Assembly: GCA_014860745.1 (NCBI GenBank)
Contig: JACZJC010000072.1
Span: forward strand, 1 to 42,942
Source of the DNA: Anaerolineales bacterium
Lineage (GTDB): Bacteria; Chloroflexota; Anaerolineae; Anaerolineales; Villigracilaceae
Direction of reading: 5' to 3'
Length of the DNA stretch: 42,942 nucleotides
The position numbers were made by a program, and so were the translations under genes. Under the pieces are notes generated by a model that made no database searches, was not told the DNA's origin, and worked only from the letters and a program-made list of their open reading frames with translations. This document shows, in pieces, positions 1 through 42,942 of this stretch (position 1 is the first letter of the stretch; every line of letters begins with the position of its first letter).

Positions 1-1
1 G

Positions 2-74
2 CTCCTTGCCTAGGACTTGAACCTAGAACCTAGCGGTTAACAGCCGCTCGCTCTGCCAATTGAGCTAGCAAGGA
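2..74 (-). tRNA. tRNA-Asn (GTT)
   Basis: Read on the minus strand the sequence folds as a 73-nt cloverleaf. The acceptor stem TCCTTGC pairs with GCAAGGA, the anticodon stem AGCGG pairs with CCGCT around the loop CTGTTAA, and the T arm CTAGG/CCTAG encloses TTCAAGT. The anticodon GTT (positions 39-41) reads Asn codons. The discriminator base is G at position 2, so the CCA end, if encoded, lies outside the window. A consensus promoter lies just upstream. Confidence 0.95.
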
Positions 75-85
75 ATGCGAGCGGG

Positions 86-114
86 ATTATATGTATAAGC
101 ATTCGGAATGTCAA
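86..114 (-). promoter_or_regulatory. sigma70 promoter of tRNA-Asn
   Basis: On the minus strand TTGACA (109-114) is followed after exactly 17 bp by TATAAT (86-91). The tRNA 5' end (position 74) lies 11 bp beyond the -10, so the precursor would have a leader of only a few bases. Both hexamers match the consensus perfectly, which shows that the host uses a standard housekeeping sigma factor and helps calibrate the other promoter calls. Confidence 0.88.
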
Positions 115-127
115 GTAGAAATTTTTC

Positions 128-164
128 ATGTCATTGCGAGCCGCGAGCGTCCTCGCAATGACAT
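128..164. repeat. Dispersed palindrome, TCATTGCGAG family, copy 1
   Basis: Perfect 13-bp inverted arms ATGTCATTGCGAG and CTCGCAATGACAT flank an 11-nt loop. It sits between the glpX stop and the tRNA promoter. Related copies lie at 14748-14857, 18958-19054 and 33964-33997. It could act as a transcription stop for glpX, but there is no T tract after it. Confidence 0.8.
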
Positions 165-169
165 GGTGC

Positions 170-1162
170 TTAATATCGAAGTGCGCTCAGGTTCTCGAGC
201 TTGTCTGTAGTGTGTGTGGCAGTGATCTGGCGGACGGTTCCCGTCAGGCCGCGCACTACGAGCGTGTCCGTGGTGATGTGGTCACCGTAATAGCGAACAC
301 CTTTGAGCAGCTCCCCATCGGTGATGCCTGTGGTCGCAAAAAAAACATCCTCAGAGGAAACCAGGTCGTCCATGGTCAAGACCTTGTCAAAGTTGTAGCC
401 CGCTTCGCGCCCGCGGCGCAACTCATCTTCATCGCGCGCATACAACTTCCCCTGGATCTCGCCGCCCATCGCGCGCAAAGCGCAAGCCGTGATCACGCCT
501 TCCGGCGTGCCGCCCACACCGAACAAAACATCCACACCGGAATCAGCCCAGGCGGTCATCAACGCCGCCGCCACGTCACCATCGGGAATTTGCCGAATAC
601 GCGCTCCCGCCTTGCGAATCTCCGCTACCATGGCATCGTGACGCGGGCGGTCGAGGATGATGGTGGTCAGGTCTTCAACAGCCTTGTCTTTTGCCTTTGC
701 GATCGCGCGTAAATTTTCGGTAATACTTTTTTCGATATTGATCTTGCCCTTGGCCTGCGGTCCCACCGCGATCTTATTCATGTACACAAAGGGACCGGGG
801 TCAAACATCGTACCACGCGGGGCTACCGCCACCATGGCCAGCGAGTTCGAGCGGCCAAATGCCAAAGGGCGGGTCCCGTCGATGGGGTCCACCGCAACAT
901 CCACGTCTGGCTGCGAACCGTTGCCCACTTTCTCGCCATTGAACAACATCGGAGCCTTGTCCTTCTCCCCCTCCCCGATGACGATGATCCCGTTCAAATC
1001 AACTGTGCTGAGGATGAGGCGCATCGCATTAACTGCTGCCTGGTCGGCCCCTTCTTTATCGCCTCGTCCCATGAAGCGGCCTGCCATCATCGCCGCCGCT
1101 TCGGTCACACGCGCAAGTTCGAGCGCGAGGTTGCGGGTTGGGGTTGCGCCAAGAACATCCAT
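170..1162 (-). CDS. glpX: Fructose-1,6-bisphosphatase, class II (GlpX)
   Basis: A 330-residue cytosolic gluconeogenic enzyme that hydrolyses fructose 1,6-bisphosphate to fructose 6-phosphate and phosphate. The metal-binding motifs of the Li-sensitive phosphatase superfamily are visible: GEGEKDKAP at residues 63-71 and DPIDGT at 92-97. Later GDVAAAL and GVGGTPEG segments are typical of GlpX. The length matches the family (about 320-340). The ATG at 1162 has a GGAGG ribosome site 5 nt upstream. It is the last gene of the frr-uppS-cdsA-glpX run, 22 bp after cdsA, and is probably cotranscribed with it. A perfect palindrome follows the stop codon. Confidence 0.95.
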   Translation of the reverse strand: MDVLGATPTRNLALELARVTEAAAMMAGRFMGRGDKEGADQAAVNAMRLILSTVDLNGIIVIGEGEKDKAPMLFNGEKVGNGSQPDVDVAVDPIDGTRPLAFGRSNSLAMVAVAPRGTMFDPGPFVYMNKIAVGPQAKGKINIEKSITENLRAIAKAKDKAVEDLTTIILDRPRHDAMVAEIRKAGARIRQIPDGDVAAALMTAWADSGVDVLFGVGGTPEGVITACALRAMGGEIQGKLYARDEDELRRGREAGYNFDKVLTMDDLVSSEDVFFATTGITDGELLKGVRYYGDHITTDTLVVRGLTGTVRQITATHTTDKLENLSALRY

Positions 1163-1184
1163 TGTGCCTCCAGAATTTTCGAGT

Positions 1185-1997
1185 TTATAGTATGAACCAG
1201 ATGAGGAAGTAATACCCGATCACCGCGCCCCACAACCATGAGTCAACGCGGTCGAAGAAGCCGCCGTGACCGGGAATGATATCGCTCGAGTCCTTGATGC
1301 CGGACTGCCGTTTGAACATGCTCTCGCCGAGGTCTCCCAACGGCGGCAGGGCTCCAAGCAAAAATCCCATCATCGCACCCTGCCAGATGGTGATGTCGCT
1401 CGTCAGGTTTCCAAAGGTGGTAAATACATATACATAAAAACCGCCGGTGATCGTCGCTGTGAAAACACTGGCCGCATAGCCTTCCCAGCTTTTCTTCGGG
1501 CTGAGACGCGGCGCCATTTTGTGTTGGCCATATGCTCTTCCAATCGAGTATGCGCCCGTATCTCCCGACCAAACACAGAACATCACCAGCATGAACCACC
1601 AGCCGCCTTCGGGCAGGTTGCGCAATTCAAGCAGATATGCGCCGATCCAACCGATGTACACCAGCCCCCCAACGGTGATGCCAAAATCAAGCGCGGCATG
1701 ATCTCTGCCGCGCTCGTACGCAAAAAGGTGATAGGCCAAAGCGGCCAGGATGGTCGCCGCAAAGACAGGCATGGCATATTCGGGGAAGAACATACGCGCG
1801 ATTAAAACGAGCGCCACGCCTCCCACCGTAACCTGCATCTGCGGTTCAAACTTTACGGCACGAAACAGATGTACATATTCCCATGCCGCGCCGACCAGAA
1901 AGGTACCCATCAACAGAAAATAAAAGATGCCGCCAAGAAGTATGGCGGGCAATCCTATAAGCGACAAACCGAGAGCTGTAATGAGTCTTCTACGCAT
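1185..1997 (-). CDS. cdsA: Phosphatidate cytidylyltransferase (CDP-diglyceride synthase)
   Basis: A 270-residue polytopic membrane enzyme that makes CDP-diacylglycerol from phosphatidate and CTP, the branch point of phospholipid synthesis. The family signature is complete at residues 226-252: SMFKR, then GIKD, then the [11 protein letters not shown] core, with the preceding SPKKSWEG at 166-173. Hydrophobic segments fill most of the rest. The chosen ATG at 1997 overlaps the uppS stop by 8 bp, so translation is probably coupled; an earlier in-frame start at 2054 would lie deep inside uppS and adds a non-hydrophobic extension, so it is not preferred. Its product may also feed phosphatidylinositol synthesis, given the inositol-phosphate synthase gene in this window. 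Confidence 0.94.
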
Positions 1998-2736
1998 TGG
2001 ATTCCTGAAGCTCCCCCGAGGATACCTTTCCAAAGCGCCTGTCGCGGTGGGCAAAGGTTTCCAGCGCGCGGCGATATTCTTCCTTGTCGAAATCGGGCCA
2101 GAAGGTCGGCGTGATATACCACTCCGAATAAGCGGCCTGCCAAATGAGGAAGTTGCTTACCCGCAGTTCTCCCGAAGTGCGAATGATGAGGTCGGGGTCA
2201 GGAACGCCGGCGGTGAACAAATACTTGTTCACAAGTTCATCGGTCACTTCCTCGGCTGGTATGCCGTCGTTGATGATCTTTTGAATGGCGCAGACGATCT
2301 CGTCCCGCCCGCCGTAATTAAATGCAACGTTCAGGATGAGGCGGTCGTTGTTTTTGGTCAATTCGATTGCGTTCAGAACTTTCTTCTGGATGCCGGGGTC
2401 AAGTCTTTCCAGCCGCCCAATATGACGCAGCTGCACGCCTTCCTTGTGAAGCTCGTTTAATTCCCTGTCGATCACGTTCTGAAGGATGAGCATCAATCCG
2501 TTAACTTCCTCGGGCGGGCGTCCCCAGTTTTCCGTCGAAAAGGCATAGATCGTCAGGTATTTGACGCCAAACTCGACCGTGGACCGGATGACACGGCGGA
2601 GGTTCTCCGTGCCTGCCTTGTGGCCGGCCAAACGCGGCAGGCCGCGTTGAAGCGCCCACCGTCCATTGCCATCCATGATCATGGCAACATGCTGCGGGAT
2701 TTTTTCAAGAGGAACGGGGGTTGAAGATTCAGCCAT
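1990..2736 (-). CDS. uppS: Isoprenyl (undecaprenyl) diphosphate synthase
   Basis: A 248-residue cis-prenyltransferase that extends farnesyl diphosphate with isopentenyl diphosphate to make the lipid carrier for cell-wall and surface glycan synthesis. It has the N-terminal MDGNGRWA motif (catalytic Asp22), the RLAGHKAG segment near 35-42, and the C-terminal signature [15 protein letters not shown] followed by YSEWY. The length is normal. The ATG at 2736 is preferred because family members begin shortly before the [16 protein letters not shown] block; an in-frame TTG at 2778 is possible, but neither start has a strong ribosome site. It overlaps cdsA by 8 bp and follows frr. Confidence 0.95.
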
Positions 2737-2780
2737 TTTAAATGCTCGATCCACTGCCGCAAAAACAGCAGCGAACAAAA

Positions 2781-3350
2781 CTAAACTTCCATGATCTCTT
2801 TTTCTTTATGCTGGCCGTGTCTGGCAATGTCTTCCACGTATTTATCGGTCAATTTTTGCAGATCTTCTTCGCCGCGCTTGAGATCATCCTCGGTAATGAG
2901 TTTTTCCTTTTCGTAATCGCGGATGTCGTTGTGCAGGTCGCGGCGGATATTGCGGATCGCGATGCGGGCTTCTTCGAGGCGGTGGTGCATGTGCTTGACC
3001 AATTCGCGGCGGCGTTCTTCATTAAGCGGGGGCAGGTTCAGGTGTATGACCTTTCCGTCAGAATTGGGATTCAGACCCAATTCCGAGGCGCGAATCGCTT
3101 TCTCGATATCCTTGATGGAACCTGCATCAAAGGGTTTGATCATCAAAGCGCGCGGCTCCGGGACACTGATACTTGCTAGCTGCATCAAGGGCGTCGGCGT
3201 GCCGTAATATTCAACGGGGAGTTTTTCCACCAAAGCCGGGTTGGCCCTGCCTGTGCGAATGCCGCCAAGGTCATCAACAAGCGACTGGATCGCGCCGCTC
3301 ATGCGGGATTCAGCATCTTTCAAGAGGTCTTTTACTTCGTCAGTGCTCAC
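2781..3350 (-). CDS. frr: Ribosome recycling factor
   Basis: A 189-residue protein that, with EF-G, splits post-termination ribosomes. It aligns over its full length with the RRF family: the central [19 protein letters not shown] stretch, then [20 protein letters not shown], and the coiled C-terminal arm with [20 protein letters not shown]. The start is a GTG at 3350 with a perfect AGGAGG ribosome site about 9 nt upstream. It follows pyrH after 183 bp that hold the pyrH terminator, so it probably has its own promoter, although I could not pick a convincing one. Confidence 0.96.
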
Positions 3351-3472
3351 TATCTTCCTCCTAAAAAATTATTACGATACAAGGATACCTTAAAACAAGA
3401 ATTTAGGCTATGGGAGGGTCAAAAAACGGAGAGGATATGGAAAAATTTGAGAGGCTATCAGGAAAATAAAAA

Positions 3473-3509
3473 CTTTCCTCCTTCGTTTTTTCAAAACAAA
3501 AGAGGAAAG
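3473..3509 (-). terminator. Intrinsic terminator after pyrH
   Basis: On the minus strand CTTTCCTC pairs with GAGGAAAG. The stem is extended inward by T-rich/A-rich pairing around a short loop, and a TTTTTATTTT tract follows. It lies 24 bp after the pyrH stop. The remainder of the 183-bp pyrH-frr gap (3351-3472) is A/T-rich and shows no further gene. Confidence 0.7.
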
Positions 3510-3533
3510 GATGATTTGAAACCTCCGTTTGAA

Positions 3534-4250
<717 letters not shown>

Positions 4251-4264
4251 TTATGCCTCCGGAT

Positions 4265-4270
4265 ATTATA
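4265..4270 (-). promoter_or_regulatory. Possible -10 element of pyrH
   Basis: TATAAT on the minus strand lies just before the pyrH ribosome site, downstream of the tsf terminator, where a promoter is expected. The -35 region is only T-rich, with no good TTGACA match, so the call rests on the -10 and the position. Transcription would begin very near GGAGG, giving a short 5' UTR. Confidence 0.4.
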
Positions 4271-4312
4271 TATATGTCATGACGACAAAAAACGGTTCCA
4301 AGCATTTAGAAA

Positions 4313-4338
4313 AAAAGCCAACCCGAAGGCTGGCTTTT
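4313..4338 (-). terminator. Intrinsic terminator after tsf
   Basis: On the minus strand AAGCCAGCC-TTCG-GGTTGGCTT forms a 9-bp stem (one G-T pair) with a UUCG tetraloop followed by seven T. It starts within a few bases of the tsf stop codon. This is a textbook rho-independent terminator and separates rpsB-tsf from pyrH. Confidence 0.92.
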
Positions 4339-4343
4339 AAAAC

Positions 4344-4952
4344 TTAACCCTTATTTGTGCTTTCGCCCAGTTCCCAACGCTGGAAACGGCGGACAATGAC
4401 GCTCTCGCCGATGGCAGCCACATTTTGCAAAATGAGCTTTTCAATGGTAAGCGACTCATCGCGAATATAAGCTTGCCGCATCAGGCAGATTTCATCTTTA
4501 TATTTTTCCACGCGGCCTTCCACGATCTTAGCCAGCACGTTATCAGGCTTGCCTTCCTCTTTGGCGCGGGCGCGGGCGATCTCTTTTTCGTGCTCAAGTT
4601 CGTCGGCGGGGATTTCTTCTGCGGTAATGTATCTGGGCGCGCTTGCTGCGATCTGCAAGGCAATCTCATGCGCAAGTGTGCGGAACTGTTCCGCGCGGGC
4701 AACAAAGTCCGTTTCGCAGTTAATCTCCACCATCACGCCCACGCGTCCCCCGCCATGGGAATACATTTCCACCACGCCGTTGGATGCTTCGCGGTCGGCG
4801 CGCTTGGCGGCGGTTGCCATGCCTTTTTCGCGCAGCCAATCCACGGCCTTGTCGTAATCGCCGTTCGCTTCCTGCAGCGCTTTGCGGCAATCCAACATGG
4901 GTGCATTGGTCGCAGCGCGCAGTTTTTTTATCATCTCGGTTGTTATTTCCAT
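4344..4952 (-). CDS. tsf: Elongation factor Ts
   Basis: A 202-residue guanine-nucleotide exchange factor for EF-Tu. The N-terminal UBA-like domain with LRAATNAPMLDCRKALQEA and the EF-Tu contact segment VEINCETDFVARAEQF are clear. At about 200 residues it belongs to the short form seen in Thermus, cyanobacteria and Chloroflexota, which lacks the second half of the E. coli core domain (283 residues). The ATG at 4952 follows AAGGA by 7 nt. It lies 30 bp after rpsB with no terminator between them, so both are read from the rpsB promoter; the transcript ends at the hairpin overlapping its 3' side. Confidence 0.95.
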   Translation of the reverse strand: MEITTEMIKKLRAATNAPMLDCRKALQEANGDYDKAVDWLREKGMATAAKRADREASNGVVEMYSHGGGRVGVMVEINCETDFVARAEQFRTLAHEIALQIAASAPRYITAEEIPADELEHEKEIARARAKEEGKPDNVLAKIVEGRVEKYKDEICLMRQAYIRDESLTIEKLILQNVAAIGESVIVRRFQRWELGESTNKG

Positions 4953-4982
4953 TTCACAATCCTTAACCAGATCCTGCTATTC

Positions 4983-5918
4983 TTATTCTGCCGCAGCTTC
5001 CGCGGAGCCTTCTACTTTGGCTTCGGGTTTCTTTTCTTCCGCCGCTTTTTCTTCCACTGGCGCAGCCTCATCCGCCTTGCGGCCAACATTCATTTTGGCA
5101 AGCGTGGATTCGCCAAGCAAGACATCGTCACCCACTTCATCCTGTTCGGTCTCAACAACCGCCTTGCGGGACGGGCGCGACTTTGGCTTGCCGTCTGATT
5201 TTACATCGGAGGGTTGTTCGGGTTCTTCTTCCTTCCGCATGGCCTTGCCTTCGAGAACGGCATCGGCCATTTTGGCCACCAGCAGTTTGATCGCGCGGAT
5301 GGCATCGTCATTGGAGGGAATCACATAATCGACATTTTGCGGATTGCAATTAGTATCCACCAGCGCCACAATCGGGATTTTGAGCAGGTTCGCCTCGCGG
5401 ACAGCGGCATCTTCACGACCCACATCGATAATGAAGAGCAGGTCCGGGCGGCGCTTCATGATGCGCGCGCCGGAGAGGCGTGTGCTCAGGCGGGTGATAT
5501 CGCGCTGGATCAACAAACCTTCCTTTTTGGTGAGGCGGTTGATCTCATCGCTGTCGCGCACCTTCTCAAGACGCTCAAGCTCCTGAATACGCTTGAACAT
5601 GGTCGACCAGTTGGTGAGCATACCACCCATCCAGCGCTCGGTGACGTGAGGCATGCCGCAGCGGGCAGCTTCTTCCGCCACGGTTTCCTGCGCCTGGCGT
5701 TTGGTGCCGACGAAAAGGACGGTACCACCGTTCGCAACCGCATCGCGAACGACGTTATAACCCTGATTCAACAACTTTACGGTCTGTTGGAGGTCGATAA
5801 TATGAATCCCGTTACGTTCGGTAAAGATGTACGGTTTCATACGGGGGTCCCACTTGTTAGTGCGATGCCCAAAGTGGACGCCGCTCTCAAGCAGGGCTTT
5901 CATGGAAATGACAGCCAT
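4983..5918 (-). CDS. rpsB: Ribosomal protein S2 with acidic/Lys-Ala C-terminal tail
   Basis: A 311-residue small-subunit protein. The first roughly 235 residues are canonical S2: FGHRTNKWDPRMKPYIF, the FVGTKRQAQ block and the LLFIIDVGREDAAVREAN, IPIVALVDTNCNP and DYVIPSNDDAIRAIKL blocks. The last roughly 70 residues are a low-complexity tail rich in Glu, Lys and Ala that has no counterpart in E. coli S2 (241 residues), and is probably disordered. The ATG at 5918 has AAGGAG 7 nt upstream. It is the first gene of the rpsB-tsf operon, preceded by a long structured leader and a good promoter. Confidence 0.95.
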   Translation of the reverse strand: MAVISMKALLESGVHFGHRTNKWDPRMKPYIFTERNGIHIIDLQQTVKLLNQGYNVVRDAVANGGTVLFVGTKRQAQETVAEEAARCGMPHVTERWMGGMLTNWSTMFKRIQELERLEKVRDSDEINRLTKKEGLLIQRDITRLSTRLSGARIMKRRPDLLFIIDVGREDAAVREANLLKIPIVALVDTNCNPQNVDYVIPSNDDAIRAIKLLVAKMADAVLEGKAMRKEEEPEQPSDVKSDGKPKSRPSRKAVVETEQDEVGDDVLLGESTLAKMNVGRKADEAAPVEEKAAEEKKPEAKVEGSAEAAAE

Positions 5919-6055
5919 ATATTACTCCTTAACTTTTGCCGCTCTCCAACGCGCAGTTCATGGACTGGCGCGGAACGGAATGGGTTTAGCGGGGATACGA
6001 ACCCGCTCAGGGACGCTTATTGCCCGTCCCAAGCAGAATGTGCCTTTTGCAAAGC
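5919..6055 (-). promoter_or_regulatory. Structured 5' leader of rpsB
   Basis: About 137 nt lie between the predicted transcription start and the rpsB ATG. Three hairpins can be drawn on the minus-strand RNA: GGGACG/CGTCCC (6010-6030), AGCGGG/CCCGCT (5988-6007) and CGCGCCAGT/ACTGCGCG with one bulge (5950-5972). Ribosomal-protein leaders often bind the encoded protein to repress translation; whether this one does is inference. No convincing upstream ORF is seen. Confidence 0.45.
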
Positions 6056-6061
6056 GGCGGG

Positions 6062-6089
6062 ATTATAACACAGGAATCCTGACGATAAA
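6062..6089 (-). promoter_or_regulatory. Promoter of rpsB-tsf
   Basis: On the minus strand an extended -10, TGTTATAAT (TATAAT at 6062-6067), is preceded 16 bp upstream by TTTATC (6084-6089), a weak -35 as is usual with an extended -10. It lies 70 bp downstream of the ilvE stop codon, separating the translation cluster from the ilv-leu operon. Confidence 0.75.
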
Positions 6090-6140
6090 ACCGTAGGCGA
6101 TTGACTTTTTTCATAGCCCGCGTCCACGGACTCCTGTTCT

Positions 6141-7061
6141 CTACCCCACGAAATCGCACCACGCTTCATACTTTGCGAGCTTTCCGCGGATTGCATCGTG
6201 ATACACAGTCTGGATCTCGCGTGTCACCTTGCCCGATTTCCCGTCCCCAATCTTGCGGAAGTCAATCTCGCTTAAGCCAATTACTTCCGCCGCGGTGCCG
6301 CACACGAAGACCTCATCCGCGTTGTAAAGCTGGTCGCGCGAAATGGGTATCTCCGATACGCTGTAGCCCAAATCCTTTGCAATCGTATGGATGGAATGAC
6401 GCGTGATCCCCTCCAGTACAGGCGCGGTGGACGGGGTGAAAATTTTGCCGCGTTTCACGATGAACAGGTTCTCGCCTGTGCATTCGGCAATGTATCCCTG
6501 CGGGTCGAGCATGATCGCTTCCTCAAACCCCAGCCGCACGGACTCGGTCTTGGCAAGAATGCTGTTCACATAATTGCCGGCAATCTTTGCCTTGGTCATC
6601 ATCACGTTCGGATGATGACGCGTGAATGACGAAATGTTCGCGCGGATGCCCTTCGCCAGCGCCTCCTCGCCCAGATAATTCGACCATTCCCAAACGGCGA
6701 TCATCAAGCCGGGCTTGCCCGCGTCGATGTTCAAGTTCCATGCGCCAGCCGTCAGGTACAGCAAAGGGCGGATGTAACATTCATCGAATCCGTTCGCCTT
6801 CACGGTTTCCTTGATCGCCTTCGAGACATCATCTGTAGTGTAGGGCAAATCACGAAACCCAAAGATCTGCGCCGATTTGAGCAGGCGTTCCGAATGTTCC
6901 TGCAAGCGAAATACCGCGGGTCCCTTGTCTGTCTTATACGCGCGAATACCTTCGAACACAGCCGCGCCATAATGCAATGCCGCCGTCAACATGTGGACGG
7001 TGGCTTTTTCGAACTCCACAAGTTTTCCATCCGACCAGATAAACTTCGACTCCATTCCCAT
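6141..7061 (-). CDS. ilvE: Branched-chain amino acid aminotransferase
   Basis: A 306-residue PLP enzyme (fold type IV) that transaminates the 2-keto acids of Val, Ile and Leu with glutamate, the last step of all three pathways. Visible are the N-terminal WSDGKLVEFEKATVHMLTAALHYG block, the region MMTKAKIAGNYVNSILAK that carries the PLP lysine, and EAIMLDPQGYIAECTGENLF near the middle. The ATG at 7061 has AGGAG 9 nt upstream; a second ATG two codons later is spaced less well. It lies 3 bp after leuB and is the last gene of the ilvD-ilvE operon. No clear terminator follows; the next element is the rpsB promoter. Confidence 0.95.
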   Translation of the reverse strand: MGMESKFIWSDGKLVEFEKATVHMLTAALHYGAAVFEGIRAYKTDKGPAVFRLQEHSERLLKSAQIFGFRDLPYTTDDVSKAIKETVKANGFDECYIRPLLYLTAGAWNLNIDAGKPGLMIAVWEWSNYLGEEALAKGIRANISSFTRHHPNVMMTKAKIAGNYVNSILAKTESVRLGFEEAIMLDPQGYIAECTGENLFIVKRGKIFTPSTAPVLEGITRHSIHTIAKDLGYSVSEIPISRDQLYNADEVFVCGTAAEVIGLSEIDFRKIGDGKSGKVTREIQTVYHDAIRGKLAKYEAWCDFVG

Positions 7062-7064
7062 AAC

Positions 7065-8132
7065 TCAATTCTCCTCTATTCGTTTAATAATTTCATCCGT
7101 CATCTGACGGGTGGTTAACTTGCCGCCGAGGTCTGCTGTCCGCGCGCCATCGGTGATGGTTCGATACACCGCATCTTCGATTGCACAGGCTTCGGATTCT
7201 AACTTAAATGAGTGACGCAGCATCATGGCAGAAGAAAGGATCGTGCCAATCGGATTTGCGATTCCTGTTCCTGCAATGTCTGGCGCAGACCCGTGGATCG
7301 GCTCAAACAACCCGACCCCTGCCTCGCCCAAACTGGCAGAAGGCAACATCCCCATCGATCCTGCCAGGACCGACGCCTCGTCTGTCAAAATATCGCCGAA
7401 CATATTCTCGGTGACGACCACGTCAAAGGAAGCAGGAGCAGTTATCAGCTTCATTGAGGCGGTATCCACGAGCGTATGTTCAAGTTCCACATCAGGATTT
7501 TCGTTTCCGATTTGAGTTGCAACCTGCCGCCACAGCCGCGAAGATTCAAGCACATTTGCCTTATCCACTGAGGTGACTTTTTTTCTGCGGCCCTTTGCAA
7601 GTTCAAAAGCAAGATTGACAATGCGCCTGATCTCATGGTCATAATATTCGAGCGTATCCACCGCGCGTTCGTGCCCGTCCTTTATCTCACGCATCTTGGG
7701 CTGACCAAAATACAATCCGCCAGTGAGTTCGCGGATGACGAGGATATCCACGCCTTTTAGTTTTTCGGGCTTGAGCGGAGAGACATCAACCAATGACGGA
7801 TGCACTTTGACGGGACGAAGATTGGCAAACACGCCAAGTCCCTTGCGCAAGGCGAGCAATCCGCGCTCGGGGCGGTCTTTGGCTTTGGGGTCATCCCATT
7901 TCGGTCCGCCCACTGCACCAAGCAAAACTGAGTCGGAGGCTTTGCAATCGGCAAGCGTTTCATCGGTGAGCGACGAGCCGTATTTATCAATGGAACAGCC
8001 GCCCATCAGGCGTTCTTGAAAATTGAACGTATGTTTATATTTGGCGGCAACGGTTTCCAGCACCCGCACAGCTTCGCCGACCACTTCGGGGCCGATGCCG
8101 TCGCCAGGTAAGAGAGTTATTTTGAAATTCAT
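7065..8132 (-). CDS. leuB: 3-isopropylmalate dehydrogenase
   Basis: A 355-residue NAD-dependent beta-decarboxylating dehydrogenase of leucine synthesis. In this operon it probably also oxidises erythro-beta-methyl-malate in the citramalate route to isoleucine. It shows [14 protein letters not shown] at the N terminus, [23 protein letters not shown], the [10 protein letters not shown] active-site segment and [18 protein letters not shown]. The chosen ATG at 8132 has GGAGA 5 nt upstream; a start six codons earlier would fall inside the preceding hairpin. It lies 3 bp before ilvE. Confidence 0.96.
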
Positions 8133-8144
8133 TGTTCTCCGTAG

Positions 8145-8187
8145 GGACACGGCTTGCCCGTGTCCAGGGCGACCGTGAAGGTCGCCC
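8145..8187. repeat. Two adjacent hairpins in the cimA-leuB spacer
   Basis: GGACACGG-5 nt-CCGTGTCC (8145-8165) and GGGCGACC-5 nt-GGTCGCCC (8167-8187) stand side by side and fill almost the whole spacer of 60 bp. Neither is followed by a T tract. They resemble short GC-rich palindromes scattered in other genomes; here they may stabilise the ends of processed operon mRNA. Confidence 0.75.
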
Positions 8188-8192
8188 CAACA

Positions 8193-9755
8193 TTAATGCG
8201 CCACCATCAGTCCGTACTCCACCGAATCTGCAAGCGCGCGCCAGCTTGCTTCGATGATATTTGTGCCCGCGCCGACGGTACTCCAGCGGCTGGTGGAATT
8301 ACGCGTGTCGATCAATACGCGGGTGATGGCTTCGGTGCCGTGTTCCGAATCCAATATGCGGACTTTGTAATCGGACAAATGGAAATTCTTGATCTGCGGA
8401 TAGTAGCCTGTCAGCGCCTTTCGCAAGGCGAGGTCCAACGCGTTGACGGGACCGTTCCCTTCGGCGGCAGTGTGCAGCACCTCGCCCTGCACGCGGACTT
8501 TGACGGTCGCTTCGGCAAAGATGCCGCGTTTATCACGATGTTCGACGTTGACAAAAAAATCAATCAATTCAAATGGCGGTCTATAGCCGTATTCCTGCCG
8601 TTTCAACATCATCGCCACAGAAGCCTCGGCGGCCTCGAAGGAAAAGCCGCGCGCTTCGAGTTCCTTGATCTCGTTGAGGATGGGAACGACTTCCGTGCCT
8701 TCCACTTCGACGCCGTGTTCCTCCGCTTTGCTGAGCAAATTGCCGCGACCAGACAAATCCGAGACGACCACGCGCATTTTATTGCCGACGAGTTCAGGTT
8801 CCACATGTTGATAGGATTGCGCAGAGCGCCGCATCGCCGCGACATGCACACCACCTTTGTGTGCGAATGCAGACTTGCCGACAAATGGCAAATGCTCATC
8901 GGGAGTGAGATTCGCCACTTCCGCCACGAAATGGGATAAATCATATAAATGCTGGATGCTCCCATTGGGCAGGCAGTGATATCCCATCTTAAGTTCAAGG
9001 TCTGCGATGACCGAGCAAAGATTGACATTGCCGCAGCGCTCCCCCACCCCATTGATCGTCCCCTGCACCTGGATAGCTCCCTCGCGCACAGCGACAAGCG
9101 AATTCACAACCGCACATTCGGAATCATTGTGCGTGTGAATGCCAAGCGGATGATCGATTGCAGACTTTAATTCGCCGAAGATGCGTTTTACTTCCCACGG
9201 GAAAGTCCCGCCGTTGGTATCGCACAGGACGACTGTCTCTGCGCCGCCGCGAATTGCAGCTTGCAAGGTTTCGAGCGCGTAGGATGAATCCGCTTTGTAG
9301 CCGTCGAAGAAATGCTCGGCGTCGTAGATGACTCGTTTGCCATTGGCTTTGAGATAGGCAACCGATTGCTCGATGATGCGCAGATTATCTTCACTGGTGG
9401 TTTGCAAAACTTCCTTTACATGAAGCGTCCACGTCTTGCCAAAGATGGTGCAGACGGGTGTTTGCGAATCAAGCAAGGCTTTGATGTTGGCATCGTCTTC
9501 AGGCCCGCCTTTGACACGGCAGGTGGAGCCAAAGGCGGCGATGAGCGCGTTCTTCCATTGCATGTCACGGGCGCGTTCGAAGAACTCCACATCTTTTGGA
9601 TTGGAACCAGGCCAGCCGCCTTCGATGAAGGCAACGCCAATGTCATCGAGTTTTTGCGCGATGCGGACTTTGTCATTACTCGAAAGCGTAAAGCCTTCGG
9701 ACTGTGTCCCGTCGCGCAGGGTGGTGTCGTAGATTTGGATGAGGGGTAAGGTCAT
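8193..9755 (-). CDS. cimA: (R)-citramalate synthase
   Basis: A 520-residue member of the DRE-TIM/isopropylmalate-synthase family that condenses pyruvate with acetyl-CoA to citramalate. It begins IQIYDTTLRDGTQSEGFTLS with the metal/catalytic DTTLRDG motif, has the CimA-type IEGGWPGSNPKDVEFF and RVIYDAEHFFDGYK segments, the HTHNDSECAVVNSL metal site, and a C-terminal LeuA dimer/regulatory domain from about residue 380. These features fit the CimA branch and differ from the leuA gene in the same operon. Start: ATG at 9755, just before the barrel; ribosome site weak. Its presence inside the operon gives a threonine-independent route to 2-ketobutyrate, and no ilvA is seen. Confidence 0.92.
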   Translation of the reverse strand: MTLPLIQIYDTTLRDGTQSEGFTLSSNDKVRIAQKLDDIGVAFIEGGWPGSNPKDVEFFERARDMQWKNALIAAFGSTCRVKGGPEDDANIKALLDSQTPVCTIFGKTWTLHVKEVLQTTSEDNLRIIEQSVAYLKANGKRVIYDAEHFFDGYKADSSYALETLQAAIRGGAETVVLCDTNGGTFPWEVKRIFGELKSAIDHPLGIHTHNDSECAVVNSLVAVREGAIQVQGTINGVGERCGNVNLCSVIADLELKMGYHCLPNGSIQHLYDLSHFVAEVANLTPDEHLPFVGKSAFAHKGGVHVAAMRRSAQSYQHVEPELVGNKMRVVVSDLSGRGNLLSKAEEHGVEVEGTEVVPILNEIKELEARGFSFEAAEASVAMMLKRQEYGYRPPFELIDFFVNVEHRDKRGIFAEATVKVRVQGEVLHTAAEGNGPVNALDLALRKALTGYYPQIKNFHLSDYKVRILDSEHGTEAITRVLIDTRNSTSRWSTVGAGTNIIEASWRALADSVEYGLMVAH

Positions 9756-9785
9756 AGGTCGTTCCGTGGTGCGTGAGAAAAAGAG

Positions 9786-9826
9786 ATTGAAGACAGGAGA
9801 CAAGTCTCCAATCGCTAGTCTCTACT
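9786..9826. repeat. Hairpin-forming word repeat, leuD-cimA spacer
   Basis: The central near-palindrome GGAGACAAGTCTCC (9796-9809) is flanked by imperfectly complementary GATTGAAGACA and AATCGCTAGTCTCT segments. The leuD stop codon (9815-9817) lies inside it, so the last leuD residues (ESRD) are read from this word sequence. Words such as GTCTCC and AGTCTCT recur at 13618-13667. Confidence 0.55.
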
Positions 9827-10396
9827 CTCGTATGCCGCAATCTCTTTCTCAAAACCGAGTATGTAACCAAGTTCGTCCACGCCGTTCAACAGACAAGTCT
9901 TATTGAATGGGTCAATCGGGAAGGTTACCGAACCGCCAGGGTAGGATAATGTTTGGGACGCCAGATTAACTGTCAGCTCGGCGCGAGGCGCTTCTTCCAA
10001 CAGGTCGAAGAGCAGCTTGTGAGTCTCGTCGTCCACGATGATGGGGATGAGTCCATTCTTCAAAGAGTTGTTGCGGAAGATGTCTGCAAAGGAGGTGGAG
10101 ATGACAGCGCGGAAGCCGTAGCTGGTGAGCGCCCAAGGCGCATGCTCGCGGCTCGACCCGCAGCCGAAGTTGTCACCTGCTAATAGAATTTGTACACCCT
10201 TTGACTCGGGCTTGTTGATGATGAAATCTTGCTTCGGCGATTTGTCGTCGTTGTAGCGCCAGTTGAAGAAGAGCGCGTCGGCGAGACCGTTCTTGTCGGT
10301 CACTTTGAGGAACTGCGCGGGGATGATCTGGTCCGTGTCAATGTCGTTGACAGGGAGTGGAAGTACGCGTGAGGTTAGGGATGTGAATTGAGCCAT
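9815..10396 (-). CDS. leuD: 3-isopropylmalate dehydratase small subunit
   Basis: A 193-residue swivel-domain subunit that pairs with LeuC to isomerise 2- to 3-isopropylmalate, and probably citramalate to methylmalate in this operon. It has VLPLPVNDIDTDQIIPAQFLK at the start and the invariant GDNFGCGSSREHAPWAL loop, then VISTSFADIFRNNSLKNGLIPI. This is the bacterial long form (about 200 residues), not the 160-residue archaeal form. ATG at 10396; no strong ribosome site. The last four residues are encoded by the spacer hairpin, and the protein core ends before them. Confidence 0.95.
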   Translation of the reverse strand: MAQFTSLTSRVLPLPVNDIDTDQIIPAQFLKVTDKNGLADALFFNWRYNDDKSPKQDFIINKPESKGVQILLAGDNFGCGSSREHAPWALTSYGFRAVISTSFADIFRNNSLKNGLIPIIVDDETHKLLFDLLEEAPRAELTVNLASQTLSYPGGSVTFPIDPFNKTCLLNGVDELGYILGFEKEIAAYESRD

Positions 10397-10485
10397 GATT
10401 AGGTTCCAAGTTTCAAGTATCAGGTTTCAGGTCGATGAAAACGATATTTGATAATAGATCTTCAAGTATCGAATTATCGAGTATC
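10397..10485. repeat. Word-repeat spacer with imperfect hairpin, leuC-leuD
   Basis: The first part carries direct repeats of TTCAAGTATC/TTTCAGG-like words. The second part pairs GATATTTGATAAT (10443-10455) with ATTATCGAGTATC (10473-10485) with two mismatches. The leuC stop codon (10474-10476) is inside the second arm, so leuC ends ...VLDTR from word sequence. TATCGA words also build the leuA-leuC hairpin. Confidence 0.5.
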
Positions 10486-11883
10486 GAGCACCGTGCGCGG
10501 GTCTGTCACTACGCCGTTAATGGCAGTCGCCGCGGCTGTGATGGGGCTTGCCAAAAATGTGCGACCTCCTTTGCCCTGGCGTCCTTCAAAGTTGCGGTTG
10601 CTGGTGGAGATGGCGTATTGACCGGGCTGGAGTTGATCGCCGTTCATTGCGATACACATGCTGCAGCCTGCTTCACGCCATTCGGCTCCGGCTTCCTTGA
10701 AGACTTTGTCGAGACCTTCCTGTTCGGCTTGCTTCTTGACATCCTGCGAGCCGGGGACGACCATCACACGCGTACCATCGGCAACCTTGCGTCCTTTTAG
10801 TATCCCAGCAGCAAGACGTAAATCGGAGATGCGCGAGTTGGTGCAGGAGCCGATGAAGACCACATCCACCTTTTGGCCGAGCAGGGATTGACCCGGCTGG
10901 ATCCCCATGTAATTCAATGCTTTTTCAAGCGCAGCCTTTTGGGAAGGTTCTGTGAATAATTCGGTGGTAGGGACGCGGTCAGTGATCTTCATTCCCATGC
11001 CAGGATTCGTGCCGTAGGTGATCATCGGTTCGAGATCGGCGGCGTTGAGCGTGATGGACTTGTCGTAGACGGCGCCTTCGTCGGAGGGCAGTGACTTCCA
11101 TTTCGAGACGACTTTGTCCCATTCTTCGCCTTTGGGAGCAAACTCGCGTCCGTGCAGGTATTCAAAGGTCGTGTCGTCGGGAGCGATCATGCCAGCGCGC
11201 GCGCCGCCTTCAATGGACATGTTGCAAATGGTCATGCGCTGTTCCATCGTCAGGCCGCGGATGGCTTCGCCTGTGTACTCGAAGACGTGACCCGTCCCGC
11301 CGCCGACTCCGATGCGGGCAATGAGCGCGAGGATGATGTCTTTCGCTGAAACACCGTTTGCAAGTTTGCCATCCACGCGGACTTCGTAAGTCCTGGGCTT
11401 TTTCTGCAAGAGACATTGAGTCGCGAGAACGTGTTCAACTTCGCTGGTGCCAATGCCAAAAGCAAGCGCACCAAATGCACCGTGCGTGGCGGTGTGACTA
11501 TCACCGCAGACGATGGTCATACCGGGCTGGGTACGTCCGAGTTCGGGACCGATGACATGGACAATGCCACGGTATGGACTGTCCATGCCATGCAGAGTAA
11601 TTCCGAATTCCGCCGCGTTGGTTTCCATCTGCTTGATCTGGGCGGCGGCCAATGCGTCCGCAATGGGAACATGGATCGGCGTGGTCGGAATCGAGTGATC
11701 CATCGTCGCCAAAGTCTTATCGGGGCGGCGAACCTTCAATCCGCGCTGGCGGAGTCCCGTGAAGGCCTGGGGCGATGTGACTTCGTGGACCAGGTGCAAA
11801 TCAATATAAAGTACAGCGGGGGATTCGGGCTGTTCAGCGACGACATGTGAGTCCCAGATTTTTTGGAAGAGAGTCTTTGGCAT
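10474..11883 (-). CDS. leuC: 3-isopropylmalate dehydratase large subunit
   Basis: A 469-residue aconitase-family subunit that binds a 4Fe-4S cluster. The cluster cysteines are visible in [14 protein letters not shown] and in [46 protein letters not shown] is the family hallmark (read in pieces around residues 120-150). The length matches the E. coli protein (466). The ATG at 11883 follows AGGA by 6 nt; an in-frame TTG five codons earlier is less likely. It lies between leuA and leuD and works as a heterodimer with LeuD. Confidence 0.96.
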
Positions 11884-11902
11884 GAAGTTTCCTGTCAAGA
11901 AA

Positions 11903-11951
11903 GATATTCGATATTCGGTACTCGATAATCGTCTCTCGAATATCGAATACC
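11903..11951. repeat. Hairpin built of ATTCGATATTCG words, leuA-leuC spacer
   Basis: Perfect 13-bp arms TATTCGATATTCG (11905-11917) and CGAATATCGAATA (11937-11949), each arm itself a near-tandem repeat of a 7-mer, enclose a 19-nt loop. It fills the 73-bp spacer between leuA and leuC except for the leuC ribosome site. No T tract follows on the transcribed (minus) strand, so it is not an obvious terminator. Confidence 0.75.
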
Positions 11952-11956
11952 GTTTT

Positions 11957-13597
11957 TTATCCCAGCATCACACCAAAATCATTCGGCACTTTTTCGGTGC
12001 CCTCGGTTTGGGCAATGATGAGTTTGTTCAATGCGTTGATGTAGGCTTTTGCGCTGGCGACGATGATGTCCGTATCTGCACCGTGGCCGCCATATACACG
12101 GGCATATTCCACTTCGCTTTGCGCGTCCATCGTGGTGTGACCGTTCGTTCCCTGAATGCGTACGGTCACTTCGCCGAGCGCGTCTATGCCTTCGGTGATG
12201 GCGTGGATGTTGAACTCAAGCAGCGTGCACGGGATGCTTACGATGGCGTTGATGGCCTTGTACGTCGCATCCACGGGACCCGTGCCGATCGAGGCTTGCG
12301 TGTGAACGACTCCGTCGGGTCCGCGCAATCGGACGGTGGCGGTGGGCATACCCATCGTTCCGCAGGAAACCTGCAAGCCGTTTAACAAATACACATCGCG
12401 CGGCTTGTAAAACTCATCCGCGATCACGGCCTCCAGATCCAAATCGGTGATGACCTTCTTGCGGTCGGCGAGTTCCTTAAAACGCGCAAAGGCTTTATCG
12501 AGTTCCACATCATCGAGCGAGTGACCCATCTCCGCGAGACGGTTGCGAAGCGCATGGCGTCCCGAATGTTTGCCGAGCACAAGATTCGTCTGATTGACGC
12601 CGACATCTTCGGGGCGCATGATCTCGTACGTCGTCTGGTGTTTCAACATGCCGTCCTGATGAATGCCCGCTTCATGCGCGAACGCGTTCGACCCGACAAT
12701 CGCCTTGTTCGGCTGAACAACAATGCCTGTGTAATTGCTGACCAGTTTGGAAAGACGCGAGAGTTGTTGGGTCTCGATACCGGTATCCAGCCCAAAGACA
12801 GGATGACGCGTCTTCAATGCCATTACGACTTCCTCCAGCGAAGTGTTCCCAGCGCGTTCGCCGATTCCGTTGATGGTCACTTCCGCCTGACGCGCGCCCG
12901 CACGAATACCCGCCAGCGTGTTCGCGGTCGCCATGCCCAGATCATCATGGCAATGCACCGACACGGTAATGCCTGCGTGCATCCCAGGCGTTTTTTCGAT
13001 GATACCCTTGATGAGCGCATAAAATTCATCGGGCGTGGTGTAACCCACCGTGTCGGGAATATTCAACGTGGTTGCACCGGACTTGATCGCCTCACCCAAA
13101 ACCACATACAAAAACTCGGGTTCAGAGCGTCCCGCATCTTCAGGACTAAACTCAACATCATTGCACAACGTCTTTGCGTACGCAACCATCTCCGAAACAC
13201 ATTGGATCACTTCTTCAGGATCCATCTTCAACTTGTGCTTCATATGGATCGGCGACGTGGCAAGGAAGGTATGAATGCGCGGCTTCTTAGCACCTTGTAC
13301 CGCCTCCCACGCCTTATCAATATCGGATTTATTTGCCCGCGCCAGCCCTGCGATGACGGGAACTTTCGCCTCATTCTCAAGGGAAGCTGGGTTGCCCACT
13401 TCGAGCGCAATTCGTCTGACAGCTTCCAGGTCGTCGGGCGAGGCCGCAGGGAATCCCGCTTCGATAATATCCACGCCGAGCCGTGCCAGATTATGCGCCA
13501 CTTCCAACTTCTCAGCGGAAGTCATCGTCGCGCCGGGAGATTGCTCGCCGTCTCTTAGTGTGGTGTCGAAAATTTTGACGTAGTTTATTTTTGTCAT
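11957..13597 (-). CDS. leuA: 2-isopropylmalate synthase
   Basis: A 546-residue enzyme that condenses 2-ketoisovalerate with acetyl-CoA, the committed step of leucine synthesis. It opens with [19 protein letters not shown] (metal/catalytic DTTLRDGEQ), has [17 protein letters not shown], the [18 protein letters not shown] metal site and [20 protein letters not shown]-terminal LeuA regulatory domain (about residues 400-546) normally binds leucine for feedback inhibition. The ATG at 13597 has AGGA 7 nt upstream. It is paralogous to cimA in the same operon, but the two are readily told apart by the block after DTTLRDG. Confidence 0.96.
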
Positions 13598-13617
13598 ACG
13601 GTCTTCCTCTCAGGAGG

Positions 13618-13667
13618 AGAGACTGGATGACTGGAGATTAGTGACTAGTCTCCAATCTCCAGTCTCT
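13618..13667. repeat. Hairpin built of GAGACTGGAGATTAG words, ilvC-leuA spacer
   Basis: Outer arms AGAGACTGGA (13618-13627) and TCCAGTCTCT (13658-13667) are perfect complements, and inner GGAGA/TCTCC segments extend the stem. The ilvC stop lies 5 bp away. Here, as in the other spacers, a few short words and their reverse complements make up the whole spacer. Confidence 0.75.
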
Positions 13668-13672
13668 AATCT

Positions 13673-14725
13673 CTATTTTTTCCAATTCTCCGGCCTCAAC
13701 GACCGCACCGCCGCGCCTGCGCGCCACATTTCCGAATCACGGATGGCGGCAAGTTCCACTTCGAGTTTGGCGCGGTAATCAGGCTGGCTGTTGGCTTCGA
13801 GCGTGATGCGGGCTTCGTTGCCCGAAACCACGCTTTGATACAAATCGCTGAACACAGGCGCAACCGCATCGCGGAATCTATCCTTCCAATCGAGCGCACC
13901 GCGCTGGGCAGTGGTGGAGCAGTTCGCATACATCCAGTCCATGCCGTTCTGACCGACGAGGCGAATCAGTGATTGCGTGAGTTCTTCCACAGTTTCATTG
14001 AAGGCTTCGGAAGGAGAATGTCCATGCCTGCGGAGCTCGTTGTACTGCGCTTCCATCACGCCCGCGAGGGCGCCCATGAGAATCCCGCGCTCGCCTGTGA
14101 GGTCGGAATACACTTCCTTTTCAAACGTGGTCGGGAAGAGATAGCCCGCGCCGATGGCAATCCCCAACGCGATCGTGCGGTCTTTCGCCTTCCCTGTTGC
14201 ATCCTGATGGACGGCGAAACTGGCATTGATACCTGAACCGTCGAGATAATTCAAGCGGACACTTCGTCCCGATCCCTTCGGCGCGACAAGCGCCACATCC
14301 ACGTGCGGCGGGGGAATCACACCCGTGTCATCCTTGAATGTGACAGAAAATCCGTGCGAGAAATACAGCATGTCGCCTTCGTTCAGACATTCCACGATCT
14401 TCGACCATTGCGAGCGCTGACCCGCATCCGATAACAGATATTGAATGACCGTTCCTTTCTCTGCGGCTTCCTCAACGGGGAACAACGTTTCGCCCGGGAC
14501 CCAGCCATCTTCCACAGCCTTGTCCCAGTTCTTCGTTCCTTCACGCTGACCGACGATCACGTTGATGCCGTTATCGCGCATGTTCATCGCCTGCGCAGGG
14601 CCCTGCACACCGTACCCCAACACCGCCACTACTTCATCCTTAAGAACCTCCCGCGCTTTCTCCAGTGGAAATTCATCACGTGTTACCACTTCTTCTTCCA
14701 CACCGCCAAAATTTATCTTTGCCAT
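13673..14725 (-). CDS. ilvC: Ketol-acid reductoisomerase (class I, eukaryote/Bacteroidota-like)
   Basis: A 350-residue NADPH enzyme that isomerises and reduces acetolactate or acetohydroxybutyrate, the second common step of Val/Ile synthesis. The Rossmann motif GYGVQG is at residues 37-42. The knotted C-terminal domain has SDLTGERGILMGALAGVMEAQ and HGHSPSEAFNETVEE. Several segments (FSHGFSVTFKD, GMDWMYANCSTTAQRGALDW, NSQPDYRAKLEVEL, RSLRPEN) resemble yeast Ilv5 and, as I recall, Bacteroidota enzymes more than the usual about 330-residue bacterial form. ATG at 14725 with AGGAG 11 nt upstream. Same operon position as in other bacteria (after ilvBN), so the gene may have been replaced in place. 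Confidence 0.93.
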   Translation of the reverse strand: MAKINFGGVEEEVVTRDEFPLEKAREVLKDEVVAVLGYGVQGPAQAMNMRDNGINVIVGQREGTKNWDKAVEDGWVPGETLFPVEEAAEKGTVIQYLLSDAGQRSQWSKIVECLNEGDMLYFSHGFSVTFKDDTGVIPPPHVDVALVAPKGSGRSVRLNYLDGSGINASFAVHQDATGKAKDRTIALGIAIGAGYLFPTTFEKEVYSDLTGERGILMGALAGVMEAQYNELRRHGHSPSEAFNETVEELTQSLIRLVGQNGMDWMYANCSTTAQRGALDWKDRFRDAVAPVFSDLYQSVVSGNEARITLEANSQPDYRAKLEVELAAIRDSEMWRAGAAVRSLRPENWKK

Positions 14726-14747
14726 GATTTCAATTTCTCCTTTTTAG

Positions 14748-14857
14748 GTCATTGCGAGCGGAGCGAAGCAATCTCAACGCACCTGCAATGAATATATTGA
14801 TGATTAAGTTGGAGGTTGCTTCGGGCTTCGCCGTTTGAGGCTCGCCATCGCAATGAC
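14748..14857. repeat. Dispersed palindrome, TCATTGCGAG family, copy 2
   Basis: The left arm begins GTCATTGCGAGCGG and runs into GAAGCAATCTC. The right arm runs GAGGTTGCTTCGG to ATCGCAATGAC. They are reverse complements with several interruptions and enclose about 35 nt. The element occupies almost the whole ilvN-ilvC spacer, ending 9 bp before the ilvN stop codon on one side and 22 bp before the ilvC ATG on the other. Confidence 0.8.
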
Positions 14858-14866
14858 AGACCCACT

Positions 14867-15424
14867 CTACGGCACCATCGCCGCTACGGGCACTTCCTCA
14901 TAATGACGATCGCTCATGCCAGGCATACGGCGCACGCCGTCGTTAACGCCGCGCGTCATTGCGACCTGGCCCGTGCGTACCATCTCCACGATGCCGATCG
15001 GACGGAGTAGTTCCATCATGCCTTCGATTTTGTCCTCCGTGCCGGTGATTTCGACAATGACCGAATCAGGAGCCACGTCCACGATGCGGGCGCGGAAGAT
15101 CTCAGCCAGCCCATTGACTTCGGCGCGGCGGTCAGGCGCGACCTTGACCTTGATCAGAGCCAAGTCACGGGTCACCGAAGGCTGATGCGTTACATCCTGC
15201 ACGTCAATCACGTTGACCAGCTTATACAGGTTCGCTTCGATGCGGTGTGCATCCACATCCCCATTCGGGCAACTCACCACGATGGTCATACGCGACACAT
15301 CGGGGTTATCCGTCCGCCCGACAGCGAGAGACTCGATATTGAAATTGCGGCGGCGAAACAGCGATGCAACGCGGTTCAACACGCCGGGTTTATTTTCTAC
15401 TAATGCGATAAAGGTGTAATTCAT
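14867..15424 (-). CDS. ilvN: Acetolactate synthase small (regulatory) subunit
   Basis: A 185-residue regulatory subunit that binds valine and tunes the IlvB catalytic subunit. It has an N-terminal ACT domain (about residues 3-75: ALVENKPGVLNRVASLFRRR, FNIESLAVG, RMTIVV) and a C-terminal ALS_ss_C-type domain with LALIKV, FRARIVDV and VEITGTEDKIEGMMELLRPIGIVEMVRTG. This is the IlvH-like length (about 160-185 residues), not the 96-residue IlvN form. The ATG at 15424 has GGAG 6 nt upstream; an upstream in-frame start at 15454 would lie in the spacer hairpin and is rejected. It directly follows ilvB. Confidence 0.94.
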   Translation of the reverse strand: MNYTFIALVENKPGVLNRVASLFRRRNFNIESLAVGRTDNPDVSRMTIVVSCPNGDVDAHRIEANLYKLVNVIDVQDVTHQPSVTRDLALIKVKVAPDRRAEVNGLAEIFRARIVDVAPDSVIVEITGTEDKIEGMMELLRPIGIVEMVRTGQVAMTRGVNDGVRRMPGMSDRHYEEVPVAAMVP

Positions 15425-15440
15425 TTGTACTCCTATCCGT

Positions 15441-15493
15441 CTTTCATCTTTCATCCTCCGTTGTGTCTCAAACGGAAAGAAGAAAGAGGAAAG
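15441..15493. repeat. Hairpin built of CTTTC/GAAAG words, ilvB-ilvN spacer
   Basis: CTTTCATCTTTCATCCTCCGTT (15441-15462) and AACGGAAAGAAGAAAGAGGAAAG-type sequence (15471-15493) are reverse complements with a few mismatches and an 8-nt loop. The arms are near-tandem repeats of CTTTCAT and GAAAGA. It fills the 78-bp spacer except for the ilvN ribosome site. Confidence 0.65.
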
Positions 15494-15502
15494 AGTTTAT
15501 TT

Positions 15503-17194
15503 TTATGCAGCCTGTTTGACTGGTCTTCTTATCATTTCATGCAATGCCGAACCGGCGGGAACCATCGGGTACACGGCATCTTCCTGTTCCACGCGGAACT
15601 CCAGTACAACCGGTCCCCTGGTCTTGCGTGCCCATGCGATGGCTTCACCCACTTCTTCACGTTTGGTCACAAGCCGCGCAGGGACTCCATGCGCCTCTGC
15701 CAGTTTCACAAAATCTGGCGTGAGCATATTAACTGCGGAATAGCGCTTCTCGAAGAAGAACTCCTGCCATTGGCGCACCATGCCGAGGAAGTTGTTATTC
15801 ATGATCGCGATTTTCACGTTCGCGCCTTCCTGAACGGCAGTGGTCAACTCGGCAGCGGTCATTTGGAATCCGCCATCACCGGCAATTGCCCATATCTCCT
15901 GATCTTTCGCTGCAAACCACGCGCCAATGGCCGAAGGGAGACCAAAGCCCATTGTCCCCGCGCCGCCCGAAGTGATCCAGCGGTTCGGTTTATCCAGTTG
16001 ATAGTATTGCGCCGTCCACATCTGGTGCTGTCCGACATCCGTTGTCACGATCGCGCCGCCGCCTGTCGCTTTCCAAATGTCACCGATCAGATGCGCCACG
16101 TACAACTTGCCGTCATCTTCCCAATTCATGATCGAGCGGGAATCTGCTTCGTTCTTCCAATTATTGATCTCCTCCAGCCATTCATCATGGTCGTATTCAT
16201 CCACCAGGGGAATCAGATCACTCACGACCGTTTTCACATCGCCGACCAGGGGAACGTCCACAAACACATTTTTATGCACTTCGGACGGGTCAATTTCGAT
16301 ATGGATTTTCTTTGCCTTCGGCGCGTACGTTTTCAATGTACCGGTTACCCGGTCATCGAAGCGCATCCCAAAGGCAAGGATCAGATCGGAATTTTGAATC
16401 GCATTGTTCGCATACGCTTCGCCGTGCATCCCCATCATGCCCAGACTCAACGGATGCGACGCGGGAAACGCGCCCAAGCCCAGCAATGTGCTGGTCACAG
16501 GCGTTTGAGTCTTCACCGCAAACTGCATCAACTCTTCTTCGGCCTTCGACATCAACACGCCATGTCCACATAGAATGACAGGCTTCTTCGCTTTCTCGAT
16601 TAACGCCACCGCCTCATCGAGCAGGCTGCGCGGCGACCGCGTCACAGGCTGGTAGCCGGGCAGTTTCACTTCTTCCGGATAAACAAATTCACACGACTCC
16701 ACCTGTGCGTTCTTGCAAATGTCGACCAACACGGGGCCGGGTCGTCCACTGCGCGCGATATAAAACGCCTCACAGATCGTCTCCGCAATCTGGTCAGCGC
16801 GCGTCACAAGATAATTATGTTTCGTAATCGGCAGGGTAATGCCTGTAACATCGGTCTCCTGAAACGCATCGCCGCCGATCAAATGTGCCGCAACCTGTCC
16901 CGTAATGAATACGACAGGAACCGAATCCATCATTGCCGTGGCAATACCCGTCACCAAATTCGTTGCGCCAGGTCCCGATGTTGCCATTGCCACTCCCACT
17001 TTTCCCGAAACGCGCGCGTATCCATCCGCCATGTGTGCCCCGCCCTGTTCATGCCGCACTAATACATGATGGACGGGATAATTCAACATCGCATCATAGA
17101 TCGGCATGTTCGCCCCGCCCGGATAGCCGAAGACCACTTCCACGCCTTCACGCATCAGACATTCCCAAACAATCTCTGCACCTTTTAGTTTCAT
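15503..17194 (-). CDS. ilvB: Acetolactate synthase large (catalytic) subunit
   Basis: A 563-residue thiamine-diphosphate enzyme that makes acetolactate (Val/Leu) or acetohydroxybutyrate (Ile). Three TPP-enzyme domains are visible. The N-terminal one has VFGYPGGANMPIYDAM and RHEQGGAHMADGYAR (catalytic Glu). The central one has LGMMGMHGEAYANNAI and FGMRFDDRVTG. The C-terminal one has the ThDP motif GDGGFQMTAAELTTAV to IMNNNFLGMVRQWQ. The ATG at 17194 has AAGGAG 5 nt upstream; an earlier in-frame start at 17239 lies inside the ilvD-ilvB hairpin. Its partner IlvN follows directly. Confidence 0.96.
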   Translation of the reverse strand: MKLKGAEIVWECLMREGVEVVFGYPGGANMPIYDAMLNYPVHHVLVRHEQGGAHMADGYARVSGKVGVAMATSGPGATNLVTGIATAMMDSVPVVFITGQVAAHLIGGDAFQETDVTGITLPITKHNYLVTRADQIAETICEAFYIARSGRPGPVLVDICKNAQVESCEFVYPEEVKLPGYQPVTRSPRSLLDEAVALIEKAKKPVILCGHGVLMSKAEEELMQFAVKTQTPVTSTLLGLGAFPASHPLSLGMMGMHGEAYANNAIQNSDLILAFGMRFDDRVTGTLKTYAPKAKKIHIEIDPSEVHKNVFVDVPLVGDVKTVVSDLIPLVDEYDHDEWLEEINNWKNEADSRSIMNWEDDGKLYVAHLIGDIWKATGGGAIVTTDVGQHQMWTAQYYQLDKPNRWITSGGAGTMGFGLPSAIGAWFAAKDQEIWAIAGDGGFQMTAAELTTAVQEGANVKIAIMNNNFLGMVRQWQEFFFEKRYSAVNMLTPDFVKLAEAHGVPARLVTKREEVGEAIAWARKTRGPVVLEFRVEQEDAVYPMVPAGSALHEMIRRPVKQAA

Positions 17195-17212
17195 TCTCGC
17201 TCCTTGAAATTC

Positions 17213-17270
17213 GACGATGGACGATTGACCACAGACCATGGTCGATTATCCATGTCAATCGTCTATCGTC
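17213..17270. repeat. Hairpin built of GACGATGGACGATTGAC words, ilvD-ilvB spacer
   Basis: The 17-bp arms (17213-17229 and 17254-17270) match at 16 of 17 positions. Each arm is a near-duplicate of a GACGAT word, and the loop itself carries the palindrome GACCATGGTC. The ilvD stop codon (17269-17271) lies in the outer end of one arm. It is followed by the ilvB ribosome site. Confidence 0.8.
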
Positions 17271-18942
17271 AGCCGTCTGTACTTAACACCGCACCCGTAT
17301 CCGCGCTGGTGACAAAATACGAATACCGTTTTAACCACTTCGATGTGGTCTTGGATTGGAACGGAGGCAGCATATCGAGCCGACTTTGTATCTCTGCCTC
17401 GCTCAACCTAACGTCGAGTCTGCGTGCGGCCAAATCAATTTGGACGATGTCCCCAGCCTTGAGCACCGCAATCGGACCGCTTGCCGCCGCCTCAGGTGAC
17501 ACATGACCAATGCACGCGCCGCGCGTCCCGCCGCTAAAGCGGCCATCGGTGATGAGCGCGACCTTGTCGCCGAGTCCCTGCCCCATAATGGCGGACGTGG
17601 GTGATAACATCTCCTGCATCCCGGGCCCGCCCTTTGGTCCTTCGTAGCGAACCACAACACAATCCCCGGCTTTGACCTTGCCAGCCAAAATCCCCGCCAT
17701 CGCCTCATCTTGTGACTCAAAAATGACAGCGGGCCCCTCGAACTTCATCATCGCCTCGCTCACACCACCGACTTTGACAACCGCACCATTTGGAGCAAGA
17801 TTGCCAAACAGAATGGATAAGCCTCCACGCTTGGAATGAGCGTTGTCATAACGTCGGATTACTTCTTCATCTTTGATATCACAGCCTTGAATTGATTCCC
17901 CCAGCGTCTTGCCAGTGACCGTGATGCGGTCAAGATGCAACATCCCCGTCCCCCGTTGGACTTCGTTCAATATCGCAGGGATGCCGCCCGCGCGATGCAC
18001 GTCTTCCATATGCCATTTGCCAGCTGGACTCACTTTGCAGATATGCGGCACCTTGTCCGCCACCGAGTTGATGCGTTCCAGCGGATAATCCACACCTGCT
18101 TCGTTTGCCAATGCCAGCGTATGCAGCACTGTATTCGATGAACCACCCATCGCCATATCCAACGCAAAGGCATCATCAATAGCGTCAGCAGTGACAATGT
18201 CTCGCGGTTTGATGTCGCGTTCGATGAGAGTCATCACCTGTGCGGCGGCTTGTTTCGCCAATGTTTCCCGTTCGGGAGTCTTCGCCAAGGCAGAGCCGTT
18301 ATACGGTAAAGCGAGGCCGAGAACCTCCATCAGGCAGTTCATGGAGTTGGCAGTGAACATGCCAGAACACGAACCGCAGGAAGGACAGGCAAACTTTTCC
18401 AAAATGGATAAACGCTTTTCGTCGATCTTTCCTGCTGAGAAAGCCCCCACGCCTTCGAATACTGAGATCAAATCGATCGTCTCGCCGTCAGGAGTCATGC
18501 CTGCTTTCATTGCGCCGCCAGAGACAAAGATGGTGGGCACGTCCACGCGCATGGCGGCGAGCAGCATGCCAGGCACGATCTTGTCGCAGTTGGGGATGCA
18601 GACCATGGCGTCAAATCTGTGAGCTTCGATCATGGTCTCGACGCAGTCAGCAATTAGTTCACGGGAAGGAAGCGAGTACTTCATCCCCATGTGACCCATC
18701 GCGATGCCGTCATCCACACCGATGGTGTTAAACTCGAACGGCACACCGCCCGCCGCACGGACGGCATCCTTCACCAGTTTGCCAAAATCCTGCAAATGCA
18801 CATGCCCGGGCACCACATCCACATACGAATTGACGATGGCAACGAAGGGCTTGTTGAAATCTTCATCCTGCAGACCGGTGGCGCGTAACAAGGCGCGGTG
18901 CGGCGCTTTATCGAATCCTTTTTTCACTGTATCTGATCGCAT
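17269..18942 (-). CDS. ilvD: Dihydroxy-acid dehydratase
   Basis: A 557-residue Fe-S enzyme that dehydrates 2,3-dihydroxy acids to the keto-acid precursors of Val, Leu and Ile. It shows the cluster ligands CIPNCDK and [22 protein letters not shown], then [27 protein letters not shown], the C-terminal [23 protein letters not shown] block and a full-length IlvD/Edd fold. The ATG at 18942 has AAAGGAG 5 nt upstream. In-frame codons back to 19035 fall inside the dispersed palindrome and are not coding. It is the first structural gene of the operon, downstream of the Leu/Ile/Val leader peptide and terminator. Confidence 0.96.
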
Positions 18943-18957
18943 AACGCTCCTTTGGGT

Positions 18958-19054
18958 ATGTCGTTGCGAGGAGGGCACTTGCTCTTTCCGACGAAGCAAT
19001 CTCCAATTGTGAGGAGACTGCTTCGGCAAAAACAAGAGCGCCTCGCAGTGACAT
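18958..19054. repeat. Dispersed palindrome, TCATTGCGAG family, copy 3
   Basis: Outer arms ATGTCGTTGCGAGG and CCTCGCAGTGACAT and inner GAAGCAATCTCC/GGAGACTGCTTCGG segments form a long imperfect hairpin. It lies between the ilv attenuator terminator and the ilvD ribosome site, so it is at the 5' end of any read-through mRNA. Confidence 0.8.
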
Positions 19055-19057
19055 AAT

Positions 19058-19090
19058 AAAAGAGCCGCCCGTGGTTAGGGCGGCTCTTTT
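19058..19090 (-). terminator. Attenuator terminator upstream of ilvD
   Basis: AAAAGAGCCGCCC-7 nt-GGGCGGCTCTTTT makes a 13-bp stem. On the transcribed minus strand it ends in TTTTATTAT. It begins 21 bp after the stop codon of the Leu/Ile/Val leader peptide. Its 5' arm (GCCGCCC, continuing into the loop as TAACC) can instead pair with GGTTAGGATGGC in the leader peptide, which is the signature of an attenuator rather than a simple gene-end terminator. Confidence 0.93.
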
Positions 19091-19111
19091 CACTTACTAA
19101 GGTGTGTTTTG

Positions 19112-19216
19112 TTACTTCACTCTCACCGTTGCCATCCTAACCGAAAATTGATCCTTAATAATAAGGACCGCAAGGATGACTACAATAAGGGAGAGGCTGA
19201 ACAAAGACGGGGTCAT
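19112..19216 (-). CDS. Leader peptide of the ilv-leu operon (Leu/Ile/Val attenuator)
   Basis: A 34-codon ORF, ATG at 19216 to TAA at 19112-19114, starts about 13 nt after the predicted transcription start and has no Shine-Dalgarno site. Residues 10-20 read LIVVILAVLII: ten of eleven are branched-chain residues, as in the E. coli ilv leader peptides. Pairing segments in the RNA: region 1 GTCATCCT (19173-19180, in the Val-Ile-Leu codons), region 2 GGTTAGGATGGC (19131-19142), region 3 GCCGCCCTAACC (19073-19084) and region 4 GGGCGGC (19064-19070). Region 1 pairs with 2, 2 with 3, 3 with 4. Ribosome stalling for want of charged Leu/Ile/Val tRNA would mask region 1 and let 2:3 block the terminator. 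The product itself probably has no function. Confidence 0.92.
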   Translation of the reverse strand: MTPSLFSLSLIVVILAVLIIKDQFSVRMATVRVK

Positions 19217-19235
19217 TGGCTTGTGATTTCGCCCG

Positions 19236-19263
19236 ATTATAGGCGGAATCGGAAATCCGTCAA
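19236..19263 (-). promoter_or_regulatory. Promoter of the ilv-leu operon
   Basis: On the minus strand TTGACG (19258-19263) and TATAAT (19236-19241) are separated by 16 bp. The predicted start lies near 19229, about 13 nt before the leader-peptide ATG. It diverges from the aspartokinase promoter, and the 74 bp between the two -35 boxes are free of genes. Confidence 0.88.
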
Positions 19264-19337
19264 GGGGTTATTGTAGGTTTCGGTTGAGCAAAACGATTAC
19301 ATTTTGTCTTTCAGGTATCAACTTTCCAAACCAATCC

Positions 19338-19366
19338 TTGACATATCTGCGTCCCTGCCATAAAAT
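19338..19366 (+). promoter_or_regulatory. Promoter of the aspartokinase operon
   Basis: TTGACA (19338-19343), a 17-bp spacer and TAAAAT (19361-19366) form a near-consensus sigma70 promoter. The expected start is near A19374, only about 4 nt before the leader-peptide ATG at 19378, so the leader peptide is read from an essentially leaderless mRNA. Confidence 0.92.
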
Positions 19367-19377
19367 CCCGCCCAATT

Positions 19378-19461
19378 ATGAACCTTTGCCGCTACTGCAT
19401 GACCATGACTATGAATACCTCCCGGACCTCCCGTGAGGAATTTGTGCTTGGGCAGAAGTAA
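19378..19461 (+). CDS. Leader peptide of the aspartokinase operon (Thr/Met attenuator)
   Basis: A 27-codon ORF begins about 4 nt after the predicted transcription start and ends with TAA at 19459-19461. Residues 8-17 read MTMTMNTSRT, with Thr at codons 9, 11, 14 and 17 and Met at 8, 10 and 12, amino acids made from aspartate semialdehyde. Pairing segments: region 1 CCTCCCGG (19418-19425), region 2 CCGTGAGG (19431-19438), region 3 CCTCACGG (19494-19501), region 4 CGTGGGGCG (19505-19513). Region 1:2 has one mismatch, 2:3 is a perfect 8-bp helix, and 3:4 is the terminator. Stalling at Thr11 or Thr14 covers region 1 and frees region 2 to form the antiterminator. No Shine-Dalgarno site precedes it. 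Confidence 0.9.
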   Translation: MNLCRYCMTMTMNTSRTSREEFVLGQK

Positions 19462-19489
19462 CCGCAATACAGGTTATCTGAAAACACTC

Positions 19490-19518
19490 AACGCCTCACG
19501 GAAACGTGGGGCGTTTTT
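19490..19518 (+). terminator. Attenuator terminator upstream of lysC
   Basis: AACGCCTCACG-GAAA-CGTGGGGCGTT forms a perfect 11-bp stem (one T-G pair) closed by a GAAA tetraloop and followed by TTTTTGTTT. It lies between the leader-peptide stop and the lysC ribosome site. The CCTCACGG half of its 5' arm can pair with CCGTGAGG in the leader peptide instead. Confidence 0.95.
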
Positions 19519-19549
19519 GTTTACCTTGACCTCATCAAAGGAGAACACT

Positions 19550-20968
19550 ATGCAAAACACACTCATCATGAAATTTGGAGGAACATCCGTCGGTTCTGCC
19601 GATGCGTTGAAAAACTGCACGCAGATCATTCGAGATGCAAAAAAGGATTGGAACCGCGTCGTCGTTGTGACCTCTGCCATGTCCGGCGTGACAAATCTGT
19701 TATTGGACTCTGCCGCCTCCGCTTCGCACGGGAAAGTTGATTCACTTTCAGAAACAGAAGCCACGCTGAGAGAAAAACACTTCGCCGTCGCCGCCGCACT
19801 CATCAAAGATGAGTCCTTGCGCGAACAAACGAAAGCTGAGATCGACACGCTCATCCAATCCCTCGTCGATCTGTGCAAAGCGATTGCCGTGCTCGGCGAA
19901 GCCAGCCCGCGCGCCATGGATGCGGTCGTATCGCTGGGCGAACGGATGAGTGTGCGTTTGTTGGAGGCGGTTGTGAATGACGCAGGCATCAAAGCCCAAG
20001 CCATCGAGTCGACCGAATTCATCGTCACCAATGCAAACTATCAGAATGCCCACCCCGACTTCAAAGTCACAACCGAAAAGACACGGGGGATTTTGAATCC
20101 ATTGATGGATGCAGGCATTGTTCCCATTACCACTGGATTCATCGGCGCAACCCCTGAAGGTGCAATCACCACATTGGGGCGTGGTGGCAGTGACTACTCC
20201 GCCGCTATCATTGGCGCCGTCCTCCCCGCCGACAATGTCTGGATCTGGACCGACGTGGACGGCGTGATGACGGCAGATCCGCGCATTGTGAAGGAAGCGC
20301 AAACCCTGCCTGAGATCAGTTACAACGAGATTGCCGAACTCGCCTACTACGGCGCGAAAGTATTGCATCCCAAAACCATCCGCCCCGTATTGGACGCAGG
20401 CATTGGTTTGCGAATTTGCAACACGTTCAATCCTAGCCACCCCGGCACGCGGTTGATCGCCAGCATCAAAAGCAACGGCAAAGTAAATGGGAAAGTCATC
20501 AAAGCTGTGACCGCCATCCGCAAACAGCGCCTGGTCACCATCGAAGGGCGCGGGATGCTGGGCGTGCCCGGTGTGGCGGCGCGCGCGTTTGGAGCAGTGG
20601 CATCCACAGGCACAAGCGTCCCGCTCATTACACAGGCATCCTCGGAACAGTCCATTTGTTTCGCAGTGCCATCCGAACTTGCACCTACGGTTTTATCCGC
20701 GCTCGAAAAAACATTTTCCAACGAAATCGCGGACGACGATATTGACCGCGCATGGGCAACGGACGATGTGTCCATCATCACTGTGGTTGGTGCAGGGATG
20801 CGACACACGCCCGGGGTTTCGGGCAGGGTCTTCACCAAGTTAGGCAATCACGATGTCAACGTGCTCGCCATCGCACAGGGATCTTCGGAAGTGTCCATCA
20901 GTTTCGTAGTCGAGGCGGCGGATACGGATAATGCTGTCAAGGCACTGCATGAGTTGATCGTAAGTTAA
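19550..20968 (+). CDS. lysC: Aspartokinase (long, ThrA/LysC-type monofunctional)
   Basis: A 472-residue enzyme that phosphorylates aspartate, the first step to Lys, Met, Thr and Ile. The kinase domain starts with MKFGGTSVGSADAL (KFGGTSVG at residues 8-15). It includes VSLGERMSVRLLEAVV, TTLGRGGSDYSAAIIGA and WTDVDGVMTADPRIV, and ends about residue 300. Two ACT domains follow (VTIEGRGMLGVPGVAARAF and SIITVVGAGMRHTPGVSGRVF), the usual site of Thr or Lys feedback. The length resembles the kinase half of ThrA/MetL more than the about 410-residue Bacillus form. The ATG at 19550 has AAAGGAGA 6 nt upstream; the open frame from 19433 crosses the attenuator and is not coding. asd follows. Confidence 0.95.
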   Translation: MQNTLIMKFGGTSVGSADALKNCTQIIRDAKKDWNRVVVVTSAMSGVTNLLLDSAASASHGKVDSLSETEATLREKHFAVAAALIKDESLREQTKAEIDTLIQSLVDLCKAIAVLGEASPRAMDAVVSLGERMSVRLLEAVVNDAGIKAQAIESTEFIVTNANYQNAHPDFKVTTEKTRGILNPLMDAGIVPITTGFIGATPEGAITTLGRGGSDYSAAIIGAVLPADNVWIWTDVDGVMTADPRIVKEAQTLPEISYNEIAELAYYGAKVLHPKTIRPVLDAGIGLRICNTFNPSHPGTRLIASIKSNGKVNGKVIKAVTAIRKQRLVTIEGRGMLGVPGVAARAFGAVASTGTSVPLITQASSEQSICFAVPSELAPTVLSALEKTFSNEIADDDIDRAWATDDVSIITVVGAGMRHTPGVSGRVFTKLGNHDVNVLAIAQGSSEVSISFVVEAADTDNAVKALHELIVS

Positions 20969-20975
20969 TAACCCG

Positions 20976-21098
20976 CTGGTTGAGTAGCCGAAGGCGTATC
21001 GAAACCAGCAATTACAGACAAGCATAAAATCAAAAATAGATATTCAACTGGTGGTTTCGATACGCCCCTCAAAGAGCATTCGCGGCTACTCAACCACC
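20976..21098. repeat. Dispersed inverted repeat, TGGTTGAGTAGCCG family, copy 1
   Basis: The left arm CTGGTTGAGTAGCCG plus AAGGCGTATCGAAACCAG (20976-21008) and the right arm CTGGTGGTTTCGATACG to CGGCTACTCAACCACC (21048-21098) are reverse complements apart from a GC-rich insertion. About 40 A/T-rich bases form the loop. It fills the lysC-asd spacer, leaving the asd ribosome site free. A related half-size copy is at 32694-32742. Confidence 0.85.
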
Positions 21099-21123
21099 GA
21101 GCATAATTCAAGGAGAAATCATC

Positions 21124-22185
21124 ATGTCCCAATCTAAAATCCCCGTAGCCGTTCTCGGCGCGACAGGTTCCGTCGGTCAGCGGTTTATATCTTTGCTCGA
21201 AAATCACCCGTGGTTCAAGGTGGTGGCGCTCGCCGCGTCAGACCGTTCGGCTGGACAGCCCTATGCCAAAGCCACGCGCTGGGTGTTGGATACGCCCATG
21301 CCAGAGTATGCGCGCGACATGGTCATTGTCCCTGCCAGCACGGACGCAGTACAGGCAAAGATTGTATTCTCTGCCTTGCATACAGAAGTTGCCAATGAAC
21401 TTGAGCCTGCCTTCGCAAAAGCAGGCGCGGCAGTCTGCTCGAACGCATCATCCCATCGGCGCGGAGAGGATGTGCCGCTGTTGCTTCCCGAAATCAACGC
21501 GGATCATGTTCAACTCGTCAAACAACAACGCAAGAACAAAGGCTGGAGCGGATGCATCGTTACCAACCCGAACTGCACCAGTACAGGTCTCACGATTGCG
21601 CTCAAGGTGTTAGATAACGAATTCGGCGTGAAGAAGGTTTTCGCCACATCATTGCAGGCGTTATCGGGCGCGGGGTATCCGGGCGTGTCTTCGCTCGATA
21701 TCATGGACAATGTCATCCCCAACGTGGGCAACGGCGGCGAAGAAGAAAAAGTGGAATGGGAACCGCGCAAGATGCTCGGCAAATTCAACGAGGGAAAAAT
21801 TGATATGGCGGATATTCAGTTCAGCGTACACACGAATCGCGTGGCGGTAATCGATGGTCATACCGTGTGTGCGAGCGTGCAGTTAGACAAATCCGTAGTG
21901 CCGGAAATGGCTATTCAAGCATTACGCGATTATGCGGCGGCGCCGTCAGCGAGGGAACTGCCTTCGTCGCCGCGACCAGTGATCGAGGTCAGAGATGAAG
22001 CGGATCGTCCCCAGCCAAGACTCGACCGAATGACAGGCAAAGGCATGACGACAGTGGTCGGCCGCGTGCGGAGAGATCCAATCCTTGATTTGAAATTTGT
22101 TGTTTTATCGCACAATACGATTCGCGGCGCGGCAGGCGCATCCATCTATAATGCAGAGTTGCTGATGAATGAAGGACTATTATGA
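21124..22185 (+). CDS. asd: Aspartate-semialdehyde dehydrogenase (archaeal/fungal-type)
   Basis: A 353-residue NADPH enzyme that reduces aspartyl phosphate to aspartate semialdehyde. It begins [18 protein letters not shown] (nucleotide-binding GATGSVG at residues 12-18), has the catalytic cysteine in [10 protein letters not shown] (Cys151) and the [14 protein letters not shown] segment with the active-site histidine. NPNCTSTGL and the overall 350-residue length fit the archaeal/fungal branch of the family rather than the E. coli branch. The ATG at 21124 has AAGGAG 8 nt upstream. It follows lysC in the same direction, separated by the repeat, and both depend on the attenuated promoter unless a second one exists. 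Confidence 0.95.
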
Positions 22186-22423
22186 TTTGGGCGAGGAAAC
22201 CTCGCCCCTTGACAATAAACTGATCGTGGACAGCAGCAAGTTTAAATTGGCTGGCAATGAACGCCACAAGAATTTCAACACGCCTGACCCTTCGTACACG
22301 ATGTTGTGTACGCCGAAGATTTTTGTCCGTTGGCGTGGACATGCGAACCTGTTATATTCCAACTGGTTGAATTATTATGTTTATCAAGTCACGCCGTATG
22401 ACATGAACAAAATTCCCAAGTAG
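22169..22423 (+). pseudogene. 3' remnant of a MetA-like homoserine O-acyltransferase gene
   Basis: The open frame of 84 codons overlaps the end of asd in another frame. From about 22,330 on it reads [19 protein letters not shown] followed by VTPYDM, which matches the C-terminal end of MetA (E. coli: [19 protein letters not shown] then ITPYDL). The first roughly 45 codons (from the hairpin at 22189-22207 to 22,290) have no MetA-like pattern, and the acyltransferase core with its Cys/His residues is missing. No ribosome site precedes the first ATG. I take it as the surviving tail of a metA gene once placed after lysC-asd, where a Thr/Met-controlled operon would put it. A translated small protein cannot be excluded. 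Confidence 0.7.
22189..22207. repeat. Short GC hairpin after asd
   Basis: GGGCGAGG-AAA-CCTCGCCC lies 3 bp after the asd stop codon. It resembles the GC-rich hairpins in the cimA-leuB spacer. It has no T tract, so it is a likely mRNA-end structure rather than a proven terminator. Confidence 0.6.
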
Positions 22424-22432
22424 AGAATACCC

Positions 22433-22870
22433 TTGGCAAAGATTCACCTGCGTCCCGTAACCGAAGCGGACCTGTCCATCCTCTTCCAACAGCAACATGA
22501 CCCCGAAGCGGTTGCCATGTCTGCATACCCATCAAAAGATCGCGGCGAGTTCATGCGTCACTGGGAAGGGATTCTGAAAAATAAAAATGTGACCGCGCGA
22601 ACCATCATTTATAAAGAAAAGGTCGCGGGTCACATTCTTTTCTGGAAAGAGGGAAAGTACGAGCAGCGAGTCGGTTATTGGGTTGGTAAGGAATTTTGGC
22701 GCAGGGGAATCGCCAGCGCGGCGGTGATAGAATTTTTAGCCCAAATCAAAATCCGTCCGCTGTATGCGGAAGTGGCGAATCACAATATTGCATCCAAACG
22801 GGTATTGGAGAAGAACGGGTTTGAGCTATTGGACGAAGGAACAAAGATTTCGATTTTCAAACTTAAGTGA
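22433..22870 (+). CDS. GNAT family N-acetyltransferase
   Basis: A 145-residue acetyl-CoA-dependent acetyltransferase of the RimJ/RimL-like type. It begins IHLRPVTEADL, has the acetyl-CoA loop in VGYWVGKEFWRRGIASAAV (the R-R-G-I-A form of motif A, about residues 80-98) and ends with the VANHNIASKRVLEKNGFELL block. The substrate cannot be told. The start is a TTG at 22433, nine bases after the stop of the metA remnant; no good ribosome site is seen. It converges with the exonuclease gene, with a gap of 7 bp. Confidence 0.85.
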   Translation: MAKIHLRPVTEADLSILFQQQHDPEAVAMSAYPSKDRGEFMRHWEGILKNKNVTARTIIYKEKVAGHILFWKEGKYEQRVGYWVGKEFWRRGIASAAVIEFLAQIKIRPLYAEVANHNIASKRVLEKNGFELLDEGTKISIFKLK

Positions 22871-22877
22871 CGATAGA

Positions 22878-23747
22878 CTACTGCCATTTCTTGATACGTT
22901 CCAAAATGCTTTCACTCCCCAACTCCTTGCAGACCTTCTTCAAGCGCGGAATTGCTCCCTGCCATTTCAGGTCGTTGAGCGATTCTTTAAGAGGTACATC
23001 TGTTCGCAGCGTGGACAGTTCCCTGAACAGCAAAGCATCTTTATAGTTCTTCTGCAAATTCCCAAGCAGTGTTTCAGCGCGACCAAGGCTCAGCCCTAAT
23101 GTACCTGGTTCATTCGGAATATTTTCGATATGCTTGTATTTCGCCAACACCGTCGCCGTGGACTTTTCCCCCCAGCCTTGAATGCCCGGGTAGCCATCGG
23201 CGGAATCACCCACAAGCGCCAGAAAATCGGGAATGGACTCTGGCGCCACGCCGAATTTTTCGATCACGCCTTTTTCATTCAATAAAATCTCGCGGCGTCT
23301 GTCCCAACAGATGACACGGTCACTGCCTACCATTTGCGTCAGGTCTTTATCAACTGAGCAGATGACGATCTGTTCAACCGATTTGGATTTCTTGAATTTC
23401 GCAACTGCTGTGGCGATCGCATCGTCCGCTTCAAACTTGACCATGGGCCAGACCACCAGACCCAAAGCGGATACTGCCTTTTCCGCCAGTGGAAATTGAT
23501 TCAAGATGACAGGGTCAACGCCTGCGCTTGATTTGTAGCCTGCATACATCTTGTTGCGAAACGACTCGATGACATGGTCAAAGGCAACCGCGACATGCGT
23601 CACTTCGGGGTCAGAGAGGAGCAAGAGCATACTGCGCAGCAATCCAAGAGTGGCGCCAACTTCCTGTCCGTTTTGGGCCTTCTTGGGCGGTGCGCCAAAA
23701 TGAGCACGGAATAATTCGTAGGTACCATCTACCAAATGGATCTTCAT
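22878..23747 (-). CDS. Stand-alone 5'-3' exonuclease/flap endonuclease (Pol I N-domain type)
   Basis: A 289-residue metal-dependent nuclease homologous to the 5' nuclease domain of DNA polymerase I, here without polymerase. Acidic metal ligands are visible at Asp7 (LVDGTYELFRA), in KFEADDAIA, in CSVDKDLTQMV and in ALVGDSADGYPGIQGWGEKSTA, followed by the helix-hairpin-helix part. It may process flaps or Okazaki primers next to the main pol I. The ATG at 23747 has GGAG 5 nt upstream. It is the last of a minus-strand row MFS, HhH-DUF1801, RibD-like, exonuclease, 33 bp after the RibD-like gene. Confidence 0.9.
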   Translation of the reverse strand: MKIHLVDGTYELFRAHFGAPPKKAQNGQEVGATLGLLRSMLLLLSDPEVTHVAVAFDHVIESFRNKMYAGYKSSAGVDPVILNQFPLAEKAVSALGLVVWPMVKFEADDAIATAVAKFKKSKSVEQIVICSVDKDLTQMVGSDRVICWDRRREILLNEKGVIEKFGVAPESIPDFLALVGDSADGYPGIQGWGEKSTATVLAKYKHIENIPNEPGTLGLSLGRAETLLGNLQKNYKDALLFRELSTLRTDVPLKESLNDLKWQGAIPRLKKVCKELGSESILERIKKWQ

Positions 23748-23780
23748 GCGGACTCCTTGTATGCTCTTGCTCTTTGTTTT

Positions 23781-24350
23781 TTAAGTAAGTTGAAAACGTT
23801 GATACACGACGCCGGTTGGCAGCGCGGAGGATTCTATCAGGTTAAGATTGACGCGTTTTCCATCCGGGAATAAACGCTTACCCATGCCAAGCGCCAGGGG
23901 ATACACATGCAAGGAAAGCTCATCCACCAAGTCATTCTCTATCAAGGTATGAACCAGAACACTGCTTCCATCCATGATGATGTTCTTGCCGGGCTGGCTC
24001 TTCAACTTGCGGATCTCTTCAAGCGCATTTCCGCGAATTAGCGTTGAATCGCGCCATCCATCTGCTGATTTCAATGTATTGGAAACGACATATTTCTTCA
24101 TGCCGCCAAATGGATCGTTGGCAGGATCAGGCTCGAATGCCTCGCCATGCATCTGCCACGTCTTTCGTCCCAGCAACAACGTGTCAGCTTCGGCAAAAAT
24201 TTGACCGAAGTGGGCGCCAATATCGTCATGCCAGTATGGAAGCGTCCAGCCGCCGTGGGTAAAACCGCCGTCGGTATCTTCGGTTGGACTGCCTGGCGCT
24301 TGAATGACACCATCCAAAGTGACGAACTCGTGAACAATAATTTTTCTCAT
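23781..24350 (-). CDS. RibD C-terminal/dihydrofolate reductase-like protein
   Basis: A 189-residue protein with the DHFR-like fold found in the RibD C-terminal domain and YwjB-type proteins. It has MRKIIVHEFVTLDGVIQAPG at the start, DTLLLGRKTWQMH (residues about 56-68) and KNIIMDGSSVLVHTLIENDLVDEL; it ends LTGVVYQRFQL-like. These proteins probably use NADPH, but the substrate is unknown, and it should not be named folA. Its ATG overlaps the stop of the HhH-DUF1801 gene (ATGA), so the two are translationally coupled. Confidence 0.85.
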   Translation of the reverse strand: MRKIIVHEFVTLDGVIQAPGSPTEDTDGGFTHGGWTLPYWHDDIGAHFGQIFAEADTLLLGRKTWQMHGEAFEPDPANDPFGGMKKYVVSNTLKSADGWRDSTLIRGNALEEIRKLKSQPGKNIIMDGSSVLVHTLIENDLVDELSLHVYPLALGMGKRLFPDGKRVNLNLIESSALPTGVVYQRFQLT

Positions 24351-24943
24351 GGTTTCTCCTGTAATTTGATCAAATCCTTCAGCGCTTTTTCCAGCAACGG
24401 CTTCTTCGCCTTCACATCCTGCATATCCGCAAAATATGTCATGCGCCTGTCCTTGTAATTCCCTTCCAATAACTCGCTTTTGACTTTGGGAATCAACGGA
24501 TTATGAAACACCAGATGAATGCGTTTCATCTCCCGCAAATTAAACGTCACCATGTACTCGCCTTTGTAATTGAACGATGGCGCCTTCCACTTGATCTCTT
24601 CATTGATGTCTTTATTAACACTCTTGATGATGGTACGCACCGCTTCCACCTCCGCTTTGAGCGGGTGACCCAGTTCCCGCAGAAATTCCTCCACCTGATC
24701 AGTTCGGCTGACAGGCGAGCCTTTCTTTCTCAACTTCTCCCCCGCCTTGCCCTGTTTGAACGATAAGCCTTCTTCCGCCTGCAACGCTTCACGTAGAATG
24801 CCAAGCGCCTTTGGTCCCATCCCATGCAACTGAGCAAGATCCGCTTCAGTGGCTTTGGTCAACTGCTTGAGATCCGTATATCCCGCCGCTTCCAAGGCGC
24901 GGGTGGCTGGCGAGCCGATTTTGGGGAAATTAGAATTCGTCAT
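24347..24943 (-). CDS. HhH-DUF1801 fusion protein
   Basis: A 198-residue protein of unknown function with two parts. Residues 1-60 look like a helix-hairpin-helix DNA-binding segment (IGSPATRALEAAGY, then AQLHGMGPKALGILREAL). Residues 80-198 are a DUF1801 domain (VRTIIKSVNKDINEEIKWKAPSF, then NYKGEYMVTFN). A Lys-rich linker joins them. DUF1801 also occurs alone twice more in this window. The ATG at 24943 follows the MFS stop by 9 bp. Its stop overlaps the RibD-like start by 4 bp. I infer a nucleic-acid-related role from the HhH part only. Confidence 0.85.
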   Translation of the reverse strand: MTNSNFPKIGSPATRALEAAGYTDLKQLTKATEADLAQLHGMGPKALGILREALQAEEGLSFKQGKAGEKLRKKGSPVSRTDQVEEFLRELGHPLKAEVEAVRTIIKSVNKDINEEIKWKAPSFNYKGEYMVTFNLREMKRIHLVFHNPLIPKVKSELLEGNYKDRRMTYFADMQDVKAKKPLLEKALKDLIKLQEKP

Positions 24944-24952
24944 ACATACTCC

Positions 24953-26278
24953 TTACGCCAACTCGCTTTCAGGCAAGCTCGCAGCGGGCACATCGTTCAT
25001 ATATCTATTGGACAGCAATTGATAATATTTTGTATTCATGGCCATTACTGTTAGGACTAAACCAATAATACCCGTGACTGTGAATACCAAAGCAATGCCT
25101 CGATCTGCGCCTGTGCCAAACCAACCGCCGATTAAGCCAACGCCCGCACCAGTCGTCATAAACGGGATGAAAAAGGTCTCAGCAATGGGACCAATCAAAA
25201 ACGTCGTCAGAGGCGCGGCGGATTGCTCCACGCTTTGAGCGAAACCGAATACCCGTCCCTGTCTTTCTTGCGGGACAACTTTTTGAAGAATCGTCTGCTC
25301 GGCAGCTTCGATAAACGGTACAACACTGATGTAAATTAACATGCCCACCGCAAGCAAGATGATGGACGGTTGAATCGTAAAGACTGCCGAGATGATCCAA
25401 ATAATGATGTTGGCGGCGAACATCGCCACCAGCGGATTTTTACCCAAACCATATTTGGCGATAAACAACCCGCCAATAATAAAACCGCAGCTGATCACCG
25501 CAAAGAGCAAACCCCAGGCTTCTACAGAAACAAGCGATAGACCATACGCATCCATAAGACCCATGAATGTGCCGCCTAAAAAGTTGTTAATGGTGGAGAA
25601 AAGGATCAACGCCATTAAACCAGGAATCGCCGCGACCACGGCAAAGGTGCCGCGCAAATCCACTTTGGGTTGATGTTCAAGATGCACGATCTCTTTTTCT
25701 GGAATCTCTACAAACCAGATATGAAGAATTGAAAGAAGCATCATCGCGATACCAAGAATCAAAACATAATACATGCCACCCGCGCCAACCAACAAACCAC
25801 TGATGGCAGAGCAGATTAGGAATGCGATACCAAAGGCGGTGCCAGTGAGTCCATTGGCTTTGGCACGCTCATCTTCGGGAATCAAAATCGTCACCAAGGT
25901 TGGCACTGCAATCGAGCGGATGTTCCCTGCAATCACACCAACTAAAAGGAGTACATTAAGAATCCACAACGTAACACTGGTTGGATTTTTCCATTCTTCG
26001 GCAGGCGTGCTTACATAAAGCGCAAAACCAATTATATAAATGATTAAAGAAATTACGCCTGAAAGAATCATGACATTCTTTTTCTTGTTATGGTCAACCA
26101 AACTGCCAAACCAAATACCCAAGCCAGCCGTCATTACAAGATAAATTCCTGAAACGATCGAAGTAGCAGTGACGGATCTGGTTTCAAGGTAAATAAAAAA
26201 TATCATCGCAAACCAAACTGTCATATTCGTGACGTTGGCTAGAACGGTATTCGCTAAGATTTGATAAAAGGTTTTCAT
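24953..26278 (-). CDS. MFS transporter, DHA3-like (drug/macrolide efflux type)
   Basis: A 441-residue inner-membrane protein with about 12 hydrophobic helices. The start WFAMIFFIYLETRSVTATS, the loop WFGSLVDHNKKKNVMILSG after the second helix (the MFS motif A position) and the central break after VEIPEKEIVHLEHQPKVDL fit the DHA3 group of proton-driven exporters. The substrate is unknown. The ATG at 26278 has AGGA 7 nt upstream. It heads a row of four minus-strand genes spaced by 33 bp or less. The 129 bp upstream (26279-26407) show no gene and no promoter that I would defend. Confidence 0.85.
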   Translation of the reverse strand: MKTFYQILANTVLANVTNMTVWFAMIFFIYLETRSVTATSIVSGIYLVMTAGLGIWFGSLVDHNKKKNVMILSGVISLIIYIIGFALYVSTPAEEWKNPTSVTLWILNVLLLVGVIAGNIRSIAVPTLVTILIPEDERAKANGLTGTAFGIAFLICSAISGLLVGAGGMYYVLILGIAMMLLSILHIWFVEIPEKEIVHLEHQPKVDLRGTFAVVAAIPGLMALILFSTINNFLGGTFMGLMDAYGLSLVSVEAWGLLFAVISCGFIIGGLFIAKYGLGKNPLVAMFAANIIIWIISAVFTIQPSIILLAVGMLIYISVVPFIEAAEQTILQKVVPQERQGRVFGFAQSVEQSAAPLTTFLIGPIAETFFIPFMTTGAGVGLIGGWFGTGADRGIALVFTVTGIIGLVLTVMAMNTKYYQLLSNRYMNDVPAASLPESELA

Positions 26279-26407
26279 TAAATATCCTTATCTATTTCTA
26301 AAATATTCCATAGTAGATGTTTCGCCGAATAAAACGGAAACGGAGATGCGTTCTGCTGCTGGGCGATATGGTCGTACCTAAAATGACTTTGCCCATGTCA
26401 AAGAATC

Positions 26408-27784
26408 CTATTTGGGAGGAATGTTCTGATTCAATCTGAATAGATTTTTCGGATCGTACTTCTTCTTGATCTCGCTGAGCTTTTTCCACGTATCGCCAGG
26501 GTAAGCCGCGCGGACTTGTTTCTTATCCACCGCGCCAAGGAAGTTGACGTATGCGCCTTTGTCGCTTTGGCGCAAGTCTTCTTCATATTTAGAAACCCAG
26601 GCTTCGTGATGGTCTTTCTCTTCAGGGTTGGTGTATAACGCTGCCAGGTTTACCATGATCTTTGATTCACGATGGGCGAATGCTGTCGCTTCCGCAGGGA
26701 CACGTGCCATTGCACCGCCGAGTACACGCAGTTGAGTCACTGCCATCATGGCCGTGGACTTGGCTAAGGTATCAAGAATGAATTGAGCTACTGAACCATC
26801 CACATGATCGAGGAACATGGTGCGACCCGCTGCCATGGGATGATAGCCGCCTTCTTCGGGTGGGAAGAGTTCTGAGTAATCCATCGGGTGCAACATGTCT
26901 GCATAGGGTGTGGCAATGGCACGGAATTTTGACATAACCTGCTCCCCTGCTTCTGCGTCACCGGCGTAGAACATCATCGCCATCAGAATCAATTTGCCAT
27001 GCACCTCTTCTGGAAGGAAGGGCATGGGCGGCGCGGTCATCACGTTCAGGATGGCGGAAAGTTCATCGGGAGCAGAATCAGCTTCGGCTAAGAAAGAGGC
27101 GATGGCGTCCGCTGTGGCTGGCAGGACCAACATCCCGCCGTAGCCTTTATCCAGTTTATGAAGTTTAAATTTGAAACGAGTTGCCACGCCGAAATTGCCG
27201 CCTCCGCCGCGGATCGCCCAGAAGAGATCGGCGTGAGAGTTTTCATCCGCATGCAAGAGTTGAGCATCGGCGGTGACCACTTCTGCCGCGAGCAGGTTAT
27301 CAATGGTCAGCCCATATTTGCGGACGAGATAACCGACGCCGCCGCCAAGCGTGATGCCGCCCAGACCGACCGAGCCGGTATCTCCAAAGCCGGTGACAAA
27401 TCCATGCGCGCCGACTGCGGCTGTATATTCGCCTGCGGTCATTCCCGATTCAACCCAGGCAGTTTGATTCTCGTGATCGATCTCCAATTTTTTCATTGTG
27501 GAGAGGTCGAGCACAATGCCGCCATCGCTGGTGCAATAACCCGCGTTGCTGTGACCACCGCTGCGAACTGCGAGTTCAAAGCCATGTTCGCGTGCCAATG
27601 AAACAAGACGCGACACGTCACCCGCATCTGCCGCGCGGACAATGGCTGCGGGATGTTTCTCCATGCCGCCGTAAAAAGGAGTACGCGCTTCTTCATAACG
27701 TGGGTCATCGGATGCGATGACCTTGCCGTTGAAGAGTGCTCTCAATTCTGAAACAGATGGGGGAAGTATTTTTTGCGTCTTCAT
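26408..27784 (-). CDS. FAD-linked oxidoreductase, berberine-bridge-enzyme-like
   Basis: A 458-residue flavoprotein with the PCMH/VAO FAD-binding domain (residues about 40-215) and a C-terminal BBE motif (YDPKNLFRLNQNIPP). His78 in VRSGGHSNAGY is the expected covalent FAD attachment site. The second (cysteinyl) attachment site of bicovalent enzymes seems absent: the matching stretch reads GDTGSVGLGG. There is no signal peptide, so it is probably cytosolic. Substrates of the family range from sugars to alkaloids and cannot be told. The ATG at 27784 has GGAG 9 nt upstream. It has its own promoter with the AGAACA box and a long 5' UTR with a 16-bp hairpin. Confidence 0.9.
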   Translation of the reverse strand: MKTQKILPPSVSELRALFNGKVIASDDPRYEEARTPFYGGMEKHPAAIVRAADAGDVSRLVSLAREHGFELAVRSGGHSNAGYCTSDGGIVLDLSTMKKLEIDHENQTAWVESGMTAGEYTAAVGAHGFVTGFGDTGSVGLGGITLGGGVGYLVRKYGLTIDNLLAAEVVTADAQLLHADENSHADLFWAIRGGGGNFGVATRFKFKLHKLDKGYGGMLVLPATADAIASFLAEADSAPDELSAILNVMTAPPMPFLPEEVHGKLILMAMMFYAGDAEAGEQVMSKFRAIATPYADMLHPMDYSELFPPEEGGYHPMAAGRTMFLDHVDGSVAQFILDTLAKSTAMMAVTQLRVLGGAMARVPAEATAFAHRESKIMVNLAALYTNPEEKDHHEAWVSKYEEDLRQSDKGAYVNFLGAVDKKQVRAAYPGDTWKKLSEIKKKYDPKNLFRLNQNIPPK

Positions 27785-27866
27785 ATTAAAGTCTCCAAAT
27801 TCTCTAAAAGTCGAAATTCTTTTCTAATTCTTTATGTAAGCCTGCCCACCTTGCTGATAACGAAAT

Positions 27867-27900
27867 GGGTGGGTAAAAGCAAAGTTGCTTTTACCCACCC
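27867..27900. repeat. Perfect 16-bp hairpin in the 5' UTR of the BBE gene
   Basis: GGGTGGGTAAAAGCAA and TTGCTTTTACCCACCC are perfect reverse complements around a 2-nt centre. It lies downstream of the BBE promoter (27918-27946) and upstream of the ATG, so it is in the leader and cannot serve as the terminator of the upstream DUF1801 gene without also affecting the BBE mRNA. No T tract follows. The rest of 27785-27960 contains no gene. Confidence 0.8.
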
Positions 27901-27917
27901 AAGACAAAGGAACCAAT

Positions 27918-27946
27918 ATTTTAGAACATTTTTTCTAGTCAGTCAA
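27918..27946 (-). promoter_or_regulatory. Promoter of the BBE gene with AGAACA box
   Basis: On the minus strand TTGACT (27941-27946), 17 bp, TAAAAT (27918-27923). The spacer carries the 14-bp element AGAACATTTTTTCT (plus-strand reading, 27923-27936), whose TTCT/AGAA ends are complementary. The same element sits at the same place in two other promoters (28459-28487 and 31834-31862). Confidence 0.85.
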
Positions 27947-27960
27947 GACGCAAATAGTCA

Positions 27961-28425
27961 CTAGCTCACCGCTTTTTTCACGAGCGCGGCGATCTTCGCT
28001 TCTTCGGCTGCGGTTATCTTCGCCAGCGCAAAGGAGGTTGCCCACATGTTCCCATCGTCGAGGTTCGCATCATCGTTGAAGCCGAACGTCGCATACCTTG
28101 AGTTGAATTTCGACGCAGGTGTGAAGTAGCAGACGACCTTGCTGTCTTTGTTGGCATATGCGGGCATCCCATACCAGGTTTTTGGCGAAAGGGCTGGCGC
28201 GCTGGCTTTGACGATCTCATGAATCCGTTTCGCCATGGAGCGATCCGGTTCGGGCAACGCGGCAACCACCGCGAACAAGGCGCTTTCCCCTGCCGCCCTG
28301 TCCTTGTTCATGCGCTCTTCCGCCTTCAGCTCTTTGGCGCGCTCCCGCATCGCGGCTTTTTCTTCGTCCGAAAATCCCTTGGCGACGCTCTTCGCAGGCT
28401 TCTGGATATCTTTTTTGGGGCTCAT
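27961..28425 (-). CDS. DUF1801 family protein (YdhG-like)
   Basis: A 154-residue protein. Residues 15-60 are charged and probably helical ([21 protein letters not shown]). The rest is a DUF1801/YdhG-type domain with [41 protein letters not shown] and [16 protein letters not shown]. The W-Y-G-M-P segment is typical of the family. The function is unknown; some members are annotated as iron chaperones from a Bacillus homologue, which I would not transfer. It has its own AGAACA-box promoter and a ribosome site (GAGGAG) before the ATG at 28425. It differs from the other two DUF1801 proteins in this window. Confidence 0.8.
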
Positions 28426-28458
28426 AAAAATCTCCTCATCGTGACTGATGGTTGGTAT

Positions 28459-28487
28459 ATTTTAGAACAAATTTTCTATACAGTCAA
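28459..28487 (-). promoter_or_regulatory. Promoter of the DUF1801 gene with AGAACA box
   Basis: On the minus strand TTGACT (28482-28487), 17 bp, TAAAAT (28459-28464). The spacer holds AGAACAAATTTTCT (28464-28477, plus-strand reading). It lies between the PhnB-like gene stop (28505) and the ATG at 28425. Confidence 0.85.
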
Positions 28488-28504
28488 GATAGAATTTGTC
28501 CGAA

Positions 28505-28963
28505 TTACTTCCCATCATACGCCTTTTGCAGATCGGCAACGATGATCTTTTTCATCTTCAGCATCGCATCCATCACACGCTTGGATTTAACCGGGTCGGG
28601 GTCGCCCATCAACTCGCCCAACTGCTTCGGGACGATCTGCCACCACAGCCCATACTTGTCCTTGCACCAACTACACATCGACTCTTCGCCCCCGTCGGCA
28701 GTGAGGGCGTTCCAGAAATAATCCACTTCGGCTTGGTCTTCGCAGTTGACGAACATGGAGACTGCTTCGTTAAACTTGAATTGCGGTCCCGCATTCAACC
28801 CAGTGAATTCCTGTCCATCCAACTCAAACGCTACTGTGAACGCTTTGCCATCCGGTCCGCGTGAGACGCTGTTCACCTTTGAATTCTTGAAGAGCGAGAC
28901 ATAAAAGTTCATCGCCTCTTCAGCCTGCGAATCGAACCATAAGAATGGGGTAACTTTTTTCAT
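28505..28963 (-). CDS. PhnB-like VOC-fold protein
   Basis: A 152-residue member of the vicinal-oxygen-chelate superfamily, of the type often mis-annotated as 3-demethylubiquinone methyltransferase. It shows VTPFLWFDSQAEEAMNFYVSLFKNSKV, FTVAFELDGQEFTGLNAGP, FKFNEAVSMFVNCEDQAEVDYFWNAL and a C-terminal SWCKDKYGLWWQIVP block. The reaction is unknown. Its ATG overlaps the stop of the preceding DUF1801 gene by 4 bp (ATGA). It is the last gene of the arsR-led operon. Confidence 0.88.
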   Translation of the reverse strand: MKKVTPFLWFDSQAEEAMNFYVSLFKNSKVNSVSRGPDGKAFTVAFELDGQEFTGLNAGPQFKFNEAVSMFVNCEDQAEVDYFWNALTADGGEESMCSWCKDKYGLWWQIVPKQLGELMGDPDPVKSKRVMDAMLKMKKIIVADLQKAYDGK

Positions 28964-29337
28964 TTTGATTCTCCTTTTGCTTGCTTCTTGTTCACAGCAA
29001 GATGCAATTTAATGACTCTTTCAATCAACTTGATCGGAAGCGGTTCATCGAGCGGAAACTTGACCGTGCCTTTGCCGTCCACATATTTGGATATTTCGGA
29101 CTCGAACGCTTCATCCCCCGCCGGAACCGGGTACAGCGACACATGCTTTTTCCACCCCGCAAAATGGATCAAGTTCCTGCCGTTCAACTCAAAGCACGCG
29201 ATCTGATAACTGATCTTCTCTTTCGCCTTAGGCACCAGAGCGCGAATCAGCTTGCGGATCTCCCGCAAATAGGCTTGCGAGTCCTGCGGGCATGCCGCAA
29301 TATATTCATCCAGAGATTGGAAATTCGTCTTAGCCAT
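28960..29337 (-). CDS. DUF1801 domain protein
   Basis: A 125-residue single-domain protein with FQSLDEYIAACPQDSQAYLREIRKLIRALVPKAKEKISYQIACFELNG at the N terminus (the YI-AxxP...L...R.L....P.A.E.I.Y..P pattern of DUF1801) and HFAGWKKHVSLYP in the middle. The function is unknown; no catalytic residues are known. The ATG at 29337 lies inside the last codons of the DUF1697 gene (8-bp overlap). Both ends overlap neighbours, which indicates one operon. Confidence 0.88.
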   Translation of the reverse strand: MAKTNFQSLDEYIAACPQDSQAYLREIRKLIRALVPKAKEKISYQIACFELNGRNLIHFAGWKKHVSLYPVPAGDEAFESEISKYVDGKGTVKFPLDEPLPIKLIERVIKLHLAVNKKQAKGESK

Positions 29338-29881
29338 TTTGTCCTTCCATGAGTGCCAAAAGTTTGGTGGTCGTGTTCCAGTTGCGGATGGTCATATTCT
29401 GATAGACCGGCATGCCAATGATTTTTGTGAGGTGACTTTGCGCAGCGCGGCTGATGAGACGTGAAAAATAAAGCGCCTGTTTGCCTGCATAAGCAGTATC
29501 CACATCTTCTCTTGTGCTAACGCTTTTCATCGCTTCCTTTGGCGTAAGCGGTTCCTTCAAAAAGATGACGTCATACCTGAACTTCTTCTCATCTTTACCG
29601 AATTCATCTGGCGCATCGCGGATAATGGCAGCGAGTTCCTTTTGAGAGATCACCACCACCTTCGCCTCAAAATTAAATCGCTTGGAAAGTCCCTTTTCGA
29701 TCTTGTCCGTCAACGACGCCTTATCTTTTTCTTCAGACTGAAACAGGACATTTCCGCTTTGGATGTACGTGATCACATTCGAAAAGCCCATCGCTTCAAA
29801 ACTGGCTTTCAAGTCTGCCATTTTAATGATGTTCTTTCCGCCGACGTTGATTCCGCGTAACAAGACAAGGTATTGATTCAT
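29330..29881 (-). CDS. DUF1697 family protein
   Basis: A 183-residue protein with the family hallmark at the start, YLVLLRGINVGGKNIIKM, then LKASFEAMGFSNVITYIQSGNVLF, and a C-terminal MTIRNWNTTTKLLALM. These blocks define DUF1697, which is of unknown function. It is 12 bp after the VOC gene and overlaps the DUF1801 gene by 8 bp. No strong ribosome site is seen beyond AAGGAAAG. Confidence 0.88.
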   Translation of the reverse strand: MNQYLVLLRGINVGGKNIIKMADLKASFEAMGFSNVITYIQSGNVLFQSEEKDKASLTDKIEKGLSKRFNFEAKVVVISQKELAAIIRDAPDEFGKDEKKFRYDVIFLKEPLTPKEAMKSVSTREDVDTAYAGKQALYFSRLISRAAQSHLTKIIGMPVYQNMTIRNWNTTTKLLALMEGQNG

Positions 29882-29893
29882 AGACTTTCCTTC

Positions 29894-30268
29894 TTACCTG
29901 CCAGCCTTTTCATCCACTTCAAAGATGCCAAAGGTATTGCCTTCGGTATCGATAAAATATCCCTGCCAGCATCTGCCCACAATCGGGAACTTTTCCAAGG
30001 CCACCTGCCCGCCAAGAGACAGAATCTTCGCGGCAGTCGCATCAAAATTCTCCACTTCCAACGAACAGATGAACGCATTTGTCCCCTGCCCGGGTGCAGG
30101 CGCCTTCACTGGGCGCTGAAGCAGCCCCCCGCGTGAATCGCCCGTTTCAATATCGTAATATTCGATGGACACACCGGGGTTGCGACTCATCTTCCAACCA
30201 AAGACGGTTTGATAAAAGTGTACAGCACGCTGCATATCATCGACGTGAATTTCAAAAAAGATACTCAT
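29894..30268 (-). CDS. VOC (glyoxalase/bleomycin-resistance-like) protein
   Basis: A 124-residue protein with one VOC module: FFEIHVDDMQRAVHFYQTVFGWKM at the start, SLEVENFDATAAKILSLGGQV in the middle and QGYFIDTEGNTFGIFEVD at the end. His8 (EIHVDD) and the Glu of IFEVD are candidate metal ligands. The substrate is unknown. The ATG at 30268 has GGAG 6 nt upstream. It is 8 bp after the alkD-like gene and belongs to the arsR-led operon. Confidence 0.88.
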   Translation of the reverse strand: MSIFFEIHVDDMQRAVHFYQTVFGWKMSRNPGVSIEYYDIETGDSRGGLLQRPVKAPAPGQGTNAFICSLEVENFDATAAKILSLGGQVALEKFPIVGRCWQGYFIDTEGNTFGIFEVDEKAGR

Positions 30269-30276
30269 GGATTCTC

Positions 30277-30987
30277 CTATTCCTGATCCTTTAATTTCAA
30301 ATAATGGTCTCGTTGTTTTTTATCAAAGTGCTCGGTGGCATAGCGCAAGGTGACGCGTGGCATGGTTGCGGCATATTCATCCAAAAACCTCACAAGGCGT
30401 TTGCGCTCTTTGTCACCTGCGAAGCGCAATGCCCAGCCGTTCGCCTTGTGGATCAGGTCTTCCTTATCGAACAACATCAACTCGGCAAGTTTGAAGGCAT
30501 CGTCTACATCGCCTTTGCCGATGAAATAAAGCGTGCTGACAATGGCCGTGCGGCGTTCGGGCATCTTCTTGGATTTCGCCAGTTTATACAAAACCTTGCG
30601 CGGCTTGTCAAAGAGATAACTCCCTACCACCCACGGAGCAGACCGATCCACCAGATCCCAGGTGTTGATGCGGTCATGGCGGCGGATATACAAATCAAAG
30701 AGTTCTTTTCTTCGTTCCGCAGTTGTCTTTTTGCTGCGTGCCTGAAAATCCATGATACTAACCGCGCCAACTCGCATTTCATGAATGGAGCTTTCGAGCA
30801 TCTTCTCGATCTCATCCAATGACATGGACATGAATTCTTTCGCCAGCGCAAAGACTTGTCCCATACGAACGCCGAGAATGGCATCATCCCCATTCGACGC
30901 AAGATGGCTGTGAGACTTGACCACTGCAGGTGAACGAAGCGCCTTTAATCGCTTAAAGAATTCAGCCGCAACCAACTTTACAGGCAT
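30277..30987 (-). CDS. DNA alkylation repair enzyme, AlkD-like (HEAT repeats)
   Basis: A 236-residue protein built of ALK-type HEAT repeats. AlkD of Bacillus cereus is a DNA glycosylase for N3- and N7-alkylpurines. The AlkD-type segments are visible: NTWDLVDRSAPWVVG (Trp/Asp pair) and KANGWALR near residue 185. The flanking repeats (RVGAVSIMDF, ERRTAIVSTLYF) carry the DNA backbone contacts. Expected site of action is DNA. The ATG at 30987 is 3 bp after the end of the AHSA1 frame, with no separate promoter seen. Confidence 0.87.
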   Translation of the reverse strand: MPVKLVAAEFFKRLKALRSPAVVKSHSHLASNGDDAILGVRMGQVFALAKEFMSMSLDEIEKMLESSIHEMRVGAVSIMDFQARSKKTTAERRKELFDLYIRRHDRINTWDLVDRSAPWVVGSYLFDKPRKVLYKLAKSKKMPERRTAIVSTLYFIGKGDVDDAFKLAELMLFDKEDLIHKANGWALRFAGDKERKRLVRFLDEYAATMPRVTLRYATEHFDKKQRDHYLKLKDQE

Positions 30988-30990
30988 ATA

Positions 30991-31473
30991 TTAGAATCCC
31001 TTTGCCAGAATATCATCCAGCCGCTCGTAGCCTTCTCTGACCCCCTTCTCCATTCCAGATTGGACAATGCCGTCCCGGTCAGAGACAGATTGAAAGACAG
31101 AATGAATCGTTGCCTTCGTTCGATTGCCGGGCAATCTTTCCAGAGTCATGCAATCAAGGGAAACGTGACCGGGGTATCCTTCAAACTCAAAAGTTTAGAT
31201 CATCACCTCTTCCGACATTTCATGGAAGCAACCGTGAAACCCAAATTCATTTCCAGTCTTGTCCTTGTGGATGTAACGATACTTCCCGCCACTGACAGGC
31301 TCGAAGGTTTCGAGGATCATCTCATAGCCATGCGGACCGAGCCATTGAACATATAGTTTCGGGTCAATGTGAGCCTTGTAAACCAACTCACGCGGCGCGT
31401 CGAATTCGCGGGTGATGAACAACTCCTGCTTGCCGGGTTCGGCGGTCACAGTCACTTTATTTTTCGAGGGCAT
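30991..31473 (-). pseudogene. AHSA1/SRPBCC domain gene with one in-frame TAA
   Basis: The frame starts ATG at 31473 (GGAG upstream) and reads FITREFDAPRELVYKAH, YVQWLGPHGYEM and SGGKYRYIHKDKTGNEFGF. It meets TAA at 31195-31197 after 92 codons. The same frame then continues without another stop for 67 codons ([47 protein letters not shown]) to TAA at 30991. That is the missing second half of an AHSA1 domain, which is normally about 150-165 residues. A single C-to-T change of CAA (Gln) would produce the stop. AHSA1 proteins bind small hydrophobic ligands in a helix-grip fold. The gene lies 1 bp after arsR and 3 bp before alkD. Confidence 0.85.
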
Positions 31474-31474
31474 A

Positions 31475-31792
31475 TCATTTCTCCTTTTTCATTTGTTCCA
31501 ATAAATCATCAAGGCGGTTAAACCTGTTTTCCCAAATTTGACGATACTGCTCGATCCAATCGCTTACTTCGCCCAACTTGTCGAAGCGCGCTTCCACAAA
31601 CCGCTCGCGTCCCTGTGGAATGACGACCACCAAGCCGCACTCTTTCAATATCTTGATGTGACGCGAGACTGCCGGACGGCTGATGCGAAAATTCTCGGCA
31701 ACACCATTAAGTGTCATTCGTTGGGCGGCAAGCAAACTCAGAATCGCGCGGCGATTGGGGTCTGCGATGGCCTGGAAAACATCTCGTCTCAT
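31475..31792 (-). CDS. ArsR-family winged-helix regulator (non-metal type)
   Basis: A 105-residue repressor-type protein with a winged helix: FQAIADPNRRAILSLLA, then LNGVAENFRISRPAVSRHIKILKECGLV (recognition helix) and a C-terminal helix. The ELCVCDL metal-binding motif of ArsR/SmtB sensors is absent, as is usual for regulators paired with AHSA1 genes. The ATG at 31792 has AAAGGAG 5 nt upstream. It is the first gene of the operon arsR-AHSA1-alkD-VOC-DUF1697-DUF1801-PhnB. A palindrome GTAACC-4-GGTTAC sits between its promoter and start, as expected for autorepression. Confidence 0.92.
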   Translation of the reverse strand: MRRDVFQAIADPNRRAILSLLAAQRMTLNGVAENFRISRPAVSRHIKILKECGLVVVIPQGRERFVEARFDKLGEVSDWIEQYRQIWENRFNRLDDLLEQMKKEK

Positions 31793-31804
31793 GGTCTCCT
31801 TTAT

Positions 31805-31820
31805 GTAACCGTTTGGTTAC
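31805..31820. promoter_or_regulatory. Palindromic operator candidate for ArsR
   Basis: GTAACCGTTTGGTTAC has perfect 6-bp arms around a 4-bp centre. Given the -10 at 31834-31839 and a start near 31827, it covers about +8 to +23, where ArsR-family repressors often bind. Confidence 0.6.
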
Positions 31821-31833
31821 TCTTTGTGACGGG

Positions 31834-31862
31834 ATTTTAGAACATAAATTCTGTTTTGTCAA
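31834..31862 (-). promoter_or_regulatory. Promoter of the arsR operon with AGAACA box
   Basis: On the minus strand TTGACA (31857-31862), 17 bp, TAAAAT (31834-31839). The spacer carries AGAACATAAATTCT (31839-31852, plus-strand reading), the third copy of the box found before the BBE and DUF1801 genes. Confidence 0.88.
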
Positions 31863-31870
31863 GGCTGAAT

Positions 31871-32683
31871 TTACCCGCGAAATCTTGGATACGAGCCCAG
31901 CACCCTCAGCATCACCGCGTATTCCCCCAAATGCTCGAGCGCGTGTTTTGAAACCTCATCTTGCACAGAGCCGATGAAATCAATATAAAAAAGGTACTCC
32001 CACGGCTTGCCCTGAAGCGGACGCGATTCGATTTTTGTAAGATCGAGATCGCGTAATGCAAAGACGCTCAACGCTTTGAACAAAGCGCCCGGCTGATTTT
32101 TCAATGTGAACACGATGGAAGTCTTCGCTTCATCCTTCGGGACAACTGATTCTCGACTGACAGCGAGAAAACGCGTATAGTTTTCCGCGTCATCCTCGAT
32201 GCCTTCCTCCAGAATTTGCATTCCGTACAATTCAGCCGCCCGCTTCGACGCAATCGCCGCAATATCCCGCGCGCCTGACTCTTTGAGCATCTTCACGCTC
32301 CCTGCTGTGTCGTAGACCTGTTCCGCTTTGATTCCATGCGAACGCAAGTAATTCGCGCACTGTCCCAACGCCTGCGGATGGCTGATGGCCTTTTTGATAT
32401 CCTCTTTTTTCACACCTGAATTTGTAATCAAACAATGCTGTACGCGCAGGAGGTACTCCCCCACGATATGCAGGTCATGGCGAAGGAGGAGATCATAGTT
32501 TTGGTGGATACTGCCCGCCAGCGAATTCTCAATCGGCGCCAGAGCGGCATCGCTCCTGCCCGAAATTACAGAATCAAACATCGTATCGAATGACTCACAT
32601 GGGATGGTTTCCACATCCCCAAAATAATTGAAAACCGCCTGTTCGGAATATGCGCCGGGTTCGCCCTGGAAGGATACTTTCAT
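31871..32683 (-). CDS. pheA: Prephenate dehydratase
   Basis: A 270-residue enzyme that converts prephenate to phenylpyruvate in phenylalanine synthesis. It begins VSFQGEPGAYSEQAVFNYF. The catalytic domain includes IENSLAGSIHQNYDLL and NYTRFLAVSRE (the TRF motif), and a C-terminal ACT domain (FTLKNQPGALFKALSVFALRDLDLTKIESRP) carries the ESRP Phe-binding motif. It is monofunctional, with no chorismate mutase part. The ATG at 32683 has AGGAG 5 nt upstream; upstream in-frame codons fall in the repeat at 32694-32742. The aminotransferase gene precedes it and could perform the last step to Phe. Confidence 0.95.
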   Translation of the reverse strand: MKVSFQGEPGAYSEQAVFNYFGDVETIPCESFDTMFDSVISGRSDAALAPIENSLAGSIHQNYDLLLRHDLHIVGEYLLRVQHCLITNSGVKKEDIKKAISHPQALGQCANYLRSHGIKAEQVYDTAGSVKMLKESGARDIAAIASKRAAELYGMQILEEGIEDDAENYTRFLAVSRESVVPKDEAKTSIVFTLKNQPGALFKALSVFALRDLDLTKIESRPLQGKPWEYLFYIDFIGSVQDEVSKHALEHLGEYAVMLRVLGSYPRFRG

Positions 32684-32693
32684 ACTGTCTCCT

Positions 32694-32742
32694 TGGTGGT
32701 TTCGATACGGCCTCGAAGAACACTCGGCCAACTCAACCACCA
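32694..32742. repeat. Dispersed inverted repeat, TGGTTGAGTAGCCG family, copy 2
   Basis: TGGTGGTTTCGATACGG and CGGCCAACTCAACCACCA flank a short loop; the outer arms GGTGGTT/AACCACC are complementary. It shares GGTTTCGATACG and CTCAACCACC with the larger copy at 20976-21098. Next to it, 32743-32769 is made of TAACTG/CAACTG words that run into the stop codon of the aminotransferase gene. Confidence 0.75.
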
Positions 32743-32761
32743 ACTGGTAACTGTCAACTGA

Positions 32762-33943
32762 TTACTGCTTTTCCGCCCACTCCACGATCTTTCTGAATCC
32801 CGCTTCCACATCTTCATCGGAAGCGGCGATGGCCATACGGATGAATCCCTCACCCTGTTCGCCAAAAGCCGAGCCGGGCACAAGCCCTACACCCATTTCG
32901 TCCAAAATCCTTTCACACATTTCAACCGAAGCCATCTTCAAAGCGCGCAGGTCAAGGAAGAAATAAAATGCGCCTTGCGGGGGGATCACCTTAATTTTTT
33001 CAGCTTCCAATTCATGTGACAGGCGTAAAACCAATTCGCGGCGGTGGGCATACGCACTACGCATTTCCGCAGCGACGTTCTGAATTGCAGGATCGGTCAA
33101 CGCAAAGGCAGCGGCTTTTTGAATGAAGGGAGCCACACAGGTGATGGAGTTCTGCCCTGCTTTCAAAGCATTTTCGATCACATGTTGAGGTGCAGCAAGG
33201 AAGCCAACCCGCCAGCCTGTCATCGCGTAGGATTTGGAAAGGCTGTTGACAAGCAGAGTTCTTTCCTTTGCGCCTTCAATCGCCGCTGCAGAAGTAGGCC
33301 TCTCTTCATAATACAAGCTGCCATAGACTTCATCACTCACGATCCACAAATCGTGTTTTGCGGCAAAGTCCTGCAATTTCTGCAGATACTCGCGCGAGGG
33401 ATATGCGCCTGTCGGGTTGGATGGATAATTCAAGACAATGGCGCGGGTTTTGGGAGTCAGCGCTTTCAGCCAGGAGTCGAAATGGGGAATGAATCCATTG
33501 TCAGCGGGGGCAGGGACGCGGTTCACATTTCCGCGCAGCATGATGACCATGTTGGAATGAGTCGCCCACGACGGATCTGGAATCAAAACATCATCGCCCG
33601 CTGTGAGAATGGATTGCATGGCAAGGTAATAGGCATGGATGCCGCCATGTGTGATAAGAATTTCGGAGGTTGGATCGTAGGTAACGCCTTCGTCGCGAAT
33701 CAGTTTTTTTGCAACAGCAGTTCTCAGGTCTGCATAGCCGCGGGATGGGCCATAGTGAGTCAGCCCATCTTGCATGGCTTTGAGGGCCGCATCCACAATC
33801 GCGGGATGAGTTCCAAAATCGGGGTCGCCCATCTGCAAGCCGATGATGCTCTTCCCGCTGGCTTTTAGCGCGAGGATTCGGTCTGCCATGGCTACGGTGG
33901 CGGATTGGCGAATCAGGTCAAATTGTTGGTTGAGGCGCTGCAT
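32762..33943 (-). CDS. Pyridoxal-phosphate aminotransferase, class I/II
   Basis: A 393-residue fold-type-I aminotransferase of the aspartate aminotransferase family. It has ILITHGGIHAYYLAMQS, LIPDPSWATHSNMV, NYPSNPTGAYPSREYL, the conserved IVSDEVYGSLYYEE, the PLP-binding lysine in NSLSKSYAMTGWRVGF and a C-terminal MAIAASDEDVE arginine region. It may act on aromatic keto acids, aspartate or prephenate; the position before pheA favours an aromatic role, but substrates cannot be read from the sequence. The ATG at 33943 is preferred; earlier codons come from the TCATTGCGAG repeat. The stop codon lies in a TAACTG-type word run. Confidence 0.88.
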   Translation of the reverse strand: MQRLNQQFDLIRQSATVAMADRILALKASGKSIIGLQMGDPDFGTHPAIVDAALKAMQDGLTHYGPSRGYADLRTAVAKKLIRDEGVTYDPTSEILITHGGIHAYYLAMQSILTAGDDVLIPDPSWATHSNMVIMLRGNVNRVPAPADNGFIPHFDSWLKALTPKTRAIVLNYPSNPTGAYPSREYLQKLQDFAAKHDLWIVSDEVYGSLYYEERPTSAAAIEGAKERTLLVNSLSKSYAMTGWRVGFLAAPQHVIENALKAGQNSITCVAPFIQKAAAFALTDPAIQNVAAEMRSAYAHRRELVLRLSHELEAEKIKVIPPQGAFYFFLDLRALKMASVEMCERILDEMGVGLVPGSAFGEQGEGFIRMAIAASDEDVEAGFRKIVEWAEKQ

Positions 33944-33963
33944 GATTTTTTCCAATTCAAGGG

Positions 33964-33997
33964 GAGATTGCTTCGGACTTCGTCCTCGCAATGACAT
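33964..33997. repeat. Dispersed palindrome, TCATTGCGAG family, copy 4
   Basis: GAGATTGCTTCGG-ACTT-CGTCCTCGCAATGACAT is half of the longer element (compare 14748-14857), with a short inner stem CGGACTTCG/CGAAGTCCG. It sits in the 5' leader of the aminotransferase gene, so it would be transcribed from the promoter at 34014-34043. Confidence 0.75.
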
Positions 33998-34013
33998 GAG
34001 GTTAATGGGCGTG

Positions 34014-34043
34014 AGTGTATCAAAGAAACAAAAATCCCGTCAA
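34014..34043 (-). promoter_or_regulatory. Possible promoter of the aminotransferase-pheA pair
   Basis: On the minus strand TTGACG (34038-34043), 18 bp, TACACT (34014-34019). The -35 lies inside the terminator stem of the histidine-kinase gene, so stop and start signals overlap. Sequence fit is moderate. Confidence 0.4.
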
Positions 34044-34057
34044 CGAATTGACGGGAT
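34034..34057 (-). terminator. Intrinsic terminator after the histidine-kinase gene
   Basis: ATCCCGTCAA-4 nt-TTGACGGGAT makes a perfect 10-bp stem. On the minus strand it runs into TTTTTGTTT. It lies 7 bp after the stop codon of the kinase gene and separates it from the aminotransferase gene. Confidence 0.93.
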
Positions 34058-34064
34058 GAAAACA

Positions 34065-35321
34065 TTACCCCACAAAGGGCGGCGGGGACTCGGGTTCATT
34101 CTTTTTATTGGCAGGCAAAAGGAAGGTGAAGGTGCTGCCAACGCCTTCTTGGCTTTCTGCCCAGATGCGTCCGCCGTGCATCTCGATCATCACCTTGGCT
34201 ACGGAGAGACCCAGCCCCATGCCGCCATGCCGGCGTGTGAGATGGGACTCAACCTGATAGAAACGGTCGAAGACTCGAGGCAGGTCTTTGGCAGGGATGC
34301 CCAAACCATCATCTTTAACGGAGACCACAATATATTCAGGCTGCTGTTCGCCGCGGATGAGAACATGGCCGCCTTCGTTGGTAAAGGTGAGCGCGTTCTT
34401 GAGCAGGTTGCTTAGCACAATGGCGATCTTTCCGCCGTCGATATCAACCCACAATTCGCGGCCATCCTTGATCTCTGTCTTGAGGGAAATGCCCTTGCTT
34501 TTGGTCATCTCATGAAAAGATGCCGAAACATCTTCGATGATCCGCGCAACCGAGACCCTGCGCGAACGAACGAGGGAGCCGCCTGTTTCATAATTATCCA
34601 CGCTGGCGAGGCTTTCGATGATCTCCTTCAACCTCGATGCGTTGCGAATGATGGCTTCCACCTGTTCGTGGAATTCGCTGCCGATGAGTTCGCGCAAAAA
34701 TGTGGCGTGGCCGAGGATCAAACCCAGCGGGGTGCGCAATTCATGCGAGGTGATCGCGATGAATTCATTTTTCAATTTATCCAGTTCGCGCGCCTCTTCC
34801 TGGGATGAAAAGATGTTTTTTTCAAGCATATCATTCTGCAGAGCAGTGGTGGCGAGTGAAGCAAGCGTCTCGAGGACGAGGATGTCCTCCCTTGTATACT
34901 TGTCTTTTTTGTTGAAGGCTTCGAAGACGCCCACGGGTCGTCCATGAAGAATGAGCGGCACGCCCAAAATGGACCTGGTTTTAAAACCGACGAGGTCGTC
35001 GATCTTGCTGTAATGACGGCTGTCTTTTGTCACGTCGTCGATGGCGAGCGGTTTGACATTCAGGAAGATCCAGCCCGCCGCGCTTCCCTCCAGCGGAACC
35101 TTTGCGGATTTGACCGCGTCGCGATGGAACCACGGCACAAATTTAAAAGAAAACTCCTGCGAGACCTCGTCATACTCCAGCAGGGAAGCGGTCTCGCTGG
35201 CAGTCAATTCGGCGGCGGCGGAAATGATGGATTGAAGATAGGTCTCCGCATCCACGGATGCGCTCAGACCGCGCGTAATTTCAAAGAGACGTTCGAGAAG
35301 TTTTACCCGATCAATGGCCAT
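34065..35321 (-). CDS. GAF-domain sensor histidine kinase
   Basis: A 418-residue soluble sensor kinase. An N-terminal GAF domain (about residues 20-165; ILGVPLILHGRPVGVFEAFNKK) is followed by a HisKA domain with the phosphorylated histidine in AITSHELRTPLGLILGH near residue 195. The HATPase domain has the N box VLSNLLKNALTFT, the G1 box VKDDGLGIP and the G2 box GGMGLGLSVAKVMI. No transmembrane segment or signal peptide is seen, so the signal is probably cytosolic. No response regulator lies next to it. The ATG at 35321 is preceded by TATAAT at 35338-35343. A terminator follows the gene. Confidence 0.93.
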   Translation of the reverse strand: MAIDRVKLLERLFEITRGLSASVDAETYLQSIISAAAELTASETASLLEYDEVSQEFSFKFVPWFHRDAVKSAKVPLEGSAAGWIFLNVKPLAIDDVTKDSRHYSKIDDLVGFKTRSILGVPLILHGRPVGVFEAFNKKDKYTREDILVLETLASLATTALQNDMLEKNIFSSQEEARELDKLKNEFIAITSHELRTPLGLILGHATFLRELIGSEFHEQVEAIIRNASRLKEIIESLASVDNYETGGSLVRSRRVSVARIIEDVSASFHEMTKSKGISLKTEIKDGRELWVDIDGGKIAIVLSNLLKNALTFTNEGGHVLIRGEQQPEYIVVSVKDDGLGIPAKDLPRVFDRFYQVESHLTRRHGGMGLGLSVAKVMIEMHGGRIWAESQEGVGSTFTFLLPANKKNEPESPPPFVG

Positions 35322-35337
35322 TTTTACCTACAGTAAG

Positions 35338-35343
35338 ATTATA
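35338..35343. promoter_or_regulatory. Shared -10 region between the kinase and ino1 genes
   Basis: The sequence ATTATACT gives TATAAT on the minus strand (16 bp before the kinase ATG region) and TATACT on the plus strand (leading to ino1). Divergent start sites would overlap. No clear -35 is seen for either direction, so this rests on position and the -10 only. Confidence 0.4.
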
Positions 35344-35420
35344 CTTCACGGGTATATCTGAGATGAAAGCTGTCCGGAAGATACAAGGAAACTGCAACCA
35401 AAATTCAAGGAGAAAAATTC

Positions 35421-36506
35421 ATGGCAAATAAAAAAGTACGAGTCGCCATTATTGGCGTGGGAAATTGCGCCTCGTCCCTCGTTCAGGGCGTGCAATTCTA
35501 CAAAAATGCAAAAAAGGATGAGACCATCCCCGGTATCATGCATACCCAGTTGGGCGACTATCATGTGCGCGATATCGAGTTCACGCTCGCCATCGACGTG
35601 AACGCCACCAAGGTTGGCAAAGACCTTTCCGAAGCCATCTTCGCCGAGCCAAACAACACCTATAAGTTTGCGGATGTCCCCCGCCTCAATGTGCCTGTCG
35701 TACGCGGTATGACCCACGATGGGCTGGGCAAATACCTAAGCGAAATCATCCAAAAAGCGCCTGGCTCCACTGCCGATATCGTCAAACTACTGCGTGAAAC
35801 CAAGACTGACGTCGTCATAAACTTCCTGCCCGTCGGTTCGGAGATGGCCACCAAATGGTATGTGGAACAGATCCTCGAAGCGGGCTGCGCCTTCGTGAAC
35901 GGTATTCCCGTTTTCATCGCTTCCTCTGAATACTGGGGCAAACGCTTTGCCGATGCAGGCCTGCCCATCCTCGGCGACGATATCAAGAGTCAAGTCGGGG
36001 CGACGATTGTCCATCGTGTATTGACCAGCTTGTTCGTAGATCGAGGCGTGAAGATCGACCGCACCTATCAACTTAACTTCGGCGGCAATACCGACTTCCT
36101 CAACATGCTCGAGCGTGAACGTCTCGAAAGCAAAAAGATTTCCAAAACCAATGCCGTCACCAGCATGGTTCCATACGACATGGGCAAGGATAATGTCCAT
36201 GTCGGCCCAAGCGATCACGTCCCCTGGCTCACTGACCGCAAGTGGTGCTACATCCGCATGGAGGGCACCACCTTCGGCAACGTGCCGCTCAACCTCGAAC
36301 TCAAGCTTGAAGTGTGGGACAGCCCCAACTCCGCCGGTGTGATAATCGACGCCGTGCGCTGCGCCAAGATCGCGCTCGACCGCGAACTTGCAGGTCCCAT
36401 CGTTGGCCCGTCATCCTATTTTTTCAAGACGCCCCCCAAACAATTCAAGGATGAGGTCGCCCACCAAAAAGTGGAAGATTTCATTGCGGGCAGGTCGGAT
36501 GAATAA
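35421..36506 (+). CDS. ino1: Inositol-1-phosphate synthase (short, actinobacterial/archaeal-type)
   Basis: A 361-residue NAD-dependent enzyme that turns glucose 6-phosphate into 1L-myo-inositol 1-phosphate, the precursor of phosphatidylinositol and other inositol compounds. It has the Rossmann segment [64 protein letters not shown] and [14 protein letters not shown]. The length fits the short prokaryotic type (about 360), not the 510-530-residue eukaryotic type. The ATG at 35421 has AAGGAG 9 nt upstream. A terminator follows. Confidence 0.93.
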
Positions 36507-36530
36507 ACCTGAGATTAGAGTTTAGCGATT

Positions 36531-36566
36531 AGAGAGACGTTTGCATTGGCAGACGTCTCTCTTTTT
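36531..36566 (+). terminator. Intrinsic terminator after ino1
   Basis: AGAGAGACGT (36531-36540) pairs with ACGTCTCTCT (36553-36562) around a 12-nt loop, followed by TTTTT. Just before it (36509-36530) lie GATTAGAG words of the type that build the ilvC-leuA spacer hairpin. Confidence 0.9.
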
Positions 36567-36570
36567 CAGG

Positions 36571-36576
36571 TAGAAT
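36571..36576 (+). promoter_or_regulatory. -10 element of the first deacetylase-like lipoprotein gene
   Basis: TAGAAT lies 7 bp upstream of the ATG at 36584, so the transcript would begin at or next to the start codon. No -35 is clear. Similar spacing is seen before the genes at 37844 and 41859. Confidence 0.45.
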
Positions 36577-36583
36577 TCGCCGC

Positions 36584-37747
36584 ATGACAAAACCTCGCTT
36601 CATCCTTACCCTCAGCCTGTTTGCCCTGCTATTGGCAGGCTGCCAACCCGCAGCTGTTACCGCCGACCCGGCCGTCGTTCAAACCGCCGCGTTCGAAACC
36701 GCATTGGCACAGATTAGCATCCCTACTGAAACCCCTGCTCCAACCGAAACACCAATTCCAACTGCAACCATCCAGCGCACACCGCCCGCCTTACCCGGAA
36801 CGTATCAAACTTCCATTTTGAAATCACACGACATCCCGCGTACCTATGTAGCGGATGCCTGTCAGTACCTCAAAAACAAATGGGACCCGAACAACTCCAT
36901 CCCGGGGACGGTGGTGATGACCATCATGATACATCGCATCGATAAAGACGCCACCACATCCGATTTTGGAAGTTTAACGATTGCAAGCAAGGATCTCAAA
37001 CGATTAATGAACGACCTGCATGACGCTGGCTTTGAAGCAATCAATATGCAGCAAATGTCGGATTTTATGTATACTAATGCAAGAATACCCCAGCTCTCTG
37101 TTTTATTGATTGTAGACGACCGCGCGGGAAGCTCTTCAAAATACAACGACCATTTCCGAACCTATTACGAAAAATGGGGCTGGCCTGTGATCAATGCATA
37201 TATTGGGATGGACGAGAGGCCTGATCTTTGGGCAGAACATGCCGTGCTTTCTGCCGAAGGCTGGGTGGATTTTCAAGCTCATGGGTATATTCACAACATC
37301 CCCATTAGCGAAGGTTCAACAGATGAGTTTATTACATCCGAGATGAGCGGCGTAATCTCAACTTTTCAAAAATACTTCAACAAAACACCCATCGCCTACA
37401 TCTGGCCCGGCGGCGGATTCACCAAACGAGCCGTGGAGATCGGAACCCAGCTGGGCTACAAACTCGGGTTCACCGTCAACCCGCGCGGACCCGTGATGTA
37501 TAACTGGGTTCCCCAAGCCGATACGGTCAATGCGGATAACCCCTTCGCCATCCCTGAAACGCCGGCCGGCAACCCATTGATGACCCTGCCGCGCTATACA
37601 GATATCAACGCCCGCGATAATATCGACTCCGTCCGCGTCATAGGACAGGAAGCTGCGGCATTTGCAGAGCAGAACAAGGCCATCGAACTCGAATATTACG
37701 ATATCATCTGCGCCCCCGCCTATGGGCCAATTCCATCCAATCCTTAG
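36584..37747 (+). CDS. Lipoprotein with polysaccharide-deacetylase (NodB-like) fold
   Basis: A 387-residue surface lipoprotein. The lipobox is LLLAGC (Cys20), followed by a Thr/Pro-rich linker of about 50 residues. The rest aligns with carbohydrate-esterase-4 motifs in order: Asp178-Asp179 in LIVDDRAGS (catalytic base and metal Asp), His233 and His237 in AHGYIHN (metal pair), and WPGGGF near residue 274. These support a divalent-metal deacetylase acting on cell-surface or environmental glycans, although motif 1 departs from the usual F-D-D-G. The start is the ATG at 36584 with no ribosome site. A paralogue follows at 37844. Confidence 0.85.
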   Translation: MTKPRFILTLSLFALLLAGCQPAAVTADPAVVQTAAFETALAQISIPTETPAPTETPIPTATIQRTPPALPGTYQTSILKSHDIPRTYVADACQYLKNKWDPNNSIPGTVVMTIMIHRIDKDATTSDFGSLTIASKDLKRLMNDLHDAGFEAINMQQMSDFMYTNARIPQLSVLLIVDDRAGSSSKYNDHFRTYYEKWGWPVINAYIGMDERPDLWAEHAVLSAEGWVDFQAHGYIHNIPISEGSTDEFITSEMSGVISTFQKYFNKTPIAYIWPGGGFTKRAVEIGTQLGYKLGFTVNPRGPVMYNWVPQADTVNADNPFAIPETPAGNPLMTLPRYTDINARDNIDSVRVIGQEAAAFAEQNKAIELEYYDIICAPAYGPIPSNP

Positions 37748-37776
37748 AAATAAATAATAGATCAATGACAAAAAGC

Positions 37777-37807
37777 AGGGTAACTAGCGCTGTTGGTTAC
37801 CCTTTTA
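37777..37807 (+). terminator. Intrinsic terminator between the two deacetylase-like genes
   Basis: AGGGTAAC (37777-37784) pairs with GTTACCCT (37796-37803) around an 11-nt loop, and TTTATTT follows. It lies 30 bp after the first lipoprotein gene, so the second has its own promoter. Confidence 0.88.
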
Positions 37808-37828
37808 TTTCATTCCCTGAAATTCGTT

Positions 37829-37834
37829 TACAAT
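37829..37834 (+). promoter_or_regulatory. -10 element of the second deacetylase-like gene
   Basis: TACAAT ends 9 bp before the ATG at 37844. Transcription would start within a few bases of the ATG. The -35 region is weak. Confidence 0.45.
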
Positions 37835-37843
37835 GTGGTATCT

Positions 37844-38974
37844 ATGAATAAGCAAACGAACAATATTAAACACATCCTTTACCAATTCATTCTCATCCTC
37901 TTAATCGTAATGATCCTGGCTTCCTGCGAGCCTTTCGCTTCAAACTCCGCCGTTCCAACGGAGGACCCATCCATCACCGACGCCACCCTGGCAGAATCGC
38001 CTGAGATTTTTTCCGCCACTATACCCGCACTGCCCCCGACATTTCAGACCACCTTTTTAAATCCGCTCGACAGCCCGCATACCTATGTGGATAAAACCTG
38101 CAGGTACTTAAGGAACAAATGGAATCCGTCAAACGCCGAACCGGGCACCGTAGTCATGATCATCCGCGTTGGAGGGATCCAAACCGGTACAGCCCTTGAA
38201 CCGAATGGAATCCAGGTGGGTGATTTTATGAGAACCATGGAACTGTTAAAATCTCAGGGCTTCGAAGCGATCAACATGAAGCAATTCCTCTTCTTCATCG
38301 AGCGCAATATCATCATTCCTCCGCGCTCGGTCTTGATCATTCAGGATGGAAATTACGAAGAGGAATATTATTACAAGTACTACCGCGAATATTGGGAGAA
38401 CTGGGGCTGGCCTGTCGTCAACGGCTGGCAAAGTGACCCGGAGATCCCGGAACTGCTCTGGCAGGAAAATATCGAAATGGAATATGAGGGTTGGGTGGAC
38501 CACCAGGCACAGGGAGTAACTGCGGAAACCATCCTCTCCGACGAATCCGCAAAATCGGTCATCGCGCGCGAATTGCAAGGATCACTCGATGCCTTTGCAA
38601 ATAAATACGCGAAAACCCCCATTGGCTTCATCTGGCCCAATGGCGGATTTGGGTTGCGGCCGGTGGAAGCCGCACGCCTGCTCAAGTACCAGCTTGGATT
38701 CACTACCAACCCGCGCGGACCAGTTATGTATAACTGGATTCCACTGGCAGATGTGTTCGACCCCGAACGCCCGGGCTACCTGCCCGAAGGCCAGATCAAT
38801 GACCCGCTGATGACCCTCCCGCGTTATGATATCAATGATATTTTCACCGCCATCGACCAGGTCCGCGGCATTGGCAAGGAAGCCGCGGCGTATGCGCAAG
38901 CCAACAAAGAAGTTGAACATACTTACTATGATATTGTGTGCAGCGACACCTACGGCCCCATGCCGACCCCATAA
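37844..38974 (+). CDS. Deacetylase-like lipoprotein without catalytic residues
   Basis: A 376-residue lipoprotein (lipobox ILASC, Cys28) paralogous to the preceding gene: RYLRNKW and NPRGPVMYNW are shared (CQYLKNKW there), as are VDxQAxG, MTLPRY and GKEAAAYA/GQEAAAFA near the end. At the catalytic positions the sequence differs. VDD becomes Ile166-Gln167-Asp168, so the catalytic Asp is gone, and the metal histidines become Gln223 and Ala227 (HQAQGVTA). The WPNGGF segment remains. It has the shape of a pseudoenzyme that may bind a glycan without deacetylating it. The chosen ATG at 37844 opens the signal peptide; an earlier in-frame start would put charged residues ahead of it. Confidence 0.82.
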   Translation: MNKQTNNIKHILYQFILILLIVMILASCEPFASNSAVPTEDPSITDATLAESPEIFSATIPALPPTFQTTFLNPLDSPHTYVDKTCRYLRNKWNPSNAEPGTVVMIIRVGGIQTGTALEPNGIQVGDFMRTMELLKSQGFEAINMKQFLFFIERNIIIPPRSVLIIQDGNYEEEYYYKYYREYWENWGWPVVNGWQSDPEIPELLWQENIEMEYEGWVDHQAQGVTAETILSDESAKSVIARELQGSLDAFANKYAKTPIGFIWPNGGFGLRPVEAARLLKYQLGFTTNPRGPVMYNWIPLADVFDPERPGYLPEGQINDPLMTLPRYDINDIFTAIDQVRGIGKEAAAYAQANKEVEHTYYDIVCSDTYGPMPTP

Positions 38975-38991
38975 TTTTCAGGAGGCTTCAA

Positions 38992-39333
38992 ATGACTGAC
39001 TGTCTCTTCTGTAAGATCATCAAAGGGGACATCCCCGGCAATATCGTCTATCGCGATGAACAGGCAACCGCCTTCCGCGATATTAACCCTGCCGCCCCCA
39101 CCCATATCCTGATCGTGCCAAACAAGCACATCGATTCGGTCAACATGCTGATTCTCGACGATGAACCGTTGATTGGTCATCTAATCACAACCGCAAAAGT
39201 CATCGCCGCTCAGGAAGGCATTGCCGAGAGCGGCTATCGACTCATTATCAACACAAACGCAGGCGCCGGTCAGACCGTCTTTCACATCCACCTGCACCTG
39301 TTGGGCGGCAGGCAAATGAAGGCGCTCGGATAG
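38992..39333 (+). CDS. HIT-family nucleotide hydrolase (HINT type)
   Basis: A 113-residue purine-nucleoside phosphoramidase-like protein. It has CLFCKIIKGDIPGNIVYRDE with a Cys pair at the start, FRDINPAAPTHILIVPNKHI in the middle and the histidine triad HIHLHLL near residue 97-103. Members hydrolyse AMP linked to lysine, amino groups or sugars. The ATG at 38992 has AGGAGG 6 nt upstream. It is 2 bp before the ThyX-like gene, so they form a pair. Confidence 0.93.
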   Translation: MTDCLFCKIIKGDIPGNIVYRDEQATAFRDINPAAPTHILIVPNKHIDSVNMLILDDEPLIGHLITTAKVIAAQEGIAESGYRLIINTNAGAGQTVFHIHLHLLGGRQMKALG

Positions 39334-39335
39334 CC

Positions 39336-40763
39336 ATGCCACAAAGAGATATTTACCTGCTCTCACCGCGCGCGCTCAGCCCGGAGACCATTGCCGTGGC
39401 ATTCGCAAAAACATCCCGCGCGCCTGAATCCTTCCGTGAGATCGCCACAGAATTGAGCGAAGAAAAGTCTGCTCAGTTTCACGAAAAATGGGTCGTCGGC
39501 TATGGTCACGCCTCGGTCGCCGAACATGCCGTTTTACACCTCGCCTTTGAAAACGTTTCGCGCGTCGCCATCGAAACCATCGAGAGCAGCCGTCTCGCCT
39601 CGTACACCGAAAAATCGACACGGTACCAAAAATGGGGAGCGGACGACTTCACGATTCCTCCTGAACTGGATGGACATCCCCTGCGGGATGAATTCATCCA
39701 ATCCGTTCGCCTCCTTTTCTCGACCTATGCTGAATCGCTCGACCCGGTCAAGAATCTCATCCTCGAAAGAACCCCGCGCCGCGAAAATGAATCCGATGAA
39801 GCCTACGACCGCCGAATCCGTTCCCAATATGTGGATAGATGCCGCTTCATCCTGCCCGCCGCCGCAAATGCCAACGTGGGCATGACAGCCAACGCCCGCG
39901 TGATCGAAATGATGATCCGCAAAATGCTCTCGCACCCATTGGAAGAAGTCCGTCAGATCGGCCAAACGGTAAAGGAGGTATCCAAAGCCGAAACCCCCAC
40001 ACTGGTGAAATATGCCGAGGCTGTTCCCTATTTAGTTGAAACAACAACAGAAATCACAAACCATAGATCGCAAATACCCTTAGGGCACGATGACGTAAAT
40101 CCAAAACCCGAATGGTGCAGCCTGATTGACCACGACAAAGACGGCGAAAAGAAAATCCTTGCCGCGGCCCTGTATCGTTTCAACGAAATGCCGTATGCCA
40201 ATGCGCTGGCGTATGTCAAATCCTTGAAAAAGAAAGAGCGCGAAAGACTTGCGGAGTCTTTGCTTGGGAAGCTCGGCAAATATGACATCCCCCTGCGCGA
40301 ACTGGAATATTCCACCTATACCTTCGACCTTGTCATGGATCAGGGCGCATTCGCCGAATTCAAACGTCACCGCATGATGACTCAGACGCCACAACGGCTG
40401 ACAACAAGGCTCGGGTATACGATTCCGCTTCTCGTAACAGAGGCAGGTTTCGGGTCCAAGTATGAGGCGGCGATGAAAGCCGCGATCCAGATGTACGAAA
40501 AGTTATATGACTTCAACCCGGATGTCGCGCAATATATCGTTCCAAATGGATTCAAGCGCCGCGTGCTGGCTCAATTCAACCTGCGCGAAGCGTATGCGTT
40601 TTGCCAGCTCCGCACGGCGGCGAATGCGCATTTCTCGATCCGCAGGGTGGCACAAAAAATCCATGAGGAATTGTCACGCGTGCACCCAATGCTGACGAAG
40701 TACATGAAACTGCGCGATGAAACCTGGCAGCAGGTGGAGGAAAATTATTTTACAAAGGTATAA
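39336..40763 (+). CDS. Double-length ThyX-like protein (two FAD-dependent thymidylate synthase-type halves)
   Basis: A 475-residue protein with two ThyX-like halves, compared with about 220-250 residues for normal ThyX. The first half has GHASVAEHAVLHLAFENVSR (the GH-S-EH block) and then SSRLASYTEKSTRYQKW at residues 84-100, where the signature R-H-R begins as S-S-R but S-x(4)-S-x-R-Y remains. The second half has the complementary pattern FKRHRMMTQTPQRLTTRLGY near residue 340-360: RHR is kept but S-x-R-Y is not. Whether one full active site forms across the halves is unknown. ThyX makes dTMP from dUMP with FAD and methylenetetrahydrofolate. The start ATG is 2 bp after the HIT stop. Confidence 0.8.
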   Translation: MPQRDIYLLSPRALSPETIAVAFAKTSRAPESFREIATELSEEKSAQFHEKWVVGYGHASVAEHAVLHLAFENVSRVAIETIESSRLASYTEKSTRYQKWGADDFTIPPELDGHPLRDEFIQSVRLLFSTYAESLDPVKNLILERTPRRENESDEAYDRRIRSQYVDRCRFILPAAANANVGMTANARVIEMMIRKMLSHPLEEVRQIGQTVKEVSKAETPTLVKYAEAVPYLVETTTEITNHRSQIPLGHDDVNPKPEWCSLIDHDKDGEKKILAAALYRFNEMPYANALAYVKSLKKKERERLAESLLGKLGKYDIPLRELEYSTYTFDLVMDQGAFAEFKRHRMMTQTPQRLTTRLGYTIPLLVTEAGFGSKYEAAMKAAIQMYEKLYDFNPDVAQYIVPNGFKRRVLAQFNLREAYAFCQLRTAANAHFSIRRVAQKIHEELSRVHPMLTKYMKLRDETWQQVEENYFTKV

Positions 40764-40797
40764 AAAATCGGGACACGTCACTGTGTCCCGATTTTTT
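40762..40797. terminator. Bidirectional terminator between the ThyX-like and AKR genes
   Basis: AAAAAATCGGGACAC-6 nt-GTGTCCCGATTTTTT is a perfect inverted repeat with A/T tracts on both sides. It serves both convergent genes, overlapping the ThyX-like stop and lying next to the AKR stop. Confidence 0.93.
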
Positions 40798-40799
40798 AT

Positions 40800-41783
40800 T
40801 TAATCGTCGTCTTCCTCTTTTTTGATCTCGAAGATCACATCGATTTTTTCCATGATTTCCGCCGTGATCTGATCCGCCACATCGACAGCTTTCATATTTT
40901 CATGAATCTGCTCCACGCGGCTTGCGCCGGTGATGACCGTGCTCACGAACGGATTCTTCAAGCACCAGGCCAGGGCCAGCTGTGAAAGCGTGCAACCAAG
41001 CTCCTTTGCAATCGGCTCGAGTGCGGCGACTTTCGCAAGCCTCTCCTTGTCCTTCATGCGAGACTCGAGCCAGTCATATCCTTTGAGGGCGGCGCGGCTG
41101 TCTTTGGGGATGCCGCCCTGATATTTGCCCGAAAGAAAACCCGATGCCAGCGGACTCCATACCGTTGTGCCGTATCCATATTCCTTGTAAAAGCGGATGT
41201 ACTCGCCTTCGAACCGTTTGCGTTCGAACATATTGTATTGCGGCTGTTCCACCACCGGCTTGTGCAGGTGATGGCGCTCTGCAATTTGAATCGCTTCGAC
41301 GATTTCCGCCGCAGCCCACTCAGAGGTTCCCCAATACAAGGCTTTGCCCCTTTCGATGATGTTGTGCATGGCCCACACGGTCTCTTCGATGGGGGTCGTT
41401 GAGTCGGGGCGGTGGCAGTAGATCAAATCCACATAATCGAGCTGCAGGCGTTCGAGCGAACCATGGATGCCTTCGATGAGGCGTTTTCGATTCAACGTAT
41501 TCTTTTCGTTGACATAGTCATGCAGGCCCCAATAGAATTTCGTGGAAACGAGATAGCTTCCGCGGCGCCACTTCAATTTCTTGAGCACATCCCCCATCAC
41601 CTGTTCCGATTTGCCGCCCGCGTAGACTTCGGCGTTGTCAAAAAAATTCACGCCCATATCATACGCCGCAGCCATCATGTTCATGGCCTGGTTCACATCT
41701 GCCTGGTTATGAAACGAAACCCACGAGCCAAAGGACAATTCGCTTACCCGAATTCCCGTCCTGCCGAGATGACGATACTTCAT
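40800..41783 (-). CDS. Aldo/keto reductase, voltage-gated K+ channel beta-like type
   Basis: A 327-residue NADPH-dependent oxidoreductase with an (alpha/beta)8 barrel. The tetrad is complete: Asp49 and Tyr54 ([11 protein letters not shown]), Lys82 (STKFYWG) and His124 (IYCHRPDS). [17 protein letters not shown] near the C terminus is the NADP-binding region. The [19 protein letters not shown] start and the [13 protein letters not shown] segment fit the Kv-beta/YghZ group. It ends in four acidic residues. The substrate is unknown. The ATG at 41783 has GGAGG 5 nt upstream. It diverges from the LysM lipoprotein gene. Confidence 0.93.
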
Positions 41784-41846
41784 TGTTCCTCCAAAAATTT
41801 TCAGGTGACAGTCAACTTACGGATGAGTGTCACTGCTTCACTCCAT

Positions 41847-41852
41847 TATAAT
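41847..41852. promoter_or_regulatory. Shared -10 between the AKR and LysM genes
   Basis: ATTATAAT holds TATAAT on the plus strand (41847-41852) and on the minus strand (41845-41850). On the plus strand it ends 6 bp before the ATG at 41859, so the LysM mRNA would be leaderless. No good -35 is seen in either direction. The 75-bp gap also carries GTGAC-GTCAC complementary segments (41803-41831). Confidence 0.5.
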
Positions 41853-41858
41853 CATCCC

Positions 41859-42773
41859 ATGCGAAAAAACCCGCTTCTTCTGGCCTTGCTGATCTCCGCA
41901 TGTGCCTCCGCAAATGTCCGGCCTTCAGACGCTCCACTCCAGCCCTACCAAACCGCAACCTCTGCTCCCAGCTCCACACCCGATGTTGTTGTCATCCTCG
42001 AAACACCCCTGCCAACTTCCACACCCTTTCTTTACATCGTTCAAGCAGGCGATACGATCAGTGAGATCGCCGAAAAATTCAAGATTTCGCAGGAGGAATT
42101 GCGGGCTGCGAATCCGGATGTCAGCCCGAACAGCATGTCCATTGGGATGACTCTCATCATTCCAGACCCATCCTCCGCGACGACAGGCGCCTCGACCCCC
42201 ACGCCCATGCCTGTTCCAATTACCCAAACCGTTTGCCACCCTACGGCAGATGGCGGCTTGGGGTGTTTCGCCTTGATCCAAAACGACTCCCCCGCTCTAT
42301 TGGAAAATATCTCCGCACAGATCACCTTGTTCGATGAAAACAATAATATGCTCGCCAGCCAGACCGCCTTCCCGCCGTTGGACATTCTCCCGTCAAATAC
42401 ATCCCTGCCTGTTTATGTGTTTTTTCCAGATTCGCCTGCAACGGTACATGTGCAAGTCCAATTATTGAGCGCGATTCAATCCGATACCTCTCGTTATCTG
42501 CCAGCGACTTTAAACAACACCATCGCCCAAATCAGCTGGGATGGCAAATCTGCACAACTGAGCGGGCAGGTGTACTTGCCCGCAGAATCACAAGCTGCAG
42601 CCCGGGTTTGGGTGGCAGCGGTGGCATATGATAGAAATGGGACAGTCGTGGGTGTAAAACGCTGGGAAGGCGGAGCGGTCGAGCCGGGGGCGAGTATCGC
42701 TTTCAGTTTTTCAGTGGCAAACCTCGGGTTAGCGATTGAGGCGGTGGAATTCGTCGTGCAGGCAAACCCATAG
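41859..42773 (+). CDS. LysM-domain lipoprotein
   Basis: A 304-residue exported protein. The signal peptide LLLALLISAC ends in a lipobox-like cysteine (Cys15), followed by a Thr/Pro/Ser-rich linker. LysM is at about residues 58-102 (YIVQAGDTISEIAEKFKISQEELRAANP), which binds N-acetylglucosamine-containing glycans. The remaining 200 residues have the look of a beta-sandwich of the FxLYD/Ig-like kind (LEGVAR-like strands QISWDGKSAQLSGQVYLP, ARVWVAAVAYDRNGTVVG) and no recognised catalytic residues. The ATG at 41859 is chosen because the signal peptide starts there. Function: probably cell-surface anchoring. Confidence 0.85.
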   Translation: MRKNPLLLALLISACASANVRPSDAPLQPYQTATSAPSSTPDVVVILETPLPTSTPFLYIVQAGDTISEIAEKFKISQEELRAANPDVSPNSMSIGMTLIIPDPSSATTGASTPTPMPVPITQTVCHPTADGGLGCFALIQNDSPALLENISAQITLFDENNNMLASQTAFPPLDILPSNTSLPVYVFFPDSPATVHVQVQLLSAIQSDTSRYLPATLNNTIAQISWDGKSAQLSGQVYLPAESQAAARVWVAAVAYDRNGTVVGVKRWEGGAVEPGASIAFSFSVANLGLAIEAVEFVVQANP

Positions 42774-42778
42774 CGGAC

Positions 42779-42942
42779 TCAAAGTCTATCCTCCGTGCTC
42801 CCCGAGCGGCGGGCTGCAATCCCCAAAACGAATACTCCAATAAGCAATAAAAGGACAATGCAAAAGCACAGCAGGGAAAGAGTTAAGCTCAGGGGCGGGC
42901 CGCTCGCTGCGGTTTCGTTGATTGGCAGGGATGGGGTGGGAG
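42779..42942 (-). CDS. 3' end of a membrane protein, cut by the window edge
   Basis: On the minus strand an open frame of 53 codons enters from beyond the window and ends TGA at 42779-42781. It contains a Pro/Thr/Ser stretch followed by one strongly hydrophobic helix (LSLLCFCIVLLLLIGVFVLG) and a short basic tail (AARRSGS). This is the end of an anchored surface protein: the hydrophobic helix with positive residues after it fits a C-terminal membrane anchor. It converges with the LysM gene, 5 bp apart. The family cannot be told. Confidence 0.65.
   Translation of the reverse strand, partial: PTPSLPINETAASGPPLSLTLSLLCFCIVLLLLIGVFVLGIAARRSGSTEDRL

Follow-up and report, generated by a model that had tools for sequence, protein, structure and literature searches.

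A probable ribosome-mediated transcription attenuator ahead of the branched-chain amino acid operon of an Anaerolineales bacterium

Within the window, i.e., the whole stretch of 42,942 nucleotides that was analyzed, a short leader precedes ilvD, and we regard it with high confidence as a ribosome-mediated transcription attenuator of the branched-chain amino acid (BCAA) operon. Such a device very probably lets the bacterium switch on a ten-gene operon only when BCAAs run short, as in Escherichia coli. The initial annotation had proposed for this element the logic of E. coli ilv attenuation, which is now supported by conservation among orthologous ilvD upstream regions and by compensatory changes in the helices. 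A classical attenuator with the geometry of E. coli ilvL is a known kind of element; the literature that we searched yielded none for this phylum.

Anatomy of the ilvD leader

The leader stands ahead of the operon ilvDBNC-leuACD-cimA-leuB-ilvE, in which each of the ten genes scored above the cutoff of an NCBIfam equivalog or equivalog-domain model, thus confirming the earlier description of an operon of ilv, leu, and citramalate synthase genes. The closest named relatives of IlvD belong to metagenome-assembled genomes of Anaerolineales/Chloroflexi, one of them a Candidatus Villigracilaceae, so the assignment to a probable Chloroflexota was also right. Genes for ribosomal protein S2 and EF-Ts lie past the operon, and an aspartate kinase gene is found upstream of the BCAA leader on the plus strand. 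The coordinates of all features are given in the table below.

Features of the BCAA leader, its operon, and the adjacent aspartate kinase leader (positions in the window)
Feature	Position	Strand	Details
ilvD, dihydroxy-acid dehydratase	17269..18942	(-)	first gene of the operon; Shine-Dalgarno AAAGGAG
ilvB, ilvN, ilvC, leuA, leuC, leuD, cimA, leuB, ilvE	6141..17239	(-)	NCBIfam models
Promoter, sigma-70-type	19236..19263	(-)	TTGACG-16-TATAAT; 11/12 consensus positions
-35 box	19263-19258	(-)	TTGACG; followed by a 16-nt spacer
-10 box	19241-19236	(-)	TATAAT
Leader peptide ORF	19112..19216	(-)	34 codons, MTPSLFSLSLIVVILAVLIIKDQFSVRMATVRVK; ATG 19216, stop 19114-19112
BCAA run	19189-19157	(-)	LIVVILAVLII, leader residues 10-20
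Region 1	19173..19189	(-)	5' side of helix 1:2, within codons L10-L15; folds, pair counts
Region 1 core as first described	19180-19173	(-)	GTCATCCT
Inner hairpin of the 1:2 domain	19150..19169	(-)	GGTCCTTATTATTAAGGATC, codons V17-D22; fold, covariation
Region 2	19131..19142	(-)	GGTTAGGATGGC; partner of region 1 or region 3
Region 3	19073..19084	(-)	GCCGCCCTAACC; pairs with region 2 in the antiterminator; also 5' arm and loop of the terminator
Region 4	19070-19064	(-)	GGGCGGC
Intrinsic terminator 3:4	19058..19090	(-)	13-pair stem, 7-nt loop, T-rich 3' side
Promoter of second leader	19338-19366	(+)	TTGACA-17-TAAAAT
Second leader ORF	19378-19461	(+)	27 codons, Thr/Met-rich, MNLCRYCMTMTMNTSRTSREEFVLGQK
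Region 2 of second leader	19431-19438	(+)	CCGTGAGG
Region 3 of second leader	19494-19501	(+)	CCTCACGG
Terminator of second leader	19490-19515	(+)	
Aspartate kinase start	19550	(+)	

A base-by-base comparison located the promoter, the 34-codon open reading frame (ORF), the run at residues 10 to 20, and regions 2, 3, and 4 exactly where they had first been described. Helices 1:2, 2:3, and 3:4 are indeed mutually exclusive, and 2:3 comprises 12 positions with one mismatch (A.C), one of its 11 standard pairs being G.U. Region 1 was correctly placed but drawn too short, since helix 1:2 spans the codons for L10 to L15; these pair with region 2 together with the bases that follow and enclose a further hairpin. 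Region 2 itself sits within the leader ORF, ahead of the stop codon. If transcription starts seven bases past the -10 box, at about position 19229, the 5' untranslated region would be approximately 13 nt long, and no Shine-Dalgarno sequence precedes the leader ORF of the window. For the 160-nt leader, the folding energy is -61 kcal/mol, compared with -37.4 ± 4.1 kcal/mol for shuffled sequences (z = -5.8; 0/200 shuffles were as good), and its predicted fold consists of the 1:2 domain and the terminator.

The T-run of the 3:4 terminator lies mostly within the stem, which is our guess as to why a scan of the operon region for terminator-like sites does not list this terminator. Within the operon, the number of such sites on the minus strand was 7, compared with 14.3 in shuffled sequences, and they were short (5 to 7 pairs). 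A palindromic interspersed repeat occupies positions 18956 to 19052, between the terminator and ilvD, and has 50 match places in the genome, including itself; other repeats were seen by eye at the same spot in several relatives.

Conservation, covariation, and reading frame

To examine conservation, we drew 91 distinct ilvD upstream regions of at least 200 nt from 30 plus 80 loci and searched them under fixed criteria, i.e., an ORF with at least seven Leu, Ile, or Val residues in ten codons, a terminator, and a 2:3 duplex of -11 kcal/mol or lower. The BCAA ORF, antiterminator, and terminator were detected together in 89 of these regions, and no reverse strand (0/91) or dinucleotide shuffle (0/455) passed. 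The reading thus survived a check that could have refuted it, namely whether relatives keep the leader and the terminator. No leader was found in the two remaining regions, L083 (labeled Acidobacteria) and L092 (labeled Ignavibacteriae). As the loci are the best IlvD matches, this conservation applies to relatives at close to moderate distance (71 to 100% IlvD identity). One locus that has a leader, L052, repeats that of L025 and was set aside, giving a listing of 88 leaders. Cultured relatives with the leader include Bellilinea caldifistulae, Leptolinea tardivitalis, Flexilinea flocculi, and Ornatilinea apprima (loci L086, L079, L088, and L101). The N-terminal part of the peptide differs between species, and Leu, Ile, and Val are all present in 86 of the 88 leaders; the BCAA richness of the ORFs is not independent evidence by itself, since BCAA content was the criterion by which these ORFs were selected. 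Two loci (L074 and L075) carry tandem BCAA-rich leader ORFs before ilvD, at about -368 and -190, the first with its own terminator, and L109 may resemble them. A second small ORF apparently lies between the attenuator terminator and ilvD in seven others (L081, L082, L095, L097, L099, L103, and L106, by eye).

For covariation, leaders more than 86% identical to another were dropped, leaving 59 nonredundant sequences (alignment A1); L083 and L092, which have no leader, the repeated L052, and L084, an internal fragment, had been left out before the counts. The covariation that the initial annotation had proposed to look for in the three helices was found as compensatory changes in 3:4 and 2:3 and, more weakly, in 1:2. 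For 3:4, 95.7% of cells were paired, with changes on both sides in 53 cells and 7/8 pairs; the corresponding values were 82.1%, 49 cells, and 9/11 pairs for 2:3 and 68.4%, 82 cells, and 18/25 pairs for 1:2. Helix 1:2 is the weakest by this measure, as 47 of 500 shuffles reach its number of doubly changed pairs. Versions of 1:2 slid out of register were at most 54.0% paired, compared with 68.4% in register, and its inner hairpin was paired in 75.2% of cells, with 7/8 pairs changed on both sides. The fixed alignment columns probably understate 2:3 and 1:2, because the helix shifts by one base between groups.

Folding energies were calculated for the same 59 leaders. The native 2:3 duplex averaged -19.5 kcal/mol versus -14.5 kcal/mol when partners were swapped between species, each leader beating its own mean swap in 56 cases, and the duplex reached z < -2 against shuffled region 2 sequences in 45 cases. 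Folds up to the terminator had z < -2 in 37 leaders, and with region 3 withheld, region 2 paired upstream (P > 0.5) in 52.

The reading frame of the leader is also preserved. Insertions and deletions relative to the window leader were multiples of three in 75/84 cases before region 2 and in 25/172 cases in the spacer. A TTGAC-N16-18-TATAAT promoter was detected upstream of the leader ATG in all 48 members of the clade with at least 84% IlvD identity and in 55/88 leaders overall. Shine-Dalgarno-like motifs precede the leader in none of these 48 and in 10/88 overall, and they precede ilvD in 46/48 and 75/88, respectively.

Predicted switching and alternative explanations

According to the mechanism that we propose, RNA polymerase would start near position 19229 and a ribosome would load on the leader ORF. 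A shortage of charged Leu-, Ile-, or Val-tRNA should stall the ribosome in codons 10 to 20, where it would cover region 1, leaving region 2 free to pair with region 3 as it emerges, so that no terminator would form and the ten genes would be transcribed. With charged tRNAs available, the ribosome would cross region 2, inside the ORF, and halt at the adjacent stop codon; with the ribosome past or next to region 2, regions 3 and 4 would pair and transcription would end near position 19058. When no ribosome is present, 1:2 would form and 3:4 would again terminate. Sequence analysis establishes the anatomy, with its conservation and covariation, and the reading frame; stalling, coupling, termination, and the response to amino acids are inferred for the cell.

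We modeled which helix would form at each ribosome position on a transcript extended just past region 3, under two rules by which upstream RNA is either free to pair or barred from pairing. Under the free rule, the predicted probability of 2:3 in the window was 0.00 without a ribosome; with the A site at codons 6 to 8 it was 0.82 to 0.95, at codons 9 to 20 it was 1.00, at codon 21 it was 0.64, and at codons 22 to 33 it was at most 0.01, and it was 0.87 at codon 34, the last one, and 0.68 at the stop codon. Under the barred rule, it was 0.88 to 1.00 at codons 6 to 22, 0.30 at codon 23, 0.18 at codon 24, and 0 from codon 25 to the stop. In the model, a ribosome stalled in the control codons and one crossing region 2 thus behave as the mechanism requires, the prediction for the last codon and the stop codon is ambiguous because it depends on the rule, and the window leader also forms 1:2 over the control codons, which frees the terminator without a stalled ribosome.

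Across the 59 leaders, the mean probability of 2:3 under the free rule was 0.85 with a stall in the BCAA run, 0.33 (median, 0.06) without a ribosome, and 0.49 at the stop codon; the stall value exceeded that without a ribosome in 45 leaders and that at the stop position in 42. It exceeded both other states by at least 0.3 in 22 leaders under the free rule and in 40 under the barred rule. Since 21 leaders gave a probability above 0.5 without a ribosome (free rule), 1:2 is not dominant everywhere. The end of region 2 lies 14 to 18 nt ahead of the stop codon in 30/59 leaders, which is about the distance covered by a ribosome at the stop, and a ribosome halted there may then block 2:3.

A similar switch might operate without any reading of BCAA codons and respond instead to a protein, to a metabolite, or to the general traffic of ribosomes, with the Leu/Ile/Val-rich ORF as a spacer or constitutive feature. 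The ilvB leader of Streptomyces coelicolor has a similar look and was unresponsive to codon substitutions, as described in PMC1262725, and the 21 leaders that form 2:3 in the model without a ribosome would suit such a switch. However, region 1 falls within the BCAA codons, the ORF retains its frame and its Leu/Ile/Val content while the remainder of the peptide varies, and no Rfam family reached its gathering score in the leader. The adjacent aspartate kinase leader moreover has Thr/Met codons, so that the codons fit the pathway in both cases, and we consider codon-independent control highly improbable.

The peptide could instead be a small functional product, for instance, a membrane peptide, followed by an ordinary terminator. 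Peptides rich in Leu, Ile, and Val do look like membrane peptides and a terminator is present, yet the N-terminal part varies between species, the terminator shares its strand with ilvD and stands directly ahead of it, and covariation links region 2, which is part of the ORF, to region 3, which is not, a pattern that constraint on coding alone would not give; the chance that this explanation holds appears very slight. As for a fortuitous combination of a short ORF with a repeat-derived hairpin, this genome has many interspersed repeats and one lies between the terminator and ilvD, but an arrangement recovered in 89/91 orthologous regions and in none of the shuffles or reverse strands has a practically negligible probability of being accidental, and conservation refutes it. 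Attenuation governed by translation of the BCAA codons is the reading that we retain.

Known leaders, distribution in Chloroflexota, and a second leader

Like the leader of ilvXGMEDA in E. coli (ilvL, NC_000913.3), which has 32 codons, that of the window has a BCAA leader ORF with a BCAA operon downstream, region 2 within the ORF and upstream of its stop codon, mutually exclusive 2:3 and 3:4, and a terminator. Unlike in E. coli, the operon has a different gene set and order, with ten genes including leu and cimA, and the leaders of the window clade lack a Shine-Dalgarno sequence. A covariance model of the leader, R1, scored E. coli thrL at 29.6 bits, leuL at 29.2, ilvL at 23.3, hisL at 15.9, and ivbL at 8.0. 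Homology with the E. coli leaders was rejected as a line of evidence, since thrL and leuL obtain higher R1 scores than ilvL even though the alignment of R1 with ilvL runs from end to end, and no similarity specific to ilvL beyond the layout was detected with R1. Since the model also responds to thrL and leuL, its score alone is no proof of distant homology.

Among other described systems, actinobacterial ilvB leaders (Corynebacterium ilvB-II motif) likewise have a BCAA-rich upstream ORF before ilvB-type operons, and terminators, according to PMC10272879 and PMC1262725; they belong to another phylum and another operon, and the likeness is drawn from their published descriptions. The ilvB-OMG and Leptospira ilvB motifs, for which attenuation was proposed, also have a BCAA-rich upstream ORF before ilvB, and according to PMC10272879 threonine is enriched there as well, which sets them apart by description. 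Other BCAA leaders are treated in PMC8632094, PMC3766115, PMC4833913, and PMC2494555. According to PMC2965389, Proteobacteria and Actinobacteria were by 2010 the only groups with known leader-peptide systems, and Firmicutes were then added. Among the papers listed by our literature searches, we recognized none that describes such a leader from Chloroflexota, and the wide survey of Lopatovskaya et al. (2010) may contain one. An Rfam scan of the window found only a tRNA at gathering score and no leader family, the best leader-type score in the BCAA leader being 23.2 bits for Phe_leader (threshold, 55), and a scan of nine relative loci returned no family at gathering score. A T-box riboswitch (RF00230) was rejected as the identity of the ilvD leader, as the window has no T-box match.

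R1 was then used to follow the leader through the phylum. It had one match in its own genome at 139 bits, followed by one at 36.5 bits. Among these weak matches (36.5 bits and below), three regions were inspected (L182 to L184) and rejected, as they contain nothing that matches any of the window's ten BCAA proteins; the attenuator script was run on six regions from this genome and near relatives and passed two, one of them falsely (L184, by eye a TatA-like ORF). Overall, 63 of 400 sampled Chloroflexota genomes had a match at E ≤ 0.01. By our own tally of the order (37 genomes sampled), matches were present in 24/24 genomes with ilvB (E ≤ 1e-140) and in two further genomes without ilvB at this cutoff, and all 11 genomes without a match lack ilvB. 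The rest of the class had matches in 14/17 genomes with ilvB, and elsewhere in the phylum they were few and patchy (23/342 genomes).

Outside the order, we inspected 34 regions, corresponding to 35 of 39 match rows (G389, G429, G452, and G461 were left out). Judged by matches to the window proteins, the closest BCAA gene was ilvB in 23, ilvD in 3, and ilvE in 1, and the script recovered a full attenuator in 30/34. A set of 60 ilvB upstream regions from genomes without an R1 match, 58 of them outside the class, yielded eight candidates, one of them (L219) doubtful, with none among 60 reverse strands and 600 shuffles. Where the operon is split, R1 also matched a second copy before a separate ilvE at L185 (G027:C42) and L173 (G378:C100), of which the script confirmed only the former. 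At L159 and L168 (family f44), the leader is followed by a divergent protein of approximately 600 residues, by eye resembling a thiamine pyrophosphate (TPP) enzyme; at L168, its gene occupies the position of ilvB, ahead of ilvC and leuA.

Back to back with the BCAA leader is a second, conserved attenuator, predicted from its sequence to be coded by Thr and Met, before the aspartate kinase gene. A Thr/Met-rich ORF, a terminator, and a 2:3 duplex were found at all of the best 30 of 60 aspartate kinase matches in 100 genomes of the family, compared with 0/30 reverse strands and 0/300 shuffles; these 30 leaders hold on average 5.4 Thr and 2.1 nonstart Met residues each. One locus with a terminator that looks wrong (L272) was kept in these counts and left out of the alignment (A3, 29 leaders), in which 3:4 was 99.7% paired and 2:3 was 95.6% paired, with nine doubly changed cells in 2/8 pairs; 273 of 500 shuffles attain this number of pairs. 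The native duplex beat its mean swap in 25/30 leaders by a small margin (-18.4 versus -16.8 kcal/mol). A TTGAC-N16-18-TANNAT promoter was present in 21/30 leaders, and a Shine-Dalgarno-like motif was detected in 0/30 leaders compared with 21/30 aspartate kinase starts.

T-boxes also read tRNA charging. The genome itself carries seven T-box matches at E ≤ 0.001 (L253 to L259), two of them above the gathering score, which precede pheS, thrS, valS, serS, ileS, leuS, and trpE; several of the synthetase genes score below curated cutoffs because the examined stretch cuts them. With T-boxes and leader peptides in one genome, a single cell probably uses both types of RNA element to read tRNA charging. 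We give roughly even weight to a broader reading and to its contrary, by which Chloroflexota would have their own old, lineage-wide leader-peptide attenuation beside T-boxes, the latter serving the Val, Ile, and Leu tRNA synthetases and the former the BCAA operon and the divergent aspartate kinase gene (Thr/Met), both leaders being almost leaderless mini-ORFs without a Shine-Dalgarno sequence. If this is true, the second leader would make the charging of methionyl- as well as threonyl-tRNA a signal. The set of Chloroflexota leaders supported by covariation is relevant to how old attenuation is or whether it arose repeatedly, and it adds regulatory annotation to a group that is known chiefly through metagenomes; the presence of the leader and T-boxes in one genome offers a natural setting in which to compare, within the same cell, two RNA devices for reading tRNA charging.
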